Positions 1 to 64,000 of a DNA stretch of 64,000 nucleotides are shown here, in pieces. The DNA lies in assembly GCF_005047595.1 (NCBI RefSeq), contig NZ_SUPL01000005.1, positions 186,001 to 250,000 on the forward strand, in the 5' to 3' direction. A program made the position numbers and the translations under genes. The number at the start of each line of letters is the position of its first letter. Position 1 is the first letter of the stretch. Below the pieces are notes generated by a model. It searched no databases and was not told where the DNA came from. It saw only the letters and a list, made by a program, of their open reading frames with translations. The DNA is from Pontimicrobium aquaticum. Lineage in GTDB: Bacteria; Bacteroidota; Bacteroidia; Flavobacteriales; Flavobacteriaceae.

Positions 1-2253
1 ATCTGTAAATTGATAGATTGCTTTAAAGTGTTTAGAGCCTTCGTTGCTTTGAAATTCGCTTTTAGACAAAAGTGGCATGACATTTTCTAGCATGTCTTGA
101 GCTTTTGCTCCCTCTGGACTGTTTGGATAGTTTAAAGCAATATAGTTTATAGATTCATTGTAGCTTTCAAACCCATAAAGTCGTGCTTTAGACACTGCTT
201 TTAAAAATTCGAATTTAGGTACTATTTTTTCGCCTTCGAACCTTGAAATATAAGTGTCGCATTGTTCAATTACATTCGCATAGTCTTGATCTTTAAATTT
301 TTTGTAAAGTGTTTCATAAATATACTCCGGACTGTTTTCGTCCTCACCCAAATCTGCATTAGGGTTCATTAAAATGGCTGCATATCTAGAATCTGGGTAG
401 TTTGTAATGATGTCGTTTTTTGCTATTTCTGCCTCTCCATTCTCTCCTAATAACTCATAAATTTTGTATAAATTATACTTTGAAGGGAGTATTAAACGCT
501 CCTCTGGATTGCTTTTTAGAAGTCCTAGAAGTTTATCTTTAGCTAAATGGTATTCTTTGAATTTTTCTTTATAAATCAACCCTAATTGGTAATAAGCAAA
601 ATTCCTGTCCTTCATCAAGCTGTCAATGGCTTTTTGTTCAACTGGTATTTTTGAAATATAAAATTCCGGTGAAAACAGTTCACTATCTTTTGTAGAAGTT
701 AACTCACTTGCATTTACATTTTGGTTTGTGCTTACGCCTCCTTTATTAGACCATCGCCAATTATCTTGAAGCTGACGTTCTCCCCAGTTTTGTAAAAATT
801 CGTTTTTACCATAAGCAACCGTTACTGGATTGTAAAAATAGAAAGTTGATGTCTTTTCAAGACCTCTTGAGTTTATATTTGTATTTTTATTTTTTGATGT
901 TTGCTCTGCAATGAGTTTAGCTGTTTCAGCTTCTTCCTTTAAAGCTTCGGCTTTTTCTTTTAGTTTGTTGGTATAGTCAGTAAAATATGTTACTCTTTCC
1001 TCATTAGACATATTTACTAAACTCAAAATACTATCATTTCTTACAGCAACATCCTCATAAAAAATAACATCATCCAAATTGTCCCGTTTACGCTTAATTT
1101 CCCTGAATAATTTAGTGTTTTGCTTTAAATTAAGCATGGTGCTATCGTAATACGCTCCAGCATTTTTGTATTCCGTCTTATCAAAACTCATATTTCCTAA
1201 GTTTTGATAGCTCATAGCATTTAACATGTTATCTCTAGAACCTGTTCGAAGTGATTTATTGTAATATGATGCCGCTATGGTATCCGATTCATTGGTTTTG
1301 TGATATTCGGCAATTTGATAGTAAATCTTATCCAAGAATGGTCTATTCTCCCTATTTTCTTCTAGGTCTGTCAATAGCTCAAGAAACTCCATCTTATTAC
1401 CACTGTTATAATCGAAATTCTTTGCTTTTTCGATTTGTGCACTAATCATGTAAATTCTAGGCGTTTTTCTGTTCAGTTCAATCACCTTCTCAAATGCCAT
1501 ATTAGCACTGTCTGGTTTTTGTAGTGCATTGTACAATTGTCCTTGAATAAACTTATAACGACCACGTTCGTCGTTACTTTTTGTGGCATTGGAAGCTATT
1601 TCTAATTGTGTGATAGCACTATCTAGCGATTTTGTGTTGATGTACGCTTGAGCCAACATAGAGCTTGCATCGGCTAGATCTTGACCTTTTAATTCTTCTT
1701 GAAACAATAAGCGTTTTAAATTGGTTATTGCTAATTCATCATTTTCAAGGCGTAAGTTAGTTTTTTCCCTCCAAATTTTGGCTTGATTGATCTTATCGCT
1801 TGCTGGATATTTATAAAGAATATAATTGAAGGCTTCCATTGATGGTACAAAACGCTGATCGAAATAACGTGCCTTTCCTAAAAGTAAATAAGCCTCATCA
1901 ATTTGAGGGTTTTTCTCCTTCCCTTTAATATTCATTCCATGCTTTTGAATAGCCTTTATGGCTTTTTCTTCAGCTTTAGCAAAGTTATTGTTTGTAGATT
2001 GACCGGGAAGTGTCACCTCATCAGTAACCGTCATGCGCTCTATTGGTAAAATCTCCCAATAGTTATCTTGGTAATTGTTGTTTAAGTCTTCTCGACCTTG
2101 CTCTAGAACATTGTAACCGTTGTATAGCGTATTGTATTCTGTTGCAACAGCGTGAAAGTTTCTACTAACGAAATTGTCTTTTTTGCGCGAACATCCTGCA
2201 ATGACAATAGCAGAAAGTAGAAGTATAGATTTGGATTTAAAAGATGTCTTCAA
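1..2253 (-). CDS. sprE: Type IX secretion / gliding motility lipoprotein SprE/PorW (3' end outside window)
   Basis: The reading frame is open from position 2253 to the left edge, giving 751 residues with the C-terminus missing. The start is a TTG; no in-frame ATG lies between it and the upstream stop. Translation begins with a short basic region, a hydrophobic stretch (LLLSAIVIAG) and a lipobox cysteine followed by SRKKDN, so a lipoprotein is expected. The next segment (SRNFHAVATEYNTLYNGYN) is what I recognise as the SprE/PorW N-terminus, a TPR-rich protein needed for type IX secretion and gliding in Flavobacterium. The rest is helical and TPR-like. Family assignment is from memory of the N-terminus and overall character; the TTG start is inferred. 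Confidence 0.85.
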   Translation of the reverse strand, partial: MKTSFKSKSILLLSAIVIAGCSRKKDNFVSRNFHAVATEYNTLYNGYNVLEQGREDLNNNYQDNYWEILPIERMTVTDEVTLPGQSTNNNFAKAEEKAIKAIQKHGMNIKGKEKNPQIDEAYLLLGKARYFDQRFVPSMEAFNYILYKYPASDKINQAKIWREKTNLRLENDELAITNLKRLLFQEELKGQDLADASSMLAQAYINTKSLDSAITQLEIASNATKSNDERGRYKFIQGQLYNALQKPDSANMAFEKVIELNRKTPRIYMISAQIEKAKNFDYNSGNKMEFLELLTDLEENRENRPFLDKIYYQIAEYHKTNESDTIAASYYNKSLRTGSRDNMLNAMSYQNLGNMSFDKTEYKNAGAYYDSTMLNLKQNTKLFREIKRKRDNLDDVIFYEDVAVRNDSILSLVNMSNEERVTYFTDYTNKLKEKAEALKEEAETAKLIAEQTSKNKNTNINSRGLEKTSTFYFYNPVTVAYGKNEFLQNWGERQLQDNWRWSNKGGVSTNQNVNASELTSTKDSELFSPEFYISKIPVEQKAIDSLMKDRNFAYYQLGLIYKEKFKEYHLAKDKLLGLLKSNPEERLILPSKYNLYKIYELLGENGEAEIAKNDIITNYPDSRYAAILMNPNADLGEDENSPEYIYETLYKKFKDQDYANVIEQCDTYISRFEGEKIVPKFEFLKAVSKARLYGFESYNESINYIALNYPNSPEGAKAQDMLENVMPLLSKSEFQSNEGSKHFKAIYQFTD

Positions 2254-2290
2254 CGTTGGTATGTTTAGTAAATGAATAACTAAATGCCGT

Positions 2291-2304
2291 GCATAATATT
2301 ATGC
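2291..2304. repeat. Perfect 14-bp palindrome upstream of sprE
   Basis: GCATAATATTATGC reads identically on both strands. It lies about 38 bases upstream of the TTG start of the SprE/PorW gene in a 117-base intergenic gap. It could be an operator or part of a small hairpin. AT-rich palindromes of this length can occur by chance, so function is not claimed. Confidence 0.35.
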
Positions 2305-2370
2305 AAAAACGTAAAAATAATCATCTTTTTTCTTTTAAACTGCAAAAATAGTCGTCTTTTAGCCTAAATA

Positions 2371-3066
2371 CTAGTTTGTAAAGTGTGCTTCTAGCTCTTT
2401 TAGGGTCGCTTCACTAGTGGCTAAATCTTTTACTATTTCGCCTTTTTCTAATACAACAATGCGTTCGCAAACATCGGTTACGTGCATTAAATCGTGGCTA
2501 GACACCAAAACAGTAACACCTTGCTTTTTTGCTAAATCTTTTATGATTTGTTTTAGCCTTATTTGAGTAGTAGGGTCTAAGTTAGCAAATGGCTCATCAA
2601 GTATAATAACCTCAGGGTTTCCAATAAGTGCGGCTACAATACCTGCTTTTTTTTGGTTTCCTTTACTTAAATCTCTAAGATATTTTTTCTTCCCTAAAAT
2701 TTCATCATGAAAAAAATCTTCAAACTGTGCTAACAAAGCATCTACGTCAGATTTGTTTTGACCACGTAATTCCCCAATAAAATAGAAGTATTCTTCGGCT
2801 GTTAAATACCCAATTAAGAAACTTTCATCTATAAAAGATGATGTAAAGGGTTTCCACGCTTCACTTTCATTAACTAGAATGTCCTTACTTTTAATATAGC
2901 CTGTTGTTGGCTGAATTAAATCTAGGAGCAAGCTAAAAAATGTTGTTTTTCCTGCACCATTATTACCTACAAGTCCAAAACTTTGTCCTTTAGGTATGTC
3001 TAAGTTTTCAAGGTGAAGTACTTGTACGCCATTATATGACTTTGATAAATTGTTAACTGTTATCAT
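2371..3066 (-). CDS. ABC transporter ATP-binding protein
   Basis: This is a 231-residue cytoplasmic ATPase subunit. The Walker A motif GNNGAGKTT is at residues 34-42, the signature is LSKGNQKK near residue 135, and Walker B followed by the catalytic Glu (VIILDEPFANLDP) is near 155. The switch His is in SSHDLMHV near 192. Length and architecture fit exporters of the CcmA/NatA type. The gene lies 23 bases downstream of a DUF5687 membrane protein on the same strand, so the two probably form one exporter whose cargo is not visible from sequence. Confidence 0.92.
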   Translation of the reverse strand: MITVNNLSKSYNGVQVLHLENLDIPKGQSFGLVGNNGAGKTTFFSLLLDLIQPTTGYIKSKDILVNESEAWKPFTSSFIDESFLIGYLTAEEYFYFIGELRGQNKSDVDALLAQFEDFFHDEILGKKKYLRDLSKGNQKKAGIVAALIGNPEVIILDEPFANLDPTTQIRLKQIIKDLAKKQGVTVLVSSHDLMHVTDVCERIVVLEKGEIVKDLATSEATLKELEAHFTN

Positions 3067-3089
3067 TATTGTTTTTGTTTTTTATTGGC

Positions 3090-4565
3090 TTATTTTTTCT
3101 CTGAAAACGCAGCTACGGTTTTATACTTTCCTTTTTGATAAATATTTTCAATTTTATTTAAAAAGAAATTTTTAAATACTATTCCTAATGCACCAGTTAA
3201 GGCCAAGGCTATTAGTCCTGCATTAAAACTTATAAAATGATAAGGAATAAAAAATATTAAAATTGGTAATAGCATTTTAGGTAATGCAATTAATAATTGG
3301 GTGGGATTAAATCCGTTAGTATTACTAAATGCTTTTGCTTTAGTATTTAATTCAATTGGCACTCTATTTAAAGCACCTCCAAAAAGGGTGATAAACGTAT
3401 TTAACCCTATGTTAAATAATGCTCCTGCTGCAATCATTAAATAAATATCCCATCCAAAATAGATGTAAGGTGTGCTTAAGATAAATGAAACAGCTACCGC
3501 AACCACCATTAAATACCATTTAGACTCTAAATATTGTCTGTATGGAATATTTTGACTCATTAACATCTTATAATACTCACTATCCCAAGATGGCACTAAC
3601 TGACCAAAACTCAATAAAAATCCACCAGTAATGAACATTGCTGCAAAAGCTAAAATGTAGGGCATTTTTTCTATATATACGCTTTGTGTGAAAAAAAACA
3701 ATCCATAAAACAGGAAAAAGAACGACATCATTACCACCTGTTTAGGTCTTGCGTTTCGTGTTATCATTTTTATATCGTTTTTTAAGAATGGTGCAAGATT
3801 ACCAAAGCGATTCATCCAGCTTAAATCAGTTGCGTGTACTTCTTTTGTCTTTTTAGAAATGGCGCCATCTAGGTAGAACCCTTTTCTAATAAAATCGAAA
3901 TTAACTTTATACAATCCTATCATTATCAAGAAAGGAATAATTGCTAAATATGGCTGATTGTATAACCCATTAAATAGCACTCCAACTGGTTCAGTAATGT
4001 CAAAAATGTTAAAATATCTCAACACAACAATTATGATTACTAAGGATGCAATTCCATAAAATACTGTATTGCTTTTGTTGATTAAAAAATTTAAGAAATT
4101 AATAGACATGTTAATGCACATTATTGCAAAAAACCATAAAACAACATTCACCACAGGGTATCCCTGAAATAATAATACAATTGAAAAAGGAAGGAATATA
4201 AGCAGTGAAATAAAATTAAAAAACGAAAGTATTGTTTTTCCCAACAAATAATGAATAACAGAGTTTCGTGTTATAGGAATTATCATTAAGGGTTTAATAT
4301 TCATGACAGGAAGTTGCTGCATAAAATACCGTATCATTAGTTCAAACAATATCCAATAGATTAAAAAATTGTTTACCATAACTATTGGGTCTATATCTGG
4401 AAATGTTTTTTCAAGCGCAAAAAACATAACGCCTCCCATAAAAATTGCTATTCCTCCAAAATATAACACTGCAAGGAAAAGTAAAATTTTAATAGCAAGT
4501 CCTTTTTGAAAATATGAAGCGCGTTTAAACTGTTTCCACTCTAAACTTAAAAAATGTTTAATCAT
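3090..4565 (-). CDS. DUF5687 family membrane protein (probable ABC permease partner)
   Basis: The product has 491 residues and about eleven to twelve hydrophobic segments spread along its length. The N-terminus (MIKHFLSLEWKQFKRASYF) matches my memory of the Bacteroidota DUF5687 family. No catalytic motif is visible. The gene runs directly into the ATPase gene 23 bases downstream, so the likely role is the membrane half of a two-component ABC exporter. It is divergent from the reductase gene at 4673, and the intervening 107 bases must carry both promoters. The family name is a recognition; the permease role is inferred from the neighbour. Confidence 0.8.
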   Translation of the reverse strand: MIKHFLSLEWKQFKRASYFQKGLAIKILLFLAVLYFGGIAIFMGGVMFFALEKTFPDIDPIVMVNNFLIYWILFELMIRYFMQQLPVMNIKPLMIIPITRNSVIHYLLGKTILSFFNFISLLIFLPFSIVLLFQGYPVVNVVLWFFAIMCINMSINFLNFLINKSNTVFYGIASLVIIIVVLRYFNIFDITEPVGVLFNGLYNQPYLAIIPFLIMIGLYKVNFDFIRKGFYLDGAISKKTKEVHATDLSWMNRFGNLAPFLKNDIKMITRNARPKQVVMMSFFFLFYGLFFFTQSVYIEKMPYILAFAAMFITGGFLLSFGQLVPSWDSEYYKMLMSQNIPYRQYLESKWYLMVVAVAVSFILSTPYIYFGWDIYLMIAAGALFNIGLNTFITLFGGALNRVPIELNTKAKAFSNTNGFNPTQLLIALPKMLLPILIFFIPYHFISFNAGLIALALTGALGIVFKNFFLNKIENIYQKGKYKTVAAFSEKK

Positions 4566-4646
4566 GTTTGGGTTGTGTTTAATCTATTTGTTGTAATTGT
4601 AGTCAATTTGTTACAGTCTAAATTAAAAATTAACTAATTACTTCAC

Positions 4647-4654
4647 TATTTTTG
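4647..4654 (+). promoter_or_regulatory. -7 promoter box TATTTTTG of the reductase gene
   Basis: The sequence fits the Bacteroidota -7 consensus TAnnTTTG. It lies 18 bases before the ATG at 4673. The last three bases could be misread as a TTG start codon in frame with the gene. No TTG at the usual -33 distance is present. Confidence 0.6.
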
Positions 4655-4672
4655 CCAAAAAATATTTTTCAA

Positions 4673-5728
4673 ATGTCACAATTCTATACGCTTACTATAA
4701 AAGAAATCATAAAGGAAACCGATAAAGCGGTTACTATAAATTTTGAAGTCCCTAATAACTTAAAAGATACTTTTGCCTTTAAAGCTGGGCAATACATTAC
4801 GTTAAAAACATCTATAAACGGCAACGAGATAAGGAGAGATTATTCACTATGTGTGTCACCAAAAAGCAACGATTTAAAAGTGGCTGTAAAAGAGGTTGAC
4901 AACGGAACTTTCTCAGTTTATGCAAATAATCAAGTAAAGGTTGGCGACTCATTAGAAGTTGCACCACCCAAAGGTCGTTTTGTTTTTGAGCCTAATGACA
5001 AAAAAACTAAAAACATAGCTCTTTTTGCAGCTGGTAGTGGTATTACGCCAATATTAAGCATTATAAAGTGTGCTTTGGAAGAAGAAGTACATAGTAAAGT
5101 TATTTTGGTTTATGGCAACAAAACCACCAAGGACACCATGTTCTTAAATGAATTATTGGAACTTCAACATCAGTACAAAGACCGTTTTTCCATTCAGTTC
5201 GTATTTAGTCAAGCTGATGAAGATGATGCAATTTTTGGACGTATAGAAAAAAGTACTGTCAACTATGTTATGAAGAATAAGCATAAGCACATTTCTGTAG
5301 ATGCTTATTATCTTTGTGGTCCTGAAGGTATGATTCACGCCGTAAAAGATGTACTAAATGAGCATGATATTCCAGAAGATATTATTCATTATGAATTATT
5401 TAAAGCAGCTAAAGCCAGTGAAGCTATTTCTGAGACACTTTCTGAAGGCAATACACATATTACGGTAATTGTTGATGATGAAGAGACAGCTTTTGAAATG
5501 TCTCAAAAAAGAAACATACTAGAAGCTGCTTTAGATGAAGATCTAGATGTGCCATACTCTTGTCAAGGTGGTATTTGCAGTAGCTGTATTGCGAGAGTTA
5601 AAGAAGGTGAAGCCACTATGCGCCAAAACAATATTTTAACTGATAGTGAATTAGCTGAGGGACTTGTCTTAACATGTCAAGCACACCCAACTACTTCTAA
5701 AATTGTAGTTGATTATGATGATGTTTAA
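4673..5728 (+). CDS. PaaE-type flavin / 2Fe-2S oxidoreductase (ferredoxin--NADP reductase-like)
   Basis: The protein has 351 residues from ATG 4673. Three domains are visible. An FAD-binding barrel carries RRDYSLC, an NAD-binding domain carries GSGITPILSI and YLCGPEGM, and a C-terminal plant-type ferredoxin domain carries Cys residues in PYSCQGGICSSC plus a fourth Cys in LTCQAHP. This order is that of PaaE, the reductase of phenylacetyl-CoA epoxidase, but no paaABCD genes are here. It probably passes electrons from NADPH to some oxygenase or desaturase; the AlkB hydroxylase 51 kb away is one speculative partner. The ATG is preferred over an in-frame TTG 21 bases upstream because that TTG belongs to a promoter box. 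Confidence 0.88.
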   Translation: MSQFYTLTIKEIIKETDKAVTINFEVPNNLKDTFAFKAGQYITLKTSINGNEIRRDYSLCVSPKSNDLKVAVKEVDNGTFSVYANNQVKVGDSLEVAPPKGRFVFEPNDKKTKNIALFAAGSGITPILSIIKCALEEEVHSKVILVYGNKTTKDTMFLNELLELQHQYKDRFSIQFVFSQADEDDAIFGRIEKSTVNYVMKNKHKHISVDAYYLCGPEGMIHAVKDVLNEHDIPEDIIHYELFKAAKASEAISETLSEGNTHITVIVDDEETAFEMSQKRNILEAALDEDLDVPYSCQGGICSSCIARVKEGEATMRQNNILTDSELAEGLVLTCQAHPTTSKIVVDYDDV

Positions 5729-5915
5729 ACGCATTGTTTTGGTTGTTCAACCAACTAATTTACGTTTAAGCATATAAAATATGTATTTCATCGAATTGAG
5801 TGCAAATTTTCTCACACAAAGTTTTTAGGTGAATTAAAAACAAATACCTTAGCTATAGATTTAAGCGTTAATCTTTTTTTAGGATTATCTATGTCTATTT
5901 AAAAACGTTTAATCT

Positions 5916-5941
5916 AGCCTCACTTTATGTGAGGCTTTTTT
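5916..5941 (+). terminator. Rho-independent terminator of the reductase transcript
   Basis: AGCCTCAC pairs perfectly with GTGAGGCT across a five-base loop and is followed by six T on the plus strand. It lies about 190 bases after the reductase stop codon. The hairpin overlaps the last codons and the stop of the convergent GT9 gene, and the minus strand has no T run, so it serves the plus-strand transcript. Confidence 0.8.
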
Positions 5942-6959
5942 GTAGCATAGATGTTGCTTTAGAAATTATTTGTTGAGGTGATATCGAATTTATAGCATCT
6001 TCGTACCCTTCAGGAAAGGTTTTGCCATAAATAGACGTTGGTATTAAAGGAAATTTATCTCTGTTTGCCAATAATGCATTTTCAGGGTTTTGATTAAAAG
6101 GGTAAAAACCAGCATAAGGGTGTGTCACACCCCAAAGTGTTATAACCTCAACCCCAAACATTGCTGCAATATGTGCATTTCCAGAATCCATGGAAATCAT
6201 CAGGTCTAAATTTGAAATAACATCCAACTCTTCATCTAACGATAGTTTTCCTGCAAGATTAATTATATTTATGTTCGAATTGGCAATTGTTTCTAAAGCC
6301 TTAATTTCATTTTTGCCTCCTCCAAACAATAAAATAGAGTTTGTTTTACTAAGTGATGTGATTACCTCTTGCATAAGTGACAAGGAATATGTTTTGCTTT
6401 TAAAGGCAGCAAAAGGCGCAATACCAATCCAGGGTTTGTTTTTATTTCCTGTAACTTCTTTAAGTTTATCCGTTATGTCTGCTGCTTCTGAAAACACAGG
6501 TGTGCTTAAATCTAAAGGATATCCCAACTTGTCAAAAACTTCAGCATATCGTTGGTGTGTAGTTGTAAGTTGTTTAAATAGTTTTCCTTTTATAAGTGCT
6601 TTTTTTTCTGCTCTTCCTTTGTCTATTTGAATACACTTTTTATTAATTAGAAAAAGTTTAAGCATTTTACTTCTAAGTACATTATGCAAGTCTGCAATGG
6701 CGTCAAACTTTAGTTTTTTTAGTTCTTTTGATAATTTATAAAGACCTAAAATTCCTTTATGCTTTCCTTTTACATCTACTGCATGCACAGACACATTCTC
6801 TATATCTCTAAAAAAGGGTGCGAAAAAGCTCTTGGTAAGTACTGTAAGCCTAACACTTGGATATTGCTTAGTGAATTGACGTAATATGGGAACTGTCATA
6901 GCGACATCTCCCATTGCTGATAAGCGAATAACAAGTATGTGTTTTGGTAAATCTTGCAT
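5925..6959 (-). CDS. Glycosyltransferase family 9 (heptosyltransferase-like)
   Basis: The 344-residue protein begins ILVIRLSAMGDVAMTVPILR, the typical GT9 N-terminus of ADP-heptose:LPS heptosyltransferases. Its C-terminal half has the matching donor-binding signature (LDLMISMDSGNAHIAAMFGVEVITLWGVTHP). It should transfer a heptose-like sugar in lipopolysaccharide core assembly at the cytoplasmic face of the inner membrane. The DUF4254 gene lies upstream on the same strand, a pairing I know from other flavobacteria, with a palindromic repeat in between. The acceptor and exact donor sugar cannot be read from sequence. Confidence 0.88.
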   Translation of the reverse strand: MQDLPKHILVIRLSAMGDVAMTVPILRQFTKQYPSVRLTVLTKSFFAPFFRDIENVSVHAVDVKGKHKGILGLYKLSKELKKLKFDAIADLHNVLRSKMLKLFLINKKCIQIDKGRAEKKALIKGKLFKQLTTTHQRYAEVFDKLGYPLDLSTPVFSEAADITDKLKEVTGNKNKPWIGIAPFAAFKSKTYSLSLMQEVITSLSKTNSILLFGGGKNEIKALETIANSNINIINLAGKLSLDEELDVISNLDLMISMDSGNAHIAAMFGVEVITLWGVTHPYAGFYPFNQNPENALLANRDKFPLIPTSIYGKTFPEGYEDAINSISPQQIISKATSMLQKSLT

Positions 6960-6981
6960 TAAAATAATCTAAAATAGACTT

Positions 6982-7087
6982 CGTCATTGAGAGCTGTTAG
7001 ACTGAGCTTGTCGAAGTTAAAGTGAAGCAATCTGTCTATATATTTATGAGATTACTTTGTGGTTCGTGCCTCTCTCCTTGTAATGAC
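6982..7087. repeat. Dispersed palindromic repeat, intergenic copy
   Basis: The element starts GTCATTGAGAG and ends CCTTGTAATGAC, so its ends are inverted. Inside are AAGCAATCTGTC and TATGAGATTAC, which also form a partial inner palindrome. The same blocks in the same order occur in gltX at 58482-58553. It fills the gap between the GT9 and DUF4254 genes. An extra internal stretch (about 30 bases, containing CTGAGCTTGTCGAAGT) makes this copy longer. Confidence 0.75.
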
Positions 7088-7091
7088 ACAT

Positions 7092-7700
7092 TTATTTATT
7101 TCCACGAAGTACAGGGTTAAGCTCATCATCGTTATACATTTTCATTTGCTTATACACCTTCATGTATTTATCGCCATTGGAAATATCTTTTAGCAAATCA
7201 TCAATAGCTGTCGATAAATCCACACGTTGTTCAAGTAAAACATCCAGCTTTTTTTGACATGCACTTTTATGTTCATCAGATGCATCATCTCTAACAGTTT
7301 CAAGGTGCATATGGTAAATCTTTAAAGCTAATATAGATAGTCTGTCAATAGCCCAAGCTGGACTTTCTGAGTTAATCTTAGCATTTGGTTTTACTGTTAC
7401 ATCTTTATACTTATCTAAAAAATAGCTGTCAATATATTCAACCGTATCTGTTCTATCTTGATTAGAAGCATCAATCATTCGCTTTAGCTTTAAAGCTGCT
7501 TCTGGTTCAATATTTGGATCCCTAATAATGTCTTCGTAAGCCCATTGCACAGTATCAATCCAACATTTTCTGTATAATAAATGTGCTATTACATCATCAT
7601 TTTTATCATACTTATTAGTAAATGGTTGGTCAACAGTATTTTTAACTTTATACGTTTTTATAACCTCTTTAAAAATTGCATTTGCTTTATCTGAAAACAT
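7092..7700 (-). CDS. DUF4254 domain-containing protein
   Basis: The 202-residue protein is mostly helical, has no signal peptide or membrane segment, and carries the conserved run LLYRKCWIDTVQWAYEDIIRDP near the N-terminus. I recognise it as DUF4254, a Bacteroidota family of unknown function usually adjacent to a GT9 heptosyltransferase gene, as here. A role in lipopolysaccharide assembly is therefore suggested by context only. A -7 box lies just upstream at 7723-7730, so it has its own promoter divergent from upp. Confidence 0.82.
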   Translation of the reverse strand: MFSDKANAIFKEVIKTYKVKNTVDQPFTNKYDKNDDVIAHLLYRKCWIDTVQWAYEDIIRDPNIEPEAALKLKRMIDASNQDRTDTVEYIDSYFLDKYKDVTVKPNAKINSESPAWAIDRLSILALKIYHMHLETVRDDASDEHKSACQKKLDVLLEQRVDLSTAIDDLLKDISNGDKYMKVYKQMKMYNDDELNPVLRGNK

Positions 7701-7722
7701 AACTTTGTAATTATAATGAGTG

Positions 7723-7730
7723 CAAATATA
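7723..7730 (-). promoter_or_regulatory. -7 promoter box TATATTTG of the DUF4254 gene
   Basis: The minus strand reads TATATTTG 22 bases before the start codon. A TTG (plus-strand CAA at 7753-7755) lies 22 bases farther upstream, within the spacing seen for Bacteroidota -33/-7 promoters. Confidence 0.6.
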
Positions 7731-7770
7731 CTTCTATTTAATTAACTTTACTCAACCATAATTCTTCAAA

Positions 7771-8427
7771 ATGTATATCCATAATCTTTCTTTAGACAAC
7801 TCCGTTTTAAACAATTTTATATTTGAAATTAGAGATATTTCTGTTCAAAATGACAAAATGCGTTTTAGGCGAAATATTGAGCGCATTGGTGAAATTTTAA
7901 GCTATGAAATGAGTAAGACGTTGCTTTTTAATTCAGTAAATGCAAAAACACCTTTAGGAAGCTCGACCCTAAATAAAATTTCTGACGACATTGTAATTTG
8001 CTCTGTGTTGCGAGCAGGCTTACCACTACATAATGGTGTTTTAAATTATTTTGACAGTGCTGAAAATGCCTTTATATCAGCTTACAGGCATCACTTAAAC
8101 GATAAAGATTTTGAAATAGTTGTAGAGTATATTGCAAGCCCTAAATTAGATGGCAAAACACTTTTGTTAGTTGACCCAATGTTAGCAACAGGAAAGTCGT
8201 TAGCGTTAACTTACGAAGCACTGCTTTCGCACGGAACTCCAAAAAACGTGCATATTTTGAGTGTTATTGGTGCTGATGCTGGTGTAAACTATATTAAAAA
8301 TTGTTTTCCTGAAAACACCCATTTATGGATTGCAACCGTTGATAAAAAACTAAACGATAAAGGGTATATTGTTCCTGGTTTAGGAGATGCTGGCGACTTA
8401 GCTTATGGTACTAAATTAAGAAATTAA
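7771..8427 (+). CDS. upp: Uracil phosphoribosyltransferase
   Basis: The 218-residue enzyme should convert uracil and PRPP to UMP in pyrimidine salvage. It carries the SVLRAGLPLHNG segment typical of Upp, the PRPP-binding loop LLVDPMLATGKS, and a C-terminal uracil-binding region (GYIVPGLGDAGDLAYGT). Its last 12 bases overlap the convergent DUF6427 gene. The neighbouring DUF6427 and DUF6341 genes are its usual companions in flavobacteria, as far as I recall. Confidence 0.95.
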   Translation: MYIHNLSLDNSVLNNFIFEIRDISVQNDKMRFRRNIERIGEILSYEMSKTLLFNSVNAKTPLGSSTLNKISDDIVICSVLRAGLPLHNGVLNYFDSAENAFISAYRHHLNDKDFEIVVEYIASPKLDGKTLLLVDPMLATGKSLALTYEALLSHGTPKNVHILSVIGADAGVNYIKNCFPENTHLWIATVDKKLNDKGYIVPGLGDAGDLAYGTKLRN

Positions 8428-9342
8428 TACAGCAGCTAAAGGCGCTAAAAGTAACATCCATAAATAAGCCTCAGATAACCACGGTTTTTTTACAGACTCA
8501 ATATAATTTGTCATTATAATAGCTAAGGGTGCAAATAGAAAAATAAACTCGCTTCCGTTTTTATTTGGAGATATTACAATAATCACAACGCCTGTAAGTA
8601 ATGCTATTAATATTAACACAAAAGCTGGTCTAAAAGCTCTTGACTTATCAGGCAGTTTTTTGATGTAAAAGAATAAAGCCCAAAGCCCTAGTGACAGTAT
8701 AATTGACAGTACAACAATTAAACTACTTCTGTCATAGTTTGAAAAATTAAAGCTAACCGAATCTAGATATTTGTTTAAATCATAATAAATATCGTTTGTA
8801 ATGATATTATAACTTACAATTATTAATGCAAGAGCTATAATTGCAATAAAAGGAACCATCCAATTATTTAATTTTGTTATTGAAAACAAAATAAGTGCAG
8901 AAAATACAAGGATTAGAAACAAAATGGACCAGAAGTAAAATAGTGAAGCTAAAGCAATCCAAAAAGCAGCATCAAATAGTTTTTTCTTAATATTTAAGTT
9001 TGATTTTAAGCTTATAATTCGTCTTATAGCAAATAAGACAAACACATTAGAAACAATAATATTTCCGTGCTGTAATGTTTCGGGAATACAAGCTAAAAAC
9101 AAGCTGAACAACAGTATTTTAAAACTGTTCTTTTTTGTTAGGTTATTCTTATTTACAACAAAAGATAATACAAAAATAGACAAAAGCGTTACGCCATATA
9201 ATATTACTTCTTTAAGTATTTGAGTAATACTAACACCTTCATTATAATACCCTAATCTCACCATTAAAAATAGTCCAAAAACAAAAACAGACACAAGGAC
9301 TAAATGAATTGGTTTAGAAGTGCTAAAAAATCTTGTAATCAT
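8416..9342 (-). CDS. DUF6427 family integral membrane protein
   Basis: The 308-residue protein has roughly eight to nine hydrophobic segments and no catalytic motif I recognise. The N-terminus MITRFFSTSKPIHLVLV and its position between upp and the small DUF6341 gene match the DUF6427 family of Bacteroidota. Function is unknown. The 3' end overlaps upp by 12 bases on the opposite strand, and its start codon lies just in front of the promoter of the divergent DUF6341 gene. Confidence 0.78.
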   Translation of the reverse strand: MITRFFSTSKPIHLVLVSVFVFGLFLMVRLGYYNEGVSITQILKEVILYGVTLLSIFVLSFVVNKNNLTKKNSFKILLFSLFLACIPETLQHGNIIVSNVFVLFAIRRIISLKSNLNIKKKLFDAAFWIALASLFYFWSILFLILVFSALILFSITKLNNWMVPFIAIIALALIIVSYNIITNDIYYDLNKYLDSVSFNFSNYDRSSLIVVLSIILSLGLWALFFYIKKLPDKSRAFRPAFVLILIALLTGVVIIVISPNKNGSEFIFLFAPLAIIMTNYIESVKKPWLSEAYLWMLLLAPLAAVLIS

Positions 9343-9362
9343 TTAAAGAGTTCGTATATTTG
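9333..9362 (+). promoter_or_regulatory. Promoter with both -33 TTG and -7 TATATTTG
   Basis: TTG at 9333-9335 and TATATTTG at 9355-9362 are separated by 19 bases, a full match to the Bacteroidota promoter pattern. It drives the small DUF6341 gene starting at 9387. The -33 element overlaps the first codons of the divergent DUF6427 gene. Confidence 0.72.
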
Positions 9363-9386
9363 CCATGTAAATATAATACTATTACA

Positions 9387-9614
9387 ATGAAAGACTTTTT
9401 TTACGCTATACAAGATTTATTTGTAGATGTTTTATTTGCACCACTAGATGCTTTAAGAATTCTAGAGCTTGACAATTGGTGGGCTGCTAATATTATATCT
9501 TGGATTTTTATCATTATTGGTATGGCTGCATTTACATATTGGATGCTACAACTTAAAGGGTTTAATGATAGAAATGAAGAAGATAAAAGCATCACTTCGC
9601 ACTCTTATCTATAA
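9387..9614 (+). CDS. DUF6341 family small membrane protein
   Basis: The 75-residue protein begins MKDFFYAIQDLFVDVLFAP and has one clear membrane segment (NIISWIFIIIGMAAFTYWML), then a short charged, Ser-rich tail. I recognise the sequence as DUF6341, a Bacteroidota family of unknown function found next to DUF6427. The start at ATG 9387 is preferred over an upstream in-frame TTG because that TTG is part of the -7 promoter box. The last six bases overlap purD on the opposite strand. Confidence 0.82.
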   Translation: MKDFFYAIQDLFVDVLFAPLDALRILELDNWWAANIISWIFIIIGMAAFTYWMLQLKGFNDRNEEDKSITSHSYL

Positions 9615-10880
9615 ATCGAACCCAATATCTTTACGATAATACATCTTATCAAAATGTAGTTTTTCTATGCTTTGGTAAGATTTTTTTATGGCCTCTTTAT
9701 AGGTTGTTCCATAACTAGTAATAGCCATAACGCGACCTCCTGAAGTTACTATGCTACCATTATCTATTTTTGCGCCAGCGTGAAAAGGTATGGAATCTTC
9801 AATATTTTCTACACCTGTAATTACTTTTCCTTTTTCATAGGCTTCTGGATAACCTCCAGATACTAACATGACTGTAGTGGCTGCACGTTCATCTATGTCT
9901 ATATCTACTTTGTTTAATGTTTGATTTGAGATAGCTTGAAAAATTTCAACTAAATCGGTTTTAAGCCTCGGCAATACCACTTCTGTCTCAGGATCTCCCA
10001 TTCGTACATTGTATTCAATCACTTTGGGATCATCACCAACTTTTATCAACCCAATAAACACAAAGCCTTTATATGGTAAATTGTCTTTTTGTAATCCTAG
10101 AATGGTCGGTTTAACAATGTGTTCTTCTATTTTGTTTAAAAATTCTGGTGTAGCAAAAGGTACTGGAGACACTGCTCCCATACCACCAGTATTTAAGCCC
10201 GTATCACCTTCCCCTATGCGTTTGTAATCTTTTGCTGTAGGTAATATTTTATAGTTTTTCCCATCTGTTAACACAAAACAACTTAACTCAATACCATCCA
10301 AAAACTCTTCAATGACCACTTTAGAACTTGCTGCGCCAAACTTAGCATCTACCAACATGTGTTTTAATTCTGTTTTAGCGTCTTCCAGATCTTCTAAAAT
10401 CAACACCCCTTTTCCTGCCGCTAATCCATCTGCTTTTAAAACATAAGGAGGGTTTAAGGTTTCTAAAAACGCATAACCTTCTTCCACATTTGAAGCATTA
10501 AAACTTTGGTAAGCAGCTGTTGGGATATTGTGACGCTGCATAAACTCTTTGGCAAATTCTTTACTGCCTTCTAATTCAGCGGCTGCTTTTTCTGGTCCAA
10601 TAACTGCAACATGTTTTAGCTCGTTATCATTTTTAAAGAAGTCTTGAATCCCTTGCACTAAAGGGTCTTCTGGTCCAACAACAACCATATCAATGCTTTT
10701 TTCCATTACTAGCGATTTTATAGCCTCAAAATCGGTTACACCTATATTGACATTGGTAGCTATTTGAGCTGTTCCTGAATTTCCAGGAGCAACATAAAGT
10801 GATTTACATAAAGGACTTTGGGCAATTTTCCAAGCAAACGTATGCTCTCTTCCGCCTGAACCAAGAATTAAAATAGTCAT
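9609..10880 (-). CDS. purD: Phosphoribosylamine--glycine ligase (GAR synthetase)
   Basis: The 423-residue enzyme should catalyse the ATP-dependent joining of phosphoribosylamine and glycine in purine synthesis. It starts MTILILGSGGREHTFAWKIA, the typical PurD N-terminal domain, and continues with an ATP-grasp domain (VLKADGLAAGKGVLI, NTGGMGAVSPVPF, VIEYNVRMGDPETE). Length matches the family. ATG 10880 is chosen over an in-frame TTG at 10901 because the latter lies in the -7 box TATTTTTG. Confidence 0.96.
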   Translation of the reverse strand: MTILILGSGGREHTFAWKIAQSPLCKSLYVAPGNSGTAQIATNVNIGVTDFEAIKSLVMEKSIDMVVVGPEDPLVQGIQDFFKNDNELKHVAVIGPEKAAAELEGSKEFAKEFMQRHNIPTAAYQSFNASNVEEGYAFLETLNPPYVLKADGLAAGKGVLILEDLEDAKTELKHMLVDAKFGAASSKVVIEEFLDGIELSCFVLTDGKNYKILPTAKDYKRIGEGDTGLNTGGMGAVSPVPFATPEFLNKIEEHIVKPTILGLQKDNLPYKGFVFIGLIKVGDDPKVIEYNVRMGDPETEVVLPRLKTDLVEIFQAISNQTLNKVDIDIDERAATTVMLVSGGYPEAYEKGKVITGVENIEDSIPFHAGAKIDNGSIVTSGGRVMAITSYGTTYKEAIKKSYQSIEKLHFDKMYYRKDIGFDL

Positions 10881-10898
10881 GTTTTTTTGTTGTTTGCG

Positions 10899-10906
10899 CA
10901 AAAATA
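10899..10906 (-). promoter_or_regulatory. -7 promoter box TATTTTTG of purD
   Basis: The minus strand reads TATTTTTG followed by CGC, 18 bases before the purD ATG. Its final TTG is in frame with purD and could be mistaken for a start codon. Confidence 0.6.
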
Positions 10907-10967
10907 AAACTAATGCCTCGAATACACGAATATTTTTTATTTACTTTACAAAAATATCTCAATCATT

Positions 10968-12266
10968 TTGAATGTATTCAATCTTTCCTTAATGCTTCAA
11001 GGCTTTCCAATAAAGAAGGCTAATGCCGAGTTGAGAATGATTCAGCATAAGAATGATGATGACTTTAAAGCGTATGTTCTACAAAAAAAACAAGAGATTC
11101 TGTTATACCATTTAGAGCATAATTCGTTTTACAAATCCTTTGCAAAAAATATACATATTAATAATTGGAATACCGTTCCTGTTATGACAAAGCGTGATTT
11201 ACAGCAACCATTACATAAAAGACTTTCAAAGGGTTATACTGTAAACAATGTCTATATTAACAAAACATCTGGTTCTTCTGGTGATCCTTTTATGTTTGCT
11301 AAAGACAAATTTTGCCACGCAATGACTTGGGCTATATTTAAAGAATGGTATGGATGGTACGCTATATTTAATGCAAAACAAGCGCGTTTTTACGGAATAC
11401 CTTTAAACAAAAAAGGGTATTACAAAGAGCGATTAAAAGATTATATATCTAATCGTTATCGATTTAATGTGTTTGATTTGTCTGAAAAGGCCTTTGATCT
11501 ATGGATTAGAAAATTTTCTAAAACTAGGTTTGAATTTATTACTGGTTATACTTCGGTTATTGTTGCCTTTGCTAAGTATTTAATAAAAAATGAAATTATT
11601 CTTTTAGAGGTCTGTTCCACATTAAAAGCATGTTTACCAACCTCTGAAATGCTTTCGGATGATGATAAACTATTACTGGAAAAAGCATTTAACATTCCCA
11701 TAGTTAACGAATATGGTTCTGCTGAATTTGGACTAATTGCACTTGAAAAAAACCAACAATGGGTATTAAACAACTTGAATCTTTATGTTGAAATTTTAGA
11801 TGATGATGGACATGTTTTACCTTATGGAGAAGAGGGACGCATTGTCATTACGGATTTATTCAATAAAGCGCATCCTTTTATTAGATATGATATTGGAGAC
11901 ATAGGCAGCATAGAGCACATTGACTCTAAGCTAACGGTATTGAAAACACTTGTTGGAAGAAAAGAGGATTATGTAACACTACCTAGCGGAAAAACAGCAC
12001 CTGGACTATCATTTTACTACGTTACAAAATCTGTAATGCAAGATGATGGATTAATTCAGGAAATTAAAGTGATACAGCACACACTAAATACGTTTGAAAT
12101 TCAGTATGTTGCTGATTACGAATTAAATGAAAATCAGAAAACAACAATTAAAAATGCCTCTGAAACATACTTAGAACCTGGAATTGAAATTCTCTTTACT
12201 AAAAAAAACAGTTTACAACGTACTAAAAAAGGTAAACTGAAGCAGTTTACGTCGCATATTAATTAG
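10968..12266 (+). CDS. CapK-like phenylacetate--CoA ligase family protein
   Basis: The 432-residue protein belongs to the adenylate-forming PaaK/CapK group. It has the phosphate-binding loop TSGSSGDPF, the aromatic/acidic motif NEYGSAEFG and the RYDIGD motif. CapK proteins are recurrent in polysaccharide loci, and this gene is the plus-strand edge of the exopolysaccharide region. The substrate is not predictable. The frame opens at a TTG (10968) and the next in-frame ATG is at 10992; residues from TTG (NVFNLSLMLQGFPI) resemble the family N-terminus, so I keep the TTG with caution. A hairpin with a T run follows the stop codon. Confidence 0.82.
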   Translation: MNVFNLSLMLQGFPIKKANAELRMIQHKNDDDFKAYVLQKKQEILLYHLEHNSFYKSFAKNIHINNWNTVPVMTKRDLQQPLHKRLSKGYTVNNVYINKTSGSSGDPFMFAKDKFCHAMTWAIFKEWYGWYAIFNAKQARFYGIPLNKKGYYKERLKDYISNRYRFNVFDLSEKAFDLWIRKFSKTRFEFITGYTSVIVAFAKYLIKNEIILLEVCSTLKACLPTSEMLSDDDKLLLEKAFNIPIVNEYGSAEFGLIALEKNQQWVLNNLNLYVEILDDDGHVLPYGEEGRIVITDLFNKAHPFIRYDIGDIGSIEHIDSKLTVLKTLVGRKEDYVTLPSGKTAPGLSFYYVTKSVMQDDGLIQEIKVIQHTLNTFEIQYVADYELNENQKTTIKNASETYLEPGIEILFTKKNSLQRTKKGKLKQFTSHIN

Positions 12267-12291
12267 GTTATATAATGCAAAAACAATTTGT

Positions 12292-12317
12292 CAACATGAA
12301 TGTTGTTTCTTTTTTTA
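12292..12317 (+). terminator. Probable terminator after the CapK-like gene
   Basis: CAACA pairs with TGTTG around a four-base loop and is followed by TTTCTTTTTTT on the plus strand, 25 bases after the stop codon. The stem is short, so confidence is moderate. Confidence 0.5.
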
Positions 12318-12322
12318 TGAAA

Positions 12323-12364
12323 CACTTCTCGATACAAAATTCATTCTGAATTTCACTCGAAGTG
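12323..12364. repeat. Intergenic palindrome between convergent genes
   Basis: CACTTCTCGA at the left end pairs with TCGAAGTG at the right, with a two-base bulge. An inner perfect stem AAATTCA/TGAATTT sits between them. No T run follows on either strand. It is unlike a simple terminator and looks like a dispersed palindromic element. It lies between the CapK-like gene and the convergent GT2 gene. Confidence 0.5.
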
Positions 12365-12381
12365 ACAAATAAATAGTTAAA

Positions 12382-13149
12382 CTAAGTGGGTTTTATTCTT
12401 TTTGTTTGCTTTGATTTTACAAAGAAGTATTCATAGAAAAACAACACTAAATACTTTACTGATTTAAAAAAACCAAATCCTAATTCTTTATTATACATAT
12501 TAAAATTATGTGTTACCAATGCAAATTTATTAGAGGACACAGACCCTTTTCTAACTCTATAATAGGCCAAAGATTCCTTAATGCCTATGGCTTTACCTCC
12601 TTTTTTTATGGCATTGAGCCACATCACCCAATCCTGTCGCTTTTTTATCCCTGGCATATATATCTTTCCCAGCCTTTCAGCATTATAAAGGCCTGTTAAA
12701 TTACCTATGTAGTTGCATTTCAACTGTTTTCTGTAAGACAGTTTAGGTAAAGCCTCTACAATTTTATTTAAAGGCTTACCTTCTTCATTAATAAGTTCAT
12801 AGGATGAAAAACAGATAGCTTTGGCTTTAGACCTCATGTACTCTAGTTGTTTTTCTAACTTATGGGGTTTCCAAATATCATCAGAGTCTAAAAAAGCTAT
12901 GTAATTACCCTTGGCTGCTTTAATGGCTGTGTTTCTTGCTGCCCCAGCACCAAGGTTTTGAGTTTGCTTTATGAGTTTTATCCGATTGTCTTTTTTGGAA
13001 AACTCTGAAATGATGTTATAGGAATTGTCAGTAGAAGCATCATCAACGATAATGAGTTCCCAGTCTTGATATGTTTGATTGATTACAGATGTTATAGAAG
13101 CTGCAATATATGGTTCTGAATTGTATGATGGCATTATAATTGAAACCAT
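12382..13149 (-). CDS. Glycosyltransferase family 2
   Basis: The 255-residue enzyme has the GT-A fold signature: MVSIIMPSYNSEPYI, then the nucleotide-binding IIVDDASTDNS, then the metal-binding LDSDDIW near residue 88. It ends with basic residues and has no clear membrane span. It probably adds one sugar to the lipid-linked repeat unit of the polysaccharide. It directly follows the initiating phosphotransferase gene with no gap, so it may add the second sugar. This is the last gene of the minus-strand locus. Confidence 0.9.
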   Translation of the reverse strand: MVSIIMPSYNSEPYIAASITSVINQTYQDWELIIVDDASTDNSYNIISEFSKKDNRIKLIKQTQNLGAGAARNTAIKAAKGNYIAFLDSDDIWKPHKLEKQLEYMRSKAKAICFSSYELINEEGKPLNKIVEALPKLSYRKQLKCNYIGNLTGLYNAERLGKIYMPGIKKRQDWVMWLNAIKKGGKAIGIKESLAYYRVRKGSVSSNKFALVTHNFNMYNKELGFGFFKSVKYLVLFFYEYFFVKSKQTKRIKPT

Positions 13150-14502
13150 CTAGTAAGCTTTTTCTTCTCCTTTTAAAGCATTTATAAAGGTTTGTAGTAT
13201 TATTTTCAAGTCAAGGAATATAGACCAGTTTTCGATATAAAAAATATCAAACTTTACTCTTCCAATAATATCTTTATCGGTTTCAACTTCACCTCTATAA
13301 CCACTAACTTGCGCCAAACCAGTAATACCAGGTTTTACAAAATGACGCACCATAAATTTATCGATGCGTTGTGCGTACATATCTGTATGGCTTACCATGT
13401 GTGGTCTTGGACCTACTACAGACATATCTCCAAATAATACATTATAAAATTGAGGTAGCTCATCAATGCTTGTTTTTCGTATGAACTTTCCAACTTTTGT
13501 TACTCGATGGTCTCCTTTGGTCGCTTGATGTAAATGTGCATTTTTATTAGGAGTCATTGATCTAAATTTATAACACGCAAACTCTTTATAGTTAAACCCA
13601 TTTCTTGTTTGCTTAAAAAACACTGGTCCTTTAGATTCTAGTTTTATAATAATTGCTAGAATAGGTGTTAACCAAGATAAAATAAAAACTATAATTGCAG
13701 AGGCAAAAATGATATCGAATAACCTTTTAATAAATGTATTTATTGGTTCTTGAAGAGGGATGGTTCTTATAGATAAGATTGGGATATAATCGTAATATTC
13801 ATACTTCAATTTCTTGGTAAAGATATCTTTGTTATCAGGAATAAACTTCACCTCTCTCAAATTATTGTCTGCAAAATCTACTAGATCATTTATTTGCTTA
13901 TTCGACAATTGTGATGCTGAAAAATATATCTCATCTATATTATTATCAATTATATAATTAAAACACTTGGTTAAATCATTGTCATTTTTTTCAACCTCAA
14001 ATTGCTTTATAAAACTATAACCAAATTCTGGTCTGTATTTAAAAATATCTATTAGCTGTCTTACCTTTTCATTGTCACCAATCACAATCACATTTCTTCT
14101 ATTACCTCCTAATTTTGATCGATATTTTTTCAGTAAAAAGAATGATGAAATCTTAAATAATAATAGTAATAAAAAAACAGCCATTAAATACTGTCCTAGA
14201 GCTAAACGACTAATATTGGGTTGCTTAAAAAAGCCTATAAATGCATAGGCCATTAATGCATATAAAATAATTTGCCTAAAGAGGATTATAAATAATTGCA
14301 CAACCTTAGTATGTCTGCGCACATTATAATAGTGATTCTTAAAAGAAATGACAGCCCAGGATAAAGAAATATAGGCTAGAAAAACATAAATATCTGTAAT
14401 ATTAATTGCAAAAAAAGGAAGGATGCTAATAATAATTAACAAGTCTGCCAAGAAAAATAATGGTGTGATTAAATTTGAATATCGTCGTTGTTTATAGGCC
14501 AC
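13150..14502 (-). CDS. Polyprenyl-phosphate sugar-1-phosphate transferase (WcaJ-type initiating enzyme)
   Basis: The 450-residue protein has four N-terminal membrane segments, a cytoplasmic nucleotide-binding-like middle domain (NVIVIGDNEKVRQL), one more membrane segment near residue 280, and a C-terminal bacterial sugar transferase domain with KFRSMTPN, SIDELPQFYNVLFGDMSVVG and PRPH. This is the polyisoprenyl-phosphate hexose-1-phosphate transferase architecture that starts repeat-unit synthesis on undecaprenyl phosphate. The transferred sugar is probably glucose or galactose but cannot be fixed from sequence. It lies one base after the UDP-glucuronate decarboxylase gene. Confidence 0.92.
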   Translation of the reverse strand: MAYKQRRYSNLITPLFFLADLLIIISILPFFAINITDIYVFLAYISLSWAVISFKNHYYNVRRHTKVVQLFIILFRQIILYALMAYAFIGFFKQPNISRLALGQYLMAVFLLLLLFKISSFFLLKKYRSKLGGNRRNVIVIGDNEKVRQLIDIFKYRPEFGYSFIKQFEVEKNDNDLTKCFNYIIDNNIDEIYFSASQLSNKQINDLVDFADNNLREVKFIPDNKDIFTKKLKYEYYDYIPILSIRTIPLQEPINTFIKRLFDIIFASAIIVFILSWLTPILAIIIKLESKGPVFFKQTRNGFNYKEFACYKFRSMTPNKNAHLHQATKGDHRVTKVGKFIRKTSIDELPQFYNVLFGDMSVVGPRPHMVSHTDMYAQRIDKFMVRHFVKPGITGLAQVSGYRGEVETDKDIIGRVKFDIFYIENWSIFLDLKIILQTFINALKGEEKAY

Positions 14503-14503
14503 A

Positions 14504-15490
14504 TTATTTTTTTATATGGTTGGTAAAATCTTTATGCTCTCTTTTATAAAGTTTTTCTTTAGATAAACTTTTAAAATATTCGAACGTTCTTTTCATGCCT
14601 TCACTTCTTCCAATTTGAGGCTCCCAGTCTAAGACCTTTTTTGCCAAGCTAATATCTGGTTGTCGCTGTAACGGGTCGTCTATAGGCAATTCCTTAAAAA
14701 CGATCTTCTGATTTGTTCCTGTAAGTTTAATAATTTCTTTAGTAAACTCCAAGATAGTAATTTCATCAGGATTTCCAATATTAACGGGGTACACATAATC
14801 ACTAAACAGTAACCTATAAATCCCTTCAACTTGGTCGTCAACATAACAAAACGATCGCGTTTGCAAGCCATCCCCAAAAACGGTTAAATCCTCACCACGT
14901 AATGCTTGTCCCATAAAAGCAGGAATCACGCGTCCGTCGTTTAATCGCATCCTTGGACCATAGGTGTTAAAAATTCGTACAATTCTGGTTTCCAATCCAT
15001 GAAATCTATGGTAAGCCATGGTAATGGATTCTTGAAAACGTTTGGCTTCATCATACACGCCTCTTGGACCTATGGTGCTAACATTTCCGTAATACTCTTC
15101 AGATTGCGGATGTACTAATGGGTCACCATATACCTCAGATGTTGAAGCAATTAAAATCCGCGCTTGTTTGGCTTTAGCCAACCCTAATAAATTATGAGTT
15201 CCTAAAGATCCTACTTTAAGTGTTTGAATGGGTATTTTTAAGTAATCAATAGGGCTTGCTGGAGAGGCAAAATGCAAGATGTAATCCAAGTCGCCTTCTA
15301 TAGCAATAAACTCGGTAACATCATGTTCAATAAACTTAAAATTTGGGTGCTTAGAAAGATGGGAAATATTAGAAACGTCACCCGTAATAAAGTTATCCAT
15401 GCCAATGACGAAAAACCCTTCATTGACAAATCGGTCGCACAAATGCGATCCTAAAAATCCTGCAGCTCCTGTTATTAAAACTCTTTTCAA
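14504..15490 (-). CDS. UDP-glucuronate decarboxylase (UDP-xylose synthase)
   Basis: The 328-residue SDR enzyme has the NAD-binding motif [10 protein letters not shown], the catalytic triad including YDEAK, and the UXS-type segments [12 protein letters not shown] and [19 protein letters not shown]. It should turn UDP-glucuronate into UDP-xylose; the UDP-glucose dehydrogenase that makes its substrate is encoded just upstream. The start codon is TTG, fixed by the conserved [12 protein letters not shown]-terminus, with no alternative ATG nearby. The repeats of a small four-helix-bundle cassette begin directly at this start, which may explain the weak start codon. Confidence 0.93.
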
Positions 15491-15557
15491 TGGTTAAATG
15501 GTTGAATGACGGAATGACATAATGATGGAATGATGGAATGCCGAAAGCATTAAGGGT
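15491..15557. repeat. Short tandem repeats flanking the first four-helix-bundle gene (left)
   Basis: Units related to GGTTGAATGA and GGAATGA are repeated in tandem, starting at the UXS start codon. On the other side of the small gene (15951-15998), related units (ATTGAATGA, ATAATGA) occur in inverted orientation. The pair brackets the gene like an imperfect inverted repeat. Confidence 0.6.
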
Positions 15558-15950
15558 CTATTTGTTACCATACGCTGAGCTTTTTGCTTTAGATACTATT
15601 TTTATTATCTCATTTGCTTCTGCTAAAAGTCTTTCAAATTCATTTGTTTGACTGGACAAAGCCGTGTCTTTTATGACCTCTAACCAAAATTCTGATTCAT
15701 CAGCCTCTTCTACGACAATGCATATTTTACTAAAAAATTCTCTTTTAGATCTTGCTCTACATGCCGCACGATAATTTGCGCCAGTTGATGTAGCCGATTT
15801 AACCAATTGATACGTGATAACTGATGATGCCTTGTTAGGTTTTAATGAATCACAAAAACATATAATATCCACAGAAAACTTCTTGGTTCTTTGTTTCATG
15901 CTCTCAACAAACATTTCTCTTTCTGTCATTTGATTATTTACATCACTCAT
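15558..15950 (-). CDS. Four-helix-bundle protein (23S rRNA intervening-sequence protein family)
   Basis: The 130-residue all-helical protein has the family core GANYRAACRARSKREFFSKI followed by EEADESEFWLEVI. I recognise this as the four-helix-bundle family that includes proteins encoded in 23S rRNA intervening sequences and the Avd protein of diversity-generating retroelements. Its function here is unknown. No reverse transcriptase is nearby. The gene is inserted between ugd and the UDP-glucuronate decarboxylase gene and is flanked by inverted short tandem repeats. A second, divergent member is at 35634-35993 in the same locus. Confidence 0.85.
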   Translation of the reverse strand: MSDVNNQMTEREMFVESMKQRTKKFSVDIICFCDSLKPNKASSVITYQLVKSATSTGANYRAACRARSKREFFSKICIVVEEADESEFWLEVIKDTALSSQTNEFERLLAEANEIIKIVSKAKSSAYGNK

Positions 15951-15998
15951 TAACTCACTATATCATTGGTCATTATATCATTCAATCATTATCTAGCA
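15951..15998. repeat. Short repeats flanking the first four-helix-bundle gene (right)
   Basis: On the minus strand this segment contains ATTGAATGATATAATGA and further ATGA units, which resemble the plus-strand units at 15491-15557. It fills the gap up to the ugd stop codon. Confidence 0.55.
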
Positions 15999-17309
15999 TT
16001 ATTTGGTCGTCTTTCGCCCTATCGAGTAATACGTAAATCCTTCGTTTTGCATATCTTCTACTTCAAATAAATTTCTTCCATCGAAGATTACAGGTGCCTT
16101 TAAAAGCGTTTTTAACTTGTTGAAATCCGGGGTTCTAAAAATGCTCCATTCGGTACATATGATCAAGGCATCTGCGTTATTAGCTGCGTCGTATTTGTTT
16201 AATGCATAGGTTAGCTGCTCACCAAACTTACGCTTTACATTTGGCATGGCTTCAGGGTCGAACACCTGTATGTTAGCCCCTTTTTGTAATAGGTCTTCAA
16301 TAATGTATAATGCTGGTGCCTCTCTAATATCGTCGGTTTCTGGCTTAAATGCCAATCCCCAAACAGCAAACGTTTCACCCTTAATATCGCCATTAAAATG
16401 TGATTCGATTCTTGGAATGAGTATCTTTTTTTGAACATCGTTTACCTTTATCACTGCATTTAAAATATCAAAGTGATGCCCAACGTCTATACCAGATTTA
16501 TGTAATGCCTTTACGTCTTTAGGGAAACAAGAACCTCCATAACCAATACCTGGAAATAAGAAACGTTTGCCAATACGCGAATCGGTTCCCATACCCATAC
16601 GTACTTTATCGACATTGGCACCAACTTTTTCGCAAAAATTGGCAATCTCGTTCATAAACGTAATCTTGGTCGCTAAAAATGAATTGGCTGCATACTTCGT
16701 GAGTTCAGCACTGCGCTCATCCATCACGATGATTGGATTCCCCGAACGTACAAAGGGTTTGTACAGCTTTTTCATCAAGTTAATTGCCTTCTCCGATTCT
16801 GACCCAATTACGATACGTTCTGGCTTTAAAAAATCATCCACAGCAAAGCCTTCTCTTAAAAATTCTGGATTTGACACTACATCAAAATCAACATTGGTTT
16901 CACTAGAAATGACCTCAGTAACTTTATCGGCTGTTCCTACAGGCACTGTGCTCTTGTCAACAATCACTTTATACGATTGTATTTTTTGTCCAATCTCTTT
17001 AGCGACACCTAATACGTATGATAGATCGGCCGAACCGTCTTCATCTTCAGGTGTTGGTAATGCTAAAAAGATAATATCACCATGCTCCAACCCTTCCTCT
17101 AAACTCGTAGAAAACGTTAAGCGGCCTGCTTTAATATTTCTTTCAAACAGCACATCCAAATGAGGCTCGTAAATAGGCACCTCTCCCTGTTGCATTTGCT
17201 GTACTTTGTCTTCATTGATGTCTATACAAAGTACTTCGTTGCCTGTTTCTGCCAAACAGGTTCCTGTCACTAAGCCTACATATCCTGTGCCAATAACTGC
17301 TATTTTCAT
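15999..17309 (-). CDS. ugd: UDP-glucose 6-dehydrogenase
   Basis: The 436-residue enzyme oxidises UDP-glucose to UDP-glucuronate with NAD. It has the N-terminal dinucleotide-binding motif GTGYVGLVTG, the central substrate region and the catalytic Cys in GIGYGGSCFPKD. The C-terminal domain carries WGLAFKPETDDIREAPA. It should feed the UDP-glucuronate decarboxylase encoded next. ATG 17309 (MKIAVIGTGYVG) is preferred; a TTG 21 bases upstream is in frame but belongs to a -7 box. The promoter suggests internal transcription of this part of the locus. Confidence 0.95.
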   Translation of the reverse strand: MKIAVIGTGYVGLVTGTCLAETGNEVLCIDINEDKVQQMQQGEVPIYEPHLDVLFERNIKAGRLTFSTSLEEGLEHGDIIFLALPTPEDEDGSADLSYVLGVAKEIGQKIQSYKVIVDKSTVPVGTADKVTEVISSETNVDFDVVSNPEFLREGFAVDDFLKPERIVIGSESEKAINLMKKLYKPFVRSGNPIIVMDERSAELTKYAANSFLATKITFMNEIANFCEKVGANVDKVRMGMGTDSRIGKRFLFPGIGYGGSCFPKDVKALHKSGIDVGHHFDILNAVIKVNDVQKKILIPRIESHFNGDIKGETFAVWGLAFKPETDDIREAPALYIIEDLLQKGANIQVFDPEAMPNVKRKFGEQLTYALNKYDAANNADALIICTEWSIFRTPDFNKLKTLLKAPVIFDGRNLFEVEDMQNEGFTYYSIGRKTTK

Positions 17310-17327
17310 TCTCAATTTTTTACATGA

Positions 17328-17335
17328 CAAAAATA
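17328..17335 (-). promoter_or_regulatory. -7 promoter box TATTTTTG of ugd
   Basis: The minus strand reads TATTTTTG, 18 bases before the ugd ATG, in the 84-base gap after the GT26 gene. It suggests an internal promoter in the polysaccharide locus. Confidence 0.55.
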
Positions 17336-17393
17336 GAAAAGTACGACAAGAAATAAGACTTTAATAGTAAAAATATGACTAACTGTACTACTT

Positions 17394-18146
17394 TTAAACC
17401 TTTTTACTATTCTTGAAAAGCTTTTCTTTTAGAACTAAAACAATAAACTTAGAGTTCCCTATTAAATAACGCTTCCACATACGCTTGGGTTCTTGAATAA
17501 ATCGATAAAACCATTCCAGTCCAGATTTTTGCATCCATAATGGTGCACGCTTCACTTTACCCGCAACAACATCAAAACTACCTCCTACACCCATAATAAA
17601 ATTAACATTTCCCAAAATACTCTTGTTCTCGTATAGGAAGTTTTCTTTGGTAGGAGAACTAATGGCAACAAATAATATATTCGCGCCACTATTGGCTATT
17701 TGTTTTGCAATGTCTTTTTCTTCTTCTCTTTTAAAATACCCATTTCTATATCCAGCAATGATCTTAGAAGAATATTGTTCGGAATAAATTTCTACTACTT
17801 TTTTAACCACCTCTTCTTTAGCTCCGAAAAAAAATATTTTATGCCTTTGTTTATGCGCAAACCTTACCAAATTAACCATCAAATCAATCCCTGCTACACG
17901 TTCTTTTAATGGTTTGCCTAAAAATTTTGATGCCCAAACTACAGCCTGCCCATCTGCATTTATTACATCGCTTTCATTAACACTTTGCCTAAGTTGCGTA
18001 TCGTTTTGAAGCGCTACAATTTTCCCTGCGTTAACAACTACGTGATGTATTTGTTCGTTTTTAGCAATAGCCTCCTGAATAACTTCTAAAGTGTCATTCA
18101 TTGCAAGATTATCAATGGTAGTATTTAAAATAGAAATTCTATTCAT
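17394..18146 (-). CDS. WecG/TagA/CpsF family glycosyltransferase (GT26)
   Basis: The 250-residue protein shows GT26 motifs: VVNAGKIVALQND, then NADGQAVVWASKFLG, then RVAGIDLM, and FFFGAKEEVV in the second half. Members transfer N-acetylmannosaminuronic acid or ManNAc to a lipid-linked acceptor. Because wecB and wecC (for UDP-ManNAcA) are in the same locus, this enzyme is a good candidate for the ManNAcA transferase. Eight bases of its start overlap the upstream gene, so the two are translated together. Confidence 0.9.
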   Translation of the reverse strand: MNRISILNTTIDNLAMNDTLEVIQEAIAKNEQIHHVVVNAGKIVALQNDTQLRQSVNESDVINADGQAVVWASKFLGKPLKERVAGIDLMVNLVRFAHKQRHKIFFFGAKEEVVKKVVEIYSEQYSSKIIAGYRNGYFKREEEKDIAKQIANSGANILFVAISSPTKENFLYENKSILGNVNFIMGVGGSFDVVAGKVKRAPLWMQKSGLEWFYRFIQEPKRMWKRYLIGNSKFIVLVLKEKLFKNSKKV

Positions 18147-19311
18147 TTTCTTGTTTAAACTCTAAAAAATAATAACTAAACGCATAAAACATCCAGGATT
18201 GGGCCCACCTAATATACGGTATTTTTGAGGTGATACTCTTCTTTTTTTGATAGTAAAAATATCCTTTTGAATCCTGCATATTACTGATGGTCCAATTAAG
18301 TACTCTATCTACTAGATTTTTATGCTCTTTTAACTTGTTCAACTTAGCTAAGGTGACAACCAATTGAGCAGGTGCATGAATATCAATAGGAAAGGTTTTA
18401 TTGTTATAGTATTTTGACACACCCTCTTCTGTAAAAAAATTATTTAAATAATAATTTAAGCCTTTATTTATATTAGGCTGAAAGGTGTTGTCTCCAGATA
18501 TTTTCTGATAGGTATAGATACATTCAAGATTATATCCTGTGTGAAAATTATCTATCCATTGATGAAATGACAGAGTTCCATATGCCCAAGAACCATCTTC
18601 TGATTGCTTTTTACAAACATAGGATACAATTTTTCTGGCTTCAGCCAGTAACTGCTCGTCTTTGTTGTATTGATATACCAAGCAAAGTAATTTGGCTCCC
18701 AAAAGACCTGCGTTAAATACTTGAGTGGTATCTAAAGGAGAGTATGAGAGTGTATAATTTTTTTCATCATCAAAAGATTTATTTAAGTCTTTTAATACAA
18801 AATCACAACTACTGATGGCCGCCTGAAGTAGCGCTTCATTTTTTGTAATATCATATGCCATTAATAACGCTTCAGAAATAAACGACGTTGCTACTACTGT
18901 TGGTGTGTACTTAGGCTGAAAAAAAGCTCTCGCTTGCCAATCAAAATTATAACCCCAGCATGCACCTGAATATCCTTGGGTTTGAAGTTTTAAAATCTCA
19001 TGAGAAAGAAATTTAATTTTATCTAAATAGGCTTCTTTTTGTTCCTTCTTGTATAAATTACAGTAGCCTATTAAAAAAAGCCCAAGTCCTTTAGGGTTAT
19101 AATCCTTTTTTATTCCAAAAATTGGTCTAAAATTAATGGCGTTTCTCTTAAATAGCTGTATCCAAACCAATCTAAAGAACCTGGATTTACCAAGAGGGGT
19201 TTTTTGAATCATCCAGCTATTAAGGCTATCGTACGGATCCCAGCCTTTAAAATCTTCATTTACGCAGTAATCTTTTAGTAGAGTAAAACTTTTTTTAAAT
19301 CTTTCTTTCAA
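18139..19311 (-). CDS. Uncharacterised alpha/alpha-toroid-like protein of the polysaccharide locus
   Basis: I do not recognise a characterised family. The 390-residue protein has no signal peptide or membrane span and is rich in Trp, Tyr and helices. It carries repeats resembling the QW motif of terpene-cyclase and prenyltransferase toroids (KKQSEDGSWAYG near residue 235, MQDSKGYFYYQ near 360), plus ACWGYNFDWQ and HTGYNLECI. An alpha/alpha-toroid fold, as in several polysaccharide-acting enzymes, is plausible. The start is a TTG overlapping the upstream Wzy-like gene by 17 bases, so translational coupling is likely. Confidence 0.6.
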   Translation of the reverse strand: MKERFKKSFTLLKDYCVNEDFKGWDPYDSLNSWMIQKTPLGKSRFFRLVWIQLFKRNAINFRPIFGIKKDYNPKGLGLFLIGYCNLYKKEQKEAYLDKIKFLSHEILKLQTQGYSGACWGYNFDWQARAFFQPKYTPTVVATSFISEALLMAYDITKNEALLQAAISSCDFVLKDLNKSFDDEKNYTLSYSPLDTTQVFNAGLLGAKLLCLVYQYNKDEQLLAEARKIVSYVCKKQSEDGSWAYGTLSFHQWIDNFHTGYNLECIYTYQKISGDNTFQPNINKGLNYYLNNFFTEEGVSKYYNNKTFPIDIHAPAQLVVTLAKLNKLKEHKNLVDRVLNWTISNMQDSKGYFYYQKKKSITSKIPYIRWAQSWMFYAFSYYFLEFKQENE

Positions 19312-20524
19312 TATTTGTTTCCTTTATACTTTCAAAATAAAAAAACGAACTAAACAAAATAATTAGGACAGTAAAATAAGCGCTAAATATAATGCCGCTA
19401 CTAGAAAGGGACAAAATAATTAAAATAACCACTAAAAACTTAACTACTGGATTACTTATTTTAAAATTAAATATATATTTCACATATAAAAAGACATAAA
19501 TCAAAGGACCAAATACACCAAAAAATAAATATGAATCTATGATTGCTAATTCTGGTCTAATTTTATGAAAAAAACCGCCACCAAAAACATAGTTCAAAAA
19601 TCCCCAATTATTATTAATAAATGTGTCAATATATTTCATTAATAAATCATTTCTAAGAGAAGTAATTGCTGATAAAAGTCCTTTTTCGTAATAAATAGAT
19701 ATAAGTACATTAAACACCCCTTGAAGTGATAGGAGTATGTTTTTTTTAAAAACATATAACACAATCAATATTAAACTTGCCCCAATCCAAAAATATTTGT
19801 TTCTGTATTGCTTAAAATGAAAAAAATGAAAAATGCCAAGTAAAACTAAAAAAAAATAAATTCTTTTTGTTCCAACTAGAAGTGATATTAAAGCAGCTAA
19901 TATTAAACCTAAAGCAAACTTTCTTTGTTTAGAATTAATATATTTGAAATAATAATATATAATAATAAAAATAAAAAGATAACTTGAATATGTACTTCTA
20001 TCAAAAAGCCCCATATACCCAAACCTTAGGCCAGAATAAGTTTTAAAAAATTTAATATCTAAACAATACCCAACAATAATGGCTAAGCTATTCACCCAAA
20101 AAATATATTGAATAACAATAAGAGACTTTTTTATTGCATCCTCATTTATTGAAAAAAAAGGTATTAGGAATAATGGTAAAAAACAAGCTTTAACAAAATA
20201 ATCAAAATTAGCAATTAGATTAGTTTTAATGTCAATATTCAAAAGAAAAATATTACTCAACAAAAAAGTAAGAGATAATATTATTAGACAATATATCAAT
20301 GCTTTTGCATATTTTTTCTTATATGATCTATAATAAATTATGAAAGTTATTATTGCAATTAGTCCAATTACTTTTGAATAACGCGTATAAAGTAGGAATT
20401 CAAAATTGAATATTTGAGCAATTTTTTTTGCTACATCGCCTAAAAAAAATAACAAAATAATTCCTACCAATAAAATTAATAATGGTTGAGGCTTTTTGGA
20501 TGTTTTATTAATTAATCTTACCAT
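19295..20524 (-). CDS. Wzy/O-antigen polymerase-like membrane protein (1)
   Basis: The 409-residue protein has about eleven to twelve membrane segments and a larger loop (near residues 250-330) before the last spans. This resembles Wzy polymerases and WaaL ligases. Sequence identity within these families is low, so the call rests on topology and on location between a GT26-type cluster and another O-antigen ligase-like gene. It probably polymerises or ligates repeat units in the periplasm. Base composition is especially AT-rich, typical of such genes. Confidence 0.68.
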   Translation of the reverse strand: MVRLINKTSKKPQPLLILLVGIILLFFLGDVAKKIAQIFNFEFLLYTRYSKVIGLIAIITFIIYYRSYKKKYAKALIYCLIILSLTFLLSNIFLLNIDIKTNLIANFDYFVKACFLPLFLIPFFSINEDAIKKSLIVIQYIFWVNSLAIIVGYCLDIKFFKTYSGLRFGYMGLFDRSTYSSYLFIFIIIYYYFKYINSKQRKFALGLILAALISLLVGTKRIYFFLVLLGIFHFFHFKQYRNKYFWIGASLILIVLYVFKKNILLSLQGVFNVLISIYYEKGLLSAITSLRNDLLMKYIDTFINNNWGFLNYVFGGGFFHKIRPELAIIDSYLFFGVFGPLIYVFLYVKYIFNFKISNPVVKFLVVILIILSLSSSGIIFSAYFTVLIILFSSFFYFESIKETNIERKI

Positions 20525-20561
20525 TTACTACTTGCACTAAATAATTATTCAAACATAATCT

Positions 20562-21962
20562 CTAATTGTATTGCTTAATAGTAGTCTTTGAATAATTAAG
20601 AAAAAATATAAAAAAAATAAAAAAGGAGATTCCCATTTGTCTAACAAGCACTGACTCTGTAAAACAGAACAATAGCAATGTTATAATAACACTCATTTTT
20701 AAAGTATCCTTTTGCAGAATACTATTCAAAAATATTTTAACAATCCAAAAAACATAAACAACAATAGATAAAACTCCTGAACCTAGCCAAAAACGAAAAT
20801 ATTGATTATGTTCATTAAACTGAATTTTTCTAAATCCTATTTCTCTATAAACCTTAACTAAATTATCTTGAACATCGCCTATCCCTACACCAAATAGAAA
20901 ATTATCCTTTAATATCCTTATAGATGCATAATTATTTACTAATCTAGCAGTATAATTAGATAGCTTAAAAGAGTATAGCTCAACAGGTATTAAGACTAAA
21001 GCTATAACAGTAATACCTAATATAGAAAACAATGATATTACAACCCATTTTATCAACTTAAAACTATAAAAGGTAAAAATTATTTGCCCACATAGCATAG
21101 AGAAAATCATCCCTCCAATAATTATTAAATTGTATTTTAAATTATTAAACATATATATAAACTCCAAATGTGGTTGTATTTTCCATACAAATAAATAAAA
21201 TACAATGAATGACCAAAAAGTGTTTTCTTTTAAAAGTTTTAGTCTATTTTCATTTGTTTGATAACCATTATTCTGAATAACAAAATTTATTGAAAAAATA
21301 AATAATCCAGATATAGCTATTACCAAAGGAGTTAGCAATATAAAAGTTACTAAGAACAAAAGCATAATGGGTTTTCTTATTTTATTTGAAAACAACTCTT
21401 TTCTATTTTTTAAAATTATAATCGAAAATAAAATATAGGCAGCAAAATAGATTGAGTGATCTACAATATTCTTACTAACCAAGTCATGATAAGTAATTCT
21501 ATTCAAAAAATATTTTAAGTAGTTCTCCTTAACGTGTATTTTTTTATAACTACCTTCGATAGCTTCATAAATTATATAAGAATAACTATAAAGTATCGTT
21601 ACAACACATCCCAAAACAAATAATTTAAATATGATGTTTTTCTGTTCATTATTTATATCTATCGTCTTAAATAAAACAAAAGGAAATAATAATAATGGCA
21701 GACTTCTTATTAAGTATTTTGTTCCAGCCTCGAAATCTGAGGAGTAAAATAACGAAACTCCATTCAATAAAAAAACAATGGGTAGAGACAAAACAACTAA
21801 GTTATTTTTATTTGCTACCCAAAGTCTTCCAATAGATTGATAATCTAATAGTGTTAATACTGTCATTAATATTAACATTGGAGTGGTGAGATTGTTTAAA
21901 CTTGGTAAGAAAAAAGCATATAAACAAAGTGAATAAAAGTAAATTTTATTTACTCTGCTCAT
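20562..21962 (-). CDS. O-antigen ligase family membrane protein (2)
   Basis: The protein has 466 residues from ATG 21962 (an in-frame TTG at 21983 is possible). It shows about ten to twelve membrane spans and a large periplasmic loop with the segment LFGVGIGDVQDNL and EHNQYFRFWLGSG. The glycine-rich G-x-G-x-G-D and H-N-x-[YF] pattern is the hallmark of the WaaL/Wzy_C superfamily. It could be the ligase or the polymerase; with two other similar proteins in the locus, roles cannot be assigned. It lies a few bases after the two-domain oxidoreductase gene. Confidence 0.82.
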   Translation of the reverse strand: MSRVNKIYFYSLCLYAFFLPSLNNLTTPMLILMTVLTLLDYQSIGRLWVANKNNLVVLSLPIVFLLNGVSLFYSSDFEAGTKYLIRSLPLLLFPFVLFKTIDINNEQKNIIFKLFVLGCVVTILYSYSYIIYEAIEGSYKKIHVKENYLKYFLNRITYHDLVSKNIVDHSIYFAAYILFSIIILKNRKELFSNKIRKPIMLLFLVTFILLTPLVIAISGLFIFSINFVIQNNGYQTNENRLKLLKENTFWSFIVFYLFVWKIQPHLEFIYMFNNLKYNLIIIGGMIFSMLCGQIIFTFYSFKLIKWVVISLFSILGITVIALVLIPVELYSFKLSNYTARLVNNYASIRILKDNFLFGVGIGDVQDNLVKVYREIGFRKIQFNEHNQYFRFWLGSGVLSIVVYVFWIVKIFLNSILQKDTLKMSVIITLLLFCFTESVLVRQMGISFFIFFIFFLNYSKTTIKQYN

Positions 21963-21985
21963 AAAAAACGGTTTTTTTTCCAAAA

Positions 21986-24136
21986 TTAAACTTCTTGAGG
22001 TAGGCCTGTTATTAAACTATCAATAATTTTATACGTGGTTAAGGTAGTTAATCGTATAGATTCAAAGCTAATTGGAGACTGACTGCCTGTATTTAATGCT
22101 CCTATAAACGCTGTTACTTCTTGCTTATGCCCTTTAGATGTAGACTTTAGTTTTGTAACTTTATTATTCATGTGTAGCTCTCCTGATCTAAAATCATGAA
22201 TTCTACCTATAATACCACCTCCAAACACTTCAATTAATTCTTTAGGTAAGGATTTATCTCCATTAGCTAAGTAAATTAAATTTCCAACCGACCCGTTTTT
22301 AAATTTTACAACAACAGATATATTATCGTCGGTCATCATTTTTTCATTAGCCGTACTAATACTTTCGGCAAATACCTTTGTTGGCTCAGAGTTTGTATAA
22401 TACTGCATCAAATCAATAAAATGACACATTTCCCCAATAATTCTTCCTCCACCTATATCGGGGTTTTGCGTCCAATGCTCTTTAGGAATAAATCCCGCAT
22501 TAACCCTAATATTCACAAAAATTGGTTCAGATAACCCTTCAAATGCTTTTTTAATTTCGGTAGATACTTGAGCAAACCGTCTATTAAAACCAACCATTAA
22601 TTTTCCCTGAGAACTTGAATACACTTCTTCAATCCCTTTTAATTCATTTAGGTTCATTGCTAAAGGCTTTTCCACAAACACATTCTTATTGTTTAGCAAA
22701 GCATCTTTAACATAGGTCGCATGAGAATTATGTGGCGTTGCAACAAATACGGTGTTGATTTTTTGATTGTCTAAAATATCTTTTGCAGATGATGATGAGT
22801 TGTTAAACTGGAATTTTTCAGCAACATTTTTAGAAGTAATCCCTTTAGAGGTTACCACTGTATCCAACGAGGCTCCAGCAAATTTTACATTTGGGATCAA
22901 ATAGCTTTGCGCAAAACTTCCAGCCCCAATAAAGCCAACATTAATATTATCAACGGGGCCGTTGTTCAACTTGAAGTTTGATTGGTATCTCTCCTCATCT
23001 TCTCTGGGATACTTTAGCAAAATTCCTATGGAAGGCTCCTGAACTTTCCCCAAAACAATGTCGTATGCCTTATCTGCTTCCTCTATATCAAAAATATGTG
23101 AGGTCAAGGGTTTTAAGTTAATGCTTCCGTTGGAGATGAGCTTTAAAAAAGCCTCCATATTTCGTTGCTCAGTCCACCTTACATACGCATAAGGATAGTC
23201 GTTACCATTCTCTTCATAATTCACATCATAACGTCCTGGTCCATAAGAACATGATAATTTTAACTCCAGCTCTTTTCTGTAAAAATGAGGGTCTCTTGGC
23301 ACATCCATTTTCACGGCACCCACAACAATTACTTTCCCTTTCTTACGTGATATTTCAGCAGATAGTTCTATTGGATCGTTTGAAGGTGCTGCCGCTGTAA
23401 TAATAACACTGTCAAAACCATGACCATTGGTGAAATTTTCAATGGTTGCCAATAAGTTAGTATTACCACGCAACATGGCTTCATCTGCCGAAATATCTTT
23501 AGCTAAGTTTACAAGTCTTTCTGACAGGTCAATTCCAAATACATTGCAACCATTTGCTTTTAATAGCTGACATGTTATTTGCCCTAACAACCCTAACCCT
23601 ATCACGCAAACATTATCTCCTAAGGTTGGATCGCATTGCCTTATGCCTTGTAATGCAATAGCGCCTAAAGTAGTGTAACTGGCATCTTCAAAAGATACGT
23701 TGTCTGGTATTTTAGCTACTAAGTTTTGAGGAATAGAGACTAACTCAGAATGTGATGCAAAATCCTGCCCAGCACAAGCCACTCTGTCTCCGGATTTAAA
23801 CACCCCATTGGTATCCATTGAGGCCTTAACAATACCTGCGGTACTGTAACCTAGCGCTTTTAAGGAATCTAGTTTGGTCTTAACCTTGTTCAACGTGGCT
23901 TTTAAGCCTTCTTTTTTTACATTCTGGAGTACTTGTGCTACCAGATCTGGACGTTGTTTTGCTTTCCCCAGTAAATTTGCTTTCCCTACTTTTACAGTCC
24001 CTCTTTCGGTTCCTGCGCTAATAAGTGAGAACTTATTGTCTACGAGTACCATACCACTTGTTAAAGAGGGTAGCGGAACATCGTCGACATAGAGGTCTCC
24101 TGTCTTAAAATTTTGTATAACCTGTTTCATTTGCAA
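21986..24136 (-). CDS. Two-domain oxidoreductase (MDR dehydrogenase fused to Gfo/Idh/MocA)
   Basis: The 716-residue protein is a fusion. Residues about 1-375 are a medium-chain dehydrogenase-like domain with the nucleotide-binding segment VCVIGLGLLGQITCQ. Residues about 390-700 are a Gfo/Idh/MocA domain with NVGFIGAGSFAQSYL and FVEKPLAMNL. The N-terminal domain lacks the usual catalytic-zinc Cys (the region reads SLISAGTERGTVKVG). This fusion is found in bacterial capsule and exopolysaccharide loci and presumably oxidises or epimerises a sugar nucleotide or lipid-linked sugar. The true substrate is unknown. Confidence 0.88.
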   Translation of the reverse strand: MQMKQVIQNFKTGDLYVDDVPLPSLTSGMVLVDNKFSLISAGTERGTVKVGKANLLGKAKQRPDLVAQVLQNVKKEGLKATLNKVKTKLDSLKALGYSTAGIVKASMDTNGVFKSGDRVACAGQDFASHSELVSIPQNLVAKIPDNVSFEDASYTTLGAIALQGIRQCDPTLGDNVCVIGLGLLGQITCQLLKANGCNVFGIDLSERLVNLAKDISADEAMLRGNTNLLATIENFTNGHGFDSVIITAAAPSNDPIELSAEISRKKGKVIVVGAVKMDVPRDPHFYRKELELKLSCSYGPGRYDVNYEENGNDYPYAYVRWTEQRNMEAFLKLISNGSINLKPLTSHIFDIEEADKAYDIVLGKVQEPSIGILLKYPREDEERYQSNFKLNNGPVDNINVGFIGAGSFAQSYLIPNVKFAGASLDTVVTSKGITSKNVAEKFQFNNSSSSAKDILDNQKINTVFVATPHNSHATYVKDALLNNKNVFVEKPLAMNLNELKGIEEVYSSSQGKLMVGFNRRFAQVSTEIKKAFEGLSEPIFVNIRVNAGFIPKEHWTQNPDIGGGRIIGEMCHFIDLMQYYTNSEPTKVFAESISTANEKMMTDDNISVVVKFKNGSVGNLIYLANGDKSLPKELIEVFGGGIIGRIHDFRSGELHMNNKVTKLKSTSKGHKQEVTAFIGALNTGSQSPISFESIRLTTLTTYKIIDSLITGLPQEV

Positions 24137-24312
24137 TTATCAAAGAGAAATCTCTATTTTTTTTTTAATATTACAATTAATTCTTTCTGTATAATAAAAT
24201 TCTTAATTTTTATAGTTATTCTATTCTTAAGGAAAAAGGTTATTACAAAGACACTCTAATTTTTCGGAGAAAGAAATAGTTGAATGATTATCTTTAACGC
24301 TCTTTTTCTTTT

Positions 24313-24345
24313 CTTTACAATAAAAGGTTTTAAAAATTTAACCTT
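24313..24345 (-). terminator. Possible terminator after the small lipoprotein gene
   Basis: On the minus strand AAGGTT pairs with AACCTT (24324-24345) and is followed by TTTATTGT. It lies about 20 bases after the stop of the lipoprotein gene and could split the locus into two transcription units. The stem is weak. The rest of the 227-base gap (24137-24363) is AT-rich with no gene visible. Confidence 0.35.
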
Positions 24346-24363
24346 AAAATAAATATAATAAAC

Positions 24364-24840
24364 TTAATAAAAATTTTGTTCGTGCAATACCTTTTGCCAA
24401 ATTCGACCACTCTCATTGAATTGACCAGTTAATATACTAAAAATAGGTTCTTTAGGTAATTCTCTGAAGGCAATTGCAAAATCTTTATATTCACTATTAT
24501 TTTTGCTTTTCAACTCTTGGTCTTTATAATTGAAATCCAAATTTATTTTTTCTCCTGTCATTAAAGTAACATGCAAAAAATATCTTGTACTTGTATCTAT
24601 ATCGGTTGGGTTTTCTTTTATATAAAATATCTTATCCATATTAACTAGTAGCTTAGCCCCATTAGGAGCTTCTACCTCCCAAAAGTTGTCTAATCCTTGT
24701 TTTATTGCTTTAATATTTTCGTCAATAACTTCCTCCTTTAGTGTGTTTATGTCCTTTATATCATCTTCTTTTCCTTCTTTGTTGAACTTGCAAGAGCCTA
24801 ATAAAATAAGTAGTGTATAAATTAAAAATTGTTTTTTCAT
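24364..24840 (-). CDS. Small hypothetical lipoprotein
   Basis: I recognise no family in this 158-residue protein. It begins MKKQFLIYTLLILLGSCKF, a clear lipoprotein signal with the lipobox Cys at residue 17. The mature part is acidic and lysine-rich at first, then has a compact, probably beta-rich domain (WEVEAPNGAKLLVNMDKIFY, RYFLHVTLMTGEKINLDFNYK). It starts three bases after the CapK-like gene, so it is likely part of the same operon, with a periplasmic role in the same pathway. Confidence 0.75.
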   Translation of the reverse strand: MKKQFLIYTLLILLGSCKFNKEGKEDDIKDINTLKEEVIDENIKAIKQGLDNFWEVEAPNGAKLLVNMDKIFYIKENPTDIDTSTRYFLHVTLMTGEKINLDFNYKDQELKSKNNSEYKDFAIAFRELPKEPIFSILTGQFNESGRIWQKVLHEQNFY

Positions 24841-24843
24841 TTT

Positions 24844-26187
24844 TTAAATTTTAGTTTTTTGAATTAAAAATATATGTTTTCCCCTTTTTGTTTTTGGAAT
24901 TTCTTTAACAAATTGTAATTCTATTTCAATTTTATCTTTTACTGAATCTTTTAGCTTTCCAATAAACTTATTTCTGTCAAAATCCATTGGGCTTTTACTA
25001 ACTATTCTAATCAAAAGTTTTCCTAGTTGAACCTGTTCTAATTGAATTTCTTCTATTAAAGCAAATTCATCAAAATGTTGCCCAAAAATAAACGCAGTTA
25101 AAGATACTTTAGTATTATCATTTAAAAAAATATAATCTTGGACTCTGCCATAAATTTTAGTCAAACTTTTACCTTTAAACCCACATTGGCATTCACTGGT
25201 AGTGGAATATTCAGCTTCATCACCAGTATCATATCTAATTAAAGGCATTATAGAATTATCAAACCCTGTTGCAATTATTCTCCCCTTTTTTTCTGGTTCA
25301 TCAATTACATTGTTCAGTGCGTCTACCAATTCTAAATATCCATAAAAAGGATATATATGAAACTCATCTGAAAACGGACAATTACCTGCATGTACCAAAC
25401 GTTCTGAATGACCATACCAATGTGAGATTTTGCTATTAAAATACGTTTCAATCCTTTTTTTATCTTGAAGTATTAAACTCTCTGACCCTAAAAAAACACA
25501 TTTGATATTTAATTTAAGATTCATAGAGCAATCATTAACATAATCCATAAATGAAATTAATGCTGATGGATAAGCATGAATAAAATGAGGTTCGAATTTA
25601 TTGATAACTTTGATTACCTCGTGGATATTTGAAGAATTGATTAGGTAACATGATATAGCTAATCTGTTTTCGATAGCTTGAAATTCATAAAGTTTGTTAC
25701 CAGCAAGAGATTCGCCTCTAATCATAAGGATTTTATTGCCTTCATTGAAACCAAATTGATTCCAGTACCAATCAAAATGTGCTTTCTCTTTAGGTCGAGA
25801 GACTCCTTTTTCTAAATAGAATTCAAACGGAGTACCACTTGTCCCACCGGTATTTGCCTTAATAAAATTAGAACTATCAGAATTCACAAAAGCATTAAAA
25901 TCATTTCTAATTGTTTCCTTGGTTATAATTGGAAAGTCGCGTATTGATTTATATTTAATATTTTTGTAGTAAGGAATTTTTTTTTCTGCTAACTCCAATT
26001 GTTTTCTTAATAAATCATTAAAATTTTTGTAATCCGAATTAATTCTGCTTAAATAAGAAAAATAGAATTTACCATATTTTATTTGTTTTGGCAATAAGCT
26101 ATATAATTTACCAATACCATTTTTAACTGGGTATGGTAGCTCTTTATAAAACTTTAGTAACTTATATAATTTATCCTCTAAGCTCAC
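24844..26187 (-). CDS. CapK-like phenylacetate--CoA ligase family protein (second copy)
   Basis: The 447-residue adenylate-forming protein has the phosphate-binding loop NTGGTSGTPF, an SHWYGHSERL motif and RYDTGDEAEY. A Cys pair lies in SECQCGFKGK. It is only distantly similar to the CapK-like protein at 10968-12266. The start codon is GTG at 26187. It sits between a CapA family gene and a small lipoprotein gene, so this trio probably acts together, perhaps adding an acyl or amino-acid substituent to the polysaccharide; that role is inferred. Confidence 0.85.
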   Translation of the reverse strand: MSLEDKLYKLLKFYKELPYPVKNGIGKLYSLLPKQIKYGKFYFSYLSRINSDYKNFNDLLRKQLELAEKKIPYYKNIKYKSIRDFPIITKETIRNDFNAFVNSDSSNFIKANTGGTSGTPFEFYLEKGVSRPKEKAHFDWYWNQFGFNEGNKILMIRGESLAGNKLYEFQAIENRLAISCYLINSSNIHEVIKVINKFEPHFIHAYPSALISFMDYVNDCSMNLKLNIKCVFLGSESLILQDKKRIETYFNSKISHWYGHSERLVHAGNCPFSDEFHIYPFYGYLELVDALNNVIDEPEKKGRIIATGFDNSIMPLIRYDTGDEAEYSTTSECQCGFKGKSLTKIYGRVQDYIFLNDNTKVSLTAFIFGQHFDEFALIEEIQLEQVQLGKLLIRIVSKSPMDFDRNKFIGKLKDSVKDKIEIELQFVKEIPKTKRGKHIFLIQKTKI

Positions 26188-26193
26188 TTACTT

Positions 26194-27237
26194 TTATTTA
26201 ATTAGCTTCTTAATATGACTAAATTTAATATATTTAAAATAATGAATAATCGTTTTAATTGGTGAGTCTTTAAATCTATGAACAAAAGATTTTACTTCTC
26301 TTATAAGTAGTTGTTCTCTTACCCTTTTCGAGTAACTACCCACTTGATTAATATTTTTATTGATTTTATTTAAATATTCCTCAACTTCAGTTTTATCTAT
26401 CTCTTTTGGAATATGACTATTTTTGCAATACTTATAAATAAAAGATTCGAATTCTATTATGCTTTTTGAGTTGAACTTTAAATTAAGGCATATGGAATAA
26501 TTTCTACTTTCACCTTGTAATATGCTATATCCAACTTCTTTTTCAGGTACATAAACAAAGCTTCCTAAACTATAAGCGATTAGACCATTGTTATAATTCT
26601 CAATACCTTGTATGATATGTGGATGATGGCCTATTACAGCAGTTGCTCCACAGTCTATAAACGCTCTAGCATTGGTAACATCTTTAGGGTCTGGCACATC
26701 TACTAACTCTGTTCCCCAATGTGGAAACACGATAACATGGTTGTGTGTTTGTTTTAAACGTTCTATTTCATCTATAATCTCATTAACCTGATAAGAATCA
26801 GGCCCTACCTTTTGATCCTGATTTCTATTCCAACGTCCTTGTTTTACAAAGGCTATTACAGCAAAGGAAACTCCCTTAATTGTGATTGTTAAAAGGTTAA
26901 AGTTTTTTTTTCCAAAACCAAAATGATCAATTTTTTTTTGATTTAGTACCGACATTACGTCCTTGCAACCAGCAGCACCATAATCCATACAATGGTTATT
27001 GGCTAAAGAAAATGCATCAAACTTATTTAACTGTAACTCTTTTAAAAAATTATAGCTTGTTCTATAATTGCCAGAAACATCAAAAAAATGTTTTTCTCGA
27101 TTATTAGGAATGGTGAATTCGAAATTGCCAATATTGTAGTCGCTTTGTGGGAGATTCACTTCTTTAAATGGATCAATCCCCTTTTCTTCGAAAATTTTAA
27201 AAAGTGCTATGTCACCAACAAAGTTAATACTAACCAT
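26194..27237 (-). CDS. CapA family protein
   Basis: The 347-residue protein has the CapA metallophosphoesterase-like core: NFVGDIALF near the N-terminus, SLANNHCMDYG, VFPHWGTELVD and IGHHPHIIQGIE. CapA of Bacillus is needed for poly-gamma-glutamate export. In polysaccharide loci the family is common and its reaction is unclear. There is no signal peptide visible, so it may act in the cytoplasm or at the membrane. Its gene overlaps the upstream GT4 gene by eight bases and precedes a CapK-like gene by six. Confidence 0.88.
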   Translation of the reverse strand: MVSINFVGDIALFKIFEEKGIDPFKEVNLPQSDYNIGNFEFTIPNNREKHFFDVSGNYRTSYNFLKELQLNKFDAFSLANNHCMDYGAAGCKDVMSVLNQKKIDHFGFGKKNFNLLTITIKGVSFAVIAFVKQGRWNRNQDQKVGPDSYQVNEIIDEIERLKQTHNHVIVFPHWGTELVDVPDPKDVTNARAFIDCGATAVIGHHPHIIQGIENYNNGLIAYSLGSFVYVPEKEVGYSILQGESRNYSICLNLKFNSKSIIEFESFIYKYCKNSHIPKEIDKTEVEEYLNKINKNINQVGSYSKRVREQLLIREVKSFVHRFKDSPIKTIIHYFKYIKFSHIKKLIK

Positions 27238-28342
27238 TTGCTATACTTTTTAAAACTGAAAGCATATTTTGCTCATATGCTTCCGTTGTATAATATTTAT
27301 TAAACTTTTCTCTGGAATTTTTAGAAAATTCTTGAATCTTCTTTTCATCTAATAATAATTCCTTTAGTTTATTGTTTAACTGTTCTTGGTTTTTTCTTTC
27401 TACAACATATCCATTTTTACCATCATCAATTATTTCACTAATAGCTCCTTCATTAGTAGATATAACAGGCAAGCCATGTTTAAGTGCTTCTAATAAGACC
27501 AATGGGAAACAATCATTATATGTAGGAAAAACGAAAATTTTTGAATTTTCTAAAACTTCTTCTTTTTCATCATCATACTTAGGCCCCAAATAGGTTACTT
27601 CTTTATCTAAATTTAATTCGATAATTTTATCTTTTATATCTTGTTCAGATATTAACGTAGTCTCTCTACCTACAACATTAGCGGCAAAAGAGATATTGCT
27701 GTCTTTTAGATGTTTACAAGCTAATAAAAACATAATAACCCCTTTGTTTTCAGCTAGGTTAGAAAGAAACAAAAGTTTTTTTGTGTTACCATTACTCTTT
27801 TTTTTATTTAAGTGTTTCAACTTGTTAATACCGTTAGGAATTACAAATGACTTTACTTTATTATTAACCAGCACAATATCTTTTTTTAAAATTTCAGATA
27901 AATGAATTACATAAGTGTTTTTAAAAACCAATTTATAAATTGTTTTTGTAATTTTAGAATTCTTTGTTTTCTTATAAATTCCTTTTCCATGTAAATGATA
28001 TACAATTTTAGTTTTAGATAATTTTAATAACATTACTATCAAAACATCTCTATAAAAAGAATTGCCTGTTGGTGTTAAGGTAAAATAAACCATATTTGGT
28101 TTAAATTTAATAAGTGCTCTAAAAATATTTTTATAAATTCTTAAAAACGATAAGACTTTCTTAAAAGAGAATTTTCCTATACGCTTAATTTCCTTGGTGT
28201 AATTTAGTGAGACCACTTTAGTATCAAACATTTTTACTATCTCAACACTACTTAAGGTGATTTCGTTCATCATTGAAACGCCATGTACTGGAGGTGGTAA
28301 CTGGACCAGAAAAAGTATTTTAGTTTTTTTAGTACTATTCAT
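27230..28342 (-). CDS. Glycosyltransferase family 4
   Basis: The 370-residue protein has the GT-B signature of family GT4: an N-terminal LVQLPPPVHGVSMMNE, a central VIPNGINKL, and the donor-binding region SKIFVFPTYNDCFPLVLLEAL followed by GLPVISTNEGAISEII. It should add a sugar to the lipid-linked intermediate in the cytoplasm. Its first eight bases overlap the upstream membrane protein gene, indicating translational coupling. The sugar is unknown. Confidence 0.92.
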   Translation of the reverse strand: MNSTKKTKILFLVQLPPPVHGVSMMNEITLSSVEIVKMFDTKVVSLNYTKEIKRIGKFSFKKVLSFLRIYKNIFRALIKFKPNMVYFTLTPTGNSFYRDVLIVMLLKLSKTKIVYHLHGKGIYKKTKNSKITKTIYKLVFKNTYVIHLSEILKKDIVLVNNKVKSFVIPNGINKLKHLNKKKSNGNTKKLLFLSNLAENKGVIMFLLACKHLKDSNISFAANVVGRETTLISEQDIKDKIIELNLDKEVTYLGPKYDDEKEEVLENSKIFVFPTYNDCFPLVLLEALKHGLPVISTNEGAISEIIDDGKNGYVVERKNQEQLNNKLKELLLDEKKIQEFSKNSREKFNKYYTTEAYEQNMLSVLKSIANG

Positions 28343-29615
28343 TTATGGTTGTATTTTGCAAATGCTTTTTAATATCTAAAAATATGAACAGTTCAAAAAA
28401 TACTATTACAGAAAAATATTCAAACCAATAGTCTAATAAAAAATAGGCAAAGATTAACAAAAAAATCACTCTCCCATATGATAAATGCTTATAATATTTT
28501 AATGGAATAGACAGGTAAATTAGAAACAATAGAATTCCTATCAGACCATACTCTCCAACAATTTTATTATAAAATGAGAATGGTTGGTTTGAAGTTCCGT
28601 CCTTATATGGAATAGATAGGATTTTAGAGTTCCAAAGTTGAAAGTGATTACCCTCAAAATCTGGAGAAAGGTATGTTAATTTTTGTGGAAACCATCCTAC
28701 ATATTCACCTCCTGTAATAAAGGAGGTTCTAGAAGAAAATTTTCCGCCACCCGAACCATAAATAAAATTTCTTGAGCTTGAAACCCAATGATCAAGGGTT
28801 TGATCAAAGGACACTAATTTTCTTGGAGGGTCAGTTTTACTACTAATTTTATCATTTAATATTTTTTGAACATATTTAACATTTTTAGGTGAAATTAAAA
28901 TGAACAATAATAATATTAGTAAAAGCACCCCTAATACTTTAAGTTTTCTATTAATAGAGAGGTTAAAAAAAACATAGGCTAAAACTACCCCAGTAAATAG
29001 TAGTAGTCCGCTCATATAGAAAGTAAGTAAAGTGATAAAAATAGCCAGCACAAAATATTTATATTCCTTTCTATAGATAAAAAAAATAGAATAAAAAGAC
29101 ATTACCACCATGTTAACCGAAGAGTTTCTGAAAAGCCCTTTCACATTATCTCCAGCAGACATATTTGAAAATGGGAAAAATGTTTTCATTTCGATACACA
29201 TAAAAACAACTTGAAGAACAACTAAAAAAAAGTTTACCTTAAAAAATATTTTTAATATCCGCTCTAATTTTATGTTATTGATGTCAAAAACACCCTTAAC
29301 AACTATATTAGATGCCTGTAAGGCCAAAAACCACATAAAAGAAATTAGTAAGGTGTTTATAGCATAATTTAACCCATAATCCGTTCTCCACAAAAAAAGC
29401 AACTGTATTATAGATATAGTAGTTAATGAAATATAAAAAACCCATCTGTTTACAAACTTAATTTTTTTACTTATAAGTAAAAAATAAAGAGAAAAGCAAA
29501 ATAGGGTGATTAGCTGAATTATTGTTGAAAATCCTGAAGCACAGATTAAAAACAAAAGAAAAAAAAATTCTTTTAAATTTATGCTTAATGGTATTTGAAA
29601 CAATTTTTCTTTCAT
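28335..29615 (-). CDS. Wzy/O-antigen ligase-like membrane protein (3)
   Basis: The 426-residue protein has about ten to eleven membrane segments and a large loop at residues about 250-340 rich in polar and aromatic residues (FIYGSGGGKF, EGNHFQLWNSK, PFSFYNKIVGEYGL). The topology and the GSGG then late N-x-x-x-x-x-GEYG pattern resemble Wzy polymerases. Its position right after the Wzx flippase and before a GT4 makes it the best Wzy candidate of the three in this window. Confidence 0.72.
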   Translation of the reverse strand: MKEKLFQIPLSINLKEFFFLLFLICASGFSTIIQLITLFCFSLYFLLISKKIKFVNRWVFYISLTTISIIQLLFLWRTDYGLNYAINTLLISFMWFLALQASNIVVKGVFDINNIKLERILKIFFKVNFFLVVLQVVFMCIEMKTFFPFSNMSAGDNVKGLFRNSSVNMVVMSFYSIFFIYRKEYKYFVLAIFITLLTFYMSGLLLFTGVVLAYVFFNLSINRKLKVLGVLLLILLLFILISPKNVKYVQKILNDKISSKTDPPRKLVSFDQTLDHWVSSSRNFIYGSGGGKFSSRTSFITGGEYVGWFPQKLTYLSPDFEGNHFQLWNSKILSIPYKDGTSNQPFSFYNKIVGEYGLIGILLFLIYLSIPLKYYKHLSYGRVIFLLIFAYFLLDYWFEYFSVIVFFELFIFLDIKKHLQNTTINE

Positions 29616-29620
29616 ACTTT

Positions 29621-30937
29621 CTATAAAAATTGTTTTTTATGTCTTATCATAAAATATATACCATAAAGCACAAAGCATATGGTGTTTAATAGCAATGAAA
29701 CCTGGGTCTCAAAATTAAAATAAATTAAAGCGAATATAATAAATAATAATCCCAACTCCATTAAAAACCATAATCGTTCATAAGTAAAAATATCTCCTTT
29801 CGAAAAAAAGAAAAATAATAAATTTAATATTGTTTCACCGAAAAGAATCGCCCCGATAATTCCATAGAAATAAAAACTTGTTTTTGATACTATCAATAAG
29901 AAAATAAGGGCTCCTATTAATGCATATAAATATGAATTAATATAACCTTTATCACGTTTAAGTAAAAGCATTCTTGGGCTTACACTAATAGAAATAGAAG
30001 AAATTAACATAGTAAATCCAATCATTGTAAACAAATGCTTTGAAGATATATAATCATCAGTAAACAAAAAAGTTATAATTTCATTAGGATAAAAAAATGT
30101 AATTGAGAAAAATATAAATCCTAAAACAAACCCCATTTTATCAATTAAAAATGCTTTTTTTTCATCCACTAAATCCTTATAAAAAGCTTGGAAAATTACC
30201 CTTTGAATTCCCTTTACCAAAACATAAATCTTAAGTACCACAAATGCATTTGCAATGATAGTTTCTTCATATAAAGGTTTAGCAAGGGTTAAAATACCCA
30301 ATTTTAGTGTTGTTATAGCAATATCAGTAAACCCAATTTTTATCCTTTTTAAATAAGATTTAATAAATCCTAACCTCGGTTTTAGCAACATCAAAACGTT
30401 AAGAATCTTATTTGAAAAAAAACCAATAATTAACCACGAAACTATAGTTGCTATAATATAGATTTTAAAACTAAATACTCTAGTAAGTCCCAGAATTATT
30501 AAAACAACAGCGGGAATGCCCACTTTTATTAAAGATAAAAATGATGCCTGAACAGAAAAGCCTCTTCCGTATAATGCATAATCCACATTTAAAGCCAGGA
30601 AAGGTGCTAAAAAAAAAATGAAGTAATACGTGTCATTGGTAAACATATATAGAAATAACCCTAAGGACACTAAGAACAAACTCATTGAAAGTCTGTTCTT
30701 TTGAGTAAGTATTAATACCTTCCTCCAATTGTCTTTAATAGCAATATCTCTAGTAGCAACTTGCTGTAAACCAAAGGACATAATTGATAGCATTAATGCT
30801 ATAGCTGATTCAATTTCTGCAATTTTTGAAACAAAAATTTTATCTGCATTCATTTTAACAATAAAAGAAACTCCATAAAAAGAAAGTAGATGAGCTAATC
30901 CAGTAAAAAGACCAATAACTAGAATTTTCTTAATCAT
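29621..30937 (-). CDS. Wzx-type oligosaccharide flippase
   Basis: The 438-residue protein has about twelve to fourteen membrane segments distributed evenly, with the N-terminal pair-like arrangement of the polysaccharide biosynthesis (MATE/MOP) superfamily (GLQQVATRDIA between early spans). It should flip the undecaprenyl-linked repeat unit from cytoplasm to periplasm. It is the only such protein in the window. It lies five bases after wecC and five before the Wzy-like gene. Confidence 0.88.
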   Translation of the reverse strand: MIKKILVIGLFTGLAHLLSFYGVSFIVKMNADKIFVSKIAEIESAIALMLSIMSFGLQQVATRDIAIKDNWRKVLILTQKNRLSMSLFLVSLGLFLYMFTNDTYYFIFFLAPFLALNVDYALYGRGFSVQASFLSLIKVGIPAVVLIILGLTRVFSFKIYIIATIVSWLIIGFFSNKILNVLMLLKPRLGFIKSYLKRIKIGFTDIAITTLKLGILTLAKPLYEETIIANAFVVLKIYVLVKGIQRVIFQAFYKDLVDEKKAFLIDKMGFVLGFIFFSITFFYPNEIITFLFTDDYISSKHLFTMIGFTMLISSISISVSPRMLLLKRDKGYINSYLYALIGALIFLLIVSKTSFYFYGIIGAILFGETILNLLFFFFSKGDIFTYERLWFLMELGLLFIIFALIYFNFETQVSLLLNTICFVLYGIYFMIRHKKQFL

Positions 30938-30942
30938 AAGAC

Positions 30943-32154
30943 TTACTTATTTACTCCACAAAAATCCAGTACCACTTTATCATCACCAATATTTAAACCT
31001 TTAAACTCATCATGCGCTACTAAAAAAGCAATAATATCGGCTTTCTCAACAGCTGTTTTATAATCTGTTAGTTTAAAGACTTTATGTGAGTTTATATTAG
31101 GTTCAACAATATAGTATTCTTCATTATTGGCGTTTTGCAATACTTTTTGAGCAATGTATTTGGCAGGTGATTCTCTTAAATCGTCAATATTTGGTTTAAA
31201 CGCTAATCCCATTAAAGCAATACTTGGTTTGCGTCCATGCTTCAGTTCAAATTCCAACTTCGCTGTTTGTACTTTTTCGGCACACCAAAACGATTTGTAA
31301 TTATTAATCTCTCTGGCTTTCCCAATAATTTGTGACTCCATTGGGTAATCAGATACTATAAAATAGGGGTCAACTGCTATGCAATGTCCTCCTACACCAC
31401 AACCTGGTTGTAAAATATTGACTCTTGGATGCTTATTTGCTAGCGCGATAAGTTCCCATACGTTAATATCGGCTTTATCACATATTAAAGACAATTCATT
31501 TGCAAAAGCTATTTGCACATCTCTGGACGAATTTTCTACCAGCTTACACATCTCTGCAGTACGTGCATTGGTCTTGTGCAACTCGCCTTTTATAAACTGG
31601 CTATAAAAGGCTACTGCTGTCTCAGTTGATCGTTCATCTACACCTCCTATCACACGATCGTTATGTACCAGTTCGTACATCACATTGCCTGGAAGTACAC
31701 GCTCAGGGCAATAAGCTATATGCAATTTTCCTGTTAACTCAGGTCTTTCTGCATACATTAATTCCATCATCTTTTCTGTAGTGCCCACAGGCGAGGTTGA
31801 TTCTATGATATATAGATCGCCCTCCTTTAAAAGTGGCAATATGGCTCTTGTGGCAGATTCCACAAATGAAATATCTGGTTCATTTTTGGCCTTAAAAGGC
31901 GTTGGTACCACAATTAAATAGGTGCTTCCCTGTACTGGCTTGGTAGATGCTTTTAAGTATCCTTCTCTAACAGCATTTGCAACAGCGGTATCCAGATCGG
32001 GCTCTACAATGTGAATTTGTCCTTTATTTATGATTTCTACTACATTTGGATTAATATCTACACCATGTACATAGGTTTCGTTTTGAGCAATTAAAGCAGC
32101 AGTAGGTAATCCTATGTAGCCTAAACCTATCATTACAACTTCTGGGTTATTCAT
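30943..32154 (-). CDS. wecC: UDP-N-acetyl-D-mannosamine dehydrogenase
   Basis: The 403-residue enzyme oxidises UDP-ManNAc to UDP-ManNAcA. It has the dinucleotide-binding start MIGLGYIGLPTAALIA, VDPYF after the catalytic Cys region GCGVGGHCIA, and the C-terminal MGLAFKPNIDDLRESPA. The motif GGHCI, rather than GGSCF as in Ugd, supports the UDP-HexNAc dehydrogenase group. It is adjacent to wecB, which makes its substrate. Confidence 0.93.
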   Translation of the reverse strand: MNNPEVVMIGLGYIGLPTAALIAQNETYVHGVDINPNVVEIINKGQIHIVEPDLDTAVANAVREGYLKASTKPVQGSTYLIVVPTPFKAKNEPDISFVESATRAILPLLKEGDLYIIESTSPVGTTEKMMELMYAERPELTGKLHIAYCPERVLPGNVMYELVHNDRVIGGVDERSTETAVAFYSQFIKGELHKTNARTAEMCKLVENSSRDVQIAFANELSLICDKADINVWELIALANKHPRVNILQPGCGVGGHCIAVDPYFIVSDYPMESQIIGKAREINNYKSFWCAEKVQTAKLEFELKHGRKPSIALMGLAFKPNIDDLRESPAKYIAQKVLQNANNEEYYIVEPNINSHKVFKLTDYKTAVEKADIIAFLVAHDEFKGLNIGDDKVVLDFCGVNK

Positions 32155-32189
32155 ATATAAGAAATTATTCTTTGTTAAGTTAAGAATTA

Positions 32190-33320
32190 TTAAAGACTCT
32201 TAATAAAATTTACGATACGCTCACACGCTTTTCCATCACCATACGGATTGTGAAGCTGGCTCATTTCTAAATATGCCTTCTCATTATTTAGAAGTCTATT
32301 TGCCTCGTCAACAATTTTTTGTTTATCTGTCCCAACTAGACGAACCGTTCCAGCGTCTACCGCTTCAGGTCGTTCTGTGGTGTCTCTCATCACTAACACT
32401 GGCTTTCCTAAACTGGGTGCTTCTTCTTGTACGCCTCCGCTATCGGTAATAATAATGTGTGATTTTTCCATTAACCATACAAATGATGGATATGATAAAG
32501 GTGATATCAACTTGATGTTTGTAATATCGCTTAAAAGTTCATATACTGGTTTTTGAACGTTAGGGTTTAAATGAACAGGATATACAATTTGGTATTCGGG
32601 ATGTTGCAATGCAATTTCTTTGAGTGCTTTGCAAATATTTACGAATCCTTGTCCGTGATTTTCGCGTCTATGACCTGTGACCAATATGGTTCTTTTAGAA
32701 GCATCTAATAGTTCTGTTAATAGATCAATCTCTTTATCTTTAAAACCTGCTTCATTTACTTTATTTACACTGAACAACAGTGCATCTATCACCGTATTTC
32801 CTGTAACCAGAATATTTTTAGAGGGTTTATTTTCGGCTATTAAATTGTCCCTTGAGGTCACTGTTGGGGCAAAATGTATGTCAGACACCACTCCAGTGAC
32901 TGTTCTGTTCATTTCTTCTGGAAAAGGTGACTGCATATTAAACGTACGTAAGCCTGCTTCAACATGACAAATTTTGGCACCAGAATAAAATCCTGCAATA
33001 CTGGTTGCCATAGTCGTTGTGGTGTCACCATGCACAAAGACATACTCTGGGTTAAAAGTCTCCAGAACCAGTTTAAGACCTGTAATAATATCTGCTGTTA
33101 ATCCATATAAGTTTTGATTAGGCTTCATTACGTCTAAATCAAAATCTGGGGCAATCTCAAAAAACGTTAAGACCTGATCTAACATTTCTCTATGCTGTGC
33201 AGTAATACAGACTTTTGTCTCGAAATGATCAGGGTATTTTTGAAGTTCTTTGACTAAAGGTGCCATTTTGATGGCTTCTGGTCGTGTACCAAATACAATG
33301 AGCATTCTTTTTTTTTCCAT
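32190..33320 (-). CDS. wecB: UDP-N-acetylglucosamine 2-epimerase (non-hydrolysing)
   Basis: The 376-residue enzyme interconverts UDP-GlcNAc and UDP-ManNAc. It begins with IVFGTRPEAIKMAPLVKEL and has VHGDTTTTMATSIA, HVEAGLRTF, PFPEEMNR, VTGHRRENHG and ITDSGGVQEEAPSLGKPVLVMR, all conserved WecB segments. Length is standard. The product goes to WecC next door. Confidence 0.96.
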   Translation of the reverse strand: MEKKRMLIVFGTRPEAIKMAPLVKELQKYPDHFETKVCITAQHREMLDQVLTFFEIAPDFDLDVMKPNQNLYGLTADIITGLKLVLETFNPEYVFVHGDTTTTMATSIAGFYSGAKICHVEAGLRTFNMQSPFPEEMNRTVTGVVSDIHFAPTVTSRDNLIAENKPSKNILVTGNTVIDALLFSVNKVNEAGFKDKEIDLLTELLDASKRTILVTGHRRENHGQGFVNICKALKEIALQHPEYQIVYPVHLNPNVQKPVYELLSDITNIKLISPLSYPSFVWLMEKSHIIITDSGGVQEEAPSLGKPVLVMRDTTERPEAVDAGTVRLVGTDKQKIVDEANRLLNNEKAYLEMSQLHNPYGDGKACERIVNFIKSL

Positions 33321-33360
33321 TCCAATAATTTTGGGGTTTAGATTTCTTTTGAAAAATCTT

Positions 33361-34152
33361 TTAGCTTGAACTCAAAAGCATTGAATTTTTAGGCCGCTTA
33401 GCAAAAGTAAGATATTTCTTTGCTTTAACAAGTCTTATTTTATTTTCTAAGCCATTCTCTTTTAAAATTTGTTTTGCAAAATCGAACCAAGTCATGGCTT
33501 TTCTGTCGCAAAAATGCTTGATGCCAAAGTCGCTTGATTGCTCATAAATAAGCTTATAAATATATTTAGATAAGTTAACTGTATTAGTGGGACAGCCTAT
33601 TTGAGCGTCGGTAATATATAGTTCCTTTTCAGTCTTAATCTTATCTAAAATAGTTCTGTAAAAATTGTGTCCAAATTCTTTTGAGTACAACCAAGACGTT
33701 CTAATAATAAAATATTGTTTTAAAATTTCTTGAATGTATTGCTCACCTAACAATTTTGACTTTCCATATTCGTTAATAGGGTTAGGTAAATCGTTCTCTG
33801 TATAAGGTGATTCCTTTTCACCATCAAATACATAGTCTGTTGATATATGAATTAAAATGGTGTTTGTTTTATTACACGTTTCTGCTAAACTTTTTACAGC
33901 TTCAGCATTTACTTCATAAGCTATCTCTGGTGCTTTTTCGGCTTGTTCTACATTGGTATATGCAGCACAGTTTAAGCAATAATTAAACTTATTATTTGAA
34001 AAATAGTTTTGAACTTGTTGAGTATCTGTAATATCCAATTCTTTTTTTGTGACAAAAGTAAATTTGATATTGTCTTTATTATTCTTGTAAAGTTTTTCAA
34101 GCGTTTTTCCTAATTGCCCATTGGCGCCAGTAACTAAAACCTTTATACTCAT
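33361..34152 (-). CDS. rfbD: dTDP-4-dehydrorhamnose reductase (possibly truncated C-terminus)
   Basis: The 263-residue SDR enzyme should reduce dTDP-4-keto-L-rhamnose to dTDP-L-rhamnose. It has GANGQLGKTLEKL, HISTDYVFDG, the catalytic YGKSK, and IIRTSWLYS. The protein ends a few residues after the conserved RPKNS motif, whereas family members usually continue for about 20 residues. A different reading frame runs on for 13 codons past the stop, so a late frameshift is possible. Catalytic residues are intact. One base of the start overlaps the rfbC stop codon. Confidence 0.9.
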   Translation of the reverse strand: MSIKVLVTGANGQLGKTLEKLYKNNKDNIKFTFVTKKELDITDTQQVQNYFSNNKFNYCLNCAAYTNVEQAEKAPEIAYEVNAEAVKSLAETCNKTNTILIHISTDYVFDGEKESPYTENDLPNPINEYGKSKLLGEQYIQEILKQYFIIRTSWLYSKEFGHNFYRTILDKIKTEKELYITDAQIGCPTNTVNLSKYIYKLIYEQSSDFGIKHFCDRKAMTWFDFAKQILKENGLENKIRLVKAKKYLTFAKRPKNSMLLSSS

Positions 34153-34694
34153 TATAATAGACTTTCAAGCGTTGGAAGTTGTTTGTCTTTCTCGGATAAT
34201 ACTATCTTATCTAAAGGAAATTTCCAATCTATATCCAATGAAGCATCGTTAAATAACAGTCCCGACTCATGATTTTTACTATAATAATTATCACACTTAT
34301 AATTAAATATTGTGTTGTCTTCTAACACTAAAAACCCATGTGCAAACCCTCTAGGAATAAATAATTGTTTATGATTAATGCTGTCTAAAATAATGGAAAA
34401 GTGTTTTCCAAATGTTTCAGAGTGAGGTCTAATATCCACACACACATCTAATACACTACCTTTAACCACACGTACTAACTTTGCTTGTACAGAGTCGCCA
34501 GTTTGGAAATGCAATCCTCTTAGAACTCCTCTGTTTGACACTGAATGGTTGTCTTGTACAAAATTTACGGTTTTACCAATAGTCTTATTAAAGTTTTCCT
34601 TGCTGTAGCTTTCAAAAAACAAACCACGTGTATCATGGTAAATGTTAGGAGTTAATATAAAACACCCTTTTAAATATGTTTCTTCTACATGCAT
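34152..34694 (-). CDS. rfbC: dTDP-4-dehydrorhamnose 3,5-epimerase
   Basis: The 180-residue cupin enzyme carries out the third step of dTDP-L-rhamnose synthesis. It has the family segments DTRGLFFESYS, FVQDNHSVSNRGVLRGLHFQ (with the catalytic His), VDIRPHSETFGKH and FIPRGFAHGFLVLED. Length and order are standard. It lies between rfbA and rfbD with no gaps. Confidence 0.96.
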   Translation of the reverse strand: MHVEETYLKGCFILTPNIYHDTRGLFFESYSKENFNKTIGKTVNFVQDNHSVSNRGVLRGLHFQTGDSVQAKLVRVVKGSVLDVCVDIRPHSETFGKHFSIILDSINHKQLFIPRGFAHGFLVLEDNTIFNYKCDNYYSKNHESGLLFNDASLDIDWKFPLDKIVLSEKDKQLPTLESLL

Positions 34695-34695
34695 A

Positions 34696-35553
34696 TTACA
34701 CTAATTGCTGAAGGTATTTACCATAACCACTTTTTAATAACGGTTGGGCTAGTTTAAGTAACTGCTCTTTAGTAATAAAACCTTTTTTAAAGGCTGTTTC
34801 TTCAATACACCCTATTTTTAAACCTTGACGTTCTTCAATCACCTGAACAAATTGTGAGGCTTGCATTAAAGAATTGAAAGTGCCTGTGTCTAACCAAGCG
34901 GTGCCTTTATCAAGAATTTCAACGCTGAGGGTTCCTTTTTCTAAGTATGCTTTGTTAACATCAGTAATTTCCAGTTCGCCTCGTTCACTTGGTTGAATGC
35001 TTTTTGCTATATCAACAACTGTATTATCGTAAAAATAGATGCCTGGAACTGCATAGTTAGATTTAGGCTGTTGTGGTTTTTCCTCGATGGAAATAGCTTT
35101 GTTGTTCTCGTCAAACTCAACCACACCATAACGCTGAGGGTCTTGCACATGATAAGCATAAATCACACCTCCATTAGGATTATTATTGGCTTGCAACAAT
35201 TGAGATAATCCGGAGCCATAAAAAATATTATCACCTAAAATTAACGCTACTTTATCATTACCAATAAACGATTCGCCTATTAAAAAGGCTTCGGCCAAAC
35301 CGTTAGGGTTTTCTTGCGTGGCATATTCAAAACAGCATCCATAATCACTACCGTTGCCAAGTAATTCTTGGAATTTTGATACATCGTTGGGGGTTGATAT
35401 AATGAGAACTTCATTAATTCCAGCAGACATTAATGTGCTTAGAGGATAATAGATCATGGGTTTGTCATACACAGGCATGAGCTGTTTGCTCACTACTTTA
35501 GTAAGTGGATATAATCTAGTTCCTGAGCCTCCTGCAAGTATAATGCCTTTCAT
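34696..35553 (-). CDS. rfbA: Glucose-1-phosphate thymidylyltransferase
   Basis: The 285-residue nucleotidyltransferase makes dTDP-glucose from dTTP and glucose-1-phosphate. The N-terminus [17 protein letters not shown] is the nucleotide-binding loop, and [25 protein letters not shown] and [26 protein letters not shown] follow as expected. It is separated from rfbB by a four-helix-bundle cassette whose repeats end just before this start codon. Confidence 0.97.
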
Positions 35554-35633
35554 AATTATGGTTATACAGTTAAAAGATAAATAGTTATATGGTTAAAGAG
35601 TTATACGGTTAAAGGGTTATAAAGTTATATGGT
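35554..35633. repeat. Tandem repeats with inverted-repeat end, left of second four-helix-bundle gene
   Basis: Units close to GTTATAYGGTTAAAGR occur four to five times. The outermost 14 bases GGTTATACAGTTAA (35560-35573) are repeated exactly in inverse orientation at 36007-36020, on the far side of the small gene. The gene and its repeats form a compact cassette between rfbB and rfbA. Confidence 0.72.
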
Positions 35634-35993
35634 TTAATGTAAGCTTTTTATGAGGTTAGATAACATTTTTCGTATGAAATAGATACGTTGGGTAATTGTG
35701 TCTGCTTCATTCAAATATTTTAACCTGTAGGCTATTTCCAATTGTGTTTCAACTTCTGAGAGAGAGCCTAAAGCAATATACAAAAACCGGATAAATTCTT
35801 TGTTTCCTCTGCGTCCTGCTCCTTCGGCTATATTGGAAGGAATTGAAACGGATGCTCTTCTTAACTGCGAGGTAAGACCATAGACTTCTTTTGATGGGAA
35901 ACTTTCAGAAATTTCATAAATCACCACCACAAAATTCATAGCTTCTTGCCATACTTTTAAATCTTTATGTGATGTTATTTCATTCATTAACAA
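35634..35993 (-). CDS. Four-helix-bundle protein (23S rRNA intervening-sequence protein family), second
   Basis: The 119-residue all-helical protein shows the common family core: LKVWQEAMNFVVVIYEIS, FPSKEVYGLTSQLRRASVSIPSNIAEGAGR and KEFIRFLYIALGSLSEVETQLEIAYRL. It belongs to the same broad family as the 15558-15950 protein but to a different subgroup. Function is unknown. It interrupts the rfb gene order (rfbB, then this, then rfbA) and is bracketed by a 14-bp exact inverted repeat embedded in tandem repeats, so it looks like a mobile or recently inserted cassette. Confidence 0.9.
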   Translation of the reverse strand: MLMNEITSHKDLKVWQEAMNFVVVIYEISESFPSKEVYGLTSQLRRASVSIPSNIAEGAGRRGNKEFIRFLYIALGSLSEVETQLEIAYRLKYLNEADTITQRIYFIRKMLSNLIKSLH

Positions 35994-36006
35994 AAAATAT
36001 AACTTC

Positions 36007-36045
36007 TTAACTGTATAACCTCCTAACCTTGAAACCGTTTAACCG
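36007..36045. repeat. Inverted-repeat end, right of second four-helix-bundle gene
   Basis: TTAACTGTATAACC (36007-36020) is the exact reverse complement of 35560-35573. Further related units (minus strand GACGGTTAAACGGTTTC) run into the last codons and stop of rfbB, so the repeat array supplies the rfbB stop codon. Confidence 0.7.
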
Positions 36046-37049
36046 TCTGAGTACTTATCTATATACCATTCAACCGTTTTTAAAATGCCTGTTTCAAAAT
36101 TTTCTGAGGCTTTCCAGCCTAGTTCTTTCTCAATTTTTGAAGCATCAATGGCGTACCTGAAATCATGTCCTGGTCTGTCTTTTACAAAGGTAATTTGTTC
36201 TTTATAGGACGCCCTTTTTGGTAATACCTCATCTAATATATCACAAATGGTATGAGCAATATACAGATTGTTACGCTCATTATTACCGCCAATATTATAA
36301 ACTTCTCCAGTTTTTCCTTTTTGAAATACCAGATCGATCCCCACACAATGGTCTAATACATACAACCAATCCCGAACATTCTGACCATCTCCATAAATAG
36401 GAATGTGTTCTCCTTTAAGTGCTTTTCTGATAATGGTTGGAATTAGTTTCTCATCATGTTGCTTTGGACCATAATTATTAGAACAATTCGTGGTGACCAC
36501 ATTTAATCCATAGGTATGGAAATAACTCCTCACGATAAAATCAGAAGAAGCTTTAGAGGCACTATATGGACTGTTAGGTGCGTAAGGTGTCTCCTCGGTA
36601 AACAAGCCAGTAGCGCCTAAAGTTCCGAACACCTCATCGGTTGAAATATGGTGAAAACGACAGTTTTCATATCCTCTTTTCATATCAAAAGGAGCGTTCA
36701 TCCAATGATTTTTGGCAACATCTATTAAATTAAACGTACCAATAACATTGGTTTCTATAAAGGCATCAGGCTTATCGATGGAATTATCGACATGAGATTC
36801 TGCTGCAAAATGAATAACGCCTTTGAAGTTGTACTTTTTAAATAGTTTTTCAATTAAGTTTCTATCGCAAATATCGCCTTTTACAAAAGTGTAACACGCA
36901 TTATGTTCCACCTCCTTTAAATTAGAAAGCTCACCAGCATAGGTAAGCTTATCCAGATTAACAATATGTATATGTTTGTGTTCTGCTAAAAAATACGGAA
37001 TAAAATTAGAGCCAATAAACCCTGCGCCTCCTGTAACTAAAATGGTCAT
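36039..37049 (-). CDS. rfbB: dTDP-glucose 4,6-dehydratase
   Basis: The 336-residue SDR enzyme converts dTDP-glucose to the 4-keto-6-deoxy form. It has the NAD-binding GGAGFIGSNFIPYF, the catalytic region HISTDEVFGTLG and YSASKASSDF, and NNYGPKQHDEKLIP. Length is slightly short at the C-terminus, where the stop codon falls inside the repeats of the adjoining four-helix-bundle cassette. It follows the Wzz-like gene by one base. Confidence 0.95.
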   Translation of the reverse strand: MTILVTGGAGFIGSNFIPYFLAEHKHIHIVNLDKLTYAGELSNLKEVEHNACYTFVKGDICDRNLIEKLFKKYNFKGVIHFAAESHVDNSIDKPDAFIETNVIGTFNLIDVAKNHWMNAPFDMKRGYENCRFHHISTDEVFGTLGATGLFTEETPYAPNSPYSASKASSDFIVRSYFHTYGLNVVTTNCSNNYGPKQHDEKLIPTIIRKALKGEHIPIYGDGQNVRDWLYVLDHCVGIDLVFQKGKTGEVYNIGGNNERNNLYIAHTICDILDEVLPKRASYKEQITFVKDRPGHDFRYAIDASKIEKELGWKASENFETGILKTVEWYIDKYSDG

Positions 37050-37050
37050 T

Positions 37051-38127
37051 TTATTGTACTTTATCTTTATAGCGTTCCAAGAATTTAAGGAATTCTAAGA
37101 GTAGCAATACTAAATATAATGCTAATACAATTTTAATTGTCAAAGAAATTGTCCAAGATGTTTCAAGTCCAAAAAGTTTTGAGGCATTGCTTATTGTTCC
37201 TTTATCATTCTGTATGGAAACCACTTCTAGTATTTCTGAAGCATTTTCTTTTTCTCTATTGATTTCTACTAGTTCTCTCCCTAGTTCAATATCGTTTTTA
37301 TATAACTCAAATTCCTTAGTAACACTTTTATCATCTGCTCCTTCAAAAGTAATACTAGTTGTACCTCCTGCAACTTTTTCTGCTGATTTTTCCAACACTT
37401 CTCTATATACTTTTTGTAGGCTATCTGATTTTCTAAGTGATTCATTGATTATTTCTTCTCTTCTATTAAGCTCATTTAAGTCTTTTTTCTGTTCGTTCTT
37501 AAAAAACTCATTGGATGAAACATTGGTTACTATTTGTTTAAGTATTTTCTTAAAATTATTTTTCTCTTTTGAAAGCAATGTTATCTTTTGAAAACTATGT
37601 TCAAATTCATTAGAATTTGATATAAAGTCCTTAAACGTAACTGTTTGAGCTATTACAGAGTCTAGACCTTCGGTATATTCATTAAACAGTTCCATTTTTT
37701 GGTTTTCACTTAAAACAGATTCTAATTCAAACTCTTGAAGCATATTGGCTTCATGAGGCTCTATTTGTAATAATTGACTTATCGAAATAGAATCTTTTTC
37801 AGCAAGCAATGAATTATAATGCTCAATAGTATTATAAAGGTGTTGCCCTGTATTATAATTTTGTTTAACTACAATCGTAGACTTATAAACTGGAACTTCA
37901 GTTTTTTGCTTAACAATACCTAGAACCACACCAATAACTCCAGCAACAACTAATTTTAAAACATGTTTTTTAGTAAAAAATACTACCCATACAAATGCTA
38001 AAAAAAACGCATTAAAAATACTGCCTATAAATCTAAAAAAACGTTCAAAGGCATTGCCTATGAGTTTGAATAATTGCCCTAAATCTATCTCTTCGGATGG
38101 TTGTTGTTCTGGTAGATTTTTACTCAT
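37051..38127 (-). CDS. Wzz-like chain-length / polysaccharide co-polymerase protein
   Basis: The 358-residue protein has a cytoplasmic N-terminus, membrane segments near residues 35-50 and 57-75, a long helical periplasmic region, and a C-terminal membrane span near 328-348. The layout and the YKSTIVVKQNY segment after the N-terminal span are typical of polysaccharide co-polymerases. It lacks the BY-kinase domain and P-loop found in Wzc. It probably sets chain length with a Wzy protein. Sequence similarity to Wzz is weak, so this rests on topology and context. Confidence 0.7.
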   Translation of the reverse strand: MSKNLPEQQPSEEIDLGQLFKLIGNAFERFFRFIGSIFNAFFLAFVWVVFFTKKHVLKLVVAGVIGVVLGIVKQKTEVPVYKSTIVVKQNYNTGQHLYNTIEHYNSLLAEKDSISISQLLQIEPHEANMLQEFELESVLSENQKMELFNEYTEGLDSVIAQTVTFKDFISNSNEFEHSFQKITLLSKEKNNFKKILKQIVTNVSSNEFFKNEQKKDLNELNRREEIINESLRKSDSLQKVYREVLEKSAEKVAGGTTSITFEGADDKSVTKEFELYKNDIELGRELVEINREKENASEILEVVSIQNDKGTISNASKLFGLETSWTISLTIKIVLALYLVLLLLEFLKFLERYKDKVQ

Positions 38128-38130
38128 GTT

Positions 38131-39819
38131 CTAAGAATTAAATATTTGTTCTAAAATTGTTCGTGTTATTAAATACGTGGGTCTTACACCACTGGTTCCT
38201 AGGCCTCCTGAAGCTAATGTGCTTCCGGTCTCTAAAGGGTTGTCACTTGCATAATACGCATACCTTACTTTAACATCAGGAGTGATACTTTTGCGTATTC
38301 TGGCTGCTGATTGAATGGCTTTCTGATAATGTGCGCCTTCCATTTCAAGACCAATAACATCCCAAGTTGAATCATGGAAAAACTTCAAAATTTCTTTATT
38401 TTGAAGTGATGTTCCTAATACTGTTACCATAGCACCTTCGTACACATCAACACCTTGACCCTCTAGATCTTTTTTAGATAACTCATTTGTAAAAGGATAA
38501 TTGTCTGCAGTACCCTCAAAAATATGAGCAGACGGAATCATAATATCGCCTTTTCCTCCTTCTAAAATACCTGCTTTCCCCATAATGGACACAGACTTTA
38601 TATTCATTAGTGTTTTATCTCCATTGTTTTCATAGGGCTTTAAAAACTCGTCAATGGTTTCAAAAGCTTGCTCTCCAAACGCATAATCCATTACGAATAT
38701 AATAGGTTTTTCTGATTTAGAATTCCCTTTTTCAATTTTTAAATCTAGAGCCTCTATGTTAATTTTTTCAGTATCAAAAATTTGAACATCAATATTGGTT
38801 CCTGAAGTGTCCTTAATATAAATCATTCCAGATTTTAAGGCTTCCTGGTTTACTTTGCCTCTTAGAGGTTCATTATTACTCTGACTTAGAGCTTCATAAA
38901 TTTGAAAAACATCCTTTTTAGATTTCGCTGTTTGTAGTGCTTTTGGCGCATGAAGTGTGTTCATAACACTGTGCAGGTTAGCGCTAATAATATGTATTGG
39001 ACGCTCTAATAAACTCTTGTTTTTAAGAACCTCTTTAATATTATTAGCCCATATTTCGCCATGGATATGATGTCCTAAACGTTCACGTAACACTGGACTA
39101 AATGTAACTGTTCTTCTGGTGTGGTTTACTACTTCTTCAATAGCTAATTTACCCAACCAATACACTATTTGTAATAAGCGTTCGGGTTGTGACTTTGTGG
39201 CAAATAATGGATAAGCATGGGTTAGCTCTTCAAATGTTCTACCTAAAATATTGGCTGTATGGGTAATGGCAATTTCACGCTCTTTTTGAGTTAGCTTTTT
39301 AGTTGATAATACTGCTTTTTCTAATTTAACCCAATCTCGAATAGTATCGCCATTTTCATTAATTATGACGCGTTTACTAATCTTGTGTGATTCAATAAAT
39401 AAAAAGGTTAAGTGCGTTAAAATATCATATATTTCTGAGCGTCCTCTGGTAATTTCAATATTCATTTGCTCCTCATCTATACGGTAACAATTACGTCGTC
39501 TTTTTGGCGGAATTATTGCTTCAAAATGTGAATTTCCATAACCTTCATCGCTTGTTAAGTTAATAAACCTACATTCTTCAATGCCTCTAGGAAGTCTATC
39601 TATTACATATAACAAACCATTTAACTCTGCTTTTTCTTCAGCAATAGAGCCATAAATTTCTGGTCTTAAAAGTAACAAGGCTTCTCTTAAAGTTTCACCA
39701 GAAACTCCCATGGGTTTATAAAACCCACGATTAAATAAATGTCGCATGGTTATATACATTCGTTCTATAGCGCTAGAACTTTCTTGTGCTCGTGTTCGTC
39801 CTTGATGTTTTTTACTCAT
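38131..39819 (-). CDS. DUF6909 family protein with a phosphorylase-like C-terminal half
   Basis: I recognise the 562-residue protein as DUF6909, of unknown function. The N-terminal half is basic and helical (RMYITMRHLFNRGFYKPMGVSG). The C-terminal part has GKAGILEGGKGDIMIPS, then VIGLEMEGAHYQKAIQSAAR, then YYASDNP. These resemble the GxxG, EMEG and SDxP motifs of nucleoside phosphorylase (PNP/UDP family) folds. So a nucleoside or base-handling domain is plausible but unproven. It sits between GH3 and the Wzz-like gene on the same strand. Confidence 0.75.
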   Translation of the reverse strand: MSKKHQGRTRAQESSSAIERMYITMRHLFNRGFYKPMGVSGETLREALLLLRPEIYGSIAEEKAELNGLLYVIDRLPRGIEECRFINLTSDEGYGNSHFEAIIPPKRRRNCYRIDEEQMNIEITRGRSEIYDILTHLTFLFIESHKISKRVIINENGDTIRDWVKLEKAVLSTKKLTQKEREIAITHTANILGRTFEELTHAYPLFATKSQPERLLQIVYWLGKLAIEEVVNHTRRTVTFSPVLRERLGHHIHGEIWANNIKEVLKNKSLLERPIHIISANLHSVMNTLHAPKALQTAKSKKDVFQIYEALSQSNNEPLRGKVNQEALKSGMIYIKDTSGTNIDVQIFDTEKINIEALDLKIEKGNSKSEKPIIFVMDYAFGEQAFETIDEFLKPYENNGDKTLMNIKSVSIMGKAGILEGGKGDIMIPSAHIFEGTADNYPFTNELSKKDLEGQGVDVYEGAMVTVLGTSLQNKEILKFFHDSTWDVIGLEMEGAHYQKAIQSAARIRKSITPDVKVRYAYYASDNPLETGSTLASGGLGTSGVRPTYLITRTILEQIFNS

Positions 39820-39846
39820 ATAGTTTGTTTAACCTACAAAGATACA

Positions 39847-41367
39847 CTAAATAACGAAATTACTATTATGTAGCGTATCTGCAATCTTTCTGTCGTTAGA
39901 TAATCTAGGCATTTTATTTTGACCTCCCAATTTACCTACCAATTTCATGTAGCCTTTAAAACCTCCTTTTTTAACAGGAGTAATTTTTAAGGGTTGAAGT
40001 ACCTTCCCTTGAATTAAGTCTTTATAATAACTATTTTGGTTTTGAAGTGAATTGTCAATATGTTTCGCTAACATATCTAGATTTTCAATCTCGTTTTCAA
40101 ACTCGATGAACCATTCGTGATACGGCAACCCTTCTGAAGGATTAATTTGTGGTGCTACCGTAAATTCTGAAACTAAAACACTGCTATCGTTATTAGTGGC
40201 TTCTTGAATGGCTTGCTCTACTTCTTTGGCTATAACATGTTCTCCAAAGGCAGAAATATAATGCTTTATTCGTCCTGACACAATCACTCTATAGGGTTTT
40301 AAAGAGGTGAACTGTACTGTATCTCCAATATTATAAGCCCAAAGACCTGCATTGGTTGAAATAATCATGACATAATTAACTCCTAATTCAACATCTTTTA
40401 GTGTGATGCGTTTTGGGTTATCATCAAAAAACTTCTCTGCTTTTACAAATTCGTAAAAAATCCCAGAGTTTAACTGCAATAACATGCCTTTTTTATTTTG
40501 CTTGTCTTGAAATGCAAAAAAGCCTTCGCTTGCTGGATACAACTCAATGCTGTCAACTTTTCTACCAATTAGATTTTCAAATTTTGCTCTATAAGGCTCA
40601 TAATTAACACCTCCAAAAATGAACAAATTGAAGTTTTTAAAAATATCTCCTATTTTTTTGTTGGTTCTTTGTTGAAGTCGTTCAAAATACATTTGCACCC
40701 AAGAAGGAATACCGCTTATAATGCTCATATCTTCATTTATAGTCTCATCTACAATAGCTTCAACTTTCGTTTCCCAATCTTCAATGCAATTGGTTTCCCA
40801 ACTAGGCATTCTGTTTTTTTGAAGGTATTTAGGCACGTAGTGTGCTACAATCCCTGAAAGCCTACCTAATTTTATTCCGTTCTTCTCTTCAAGAATGGGA
40901 CTCCCTTGTAGAAAAATCATTTTACCATTTACAAAACTGGTGTTTCCTGTTTCGGCAACATACATTAAAATGGCATTTCTAGCAGCTTCAGTATGCGAAG
41001 GCATGCTTTCTTTGGTAATAGGAATGTATTTAGACCCAGATGTTGTTCCTGAGGTTTTTGCAAAGTAAATAGGTTTGCCTTTCCAGAGTACATTTTCTTC
41101 TCCTTGCACCACTCTATCAACATACGGTCGTAAGGCTTCATAATCTCTAATTGGAACTCTTTTTACAAAATCTTCATACGAATTAATACTAATAAAATCA
41201 TGGTCTTGCCCAAATACTGTAGAAGTGGCTGATGATATTAGCTTTTCAAAAACTTTTTGTTGTGTTGCTAATGGATTGCTAGCCCATTTATTAACTCTTT
41301 TTTGAATTTGCCTTGCAAATGGTTTTGCTAACAGCGCCTTAAGAGATGTTATTTTTCCTATATTCAT
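39847..41367 (-). CDS. GH3-family adenylate-forming enzyme
   Basis: The 506-residue protein matches bacterial members of the GH3 auxin-responsive promoter family: FAKTSGTTSGSKYIPIT (ATP-binding loop), LYPASEGFFAFQ, and YNIGDTVQFTSL. GH3 enzymes activate an acyl acid as an adenylate and often couple it to an amino acid; the bacterial substrate is unknown. The start is immediately upstream of the previous gene's stop (M23 peptidase), so both are probably cotranscribed. It is the third adenylate-forming enzyme in the window. Confidence 0.9.
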   Translation of the reverse strand: MNIGKITSLKALLAKPFARQIQKRVNKWASNPLATQQKVFEKLISSATSTVFGQDHDFISINSYEDFVKRVPIRDYEALRPYVDRVVQGEENVLWKGKPIYFAKTSGTTSGSKYIPITKESMPSHTEAARNAILMYVAETGNTSFVNGKMIFLQGSPILEEKNGIKLGRLSGIVAHYVPKYLQKNRMPSWETNCIEDWETKVEAIVDETINEDMSIISGIPSWVQMYFERLQQRTNKKIGDIFKNFNLFIFGGVNYEPYRAKFENLIGRKVDSIELYPASEGFFAFQDKQNKKGMLLQLNSGIFYEFVKAEKFFDDNPKRITLKDVELGVNYVMIISTNAGLWAYNIGDTVQFTSLKPYRVIVSGRIKHYISAFGEHVIAKEVEQAIQEATNNDSSVLVSEFTVAPQINPSEGLPYHEWFIEFENEIENLDMLAKHIDNSLQNQNSYYKDLIQGKVLQPLKITPVKKGGFKGYMKLVGKLGGQNKMPRLSNDRKIADTLHNSNFVI

Positions 41368-42237
41368 TTATTCAAAATCTATAAAAGTAGTTGGGTCTAT
41401 TGGGTAACCATCTGTCCAGAGTTCAAAATGCAAATGTGGCCCTGTAGTAAGCTCACCTGCATCGCCAGAGATGGCTATTACTTCGCCTGCTTTTACCAGA
41501 TCGCCTTGTTCTTTGGTTAAAGACGCATTATGCTTATAAGCCGAAATAAGTCCGTTTCCGTGATCTATAATTACCACATAACCTGTTTGTGTGGTCCATT
41601 CGGCTAAAACTACTGTGCCATCATCAGCGGCTTTAACTGGAGTTCCTTTGGCAACCACAATATCGACTGCGTAGTGTTTTTCCTCAGCATTGTATCCTTC
41701 ACTTATAGTTCCTGTTACTGGAGGAAACAGCACAAAATTAACTTTAGAGGTAGCAGATTCAAAAAGATTGTATTTATCTTCTTTGTTCACTTTTTCTCTA
41801 AGTAATGAGTCTTCTCTTGAAGGATTTAAGTTATATTCAATCGCTTCCTGTTCTGCGGCTTTAATAATGGAATCTTTGTTAAACTCTATTGTAGCAACAT
41901 CGCCTTTTAAAACACGCTTAATCGATTCAAAATACTGTTCGTTCATTTTAATGACCTGCTGTAAAGAGTCTGTTTTAAAATTAAGGCTGGTTGCTTCTTT
42001 TTTTAAGGCTGTAGATGAATATCCAGGAATATATTCTCTTAAAGGTGTAAAAGCAATTAAAACCGTTGTTAATGTTATTAAAATTATGGCAGACAACGAC
42101 ATCATAACAAATACATTTAACCTAGTTAACTTTATTGCAAAACGTTCTTCGAAAGTGTCTTCGTTTAGTATCACCAAACGATACTTATGCAGAAGTTTTT
42201 TGGCTAATTTTTTTTGTTTGTTCTTCTTATTTGACAT
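41368..42237 (-). CDS. M23 family metallopeptidase (membrane-anchored)
   Basis: The 289-residue protein has one N-terminal membrane segment near residues 35-65, a coiled-coil-like region, and a C-terminal LytM/M23 domain with HYAVDIVVAKGTPVKAADDGTVV, VIIDHGNGLISAYKHN and HLHFELW. The HxH in HLHFE and the HxxxD in HYAVD give the zinc ligands, so it is potentially an active peptidoglycan endopeptidase. It probably acts in the periplasm on cell wall. It is divergent from tatA. Confidence 0.92.
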   Translation of the reverse strand: MSNKKNKQKKLAKKLLHKYRLVILNEDTFEERFAIKLTRLNVFVMMSLSAIILITLTTVLIAFTPLREYIPGYSSTALKKEATSLNFKTDSLQQVIKMNEQYFESIKRVLKGDVATIEFNKDSIIKAAEQEAIEYNLNPSREDSLLREKVNKEDKYNLFESATSKVNFVLFPPVTGTISEGYNAEEKHYAVDIVVAKGTPVKAADDGTVVLAEWTTQTGYVVIIDHGNGLISAYKHNASLTKEQGDLVKAGEVIAISGDAGELTTGPHLHFELWTDGYPIDPTTFIDFE

Positions 42238-42328
42238 CGTTTTGCTAAATTAATTAAAATTATATGTACATTCTCTTTTACGATATGCTAAAGTTTGCTT
42301 TTAAACGCATTTTTTAAAGTTTAATTAT

Positions 42329-42336
42329 TAACTTTG
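42329..42336 (+). promoter_or_regulatory. -7 promoter box TAACTTTG of tatA
   Basis: The sequence fits TAnnTTTG and lies 21 bases before the tatA ATG. No TTG at the expected -33 distance is seen. Confidence 0.5.
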
Positions 42337-42357
42337 TTGTATTAAACAAAAAAGCAG

Positions 42358-42543
42358 ATGAGTTTATTTATGTTACCCTTGGCTATTGGAGCTCCACAAA
42401 TTATATTAATTGTAGTAGTGGTTTTACTATTATTTGGTGGGAAGAAAATTCCAGAACTTATGAGAGGTCTTGGAAGTGGTATTAAAGAGTTTAAAGACGC
42501 TAGTAAAGAAGACGAAAAAGAGAAGGAGTCTTCAAAAGAATAA
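42358..42543 (+). CDS. tatA: Sec-independent translocase subunit TatA/TatE
   Basis: The 61-residue protein has the TatA layout: a short N-terminus, one membrane span ([23 protein letters not shown]), the conserved FGxKKIPEL hinge, an amphipathic helix ([15 protein letters not shown]) and a charged tail. It should form the pore that exports folded twin-arginine proteins. It is a single-gene transcript: a -7 box lies upstream and a strong terminator downstream. Confidence 0.95.
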
Positions 42544-42565
42544 GCACGTTACTATAACACATACA

Positions 42566-42596
42566 AAAGCCAACATGAAAATGTTGGCTTTTTTTA
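42566..42596 (+). terminator. Rho-independent terminator of tatA
   Basis: AAAGCCAACAT pairs perfectly with ATGTTGGCTTT around a GAAA loop, followed by a T run on the plus strand. It sits between tatA and the convergent DUF4837 gene and may work in both directions, since A bases precede the stem. Confidence 0.9.
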
Positions 42597-42613
42597 TATA
42601 TAATATGAGCTTC

Positions 42614-43588
42614 TTATTTAACTTTTAATGATCGTATGATTGCTTCTAGCTCAAAAATGTAATCGCGTTTAGAGGTAGATGGTGCAAATACAAACCCTTC
42701 TAATACAATTAAACGGTTATTAACCTGATCTTTTATTGCGTAATTAATAAATGGTCCAGCCATAAAAGCATCTTTTACTTCCCATGTGCTCTTGGTTTCA
42801 AAAGTTGGCTTGTTATCAATCATGGTTTGATTTAGAAATGGTGTGTAAGCCTCTTCGGTAATCATATAAGAGCCATCTAATGGTCCAGGAATATGTACTT
42901 TGCCAATAGAGTCACGCATTTTAATTATATCATTAATAGCGTTTTCTCCTTCAGATATAGCGGCCAGAGGCATTTCATAAATTATCAGGTTGGCATCTCC
43001 ATTTTTAATGTCTCGACGTAGCCAAAAGAATTTTCCGTCTTGCTTTGCTACTCTATACGCTGATGGAAACTCTATTGATATACCAAGTGTTTCCTCAATA
43101 CTTTTGTCTTTGTGTAATGATTTTTTTGTTAAGCGTTGCCTTTGCTTTATCTCTGTTTGTTTGAAAGCTGAAATAATGTCTTTCGCATTTTCATTAATTT
43201 CTCCAATAATTTCTTTGGCTGAATTTCCAGAAATCACCACAACGGTTTGTGGTTTTGCATAAACGTCTTTTAATATTTTAGTGTCGGCAGGTTTGTCTCT
43301 TTCTATTTTTAGAATGGTTCTGTTTTTTGTTGCAAAGTCCGAAAATACTATAGGTGGCATTTGTCGTATTGTAAATAATGGCTCTTGTTGAGGAAGCCCA
43401 ACAACTTCGGCTGCAAAAACCTCTCTTACCTCATCTCCAATTCTACTTGCCCAAAAATCATTGTCTATAACTACAGACAAGCTATTAATATTTCCTGATG
43501 ACGAAGACACAATTCGTTTGCTTTTAGATTCATCGCCGCATGATGTAAAAAGCACTAAACTTAACATTATTAATAATAGTTTTTTCAT
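42614..43588 (-). CDS. DUF4837 family lipoprotein
   Basis: The 324-residue protein starts MKKLLLIMLSLVLFTSCGDESK, a lipoprotein signal with the lipobox Cys at 17. The mature part has SLSVVIDNDFWASRIGDEVREVFA and later GVFVF-like segments that I recognise as the Bacteroidota DUF4837 family, function unknown. It lies 22 bases after the lytic transglycosylase gene on the same strand, so a cell-envelope role is plausible. Confidence 0.82.
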   Translation of the reverse strand: MKKLLLIMLSLVLFTSCGDESKSKRIVSSSSGNINSLSVVIDNDFWASRIGDEVREVFAAEVVGLPQQEPLFTIRQMPPIVFSDFATKNRTILKIERDKPADTKILKDVYAKPQTVVVISGNSAKEIIGEINENAKDIISAFKQTEIKQRQRLTKKSLHKDKSIEETLGISIEFPSAYRVAKQDGKFFWLRRDIKNGDANLIIYEMPLAAISEGENAINDIIKMRDSIGKVHIPGPLDGSYMITEEAYTPFLNQTMIDNKPTFETKSTWEVKDAFMAGPFINYAIKDQVNNRLIVLEGFVFAPSTSKRDYIFELEAIIRSLKVK

Positions 43589-43610
43589 TTGTTGGTGTTA
43601 TTTTATTAAA

Positions 43611-45164
43611 TTATTTCTTGCTTACTACAAGAACCGTTCCTACTTTTAATTTTGAACCATTTATATTGTTCCAGCTTTTAATATTATCTACCGATACTCC
43701 AGGAAATTTTTGGGCAATACTCCAAAGAGAGTCACCTCCTTTAACTTTATACGTTTTTGCATTAGAATTTGTAGCGCTTTTTGCACTAGAAGTACTTTTA
43801 CTTGAATTTTGAAAAGCAGGTTTACGCGGATAGATTGTTAGTCTCTGACCAATACGTAAGTTGTTACTTCTTAAACCATTCCATTGCTTAATCTGACTTA
43901 CTCTTACGCCATATATTCGGGCTATCTTTCCTAAATAATCACCTGATTTTACGCGGTATCTAATACGTGAATTGGTATCAAAAAATTGCGGCAATGGTTT
44001 TTCTCTTTTATCAAACTCTTCTTTAGCAAAAGCGTAAATGGCTTTTTCGTTAGCTACAAAAGGCCCAACATATTTTCTTGGTAAACGCAGTACATAATCT
44101 TCATCTTTAATAAACGGAATGATATCCAATTTATAGGATGGGTTTAAAAACTGAAGCATTTCTATTGGAATGCTTGTGAGTTCGGCAACCTGATCTAAGG
44201 TAATCATTTGTTTTACCTTAATGGTGTCGGTTTCTATATATGTTATTTCTGGCTTTTGAGGCTGAAACCCATGCTCATCGGCATATTCAAAAATATACAT
44301 GGTTGCTAAAAATGCAGGTAAATAGCCTGCTGTTTCACGTGGTAAATTGGGTCTGATATTCCAATAGTTTTGATAACCACCTGAACGTCTAATAGCTTTG
44401 GTGACATTACCTGGCCCAGAATTGTAGGCTGCCAAAGCTAAATCCCAATCACCAAATATTTTATATAAACTAGCTAAGTATTTTGCCGCGGCCTCGGTTG
44501 ACATGATTGGGTCACTACGTTCATCAACATAACTACTTACGTCTAATCCGAATTGTTTTCCTGTGGCGAACATAAATTGCCATAAACCTGTGGCACCAAC
44601 TCTAGATTTAGCTCTAGGTTTTAGTGCAGATTCTACAATTGCTAAATACTTTACTTCTAAAGGGATGTCGTAATTATCCAGTTCTTTTTCAAATAAAGGA
44701 AAGTAATACTCGCTTAGTGCCATCAAGCGCTCTAAGTGTTTTCTTCTGTTCTTTAAATAGCCTTTTATAACACTTTCTAACGAAGGGTTGTAAGCAATAT
44801 TAAAAGGCGTTTTAGCGTCAAGTTCGGCAAGTCGTTTTTTTAAGGTGTCTGTTGGGAGTTCTGGGTAATAAACCTCATTGTATTCAAGCTCGGAAACTGA
44901 TTTGTAAATAGTATCATACAAACCCGAGCTAAATAGTTCTTCCATCCATTTTTGGTCAAACTCTGCTGCAATATCTAGGTCTTTAAACTCTTTTTTTATA
45001 AGCGAATCATGAACCGGTTTTATCTCCTTTATAACTTGAGATTTTCCATCTATAATTGTATCTATTATTGTCGCTTTTTGAGATGAGTTAACAGCAGTGC
45101 TATCTTTAGTTTGACTAAAGGAAAACTGAATGATAAAAAATGCTATTAATACTCTTAAAACCAT
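43611..45164 (-). CDS. LysM-containing lytic transglycosylase (MltD-like)
   Basis: The 517-residue protein has a signal peptide (VLIAFFIIQFSFSQ), then a goose-lysozyme-like SLT domain with the catalytic Glu in AIVESALKPRAKS and GLWQFMFATGKQFGL, DERSDPIMSTEAAAKYLA and ALAAYNSGPGNV. Two LysM domains follow near residues 408-450 and 472-516 (YRVKSGDYLGKIARIYGV; YKVKGGDSLWSIAQKF). It should cleave peptidoglycan glycan strands in the periplasm. The gene is cotranscribed with the DUF4837 lipoprotein gene. Confidence 0.95.
   Translation of the reverse strand: MVLRVLIAFFIIQFSFSQTKDSTAVNSSQKATIIDTIIDGKSQVIKEIKPVHDSLIKKEFKDLDIAAEFDQKWMEELFSSGLYDTIYKSVSELEYNEVYYPELPTDTLKKRLAELDAKTPFNIAYNPSLESVIKGYLKNRRKHLERLMALSEYYFPLFEKELDNYDIPLEVKYLAIVESALKPRAKSRVGATGLWQFMFATGKQFGLDVSSYVDERSDPIMSTEAAAKYLASLYKIFGDWDLALAAYNSGPGNVTKAIRRSGGYQNYWNIRPNLPRETAGYLPAFLATMYIFEYADEHGFQPQKPEITYIETDTIKVKQMITLDQVAELTSIPIEMLQFLNPSYKLDIIPFIKDEDYVLRLPRKYVGPFVANEKAIYAFAKEEFDKREKPLPQFFDTNSRIRYRVKSGDYLGKIARIYGVRVSQIKQWNGLRSNNLRIGQRLTIYPRKPAFQNSSKSTSSAKSATNSNAKTYKVKGGDSLWSIAQKFPGVSVDNIKSWNNINGSKLKVGTVLVVSKK
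44331..44346 (-). other. parS-like site (14 of 16) inside the lytic transglycosylase gene
   Basis: The minus strand reads TTTACCACGTGAAACA, which differs from the exact site at 52226 in two bases and keeps the central CACGTG. It encodes part of PRETAG, a segment conserved in the protein, so chance is a strong alternative. Confidence 0.25.
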
Positions 45165-45243
45165 TTGTAAATATTATGATATAACAGAACGCTTGAAATG
45201 CTAAAATCGTATTTTTTGATTACAATTGAAAATTTATCGGATT

Positions 45244-46431
45244 CTAGTTTATTATGGCTGCAATTCCTGGTAAAGTCTTACCCTCAAGGCTTTCTAACAT
45301 GGCACCACCACCAGTACTCACGTAGCTTACTTTCTCTTCAAATCCAAATTGTTTTACTGCTGCTACAGAATCTCCTCCTCCAACTAGTGAAAAAGCGCCT
45401 TTTTCAGTAGCATTTGCTATGGCATGCCCTAATGCTATAGTGCCTTTAGCAAAGTTAGGCATTTCAAACACGCCAAGTGGTCCGTTCCATAAAATGGTTT
45501 TGGAGTTTGAAATGACGTTTGCAAATAATGCTTCTGTATTTGGCCCAACATCTAATCCCATCCAACCGTTAGGAATTTTGTCTATATCGCATGTGTTGGT
45601 GTGTGCATTGTTGTTAAAAGCATCTGCAATAATCGCATCAACAGGAAGATGAATAGAAACATTTTTTGATTTGGCTTTTTCTAAAATATCATTGGCAAGC
45701 TCTAATTTGTCATCTTCAACTAACGAGTCTCCTATTTGTCCTCCTTGTGCTTTTATAAATGTAAAGGTCATTCCTCCTCCAATAATAAGATGATCTATCT
45801 TATCTAGAATGTTATCTATTATAGTGATTTTCGAAGACACCTTTGCACCACCAAGTACAGCTGTAACAGGTTTTTCTCCAGAGGTCATTACTTTTTCTAT
45901 GCTTTCAATTTCTTTTGCTAATAACTTTCCAAAACATTTACTTTCTGGGAAAAACTTAGCTACTACGGTCGTTGATGCATGCGCTCTGTGCGCTGTTCCA
46001 AACGCATCATTTACATATACATCTCCTAATTTTGCCAGCTGTTTTGCAAAGGCTTCATCTCCTTGTTTTTCTTCTTCATGGAAACGAAGGTTCTCTAACA
46101 ATAATATTTGTCCTGCCTGTAAATTTGTTGCTGCCGTTTGGGCATCTCCCCCAATGCAGTTGTTAGCAAATTTTACTTCAACACCAATAATTTCTTCTAC
46201 TTTTTTAACAATGTGTCTTAACGAAAACTCATCTTGTACACCTTTTGGTCTTCCTAAATGCGACATTAATATGCAACTTCCACCATCCTCTAAAATTTTT
46301 ATTATCGTAGATTTTGCAGATATAATTCGTGTAGCATCAGTTACTTCAAATTTTTCATTTAAAGGCACATTAAAGTCAACTCTAATTAGCGCTTTTTTGT
46401 TTTCAAAGTTAATATCATCAACTGTTTTCAT
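45244..46431 (-). CDS. pgk: Phosphoglycerate kinase
   Basis: The 395-residue enzyme makes ATP from 1,3-bisphosphoglycerate in glycolysis. It has [18 protein letters not shown], the nucleotide-binding [13 protein letters not shown] near the C-terminus, and [13 protein letters not shown]. Length matches the family. A -7 box on the minus strand lies 29 bases before the ATG. Confidence 0.98.
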
Positions 46432-46459
46432 AGTGTATTGGTTGTTTTAATCTAAAAAG

Positions 46460-46467
46460 CAAAATTA
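46460..46467 (-). promoter_or_regulatory. -7 promoter box TAATTTTG of pgk
   Basis: The minus strand reads TAATTTTG, 28 bases before the pgk start codon, in the 148-base gap shared with the divergent holB promoter. Confidence 0.5.
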
Positions 46468-46567
46468 GTTAGCAATATTAATCCTTTTAAGGTTTTTATA
46501 ATATTATTTTATTAGTTTTTTAGTTTAATCATATTTAAATTGACGCCTAAAATACTAAAACATAAGT

Positions 46568-46575
46568 TATATTTG
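46568..46575 (+). promoter_or_regulatory. -7 promoter box TATATTTG of holB
   Basis: The box ends only four bases before the ATG at 46580. With transcription starting a few bases after the box, the mRNA would have almost no leader. Confidence 0.6.
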
Positions 46576-46579
46576 CGAT

Positions 46580-47734
46580 ATGCTTTTTTGTGATATAATA
46601 GGTCAAGAACATCTTAAAAAACACTTAACTAATAGTGTTGATAATGGAAGGATTCCTCATGCACAATTATTTGTTGGAAAAGAGGGTGTTGGTACCTTGC
46701 CAATGGCGATAGCCTACGCACAATATATTTTATGCCATAATACTGATAGCGAAAACTCATCTGGTGATAACGCTTGTAATTTAAAGTTTAATAATCTTTC
46801 TCATCCTGATTTACATTTTGCATATCCTGTCGCCAATAATGATACAGTAAAAAGACATCCTGTTTCCAAACTGTTTTTAGAGGATTGGCGAAACTTATTA
46901 AAAGAACAATCTTATTGCAACTTATTTGATTGGTATAGGCAATTAGGGATAGACAATAAACAAGGGCAAATTGGTGTTGATGAAGCGCATGAAATTGTAA
47001 AATCTCTTACGTTAAAATCTTACGAAGGAGGTTATAAAGTTATGTTGATTTGGATGGCTGAAAAAATGAATATTGCTTGTGCTAATAAACTTTTAAAACT
47101 AATTGAAGAGCCTCCAAATAAAACCATCTTTATTTTAATTACCGAAGATGAAGAGCAAATAATTTCAACCATAAAATCTCGTTGCCAAATATTAAGGTTT
47201 CCTCCTCTTGCCGAAAACGATATTAAAGACGCGCTTATAAAAAAATATAGTATTGATGAGGCTGTTGCAACAAAAATTGCTCATCAATCTAATGGTAATT
47301 TTAATAAAGCTTGTGACTTGGTGTATCACGATAGTGAAGACATACAGTTTGAAGAGTGGTTTATATTTTGGATTAGAAGTGCTTTTAAGGCTAAAGGAAA
47401 TAAATCTGCCATTCACGATTTAATGTCGTGGAGTGAGGAAGTTGCCAAAACTGGTCGTGAAACACAAAAACAATTTTTACAATTTTGTTTAGACTTTTTC
47501 AGACAAGCACTGTTATATAATTATCAAGCAAAGGATTTGGTATTTATGGAGCCTAAATCTGATAATTTTAAGCTTGAAAAATTTGCGCCATTTGTTCATG
47601 GAAATAACATTATGGACATTAGTGAAGAATTGCAAGATGCTATTTACCATATAGAACGTAATGGGAATTCTAAAATTATACTAACCGATTTGTCAATCAA
47701 ATTAACACGATTGCTTCACAAGAAATCTGCTTAA
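46580..47734 (+). CDS. holB: DNA polymerase III subunit delta'
   Basis: The 384-residue protein begins FCDIIGQEHLKKHLTNSVDNGRIPHAQLFVG, the clamp-loader subunit pattern. The P-loop is degenerate (GKEGVGTLP, no Lys), as expected for delta', which does not hydrolyse ATP. It also has NIACANKLLKLIEEPPNKTIFILITE and the SRC-type motif TIKSRCQILRF. It is followed after one base by a lipid kinase gene, so the two are probably cotranscribed. The start is at ATG 46580, with a promoter box almost adjacent. Confidence 0.93.
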   Translation: MLFCDIIGQEHLKKHLTNSVDNGRIPHAQLFVGKEGVGTLPMAIAYAQYILCHNTDSENSSGDNACNLKFNNLSHPDLHFAYPVANNDTVKRHPVSKLFLEDWRNLLKEQSYCNLFDWYRQLGIDNKQGQIGVDEAHEIVKSLTLKSYEGGYKVMLIWMAEKMNIACANKLLKLIEEPPNKTIFILITEDEEQIISTIKSRCQILRFPPLAENDIKDALIKKYSIDEAVATKIAHQSNGNFNKACDLVYHDSEDIQFEEWFIFWIRSAFKAKGNKSAIHDLMSWSEEVAKTGRETQKQFLQFCLDFFRQALLYNYQAKDLVFMEPKSDNFKLEKFAPFVHGNNIMDISEELQDAIYHIERNGNSKIILTDLSIKLTRLLHKKSA

Positions 47735-47735
47735 G

Positions 47736-48662
47736 GTGTCGAACTCCAAAAAATGGTTCATCATAATTAATCCAACTTCTGGAAACGGAAAGGCCAAAAC
47801 CCTTTGGCCTAAAATCGAAAACCAATTAAATCATGAGAGATTTCAGTATGTATTTCACTTTACAAGTAGTGGATTACATAATGTTGAATTAATACATAAC
47901 GCTGTAAATCAGGGTTTTAATAAAATTATCTGTATTGGTGGCGATGGTACCATACACAACACAGTTAATGGTATCATGTTACAAACTATAAGCCCTACTT
48001 CAAGCATTAATGTTGGTGTAATTCCTATAGGAACTGGAAACGATTGGGTGAAAACCTATAATATTCCAAAAGATTATAAAAAAGCCATTGATACTATTAA
48101 AAATGGAACTATTTCTCAACAAGATATTGGTAAAATAGAGTTTTTAGATTCTCAAAAGGAAGCTGTTTTTTTCAATAACTTAGCTGGAGTGGGTTTTGAT
48201 GGTTATGTAGTTAGTAAAGTAGGTAAATACAAGCATTTTGGTGCTTTGGCCTACCTTATTGGAGCTATTTCAGGATTATTTTCTTTTAAGAATTTTGATG
48301 TGGAAGTTGTTGCTAATTCACAAAAAATTAAAACAAAAAGTTTGATGGTTTTAATTGGGCTTTGTAAGTATTCTGGTGGAGGTATGCAATTAACGGAATA
48401 TACAAACCCAACTGACGGCTTGTTCGATATAAGTATTGCAAAAAACTTCAGCAAGTTAGATATCCTTAAAAATTTGGTGAAACTTTTTAATGGAAGCATC
48501 GTGAAGCTTAAAAAAGTTGAAACATTCAAGACAAATACAATTTCTGTTAATTGTAAAAACAAATTGAACATTCCTTTTGTTCAAGCTGATGGCGAGCTAA
48601 TTGGAACAGGAGGTATTAAGGTACAGATTATACCAAAAGCGTTTTCGTTTTATACAAAATAA
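47736..48662 (+). CDS. Diacylglycerol/lipid kinase family protein
   Basis: The 308-residue protein has the lipid kinase core: IIINPTSGNGKA, IGGDGTIHNTVNG and GVIPIGTGNDWVKTY near residue 110. It should phosphorylate a lipid such as diacylglycerol at the membrane. The start codon is GTG (SNSKKWF), two bases after the holB stop. A hairpin follows the stop codon and separates the gene from the convergent OmpH-like gene. Confidence 0.92.
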   Translation: MSNSKKWFIIINPTSGNGKAKTLWPKIENQLNHERFQYVFHFTSSGLHNVELIHNAVNQGFNKIICIGGDGTIHNTVNGIMLQTISPTSSINVGVIPIGTGNDWVKTYNIPKDYKKAIDTIKNGTISQQDIGKIEFLDSQKEAVFFNNLAGVGFDGYVVSKVGKYKHFGALAYLIGAISGLFSFKNFDVEVVANSQKIKTKSLMVLIGLCKYSGGGMQLTEYTNPTDGLFDISIAKNFSKLDILKNLVKLFNGSIVKLKKVETFKTNTISVNCKNKLNIPFVQADGELIGTGGIKVQIIPKAFSFYTK

Positions 48663-48688
48663 AAAAGCCAAACAAAAAGTTTGGCTTT
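48656..48688 (-). terminator. Terminator between the lipid kinase and OmpH-like genes
   Basis: AAAGCCAAAC pairs with GTTTGGCTTT around a five-A loop (48664-48688). On the minus strand the stem is followed by TTTTTTATTTTG, so it terminates the OmpH-like transcript; it may also act for the plus-strand kinase gene. Confidence 0.8.
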
Positions 48689-48712
48689 GACTACTTTTAA
48701 GAAAATATCTAT

Positions 48713-49231
48713 CTACTTTTTGTTTTTATATGCTTCATTTAACGCGTCTAAAACCGTTTGAGTTAAATCGGACGTCTCTGTTCCATACATAACACTCCCT
48801 GCTTCGTTACTTCCTAAGATAAAACTGTAACCATTTGTTTTACCATAATCCTTAACAAATGCTCTTACTTTTTTGATAAGTGAATCGTTTTTAGATTGAC
48901 TCTCTTGAGCAATTTGTTGTTGCTCAAATTGTAATTGTTGAGAAATAATTTGTTCTTTTTGCTGAAACTCCTGTTGTAACTTTTGAAGATTTGCTTGCGA
49001 CATTTTTCTTGCTTTCAGTTCAGCATCCTTTATTTCTAATTGAAATGCTTGACTTAGACTATCTCTTTTCTTTTCGTAAGCTGCTATTTTCGTTTTTAGC
49101 TTTGCTTCAATATCTTTTTTCTCTTGATAGTCGTTTATCAAAACCGAATTATCCACAAATCCAATTTTTTGAGATTGCTGGCAAGACACAACACTTAAAA
49201 CCACTAAAGCAATAATTATTATTTTTTTCAT
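48713..49231 (-). CDS. OmpH/Skp-like periplasmic chaperone (lipoprotein)
   Basis: The 172-residue protein has a lipoprotein signal (IIIALVVLSVVSCQQ), then GFVDNSVLINDY, then a long Lys/Gln/Glu-rich coiled coil (about residues 40-120) and the C-terminal segment GYSFILGSN. This matches the OmpH/Skp family, which shields outer-membrane proteins in the periplasm. The lipobox Cys suggests membrane anchoring, unlike classical soluble Skp. A -7 box lies just upstream. Confidence 0.88.
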   Translation of the reverse strand: MKKIIIIALVVLSVVSCQQSQKIGFVDNSVLINDYQEKKDIEAKLKTKIAAYEKKRDSLSQAFQLEIKDAELKARKMSQANLQKLQQEFQQKEQIISQQLQFEQQQIAQESQSKNDSLIKKVRAFVKDYGKTNGYSFILGSNEAGSVMYGTETSDLTQTVLDALNEAYKNKK

Positions 49232-49255
49232 TTTATCTATTATTTTTCAATGTCG

Positions 49256-49263
49256 CAAAAATA
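49256..49263 (-). promoter_or_regulatory. -7 promoter box TATTTTTG of the OmpH-like gene
   Basis: The minus strand reads TATTTTTG followed by CGAC, 24 bases before the start codon. The remaining intergenic stretch to 49460 is AT-rich with no gene visible. Confidence 0.5.
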
Positions 49264-49460
49264 TAAAAGTAAAACATATAAATTTTTGAAATATGTGGTT
49301 ATTTATATAATAAATAAAACTTATAATAACTGCCTTATTAATATATTCAATTTATTGATTTTGAATTAAAATAAAGCCTATAAAAGGCTTAAAATTAATT
49401 TTAAAAGGAAACACCTATTAGCTCATTAAATTGATTGTTATAAGTCCTTAAAATAAAAAA

Positions 49461-50312
49461 CTACTTGTTTTGTATAACATATATGATTGATGAATACTCA
49501 TTTGTTCTCTTTGCCTTTAAGTTAGAAAGTAATCCAACCCTAAAAGCATTTAAAATATTCATGCGACCTGTTTTATACTTTTCTGAAAGTAGGCTCACAT
49601 AATAAGCATCAAACTTCATAGGAAGTATTTTTACAACGGTCATGTTTTCGCTTTCAAAAAGACTTGCAATTGATTTTTGATTGAAATGCCAAAGATGTCT
49701 TGGAACATCATAAGCAGCCCAAAACGATTTATAGTGTTTTGCATCAAAACTATGATGATTTGGTACAGCTATTATTAACGTGCCTTTTTCATTAAGTAAG
49801 TTTTTAAGAATACTTATTTGCTCCTCCAGGTTTGGTAAATGTTCAAGTACATGCCAAAGCGTAATAACATCAAAACTTTTGGGCTTGAATTTTTCTAGAT
49901 GCTCAACATTAAAAACAACATTATTGGTTTTTGTTTTAGCAATTTTCCTAGCAGACTCATTAGGTTCAATTCCGGAAACAGTCCAACCATTTTCTTGAGC
50001 CTTTTTTAAAAAATCACCAGTCCCACAACCAATGTCTAAAAGATTTTTCTCTTTAGAATTAAAAGAATTAATGAGTTTTAATTTTCGTTTTAAAGAAATA
50101 CTTCTTACCAAATGGTAAGCTTTTTCAAATAAATTTCTTTTAGAATCTGTATGAGAAATGTAGTCTTCTGTTTTATAATATTCAAAAAGTTTGTCTTCTT
50201 CAGGTTGTGGCTGAGTCTCTAAAAATCCATACTTTTTATTTAAAGCTAGTTGAAACGTTTCACCTGAAACCGAGTGATCCTTAACCGTTAAATATGATTT
50301 AGTTTCTTTCAT
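49461..50312 (-). CDS. Class I SAM-dependent methyltransferase
   Basis: The 283-residue protein has the SAM-binding motif LLDIGCGTGDFLKKA near residue 91, an acidic residue in GIEPNESA, and the later motif DVITLWHVLEHLPNLEEQ. This is the Methyltransf_11/23 type found in polysaccharide and lipid modification. The substrate is unknown. It lies 32 bases after mnmG on the same strand and a parS-like palindrome is between them. Confidence 0.85.
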   Translation of the reverse strand: MKETKSYLTVKDHSVSGETFQLALNKKYGFLETQPQPEEDKLFEYYKTEDYISHTDSKRNLFEKAYHLVRSISLKRKLKLINSFNSKEKNLLDIGCGTGDFLKKAQENGWTVSGIEPNESARKIAKTKTNNVVFNVEHLEKFKPKSFDVITLWHVLEHLPNLEEQISILKNLLNEKGTLIIAVPNHHSFDAKHYKSFWAAYDVPRHLWHFNQKSIASLFESENMTVVKILPMKFDAYYVSLLSEKYKTGRMNILNAFRVGLLSNLKAKRTNEYSSIIYVIQNK

Positions 50313-50321
50313 TTAAAAAAA

Positions 50322-50337
50322 CGTTCCACGTGGAACA
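50322..50337. other. parS-like palindrome (14 of 16) between mnmG and the methyltransferase gene
   Basis: CGTTCCACGTGGAACA contains the perfect palindrome GTTCCACGTGGAAC and matches the parS consensus TGTTNCACGTGAAACA except for two bases. It lies between the mnmG stop and the next gene and is 1.9 kb from the exact site. Confidence 0.5.
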
Positions 50338-50344
50338 TGTGCAT

Positions 50345-52222
50345 TTATCGCCCCATATAAACTAATAATACAGAGATATCATTAGGAGACACACCACTAA
50401 TTCTTGACGCCTGTGCAACTGATGTTGGCTGAATATTCTTCAGCTTTTCACGTGCCTCAAAACTCATAGATTTAATTTGTGAATAGTCAAAATTTTCTGG
50501 GATTTTCACGTACTCTAATCGATGCAATTTATCTGCATTGTTTTTTTCCTTAGCGATATAACCAGAATATTTTACTTGAATTTCAGTTTGCTCAATCACT
50601 TCATTGTCTAAATTATTATCAATTATATAATCATTTACTGAAGCAACTTTTCGCATATCATCAATGGTAATATTAGGTCTTGCAAAGATCTTAAACATCT
50701 TGTCAGATTGTTTCATTACTGAAGAATCTTTAGACTCAAGAATAGGGTTTATTTCTTCTGGTTTTACACTTGTATCTTTAAAGAACTGTACAAAATTTTC
50801 GGCTTTACTATGCTTTTCTTCCATGCGTTTTAAACGCTTATCTGAAGCAATTCCTAAATCAAAGCCTTTAGGAGTTAGTCTTAAATCGGCATTATCTTGT
50901 CTTAAAAGTGTTCTGTATTCAGCTCTCGAGGTAAACATTCTATAAGGCTCTTCTGTGCCTTTTGTAATTAAATCGTCAATCAAAACACCTATGTAAGCTT
51001 CGTCTCTTTTTAGTGTAAATGGTTCTTTTTCTTGAACTTTTAGACTAGCATTGATCCCAGCCATTAAACCTTGAGATGCTGCCTCTTCATAACCCGTAGT
51101 TCCGTTAATCTGACCAGCAAAATACAAGCCATTAACTAGCTTGGTTTCTAAGGTATCTTTTAACTGCGTTGGTGGAAAATAATCATATTCAATAGCGTAT
51201 CCAGGTCTGAAAAATTTAACGTTTTCAAAACCTGCTACAGAACGTAATGCGTTAAACTGAACATCTTCAGGTAAGGATGTTGAGAAACCGTTTACATAGT
51301 ATTCAACTGTATTCCAACCTTCTGGTTCTACAAATAACTGATGCTTGTCCTTGTTTGCAAAACGATTTATTTTATCTTCAATAGAGGGACAATACCGAGG
51401 ACCCAAACTTTTAATTCTACCGTTAAACATTGGTGAGCGATCAAAGCCTTCACGTAACAAATCGTGTACCTCAGGACTGGTGTAAGTCATATGACACGAA
51501 CGCTGTTTGGCTAATGGTTTTGTAATATCTAAATATGAAAACTTCTCAGGGTTTTCATCACCAGGTTGTACAATCATTTTAGAAAAGTCTAACGAGCGTC
51601 CATCAACTCTAGGTGGTGTTCCAGTCTTCATTCTTCCTGAATCAAAACCTAAATCAACCAACTGCTCGGTGATTCCTGTGGCTGCTCTTTCACCAGCTCT
51701 TCCGCCACCAAAACTTTTATCACCAATATGAATTAAGCCATTTAAAAAAGTACCATTAGTTAATACAACAGATTTAGCTTTTACTTCTATTCCTAATGAT
51801 GTTTTAACACCAACTATTTTACCATTACTAACAATTAAGCCAGAGACCATTTCTTGGTAGAAATCAAGGTTTGGTGTTTGCTCTAGCATCAATCTCCAGT
51901 CTTCTGCAAAACGCATTCTATCACTTTGCACTCTTGGGCTCCACATTGCAGGTCCTTTAGACTTATTAAGCATTTTAAATTGAATCGCCGAAGTATCACT
52001 TACAATACCACTATACCCTCCAAGTGCATCAATTTCACGCACAATTTGACCTTTAGCAATTCCACCCATGGCTGGGTTGCAAGACATTTGGGCAATGTTT
52101 TGAAGGTTCATGGTAATTAGCAGCGTCTTGCTTCCCATATTAGCAGCAGCAGCAGCAGCTTCACTACCAGCATGACCACCTCCAACTACTATGACATCGT
52201 ATGTATCTAAAAATAAACTCAT
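50345..52222 (-). CDS. mnmG: tRNA uridine-5-carboxymethylaminomethyl modification enzyme
   Basis: The 625-residue FAD protein modifies the wobble uridine of certain tRNAs together with MnmE. The N-terminus DVIVVGGGHAGSEAAAAAA is the FAD-binding loop, followed by MSCNPAMGGIAKGQ with the catalytic Cys, VLTNGTFLNG and GGGRAGERAATG. The C-terminal helical domain ends RISGVSPNDISVLLVYMGR. Start ATG 52222 is four bases from an exact parS site and 39 bases from a -7 box. Confidence 0.97.
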   Translation of the reverse strand: MSLFLDTYDVIVVGGGHAGSEAAAAAANMGSKTLLITMNLQNIAQMSCNPAMGGIAKGQIVREIDALGGYSGIVSDTSAIQFKMLNKSKGPAMWSPRVQSDRMRFAEDWRLMLEQTPNLDFYQEMVSGLIVSNGKIVGVKTSLGIEVKAKSVVLTNGTFLNGLIHIGDKSFGGGRAGERAATGITEQLVDLGFDSGRMKTGTPPRVDGRSLDFSKMIVQPGDENPEKFSYLDITKPLAKQRSCHMTYTSPEVHDLLREGFDRSPMFNGRIKSLGPRYCPSIEDKINRFANKDKHQLFVEPEGWNTVEYYVNGFSTSLPEDVQFNALRSVAGFENVKFFRPGYAIEYDYFPPTQLKDTLETKLVNGLYFAGQINGTTGYEEAASQGLMAGINASLKVQEKEPFTLKRDEAYIGVLIDDLITKGTEEPYRMFTSRAEYRTLLRQDNADLRLTPKGFDLGIASDKRLKRMEEKHSKAENFVQFFKDTSVKPEEINPILESKDSSVMKQSDKMFKIFARPNITIDDMRKVASVNDYIIDNNLDNEVIEQTEIQVKYSGYIAKEKNNADKLHRLEYVKIPENFDYSQIKSMSFEAREKLKNIQPTSVAQASRISGVSPNDISVLLVYMGR

Positions 52223-52225
52223 AAG

Positions 52226-52241
52226 TGTTCCACGTGAAACA
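52226..52241. other. Exact parS-type ParB binding site in the mnmG leader
   Basis: TGTTCCACGTGAAACA matches the widely conserved bacterial parS consensus TGTTNCACGTGAAACA at every position. It lies between the -7 box (52261-52268) and the start codon of mnmG. parS sites normally cluster near the replication origin. Confidence 0.8.
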
Positions 52242-52260
52242 ATTGTAAAATTAAAGTTTG

Positions 52261-52268
52261 CAAATATA
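52261..52268 (-). promoter_or_regulatory. -7 promoter box TATATTTG of mnmG
   Basis: The minus strand reads TATATTTG, 38 bases before the mnmG ATG and just after the ybeY stop codon. A parS site separates it from the start codon. Confidence 0.58.
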
Positions 52269-52284
52269 CACTAAAGCATCAGAA

Positions 52285-52695
52285 TTAATTGAGCTTGTTA
52301 AGGTAGAAGTCTTCCTTTTGACGCATTTCGATTATGTCTTCTTCATCTTTGTCTTTATAACCACAATAATGAAGAATACCATGAATCATTACTCTGTGTA
52401 GTTCGGCTTCAAAATTAACTTCGAGATTTTTAGCATTGTCTTCTACTCTTTCAACTGAGATAAAAATATCACCATGTAGTTCTTTTCCTACTGCATAGTC
52501 AAAGCTTATAATATCTGTAAACGTATCGTGTTGTAAAAATTCTACATTTAATTTGTGTAAATACTCGTCATCACAAAACACATAGTTAATATCTCCTTCT
52601 TTGAAATGTTCCTCTTTTATAGTATTGGTAATCCATTCACTCAACTTATCTTGGTTTAGTAATTGGAAATCGGTTTCGTAATTAAAACTAATCAT
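52285..52695 (-). CDS. ybeY: Endoribonuclease YbeY
   Basis: The 136-residue protein is the single-strand-specific RNase that matures rRNA. It has YVFCDDEYLHKLNVEFLQHDTFTDIISF and the metal-site region HRVMIHGILHYCGYKDKDEED. The usual third zinc-binding His of the H-x3-H-x5-H motif is replaced by Asp (HGILHYCGYKDK), a variant I recall from other Bacteroidota. Its start overlaps the end of the DUF4175 gene by eight bases, so it is translationally coupled. Confidence 0.95.
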   Translation of the reverse strand: MISFNYETDFQLLNQDKLSEWITNTIKEEHFKEGDINYVFCDDEYLHKLNVEFLQHDTFTDIISFDYAVGKELHGDIFISVERVEDNAKNLEVNFEAELHRVMIHGILHYCGYKDKDEEDIIEMRQKEDFYLNKLN

Positions 52696-55600
52696 TGGTT
52701 TTTTTAAAATACTCTTGCACTTTCTGTTTATAAACTTGCTGCAAAGGTAAGGCTTGCCTGTTTAATATTTCAGTAGTATTAAAATATTGTTTTGCTTGTT
52801 GCAATTTAGTATTGGTAAGGTTATTAAATTGTTGTTGATTGGTCTTGGACTTTCGCTTATTATCCTCACCTTGTTGAAAAGTGGCGTTTTCTAATTTTAA
52901 CAACTGATATTGAAGGTTCATCATACGCTGTAAAGTACGATTTGTAAAGCCTCTATTTAATAAATCTTTTTCTATAGACTCCATTTCTTTTAATAAATTG
53001 TTTCCTGCGCCTTTGTTTCCTTCTTTACCTAATTTATCTTCTAAGGCTTGACGTAGCTGTTGCTGCTGTTGATAAATTTTAAAGAGTTCTCCATTTAATT
53101 CTTCGCTGTTACCTCCTTCACCTTCTTGTTGCTGTCCCTCTCCTTCTTTTTGTTCACCTTCATTGCCTTCTTTACCTTTTTCACCCTCTTTTTTTTGTCC
53201 CACTTGTGATTTTTTTAAACCTTCTTCCATCTGTTTGTTGAGCTCTTCTTGACTCATAATAATATCTGGAAGTTGCATATCGCCTCCCTGACCCTGTCCT
53301 GGCGAAGGATTCATTTGGTTTTCCATATTGTCGAGAATGTCGCTTAATAAACTTGCTAAACTGTTCGCGGAGGTTACAGCATATTGCTGTGCAGCCACGC
53401 CTTGATATAGTCTGTTTTCGGCTAATTGCTCTAAAGATTTATCGATATTAAAAAACACCTCTGTAATTTCTTTATTAATATTTTCGGAAAGTGTTGGTTG
53501 ACGCAACGATAGTGCAAATAAACTATCGTCAACATGTTCAAAATGTTCTCTTAGATTTTGCTGCTTTATTAAATATTTGGCGTACTCGTTATGATTTACT
53601 TGAATGGACTTGAACTTATCCATAACATCTTCTTGATCGAACGAATACAGTACTAAGTTGTCCAGAACTTGACGGAGCATGTCTATGTCTTCAGACATTT
53701 GCTCAGCGCTTCCACTCATCATGGATTGCTGCATTTGTTCGCTCATTTGTTTCATTTTTTGAGCAGCCTTTTTTTGATTCTTTTTTGCGTTGTTTTGCTG
53801 TTGTTGCTTGTTTTCTTGATCTTGGGTTTGCTCTTTCTTTTCTAGATTTTGGCTAGCTTCTTGCTGCTCTTTTTTGATGTCTTCTTCTTTCTTTTGGTCG
53901 TTTGGAACATCAAGTGGCTCGATGAGTTTTTGATTTTCTTTACGTAGCTCTTCTAGCTTTTTTTGAATATCCTCAAATTTCTTGTTTAACTCGTCTTGTC
54001 TTTCTTTGGTGTTATTTTTTTCGGATTCTTCCGCTAATTCCTCTTGCTCCTTAGCTAATTCCTCTAATTCTGCACGAATCTTTTCAGATTTCATCGTTAC
54101 ATAATAGCGCTTAGTAAGCTCAAGTAATTGCTGTAAACTTCGTTTTCTGTTCTTGTTTTGTTTAGCAAGTTCTTCTAGTTTTTGAGATAATTCTTCTTTT
54201 TGAATTTTCTCTGAAAGCTTTTCAAGCTCTTTAAGTAATTCTTCATCTTGTTTTAGCTGCTCTTGGTTTTCCTCTAAACGCTGTTTTAAACTTTCTTTAA
54301 AAGGATCTTCTTTATCTTTTTGAAACTCATCCAAATTTTCTTTGAGTTGCTTGTTGAAGTTTTTCATCAACTCATCTTGTTCTTTTTGGCGTTTAAGAAA
54401 ATTCTCCAGTTTCTTCTTATCGTTAAAATTAAGTTCAGACTTTTCTTTTTGTGTTTTAGAAAACTCTTTTAATTCTTCATCTTGTTCTTCTAGCTTCTCA
54501 AACGAATTGTTTAAATCTTCAATTGTTTCACTTTGTTCTTTTAGTTGTTCTTGTTCAACCTCATCTTTTGTTAGCTTTCTGTAAGAAAATGTATTACTCT
54601 TCGTGCTTTTGTAATTGCTTAGCACATCGTTATCAAACACCTCAAAATACAAATCGTAACTAACGCCTTCTTTTAAGTTTAATTGGTTAGGAAACACGCT
54701 TACAAACTCGTCAAAGTTAGAGTTTGATACAATTAGCTTCTCAACTTTTTTGTCATCTTCAGCATCACTAGGATAATACACTAATTGCAATTTACTTAAA
54801 CCATAATCATCACTTACTTGACCATAGAAATACAATGTTTGACTATCGGTAGAGTCTTGTTCCATTTTTACATTAAGCTCAGGATATTGGTCACGAATTA
54901 CATTTATTGAAAATGCTAAACTCTCATAATCTTTCAAGTTTTTATTGCTAGTTTGAAGGCTATAATCTAATGATTTGTACAAGCGTTTAGATAACTGAAA
55001 TTCATTATCATTTCCTTGGAAGTTAACTAATGAATCTTGTGTATTTAAAACTACATTGTCTGTAGATTTAGTTTTTAAATTCCACGTCACTTTTGTGCCC
55101 TGAGGTACTATAGCATTACCATTGCTTTTTAAAATTTCATCTTGCTTTTTGGTGTAGGCTGGATAATCTAAAACCAAATCAAAACTCAAAAGAGTTGGTG
55201 TATTAACCACTTCTAATTTGTAATCTTTTGAAACCACTTCATTGGCTTGTAAATGAAAATTTACCGTTTCCTTTGGCTGTGTGAAAATGTATTCGAAAAC
55301 ACCTGAATTAATTTGTTTAAGATAATAGGTTTCATCGTTATAGCTTATTTGAACATTATCTGGAATAACCTCTCCTTCTGTTTGAACTATAAGTGTAAAA
55401 TCATTGTTTTCTATAGCTTTTAAACTATCATTTATTACAAAAAACTGAAAAGGTGCTGGTGGTTCGTACGCTGTTTTGTAATTAACCACACGTTCATAGC
55501 TATCACTAAACCAATTATACTTTCCGGAGACAAAAGATAACAATATAATGAGCAGCGGAATTGCAGCATACTTTAAATACTTGATGTTGCTTTTAAAGTT

Positions 55601-56032
55601 AATAGCTAATTTAAACGGAATTGGATGCAGCTCAATCGCTTTTTGTTCTATACTAGCTAACAAAAGTTCAGATTCTTTAGAGTTTTCTTTTAATTGGAGT
55701 ACATTAACTAACTTATCGTTAACTTCAGGAAAATGATTTCCAATAATCTTAGAAGCCTCTAGATAATCTATTCCTTTTTGAAACTTAAACAACTTTGAAA
55801 TAGGCTTGACAATAAATTTTACAAACAATGCACCTTCAACAGCTACAAATAACCAAAACAATATAGTCCTTCCTATTGGGCTTAGCCATAAAGTATATTC
55901 TATTAACAGGGTTAACAAAAAGTACAATAACCCAATAGCGAAGAATAAAATAGCACCTTTTATAAGTTCATTAGTGTAGTACTTTTTTATAAACGCTTCA
56001 AGCTTATTTTGTATGTTGTTAAAATTGCTCAA
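52688..56032 (-). CDS. DUF4175 family large membrane-anchored coiled-coil protein
   Basis: The 1114-residue protein has three N-terminal membrane segments (about residues 22-45, 52-75, 150-170), then a beta-rich region, then a very long Lys/Glu/Gln coiled coil from about 480 to 780, and a Gly/Gln/Glu-rich low-complexity stretch around 930-1000. I recognise it as DUF4175, common in Bacteroidota. Its function is unknown. The composition suggests a rod or tether in the periplasm. The ybeY gene overlaps its 3' end. Confidence 0.88.
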   Translation of the reverse strand: MSNFNNIQNKLEAFIKKYYTNELIKGAILFFAIGLLYFLLTLLIEYTLWLSPIGRTILFWLFVAVEGALFVKFIVKPISKLFKFQKGIDYLEASKIIGNHFPEVNDKLVNVLQLKENSKESELLLASIEQKAIELHPIPFKLAINFKSNIKYLKYAAIPLLIILLSFVSGKYNWFSDSYERVVNYKTAYEPPAPFQFFVINDSLKAIENNDFTLIVQTEGEVIPDNVQISYNDETYYLKQINSGVFEYIFTQPKETVNFHLQANEVVSKDYKLEVVNTPTLLSFDLVLDYPAYTKKQDEILKSNGNAIVPQGTKVTWNLKTKSTDNVVLNTQDSLVNFQGNDNEFQLSKRLYKSLDYSLQTSNKNLKDYESLAFSINVIRDQYPELNVKMEQDSTDSQTLYFYGQVSDDYGLSKLQLVYYPSDAEDDKKVEKLIVSNSNFDEFVSVFPNQLNLKEGVSYDLYFEVFDNDVLSNYKSTKSNTFSYRKLTKDEVEQEQLKEQSETIEDLNNSFEKLEEQDEELKEFSKTQKEKSELNFNDKKKLENFLKRQKEQDELMKNFNKQLKENLDEFQKDKEDPFKESLKQRLEENQEQLKQDEELLKELEKLSEKIQKEELSQKLEELAKQNKNRKRSLQQLLELTKRYYVTMKSEKIRAELEELAKEQEELAEESEKNNTKERQDELNKKFEDIQKKLEELRKENQKLIEPLDVPNDQKKEEDIKKEQQEASQNLEKKEQTQDQENKQQQQNNAKKNQKKAAQKMKQMSEQMQQSMMSGSAEQMSEDIDMLRQVLDNLVLYSFDQEDVMDKFKSIQVNHNEYAKYLIKQQNLREHFEHVDDSLFALSLRQPTLSENINKEITEVFFNIDKSLEQLAENRLYQGVAAQQYAVTSANSLASLLSDILDNMENQMNPSPGQGQGGDMQLPDIIMSQEELNKQMEEGLKKSQVGQKKEGEKGKEGNEGEQKEGEGQQQEGEGGNSEELNGELFKIYQQQQQLRQALEDKLGKEGNKGAGNNLLKEMESIEKDLLNRGFTNRTLQRMMNLQYQLLKLENATFQQGEDNKRKSKTNQQQFNNLTNTKLQQAKQYFNTTEILNRQALPLQQVYKQKVQEYFKKTND

Positions 56033-56156
56033 TACCCTATTTTTAATAGTTTCAATTAATAAATCTACAATTTTATTGTTAACTTGTATTATAATTTATT
56101 TATAACATTCTGTTAAAGTCGATAACAGACATTTTCAATCGATTTATTGTGGAAAG

Positions 56157-57200
56157 ATGAAAGATTTAAAATACTTAGCCGCATTTACAATTCCTGTTAC
56201 AGCTTTTATTGGTTTATCACTAAAGGGTTATTGGTCTTTTTTAACGCCTTTTTACTCGTTTGTGCTTATCCCTATTTTTGAACTATTATTACCTCAAGAC
56301 AATAGTAATTATAATGATAAGGACATTGCTTCAAAAAAACGAAATAAGCTTTTTGATTGGTTACTCTATCTTAATCTTCCTATAACTTATGGGTTATTGG
56401 TAATTGCATTAATAACCGTTACAAATAATCAACTACAAACATTTGAATTTATTGGGTTAATGCTTTCTGTTGGAATGGTTTTAGGAACTAACGGAATTAA
56501 TGTAGGCCACGAATTAGGTCATAGACAAAAAACCAACGAGCGGTTTATTGGTAAAGCATTGTTGCTTCCGTCGTTGTATATGCATTTTTACATAGAACAC
56601 AATTATGGTCATCATCTACATGCTGCCACAAAGGAAGATCCTGCAACCGCAAGATATAACCAAACAGTATATTCGTTTTGGATTACCTCAACAATCAGAC
56701 AATATATAAGCGCATGGAAGATTCAATTAAAACTTCTTAAAAACCAGAATACTTCGTTTTTATCTTTTAAAAATGATATGTTTTGGTATCTCATACTGCA
56801 AAGTTTATACTTGTTTGTGGCGTTTCTACTTTTTGGAAAATTAGGATTATTATTTTCTATTGGTGCTGCAATAACAGGGTTTTTATTACTAGAAACTGTT
56901 AACTATATAGAGCATTATGGCTTATTAAGAAAGAAAGCAGCATCTGGCAGATACGAACGTGTAAAAGAAGTACATTCATGGAACTCCAATCATGTTGTTG
57001 GGAGAATTGTGTTGTATGAACTTACAAGACATAGCGATCATCATTTTAAATCCTCAAAAAAATATCAAATTTTGGAGTGTCACGACACAAGTCCACAAAT
57101 GCCTTATGGCTACCCAACATCTATGGTATTAGCGTTAATACCTCCTTTGTGGTTTAATATAATGAATAAGCGTGTTCCACGTGAAATGATTAGTTTTTAA
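56157..57200 (+). CDS. alkB: AlkB-type alkane 1-monooxygenase
   Basis: The 347-residue membrane protein has the histidine boxes of integral-membrane di-iron hydroxylases: HELGHRQ, EHNYGHHLHAA and RHSDHHF, plus NYIEHYGL. Between them are about six membrane segments. It hydroxylates terminal carbons of alkanes or similar chains, needing electrons from rubredoxin or ferredoxin and a reductase, none of which is adjacent. The last codons contain a parS-like sequence (57173-57188). Confidence 0.9.
   Translation: MKDLKYLAAFTIPVTAFIGLSLKGYWSFLTPFYSFVLIPIFELLLPQDNSNYNDKDIASKKRNKLFDWLLYLNLPITYGLLVIALITVTNNQLQTFEFIGLMLSVGMVLGTNGINVGHELGHRQKTNERFIGKALLLPSLYMHFYIEHNYGHHLHAATKEDPATARYNQTVYSFWITSTIRQYISAWKIQLKLLKNQNTSFLSFKNDMFWYLILQSLYLFVAFLLFGKLGLLFSIGAAITGFLLLETVNYIEHYGLLRKKAASGRYERVKEVHSWNSNHVVGRIVLYELTRHSDHHFKSSKKYQILECHDTSPQMPYGYPTSMVLALIPPLWFNIMNKRVPREMISF
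57173..57188 (+). other. parS-like site (14 of 16) in the last codons of alkB
   Basis: TGTTCCACGTGAAATG differs from the parS consensus only in the last two bases. It lies 4.9 kb from the exact site at 52226 and encodes VPRE near the AlkB C-terminus. Confidence 0.45.
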
Positions 57201-57314
57201 GAAAAAAAAGTATAGACCGCTTCGATATTAGAATAAAGAGAAGCTCATTTTTCTAACAAATCTTTCTTTTAAAAGTCTTTTGTCTATCTTCTTTTATCTT
57301 TTGTCTTATCCATC

Positions 57315-57322
57315 TATCTTTG
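57315..57322 (+). promoter_or_regulatory. -7 promoter box TATCTTTG of gltX
   Basis: The box fits TAnnTTTG and lies 16 bases before the gltX ATG. The upstream gap is rich in TCTTTT repeats with no clear -33 element. Confidence 0.5.
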
Positions 57323-57338
57323 CAGCAAATTTTAAAGC

Positions 57339-58961
57339 ATGAACAATAACGTACGCGTGCGCTTTGCGCCTAGTCCAACAGGACCATTACATATTGGAGG
57401 CGTAAGAACAGCCCTTTTCAATTATTTATTTGCAAAAAAACACAACGGAACGTTTGTGTTACGTATTGAAGATACCGATCAAAATAGATATGTTGAAGGT
57501 GCTGAAGACTACATTATTAACGCTTTAAATTGGTGTGGAATCCCTTTTGATGAAGGTCCTACTTCGGCTACGCTCAGTACAGGCTCCAAAAATGAGCAAT
57601 TTGGTCCATATAGACAAAGCGAACGCAAGCTTTTATATAAACAGTATGCTGAAGAATTAATTGCAAAAGGCAAAGCCTATTACGCTTTTGATACAGCCGA
57701 AGCCTTAGACGCTCATAGAAAAGACCATGAAGCTAAAGGGAAAACATTTATCTATAATTGGCATAACCGATTAAAATTAAGCAATTCTTTATCACTTTCA
57801 GAAAATGAAGTCAAGGCAAAAATAGAAGCTGGAGACGATTATGTGATTCGATTTAAATCACCTCAAGATGAAACACTTCACTTAAAAGATATTATTCGTG
57901 GTGATATAAAAATAGATACCAATGTGCTTGACGATAAAGTGCTTTTTAAAAGCGATGGTATGCCAACCTATCATTTAGCTAATATTGTAGATGATCATTT
58001 AATGGAAATATCTCATGTTATTAGAGGTGAAGAATGGTTGCCTTCTTTAGCATTGCACCAACAATTGTACGATGCATTTGGATGGAATGCTCCTGAATTT
58101 GCACATTTACCACTGATTTTAAAACCCACAGGAAAAGGAAAATTAAGTAAGCGTGATGGTGATAAATTAGGGTTTCCTGTATTTCCATTAGAATGGAAAG
58201 ACCCTAAAACTAGAGAGGTTTCAAGAGGTTATAAAGAAGATGGCTATTTTCCAGAAGCCATGGTAAACTTTTTAGCCTTTTTAGGCTGGAACCCTGGAAC
58301 TGAGCAAGAAATTTTTAGTTTAAAAGAATTAATCAATGCTTTCGAATTAGAACGTGTCAATAAATCTGGAGCGCGTTTTGACCCTGAAAAAATCAAGTGG
58401 TTTAACCATCATTATATGCAAGAACAAGATAATGAAGAGCTTGCAAAGGTGTTTAAGCCAATTGTTGATGCAAAATTAAATGTCATTGCGAGTGAAACGA
58501 AGCAATCTGTCGCAATTGATGAGATTACCACGTCGCAAGCTCCTCGTAATGACAGTAATATTGACGAAAACTTTATTGCATTAGTCGTTGGGTTGGTTAA
58601 AGAACGTGCCACTTTTATAAGCGACTTTTGGGATTTAACACACTACTTCTTCTCCACGCCTAATAATTATGATGAAAAAGCCTTAAAAAAAGCTTTTAAA
58701 GAGGGTTCTGAAGATGTTTTAAGAGATGTAATGGCATTAATTAATGCTATTAATGATTATACAACCGAGAACATTCAAAACACGATTAAAGGTTGGATTA
58801 CATCAAACGAAATTGGTTTTGGTAAAGTCATGATGCCTTTACGACTAGCATTGGTTGGTGCTTTGCAAGGTCCTGATGTGTTTGATATTATGTTTATGAT
58901 TGGTAAAAATGAAACCCTTAAACGTATGGAAAATGCCATAGCATTTATAACTAAAAGGTAA
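57339..58961 (+). CDS. gltX: Glutamate--tRNA ligase with an inserted palindromic element
   Basis: The 540-residue class I synthetase charges tRNA-Glu. It has the HIGH motif in PSPTGPLHIGG and the KMSKS equivalent KLSKRDGDK. Codons 382-405 (VIASETKQSVAIDEITTSQA then PRND) coincide exactly with a 72-bp palindromic repeat, adding about 24 residues between the catalytic core and the anticodon-binding part. Typical flavobacterial GltX proteins are somewhat shorter. The frame is kept and the rest of the protein looks normal, so it is probably functional. The last 11 bases overlap the convergent beta-barrel gene. Confidence 0.96.
   Translation: MNNNVRVRFAPSPTGPLHIGGVRTALFNYLFAKKHNGTFVLRIEDTDQNRYVEGAEDYIINALNWCGIPFDEGPTSATLSTGSKNEQFGPYRQSERKLLYKQYAEELIAKGKAYYAFDTAEALDAHRKDHEAKGKTFIYNWHNRLKLSNSLSLSENEVKAKIEAGDDYVIRFKSPQDETLHLKDIIRGDIKIDTNVLDDKVLFKSDGMPTYHLANIVDDHLMEISHVIRGEEWLPSLALHQQLYDAFGWNAPEFAHLPLILKPTGKGKLSKRDGDKLGFPVFPLEWKDPKTREVSRGYKEDGYFPEAMVNFLAFLGWNPGTEQEIFSLKELINAFELERVNKSGARFDPEKIKWFNHHYMQEQDNEELAKVFKPIVDAKLNVIASETKQSVAIDEITTSQAPRNDSNIDENFIALVVGLVKERATFISDFWDLTHYFFSTPNNYDEKALKKAFKEGSEDVLRDVMALINAINDYTTENIQNTIKGWITSNEIGFGKVMMPLRLALVGALQGPDVFDIMFMIGKNETLKRMENAIAFITKR
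58482..58553. repeat. 72-bp palindromic element inside gltX
   Basis: The ends are inverted: GTCATTGCGAG at the left and CTCGTAATGAC at the right (ten of eleven pairs). Inside, AAGCAATCTGTC and TGATGAGATTAC match blocks of the intergenic repeat at 6982-7087. Length is 72 bp, exactly 24 codons in the gltX frame, starting on a codon boundary. Codon choice (GCG, ACG, TCG) is unlike the AT-rich surroundings. Confidence 0.85.
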
Positions 58962-59634
58962 ACAAAGCTGTAAACATGATGGTTTCTGGATTACCCTTAA
59001 AACTAACATCTTCATTAAGATTATCGTTAAGTTTTTCAAACATGTTTAAAAAACCATAAATATATTGAGCTCTTAGTCTCAATGGTCCAAAGCCTGCAGT
59101 GGCTCCAATTGCTCCATTAATATTAAATTTAGACATTTCAGTGATATCTGAAGCCGATAAATTGTCATAACCATTAATATAATAACTTTCTTGTTGGCTG
59201 TTTTTAAACTCCAAATCGCCATTGTATTGTAATTGTGGACCAACATCAATAGTAAAGTTATTACCAATAATTTTTCCGTGAAACAAAAAACCTAATTGCG
59301 CTGCCATAAGCTTATATTCTATTTGCTCGTCACCAGCAACAAGATCAGTCATTCTGCCAGAAATTTCAAAAGTGTTTTCAGAAATTTGCATACCATAACT
59401 TACGGTGTACCATCGGTTTGGAATATCGACTGTTGCAGCAAGAGCAACAATAAAACCATTTCCTTTAGTAGTAGTAAAATTATCTGTTTTAATATTAAAC
59501 AGACTAATGCCTCCACCTATACCAAATCCATTTTTAATATCATAACTTTTATGCTGTGCCTGAGTTATTGTAACAAAAAGCATACTTAGTGCTACTAATA
59601 AGGTAAGTTGTTTGTTTTTCATAGGATTTTTCAT
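58951..59634 (-). CDS. Outer-membrane beta-barrel protein
   Basis: The 227-residue protein has a signal peptide (LLVALSMLFVTITQA) and alternating hydrophobic beta-strands (GFGIGGGISLF, WYTVSYGMQIS, LMAAQLGFLFHGK) ending in FTF, the terminal aromatic expected of outer-membrane barrels. It resembles the generic Bacteroidota beta-barrel porin-like family; the ligand is unknown. ATG 59634 is chosen because a -7 box lies 10 bases upstream; earlier in-frame codons fall before the promoter. Confidence 0.75.
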   Translation of the reverse strand: MKNPMKNKQLTLLVALSMLFVTITQAQHKSYDIKNGFGIGGGISLFNIKTDNFTTTKGNGFIVALAATVDIPNRWYTVSYGMQISENTFEISGRMTDLVAGDEQIEYKLMAAQLGFLFHGKIIGNNFTIDVGPQLQYNGDLEFKNSQQESYYINGYDNLSASDITEMSKFNINGAIGATAGFGPLRLRAQYIYGFLNMFEKLNDNLNEDVSFKGNPETIMFTALFTF

Positions 59635-59644
59635 CGTTCGGAAA

Positions 59645-59652
59645 CAAATATA
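59645..59652 (-). promoter_or_regulatory. -7 promoter box TATATTTG of the beta-barrel gene
   Basis: The minus strand reads TATATTTG, ten bases before the ATG at 59634. A TTG lies 15 bases farther upstream, slightly closer than usual. Confidence 0.55.
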
Positions 59653-59698
59653 ACTTAATTTAGTAATCAAATATTTTTAACCATTTAATATTCTTGTT

Positions 59699-60628
59699 AT
59701 GGAACAATTTGTTTTTATACCTATCGCTTTTTTTGGACTAATAATTTTAATTTCTGCATTTTTTATTGTCAAACAGCAAACCGCTGCTGTTATTGAGCGT
59801 TTTGGTAAATTTCAAAGTATACGCCATTCTGGATTGCAATTAAAAATCCCTTTAGTTGATCGCATTGCTGGAAAGTTAAGTTTAAAAATTCAACAACTAG
59901 ATGTCATTATTGAAACGAAAACTTTAGATGATGTATTTGTGCGCTTAAAAGTTTCTGTACAGTATAAAGTAATACGCGATAAAGTGTATGATGCATTTTA
60001 TAAGCTAGATTATCCTCACGACCAAATTACAAGTTATGTGTTTGATGTGGTTCGTGCCGAAGTACCTAAAATGAAGCTGGATGATGTGTTTGTAAAAAAA
60101 GATGATATCGCTTTGGCTGTAAAAGCCGAATTAAACGACGCAATGTCTGATTATGGTTTCGATATTATTAAAACACTTGTTACTGATATAGACCCTGATG
60201 CACAAGTAAAAGCGGCAATGAATAGAATTAATGCATCAGAGCGTGAAAAAATTGCAGCACAGTTTGAAGGTGATGCTGCTCGTATTCTTATAGTGGAAAA
60301 AGCAAAAGCTGAAGCTGAAAGCAAGCGTTTACAAGGTCAAGGTATTGCAGATCAACGACGTGAAATTGCTCGTGGTTTGGAAGAATCAGTAGAAGTTCTT
60401 AACAAGGTTGGCATCAACTCGCAAGAAGCCTCTGCTTTAATTGTAGTAACACAACACTATGATACACTTCAAGCTATTGGTGGTGAAACAAACAGTAATT
60501 TAATCTTGTTGCCTAATTCACCTCAAGCAGGAAGTAATATGTTAAACGATATGGTGGCTAGTTTTACTGCTAGTAACCAAATTGGGGAGGCAATGAAGAA
60601 TAAAAATGATAAAAAGAAAGATGAATAA
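59699..60628 (+). CDS. SPFH (stomatin/band 7) domain membrane protein
   Basis: The 309-residue protein has one N-terminal membrane segment (PIAFFGLIILISAFFIV) followed by an SPFH domain: AAVIERFGKFQSIRHSGLQLKIPLVD, then VRLKVSVQYKV, then a helical region with AEAESKRLQGQGIADQRREIA. Such proteins form large membrane rings or scaffold other proteins. Its closest relatives are HIR/stomatin-like. It is followed by an overlapping gene for a small secreted protein. Confidence 0.93.
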   Translation: MEQFVFIPIAFFGLIILISAFFIVKQQTAAVIERFGKFQSIRHSGLQLKIPLVDRIAGKLSLKIQQLDVIIETKTLDDVFVRLKVSVQYKVIRDKVYDAFYKLDYPHDQITSYVFDVVRAEVPKMKLDDVFVKKDDIALAVKAELNDAMSDYGFDIIKTLVTDIDPDAQVKAAMNRINASEREKIAAQFEGDAARILIVEKAKAEAESKRLQGQGIADQRREIARGLEESVEVLNKVGINSQEASALIVVTQHYDTLQAIGGETNSNLILLPNSPQAGSNMLNDMVASFTASNQIGEAMKNKNDKKKDE

Positions 60629-61157
60629 AATATATTCTAAACCAATATTGATGCTGTTACTTGTTTGTAGCAGCATTTCTTTTGCTCAAGATAAATCTGA
60701 GTTAAAGGCACAAGCGTTAAAAGATGCAAAAGCCACGTCTCACGCAACACTTAAATTTGATTTTGAAACTGTTTTAAAACACACTTATCCTGGTGTTGTG
60801 ACATTAATGGGTGGAAAAGAAAAAGCTATGGATTTATTAGAATCTACGTTTAATTCTATGGCTCAAGATGGTTTTGTGTTTGAAAAAGCTGAAATAGTTG
60901 GTGTTTCTGACATTGTTTACGAACAAGACGAGTATCGTTGCTACATAGAAAGTTACAATCAAATGATAATGAACAACCTAAGAATTAAGTCTAAGGGTTA
61001 TTTATTGGGTATTTATGATACAAATTTAAAATACTGGTATTTTATTGAGGCTAAACAATTAAAAAACAATGCTTTGATGGATCAGGTATTTCCAAGCTTT
61101 AAAACAAGCCTTGTTATTCCTGATAATGAAATGACTCAAGAAAAAATTGAAAACTAA
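60621..61157 (+). CDS. Secreted hypothetical protein
   Basis: I recognise no named family. The 178-residue protein has a signal peptide (SKPILMLLLVCSSISFAQ) and a compact mature domain with VLKHTYPGVVTLMGGKEKAMDLLES. ATG 60621 overlaps the SPFH gene by eight bases; an ATG at 60606 is also in frame but would put charged residues before the signal. It likely belongs to the same transcript. A strong hairpin follows the stop codon. Confidence 0.7.
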   Translation: MNKIYSKPILMLLLVCSSISFAQDKSELKAQALKDAKATSHATLKFDFETVLKHTYPGVVTLMGGKEKAMDLLESTFNSMAQDGFVFEKAEIVGVSDIVYEQDEYRCYIESYNQMIMNNLRIKSKGYLLGIYDTNLKYWYFIEAKQLKNNALMDQVFPSFKTSLVIPDNEMTQEKIEN

Positions 61158-61167
61158 ACTTCAATAA

Positions 61168-61203
61168 AAAACCTCGAAACTAATTGTTTTGAGGTTTTTT
61201 TGT
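61168..61203. terminator. Bidirectional terminator between convergent genes
   Basis: AAAACCTCGAAAC pairs with GTTTTGAGGTTTT with one G-T pair. The plus strand is followed by a T run, and A bases precede the stem for the minus strand. It lies between the secreted protein gene and glnS. Confidence 0.85.
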
Positions 61204-61208
61204 GTTTT

Positions 61209-63221
61209 CTAAATAGCATTAGCTTCAGCAACCAAAATCTCGTTTTTATCTTCTAAGGCTTTTTCTATAAACTCATTAATCGAATCGTTACGTTCTAAAC
61301 CATTTTTAAGTAGTTCTTTTAACACTACCATTGTGGCAATACGTGTGCCTACTTTTTTTACAGCGGTTCCAAATAACGGTTCTAATTCATCATAAGACAC
61401 ATCTTTAGCTAATTCCTGAATGTCTGCTTTTACTTTTTGTTGCTTTTCTTCAGGTAAATTCGTGTATTTTTTTCCTAATTGCTGAATGACATTAATTGCC
61501 TTTCGTTGAGATTGTTGTTGTGTTTTTTGCTGATTTTGAGTACTTTTTTGCTTAGGTTTTTGCTTTTGCTTTACCCAAGAATCTCGTAAACCAACCGTTT
61601 TATTGAATACCAAGTTTTCTGGTGTTGAATCGTCATCCACATTAAAATACCCTAAACGCTGAAATTGGAAGCGTTCTCCAACCTTTACGTCAGCTAAACT
61701 AGGCTCAACAAAAGCATTGATGATTTTTAAAGAATTAGGATTAATAAACTCCATAAAATCTTTATCTGGATAACTGTCTGGAGCTTCATCCATAAATAGT
61801 CTATCATACTCCCTAATTTCTGCTTTAACAGCATGTTTTATTGATACCCAATGAAGTGTGCCTTTTACTTTTTTAGAGGTGTCTTCTGAATACTTACAAT
61901 GAACTTCAGTAATATTTCCTTCAGAATCTTTAACAACCTTTTCTGCTTTAATGATGTAGGCATTTTTAAGACGTACCTCACCTCCTAGTTTTAATCTAAA
62001 GAATTTATTTCCAGCTTCTTCTTTAAAATCTTCTTTTTCGATATAAATCTCCCTAGAAAAAGGAACTTTTCTACTTCCTGCTGAAGTATCCTCTGGGTTG
62101 TTTTCAGCTTCAAACCATTCTTCTTTGCTTTCAGGGTAATTGGTAATCACTACTTTTAAAGGATCTAAAACAGCCATTACACGCGGTGCTGTTTTATTTA
62201 AATCTTCTCGAATACAAAACTCCAACAACGATACATCAATGACGTTTTCACGTTTAGCTACACCAACTTTTTCTATAAAATTTCTTATAGAATCTGGTGT
62301 GTAACCTCTTCGGCGCAAACCTGAGATAGTAGGCATACGAGGGTCGTCCCAACCTGAAACGATACCATCTTCTACTAATTTGAGTAGCTTTCGCTTACTC
62401 ATAATGGTATAACTAAGGTTTAATCTAGCAAATTCTCGTTGCTTAGGAGTTAAAGGATACTCCTTGGCACTATAATCATATACCTGCTCCTTAAACCAAT
62501 CGTAAAGCTTTCTATGAGGTTTAAACTCTAAAGAGCATAGTGAGTGTGAAATTTGTTCGATGTAATCACTCTCACCGTGTGTCCAATCATACATTGGATA
62601 AATACACCAATCGTTTCCTGTTCTATGGTGATGTGCGTGCATAATACGATACATTATTGGGTCTCGCATCAGCATATTAGGATCTTCCATGTCAATTTTA
62701 GCGCGAAGTACATGTGTTCCTGCTGGAAACTCACCGTTTTTCATGCGCTCAAATAACTCTAGGTTTTCTTCTACACTTCTATTTCTGTATGGACTGTTAG
62801 TTCCTACTTGTGTTGGCGTTCCTTTTTGTTCAGCAATAGCTTCACTTGGCTGCGAATCGACATAAGCTTTTCCATCTTTTATCATTTGTACCGCCCAATC
62901 GTACAGCTGTTGAAAATAATCGGATGAGTATAATTCATTTGCCCATTTGTATCCTAACCAAGTAATATCTCGTTTTATAGCATCAACATATTCCTGTTCT
63001 TCTTTGGTAGGATTGGTATCATCAAAACGAAGATTTACAGGTGCATTGTATTTTTCTCCTAAACCAAAACTAATACCAATAGCTTTAGTGTGACCAATGT
63101 GTAAATACCCATTTGGCTCTGGTGGAAAACGAAAACGTAAGTTGTTTTTGGGCATTCCATTACGTAAATCTTCCTCTATGATATGCTCAATAAAATTGAG
63201 TGATTTTGTTTCTTCAGACAT
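61209..63221 (-). CDS. glnS: Glutamine--tRNA ligase with C-terminal extension
   Basis: The 670-residue class I synthetase charges tRNA-Gln. It has the HIGH motif in PPEPNGYLHIGHTKAI and the KMSKS equivalent in YTIMSKRKLL. The anticodon-binding barrels end near residue 555. After them come a Gln/Lys-rich linker (KQKQKPKQKSTQNQQKTQQQ) and a helical tail of about 85 residues, absent from E. coli GlnRS (554 residues). The tail may help bind tRNA, as the YqeY-type tail of Deinococcus GlnRS does, but similarity is not established. A -7 box lies 17 bases before the ATG. Confidence 0.96.
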   Translation of the reverse strand: MSEETKSLNFIEHIIEEDLRNGMPKNNLRFRFPPEPNGYLHIGHTKAIGISFGLGEKYNAPVNLRFDDTNPTKEEQEYVDAIKRDITWLGYKWANELYSSDYFQQLYDWAVQMIKDGKAYVDSQPSEAIAEQKGTPTQVGTNSPYRNRSVEENLELFERMKNGEFPAGTHVLRAKIDMEDPNMLMRDPIMYRIMHAHHHRTGNDWCIYPMYDWTHGESDYIEQISHSLCSLEFKPHRKLYDWFKEQVYDYSAKEYPLTPKQREFARLNLSYTIMSKRKLLKLVEDGIVSGWDDPRMPTISGLRRRGYTPDSIRNFIEKVGVAKRENVIDVSLLEFCIREDLNKTAPRVMAVLDPLKVVITNYPESKEEWFEAENNPEDTSAGSRKVPFSREIYIEKEDFKEEAGNKFFRLKLGGEVRLKNAYIIKAEKVVKDSEGNITEVHCKYSEDTSKKVKGTLHWVSIKHAVKAEIREYDRLFMDEAPDSYPDKDFMEFINPNSLKIINAFVEPSLADVKVGERFQFQRLGYFNVDDDSTPENLVFNKTVGLRDSWVKQKQKPKQKSTQNQQKTQQQSQRKAINVIQQLGKKYTNLPEEKQQKVKADIQELAKDVSYDELEPLFGTAVKKVGTRIATMVVLKELLKNGLERNDSINEFIEKALEDKNEILVAEANAI

Positions 63222-63237
63222 CTTTAAAAATAAAAGA

Positions 63238-63245
63238 CAAAGTTA
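63238..63245 (-). promoter_or_regulatory. -7 promoter box TAACTTTG of glnS
   Basis: The minus strand reads TAACTTTG, 16 bases before the glnS ATG, in a short gap shared with the divergent folB promoter. Confidence 0.5.
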
Positions 63246-63261
63246 TTAAATATTAGTGTAA

Positions 63262-63269
63262 TATATTTG
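63262..63269 (+). promoter_or_regulatory. -7 promoter box TATATTTG of folB
   Basis: The box fits TAnnTTTG and ends 16 bases before the TTG start of folB. Confidence 0.55.
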
Positions 63270-63285
63270 CTGAAAATATTTTGTT

Positions 63286-63648
63286 TTGGGAATTATTAAA
63301 GTTGAAAATATTAGGGTATTTGCCCATCATGGTTGTTTAACAGAAGAAACTAAAATAGGTAGTGACTATCGAGTAGATTTAAAGGTTAAAGCAGATTTAC
63401 AAACATCTGCTAAAACTGATAAATTAAGTGACACTATTGATTATGTGTTTTTAAACCGCGTTATTAGGGAGGAAATGAAACAACCTTCACATTTATTAGA
63501 AACTGTAGCTAAGCGTATTTTAATGCGTATTTTTAAAGAAGATACATTAGTACAAAAAGCAACCGTCTGGGTGTCTAAAATAAACCCTCCAATTGGTGGT
63601 GATGTTGAAATGGTAACGATTAAAATGACCGAAAAACGAAAAAAGTAA
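63286..63648 (+). CDS. folB: Dihydroneopterin aldolase
   Basis: The 120-residue enzyme acts in folate synthesis. It has IRVFAHHGCLTEETKIGSDY, the FolB hallmark with the substrate-binding Glu, and LETVAKRILM with the usual KI/R tail. The start is TTG at 63286 (MGIIKVENIRVF); here the TTG is the genuine start because it lies after the promoter box and the residues are conserved. tRNA-Cys follows. Confidence 0.95.
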   Translation: MGIIKVENIRVFAHHGCLTEETKIGSDYRVDLKVKADLQTSAKTDKLSDTIDYVFLNRVIREEMKQPSHLLETVAKRILMRIFKEDTLVQKATVWVSKINPPIGGDVEMVTIKMTEKRKK

Positions 63649-63698
63649 GTGTTAATAGTGTGAAAACTTTATTTTTTTTACATTTGCTGTCCAAATAA

Positions 63699-63769
63699 GG
63701 CGTCTTGGCCGAGTGGCTAGGCAGAGGTCTGCAAAACCTTGTACAGCGGTTCGAATCCGCTAGACGCCT
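63699..63769 (+). tRNA. tRNA-Cys (anticodon GCA)
   Basis: The 71-base sequence folds as a cloverleaf: acceptor stem GGCGTCT/AGACGCC with discriminator T, a D-arm with GAGTGGCTAGGC, anticodon loop CTGCAAA with anticodon GCA, and the TTCGAATC T-loop. The U discriminator is expected for cysteine. No CCA is encoded. A hairpin terminator follows. Confidence 0.97.
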
Positions 63770-63777
63770 CGATAATT

Positions 63778-63805
63778 AAGAGACATTTAGGTGTCTCTTT
63801 TTTTT
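63778..63805 (+). terminator. Terminator after tRNA-Cys
   Basis: AAGAGACA pairs with TGTCTCTT around a six-base loop, followed by eight T. Confidence 0.9.
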
Positions 63806-63842
63806 ATGTTCTAATTTTTATAAAAAATTAATTAAATACATA

Positions 63843-63890
63843 CAAAACCTTGTACAGCGTATTATTTAATGTTGGAATGCTAGACGCCTC
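63843..63890 (+). pseudogene. Decayed partial copy of tRNA-Cys
   Basis: CAAAACCTTGTACAGCG (63843-63859) repeats 63732-63748 of the intact tRNA exactly, and GCTAGACGCCTC (63879-63890) repeats 63759-63770 (the acceptor end plus one base). The T-arm between them is scrambled, with about nine extra bases. It cannot fold as a tRNA. It could come from local duplication or from an integration event at the tRNA. Confidence 0.8.
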
Positions 63891-63920
63891 AAAAACCTTC
63901 AAGTTTCCTTGAAGGTTTTT
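63891..63920. terminator. Terminator of the last minus-strand gene
   Basis: AAAAACCTTCAAG pairs perfectly with CTTGAAGGTTTTT around a four-base loop. It sits just beyond the stop codon of the partial minus-strand gene at the window end. Confidence 0.85.
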
Positions 63921-63921
63921 A

Positions 63922-64000
63922 TTACCCTATATCTTCTATTAAATTTTGAGGGTTAAGCTGGTCTTTGGGCAAAAAACCTTTTACAATAAGCACTAAGCCG
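63922..64000 (-). CDS. 3' end of an unidentified gene (5' part outside window)
   Basis: The minus strand has an open frame from the window edge ending with TAA at 63922, encoding GLVLIVKGFLPKDQLN followed by PQNLIEDIG. A perfect terminator follows directly, supporting a real gene end. About 25 residues are too few to assign a family. Confidence 0.55.
   Translation of the reverse strand, partial: GLVLIVKGFLPKDQLNPQNLIEDIG

What the first reader, a model, noticed from the sequence alone, without database searches (positions are those of the whole stretch)
15491..15998. Second repeat-bracketed four-helix-bundle cassette directly at the TTG start of the UDP-xylose synthase gene
A divergent four-helix-bundle gene lies between ugd and the UDP-glucuronate decarboxylase gene. 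Its flanks are short tandem ATGA-type units, inverted on the two sides. The left array begins at the first codon of the downstream gene, whose start is TTG rather than ATG, as if the insertion had replaced the original start. Two independent such cassettes in one locus argue against chance.
Basis: partly seen in the sequence, partly recalled or inferred. Interest (0 to 1): 0.55.

Follow-up and report, generated by a model that had tools for sequence, protein, structure and literature searches.

The report
Mobile-looking cassette with matched octamer arms
A small gene of the family known from insertions in ribosomal RNA genes sits between two sugar-nucleotide genes, framed by short repeats that mirror each other; over a hundred similar cassettes elsewhere suggest an under-described kind of mobile element that slips between genes of operons.

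Summary
The ORF at 15558-15950(-) belongs to PF05635/TIGR02436 (23S rRNA intervening-sequence protein, S23p). It lies between AATGNNNN octamers and their inverted CATTNNNN copies, which run into the UXS TTG. Of 19 ugd-UXS junctions read, only this genome's has the cassette; of the 18 others 5 use TTG, including the three closest congeners, so the insertion did not create the TTG. The architecture is general: of 110 same-family copies (about 46 sites) 107 are codirectional with both neighbours; 138/220 arms are periodic (mostly 7 or 8 nt) against 1/220 farther out; own arms pair better than other sites' arms. The repeat core travels with the protein: 18 of 18 relatives at least 55% identical, mostly at unrelated sites, carry AATG/CATT arms, against 1 of 62 remoter relatives and 0 of 109 family copies. 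Gaps occur empty, ORF-sized, or with ~83-nt ORF-less hairpins; one cassette is 97% identical between genera whose flanking genes are 83-86%. Best reading: an IVS-like mobile cassette in mRNA whose paired arms probably form an RNase III-type stem. Mobility, binding and processing are inferred, not tested.

The parts
15558..15950 (-). ORF of the four-helix-bundle (S23p/IVP family) protein, 130 aa as listed; the true start is probably ATG at 15929 (123 aa)
   Evidence: PF05635 46.9 bits, TIGR02436 78.3 bits; PDB 2RLD E=1e-12; pN/pS about 0.2 against its nearest relatives; start from relatives
15951..15998 (-). 5' arm: tandem AATGNNNN units from the ugd stop to the ORF (the first AATG overlaps the ugd TAA)
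   Evidence: same core in relatives; not significant alone in the periodicity test
15489..15545 (-). 3' arm: tandem CATTNNNN octamers, inverted complement of the 5' arm, last unit overlapping the UXS TTG
15485..16005 (-). whole cassette as RNA: the two arms pair into an interrupted terminal stem closing the ORF (MFE and centroid)
   Evidence: whole-sequence z only -1.8, 6 of 100 shuffles fold as well
15999..17330 (-). ugd, UDP-glucose 6-dehydrogenase type, upstream neighbour in the same direction
14504..15490 (-). UDP-glucuronate decarboxylase (UXS)-type gene, downstream neighbour, TTG start
35554..36038 (-). the other cassette of the window (rmlB/rmlA gap): ORF 35634-35993 with GTTATAC/GTTAAAG-type octamer arms
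   Evidence: gene names of the gap by eye

Best explanation
The feature is a small mobile-type cassette of the 23S-rRNA intervening-sequence kind, here placed in the mRNA gap between two operon genes. It consists of one gene for a four-helix-bundle protein and two arms of 7-8-nt tandem units, inverted to each other. Shown: this architecture; private presence at ugd-UXS among the junctions read; codirectionality with the operon in the family; the match of repeat core to protein subfamily at different sites; ORF-less hairpin forms at two well-sampled sites; purifying selection on the protein. Inferred: the arms, co-transcribed with the operon, pair into a stem that lets RNase III or the like cut the cassette out of the mRNA, so that the neighbours keep working; the protein binds the repeat core of its own arms and serves the spread or upkeep of the element, as a transposase serves its terminal repeats; spread to a cognate gap can be horizontal, with co-conversion of short flanks.
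For: Family and structure relative. Private copy: 1 of 19 ugd-UXS junctions. Codirectional with both neighbours 107/110, against 31/52 simple gene triplets in the window. Periodicity 138/220 arms against 1/220 farther out; with the threshold borrowed from that call, 31/60 arms of 30 loci drawn over the phylum (25 of them from other families) and 81/122 arms of 61 remoter relatives. Own arms pair better: median 3.8% of different-site arms do as well, below 5% in 59/110; medians own -31.5, same site in other genomes -23.5, different sites -20.5 kcal/mol. Core tracks protein: all 18 relatives of at least 55% identity have 8-17 AATG/CATT cores, 1 of 62 remoter relatives and 0 of 109 family loci do; protein-similar pairs at different sites have more similar arms, 0/2000 permutations. 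Sites empty, hairpin-only or ORF-sized. Tract of 97% identity inside flanks of 83-86%. The 23S IVS of Coxiella has an S23p ORF in sense, an inverted stem, RNase III excision and GACAGAT heptamers before the ORF (PMC4990558: abstract, introduction, discussion and one results section read).
Against: No transposition was seen: in the 25 best different-site matches among the 110 loci the highest DNA identity is about 80%. No clear target-site duplication. The whole-cassette fold is weakly better than shuffles. Far-flank duplexes have a similar median energy (-29.4), so the energy itself proves nothing; only the own-versus-other comparison does, and there 51 of 110 loci stay at or above 5%; the interrupted copy L003 has 63%. 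In 22 of 110 loci neither arm passes the periodicity test. On cyanobacterial plasmids 3 of 10 copies lie antisense to both neighbours, so co-transcription is not universal. Over all 110 loci the protein-arm correlation is weak (rho 0.056 and 0.029, inside the permuted range; cross-duplex 0.155, above it). In 14 loci of this protein's clade the own arm ranks 4.9 on average against 7.5 expected: better, not perfect. L236 (52% identical) lacks the core and L279 (37%) has it. Most same-site pairs look vertically inherited.
Confidence: 0.62

Rival explanations
1. The cassette is a DNA-level element: the arms are terminal inverted repeats (or a foldable single strand) recognised by the four-helix-bundle protein or by a transposase borrowed in trans; the RNA stem is a by-product and the operon orientation reflects need for a promoter.
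For: Core matches protein subfamily at different sites; ORF-less hairpins of fairly uniform size resemble MITEs; 3 of 10 cyanobacterial plasmid copies lie antisense to both neighbours; integrase or transposase genes stand next to four of these ten.
Against: 107/110 codirectional in the window's family; Pfam and NCBIfam show no nuclease or transposase domain in this protein; no target duplication seen; the 23S IVS relatives are cut out as RNA (PMC4990558).
Confidence: 0.25
2. The cassettes are vertically inherited accessory genes of old operons with a regulatory job (for example mRNA processing between operon genes), not mobile elements; apparent gain and loss is mostly loss.
For: Proteins cluster by site across genera: five sites come out as one clade each with starred support against the other grouped rows, although ungrouped rows such as L075 (another site) fall inside s2; median same-site divergence is like that of the flanks (ORF 71%, flanks 73 and 76%); purifying selection.
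Against: Patchy presence (20 of 60 s0/s1 gaps empty); private copy at ugd-UXS; same subfamily at many sites in MAGs of several orders; mosaic transfer tract.
Confidence: 0.12
3. The arrays are ordinary slippage products of AT-rich gaps and their inversion is coincidence.
For: Units are imperfect and vary; the same gaps also hold other hairpin repeats.
Against: Periodicity, own-arm pairing and protein-matched cores all exceed their controls; the array is found once in the genome as held.
Confidence: 0.01

Closest known systems
IVS elements of bacterial 23S rRNA with an S23p ORF (Coxiella, Leptospira; PMC4990558, sections read)
   Same: Same protein family, ORF in sense, inverted arms forming a stem, tandem heptamers next to the ORF start (GACAGAT, two or three copies, in Coxiella); the paper names an ORF in only a few IVSs, so ORF-less forms exist there too.
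   Different: Lies between protein genes, not in rRNA; many sites; unit differs between lineages and goes with the protein subfamily; excision not shown.
STRR heptanucleotide repeats of heterocystous cyanobacteria (also in rnpB: Vioque 1997, only its title seen in a reference list; the rest recalled)
   Same: Heptamer arrays: of 9 distinct cyanobacterial plasmid cassettes read here 6 have strong lag-7 or lag-14 arrays on both sides, L219 on one side, L215 a lag-15 array on one side, L218 none (threshold, no shuffles run); inversion by eye.
   Different: That STRRs are arms of, or derived from, these cassettes is my inference and untested; the exact STRR units are recalled, not looked up.
MITEs / REP elements with a helper protein (recalled)
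   Same: Short hairpins without a gene beside a gene-bearing copy with like arms in the same genome (L150 s0 and L003, by eye).
   Different: Arms are tandem arrays of lineage-specific units; no transposase.
Avd of diversity-generating retroelements
   Same: Distant relative: the window's other cassette protein hits PHROG 3206 Avd (E=1e-4).
   Different: This finding's protein has no Avd hit; no reverse transcriptase noticed nearby by eye.

Membership tests
23S_rRNA_IVP / TIGR02436 protein family | score over the curated cut-off | tested here: met
   46.9 against 33.8 bits; 78.3 against 24 bits
IVS element (as defined in rRNA) | location inside a 16S or 23S rRNA gene | tested here: not met
   lies between ugd and UXS; the only Rfam hit in the window at gathering score is a tRNA at 63699
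IVS element (as defined in rRNA) | complementary termini able to form a stem-loop | tested here: met
IVS element (as defined in rRNA) | excision by RNase III | not testable with these tools
   needs RNA
IVS element (as defined in rRNA) | ORF, where present, encodes S23p in sense of the transcript | tested here: met
   family hit; codirectional with both neighbours; transcription itself not tested
DNA transposon / MITE | target-site duplication | tested here: inconclusive
   none visible at the ugd-UXS junction by eye, but congeners' UXS proteins are about 9% diverged and the ugd end differs
DGR Avd | reverse transcriptase and template/variable repeats nearby | tested here: inconclusive
   none noticed by eye among the translations at 9-22 kb; no Avd hit for this protein; no profile search of the neighbours was run
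Anti-phage defence protein | match to a PADLOC model | tested here: not met
   0 families for both cassette proteins of the window

The most novel reading that the evidence does not exclude
A widespread class of minimal mobile elements in which a four-helix-bundle protein (a pentamer in its solved Xanthomonas relative, per PMC4990558) and its own 7-8-nt inverted tandem arms form a matched recognition pair. It homes into gaps between operon genes, spawns ~83-nt ORF-less hairpins, and unites three separately described things: the 23S rRNA IVS, the heptamer STRRs of cyanobacteria and the unexplained four-helix-bundle genes of Bacteroidota.
Probability: 0.4. Interest if true: 0.85.

Novelty: new variant of a known kind. 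Interest (0 to 1): 0.72.

Why it matters
S23p proteins have no known function according to the one IVS paper read in part (PMC4990558), and IVSs are treated there as elements of rRNA genes. If the same kind of element is common in mRNA of this phylum (PF05635 in 157 of 198 genomes drawn over it) and its protein is matched to the repeats that flank it, the question of what S23p does becomes directly testable: bind a cassette's protein to its own and to another cassette's repeats. It would also explain many short tandem arrays between genes and would be a new source of mRNA cut sites inside operons.

Tried and rejected
Start-codon replacement: rejected. A universal heptamer consensus: a periodic profile over 25 and 24 sites gained no information over column-permuted controls on the 5' side (2.44 against mean 2.33, maximum 2.53) and hardly any on the 3' side (2.63 against maximum 2.56). 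Arms grown out of the host's target sequence (palindromic CGCAACTAG|TTGCG at several s0 sites): noted, not tested. A first own-versus-cross comparison by plain alignment was weak (own row-best in 21 of 110, above the 99% level of cross scores in 20); same-site relatives were then in the cross set, and separates them. A first identity table was spoiled by free end gaps and replaced. Another array with this unit in the own genome: none found. Defence function: no PADLOC hit.

Literature: ten searches, several with capped listings (20 of 26 papers, 12 of 79, 15 of 1,566); no listed title or abstract start describes such cassettes outside rRNA. The library holds open-licence papers only. I read four parts of PMC4990558, and passages of PMC5524665 (it lists four-helix-bundle genes between ordinary genes of Flavobacterium columnare, in a table of phage elements, without mention of repeats in what I saw) and of PMC2858038 (a reference only).

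Rows dropped: of 119 loci fetched, six cut by contig ends, two flagged as broken and L021 (same flanks as L019 near the two ends of one contig, taken as assembly overlap) were left out, leaving 110; the family-wide loci are the best-scoring matches, not a random sample. Of the 80 loci (a capped list) 14 were counted, 5 more (L232, L233, L234, L252 with interrupted or short ORFs: 12, 12, 10 and 8 cores in 200 nt; L236: 0) and the other 61. L223 was not in the comparison.

Full report
What is there. On the minus strand the window reads ugd (15999-17330), 5' arm, four-helix-bundle ORF (15558-15950), 3' arm, UXS (14504-15490). The 5' arm is a run of AATGNNNN units beginning inside the ugd stop codon; the 3' arm is a run of CATTNNNN octamers that ends on the TTG of UXS. 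The ORF is a PF05635/TIGR02436 protein and its only PDB relative by sequence (E up to 0.1) is 2RLD, a five-chain entry. The genome holds four such genes, one of them interrupted, two of them in this window; by eye all four are framed by short tandem units inverted on the two sides, each with its own unit.

The start codon. In congeners G001, G002 and G003 ugd abuts UXS with no cassette and UXS starts TTG at the same residue. Of 18 cassette-free junctions with a true ugd upstream (75-90% identical), 5 have TTG, 1 GTG and 12 ATG. The insertion did not make the TTG. Of the 30 UXS loci fetched only the own one has a PF05635-like ORF within 1.5 kb, so the copy is private to this genome among those read. 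The rmlB-rmlA cassette is present in two of six genomes of the genus.

Generality. PF05635 occurs in 89 of 120 genomes of the family, one per genus, and in 157 of 198 genomes over the phylum. I fetched 119 loci and used 110. Both neighbours are codirectional in 107 and the downstream one in 110, against 31 of 52 triplets among simple ORF calls in the window (one genome, the two cassettes included). Of 220 arms, 138 exceed 95% and 98 exceed 99% of dinucleotide shuffles in tandem periodicity; stretches 400 nt farther out exceed 95% in 1 of 220; the lags are 7 (77 arms), 14 (29), 8 (24), 15 (5) and three others; both arms pass in 50 loci, at least one in 88. RNA duplex energies show that a 5' arm prefers its own 3' arm: the median fraction of different-site arms that pair as well is 0.038; it is below 0.05 in 59 and below 0.01 in 34 of 110; own pairs (-31.5) beat arms from the same site in other genomes (-23.5, 902 pairs), a sign that the arms change together. 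For this finding's copy the fraction is 0.000. The 400-nt-away control has a median of -29.4, so absolute energies are not evidence.

Core and protein go together. A scan of named genome contigs with an alignment led by this protein (80 loci, a capped list) gave relatives in MAGs labelled Flavobacteriaceae, Bacteroidales, Salinivirgaceae, Lutibacter, Cytophagales, Chlorobiota, Calditrichota and others (labels may reflect contaminated bins). By eye the neighbours differ from locus to locus, except that L225 and L226 share a site. All 18 relatives of at least 55% identity carry 8-17 AATG/CATT cores in their arms, 14 of them counted and four with interrupted or short ORFs; so does this copy (12). 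The 109 other loci of the window's family have 0.74 on average and at most 4. Of the 62 remoter relatives (33-52% identical) one, L279, has 9 cores; L236, at 52%, has none. Yet 81 of 122 arms of the 61 remoter ones counted are periodic by the threshold (lag 7 in 55), so the array form is wide and the core specific. Over the 110 loci, protein-similar pairs at different sites have more similar arms (264 pairs, 25.2 against 20.9; 0 of 2000 permutations reach it), although the overall rank correlation is weak. The protein is under purifying selection (pN 0.14, pS 0.61 against L221).

States of a site. Around thiolase in 30 genera, two gaps (s0, s1) are empty (under 40 nt) in 20 cases, over 300 nt in 14 (ORF size; content not checked in each), of middle size in 24 and unresolved in 2. 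By eye, 10 of the 24 middle-sized gaps are hairpins of 82-102 nt with period-7 arms and no ORF (fold z -1.65 to -5.49); some others belong to different hairpin families. In the own genome the s0 hairpin has, by eye, the same unit as the s1 cassette. Proteins cluster by site: s2, s3, s4, s7 and s8 each need one change with starred support, s5 one without it, s0 needs 4, s1 and s6 2; rows without a group were not counted and one from another site (L075) lies inside s2; the tree has few columns. Between G003 and G011, of different genera, the s1 cassette ORF is 96.9% identical while the upstream and downstream genes are 82.8% and 86.2%, and the near-identical tract runs a few tens of nt into both flanks: like a tract left by homing or short gene conversion. 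It is one of only 4 of 424 same-site pairs in which the ORF exceeds both flanks by more than 5 points (93 exceed them at all); the medians (ORF 71%, flanks 73 and 76%) look vertical.

Mechanism. The MFE and centroid folds of the cassette RNA pair the two arms into an interrupted terminal stem, with a whole-sequence z of only -1.8. In Coxiella the 23S IVS with an S23p ORF is cut out by RNase III, and two or three GACAGAT heptamers stand before the ORF; its authors think that S23p is not made there (PMC4990558, parts read). I infer like processing for the mRNA cassettes. That the protein reads its own arm core is inferred from the match between core and subfamily. Against a purely RNA-level account, three of ten cyanobacterial plasmid copies lie opposite to both neighbours; six of nine distinct ones have strong heptamer arrays on both sides.

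Class. The protein is a member of PF05635. The cassette works like a 23S IVS but fails that family's defining location, so I file it as a new variant of that kind, not as a member.

Noticed in passing
L152 s1, L160 s0 and s1, L163 s0 and s1 (gaps beside thiolase): Another hairpin family (CCCACCTAACCTCCCC-type) occupies the same gaps between operon genes; L177 s1 holds a third (GTCGAGTGCAGTCGAGACC-type). By eye.
   Followed up: no
L212 (Anabaena sp. 90 plasmid pANA02), 1507-1875: A PF05635 cassette with long heptamer arms lies between cas6 and cas4/cas1d of a type I-D CRISPR operon.
   Followed up: partly
L019 and L024: Same site in two genomes of one genus but different units and distant proteins, as if one cassette had replaced another.
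   Followed up: partly
s0 loci such as L062, L071, L080, L155, L165, L167: The end of the upstream gene is extended as a palindrome (CGCAACTAR|TTGCG) where the array begins; 8 of 10 empty s0 sites read AGAAACTAR instead.
   Followed up: no
L199: By eye the arms look direct rather than inverted (GCCAGTTGCCAGAAGCCAG / AGCCAGCAGCCAGTAGCC), a possible exception to the rule.
   Followed up: no
MT835815.1 4690-4944 and MT835590.1 14544-14744: Two unannotated phage records from human faecal samples encode relatives (39-40% identical over part of the length) of this finding's protein.
   Followed up: no
window 63699-63769: A tRNA gene, the only Rfam hit in the window at gathering score.
   Followed up: no
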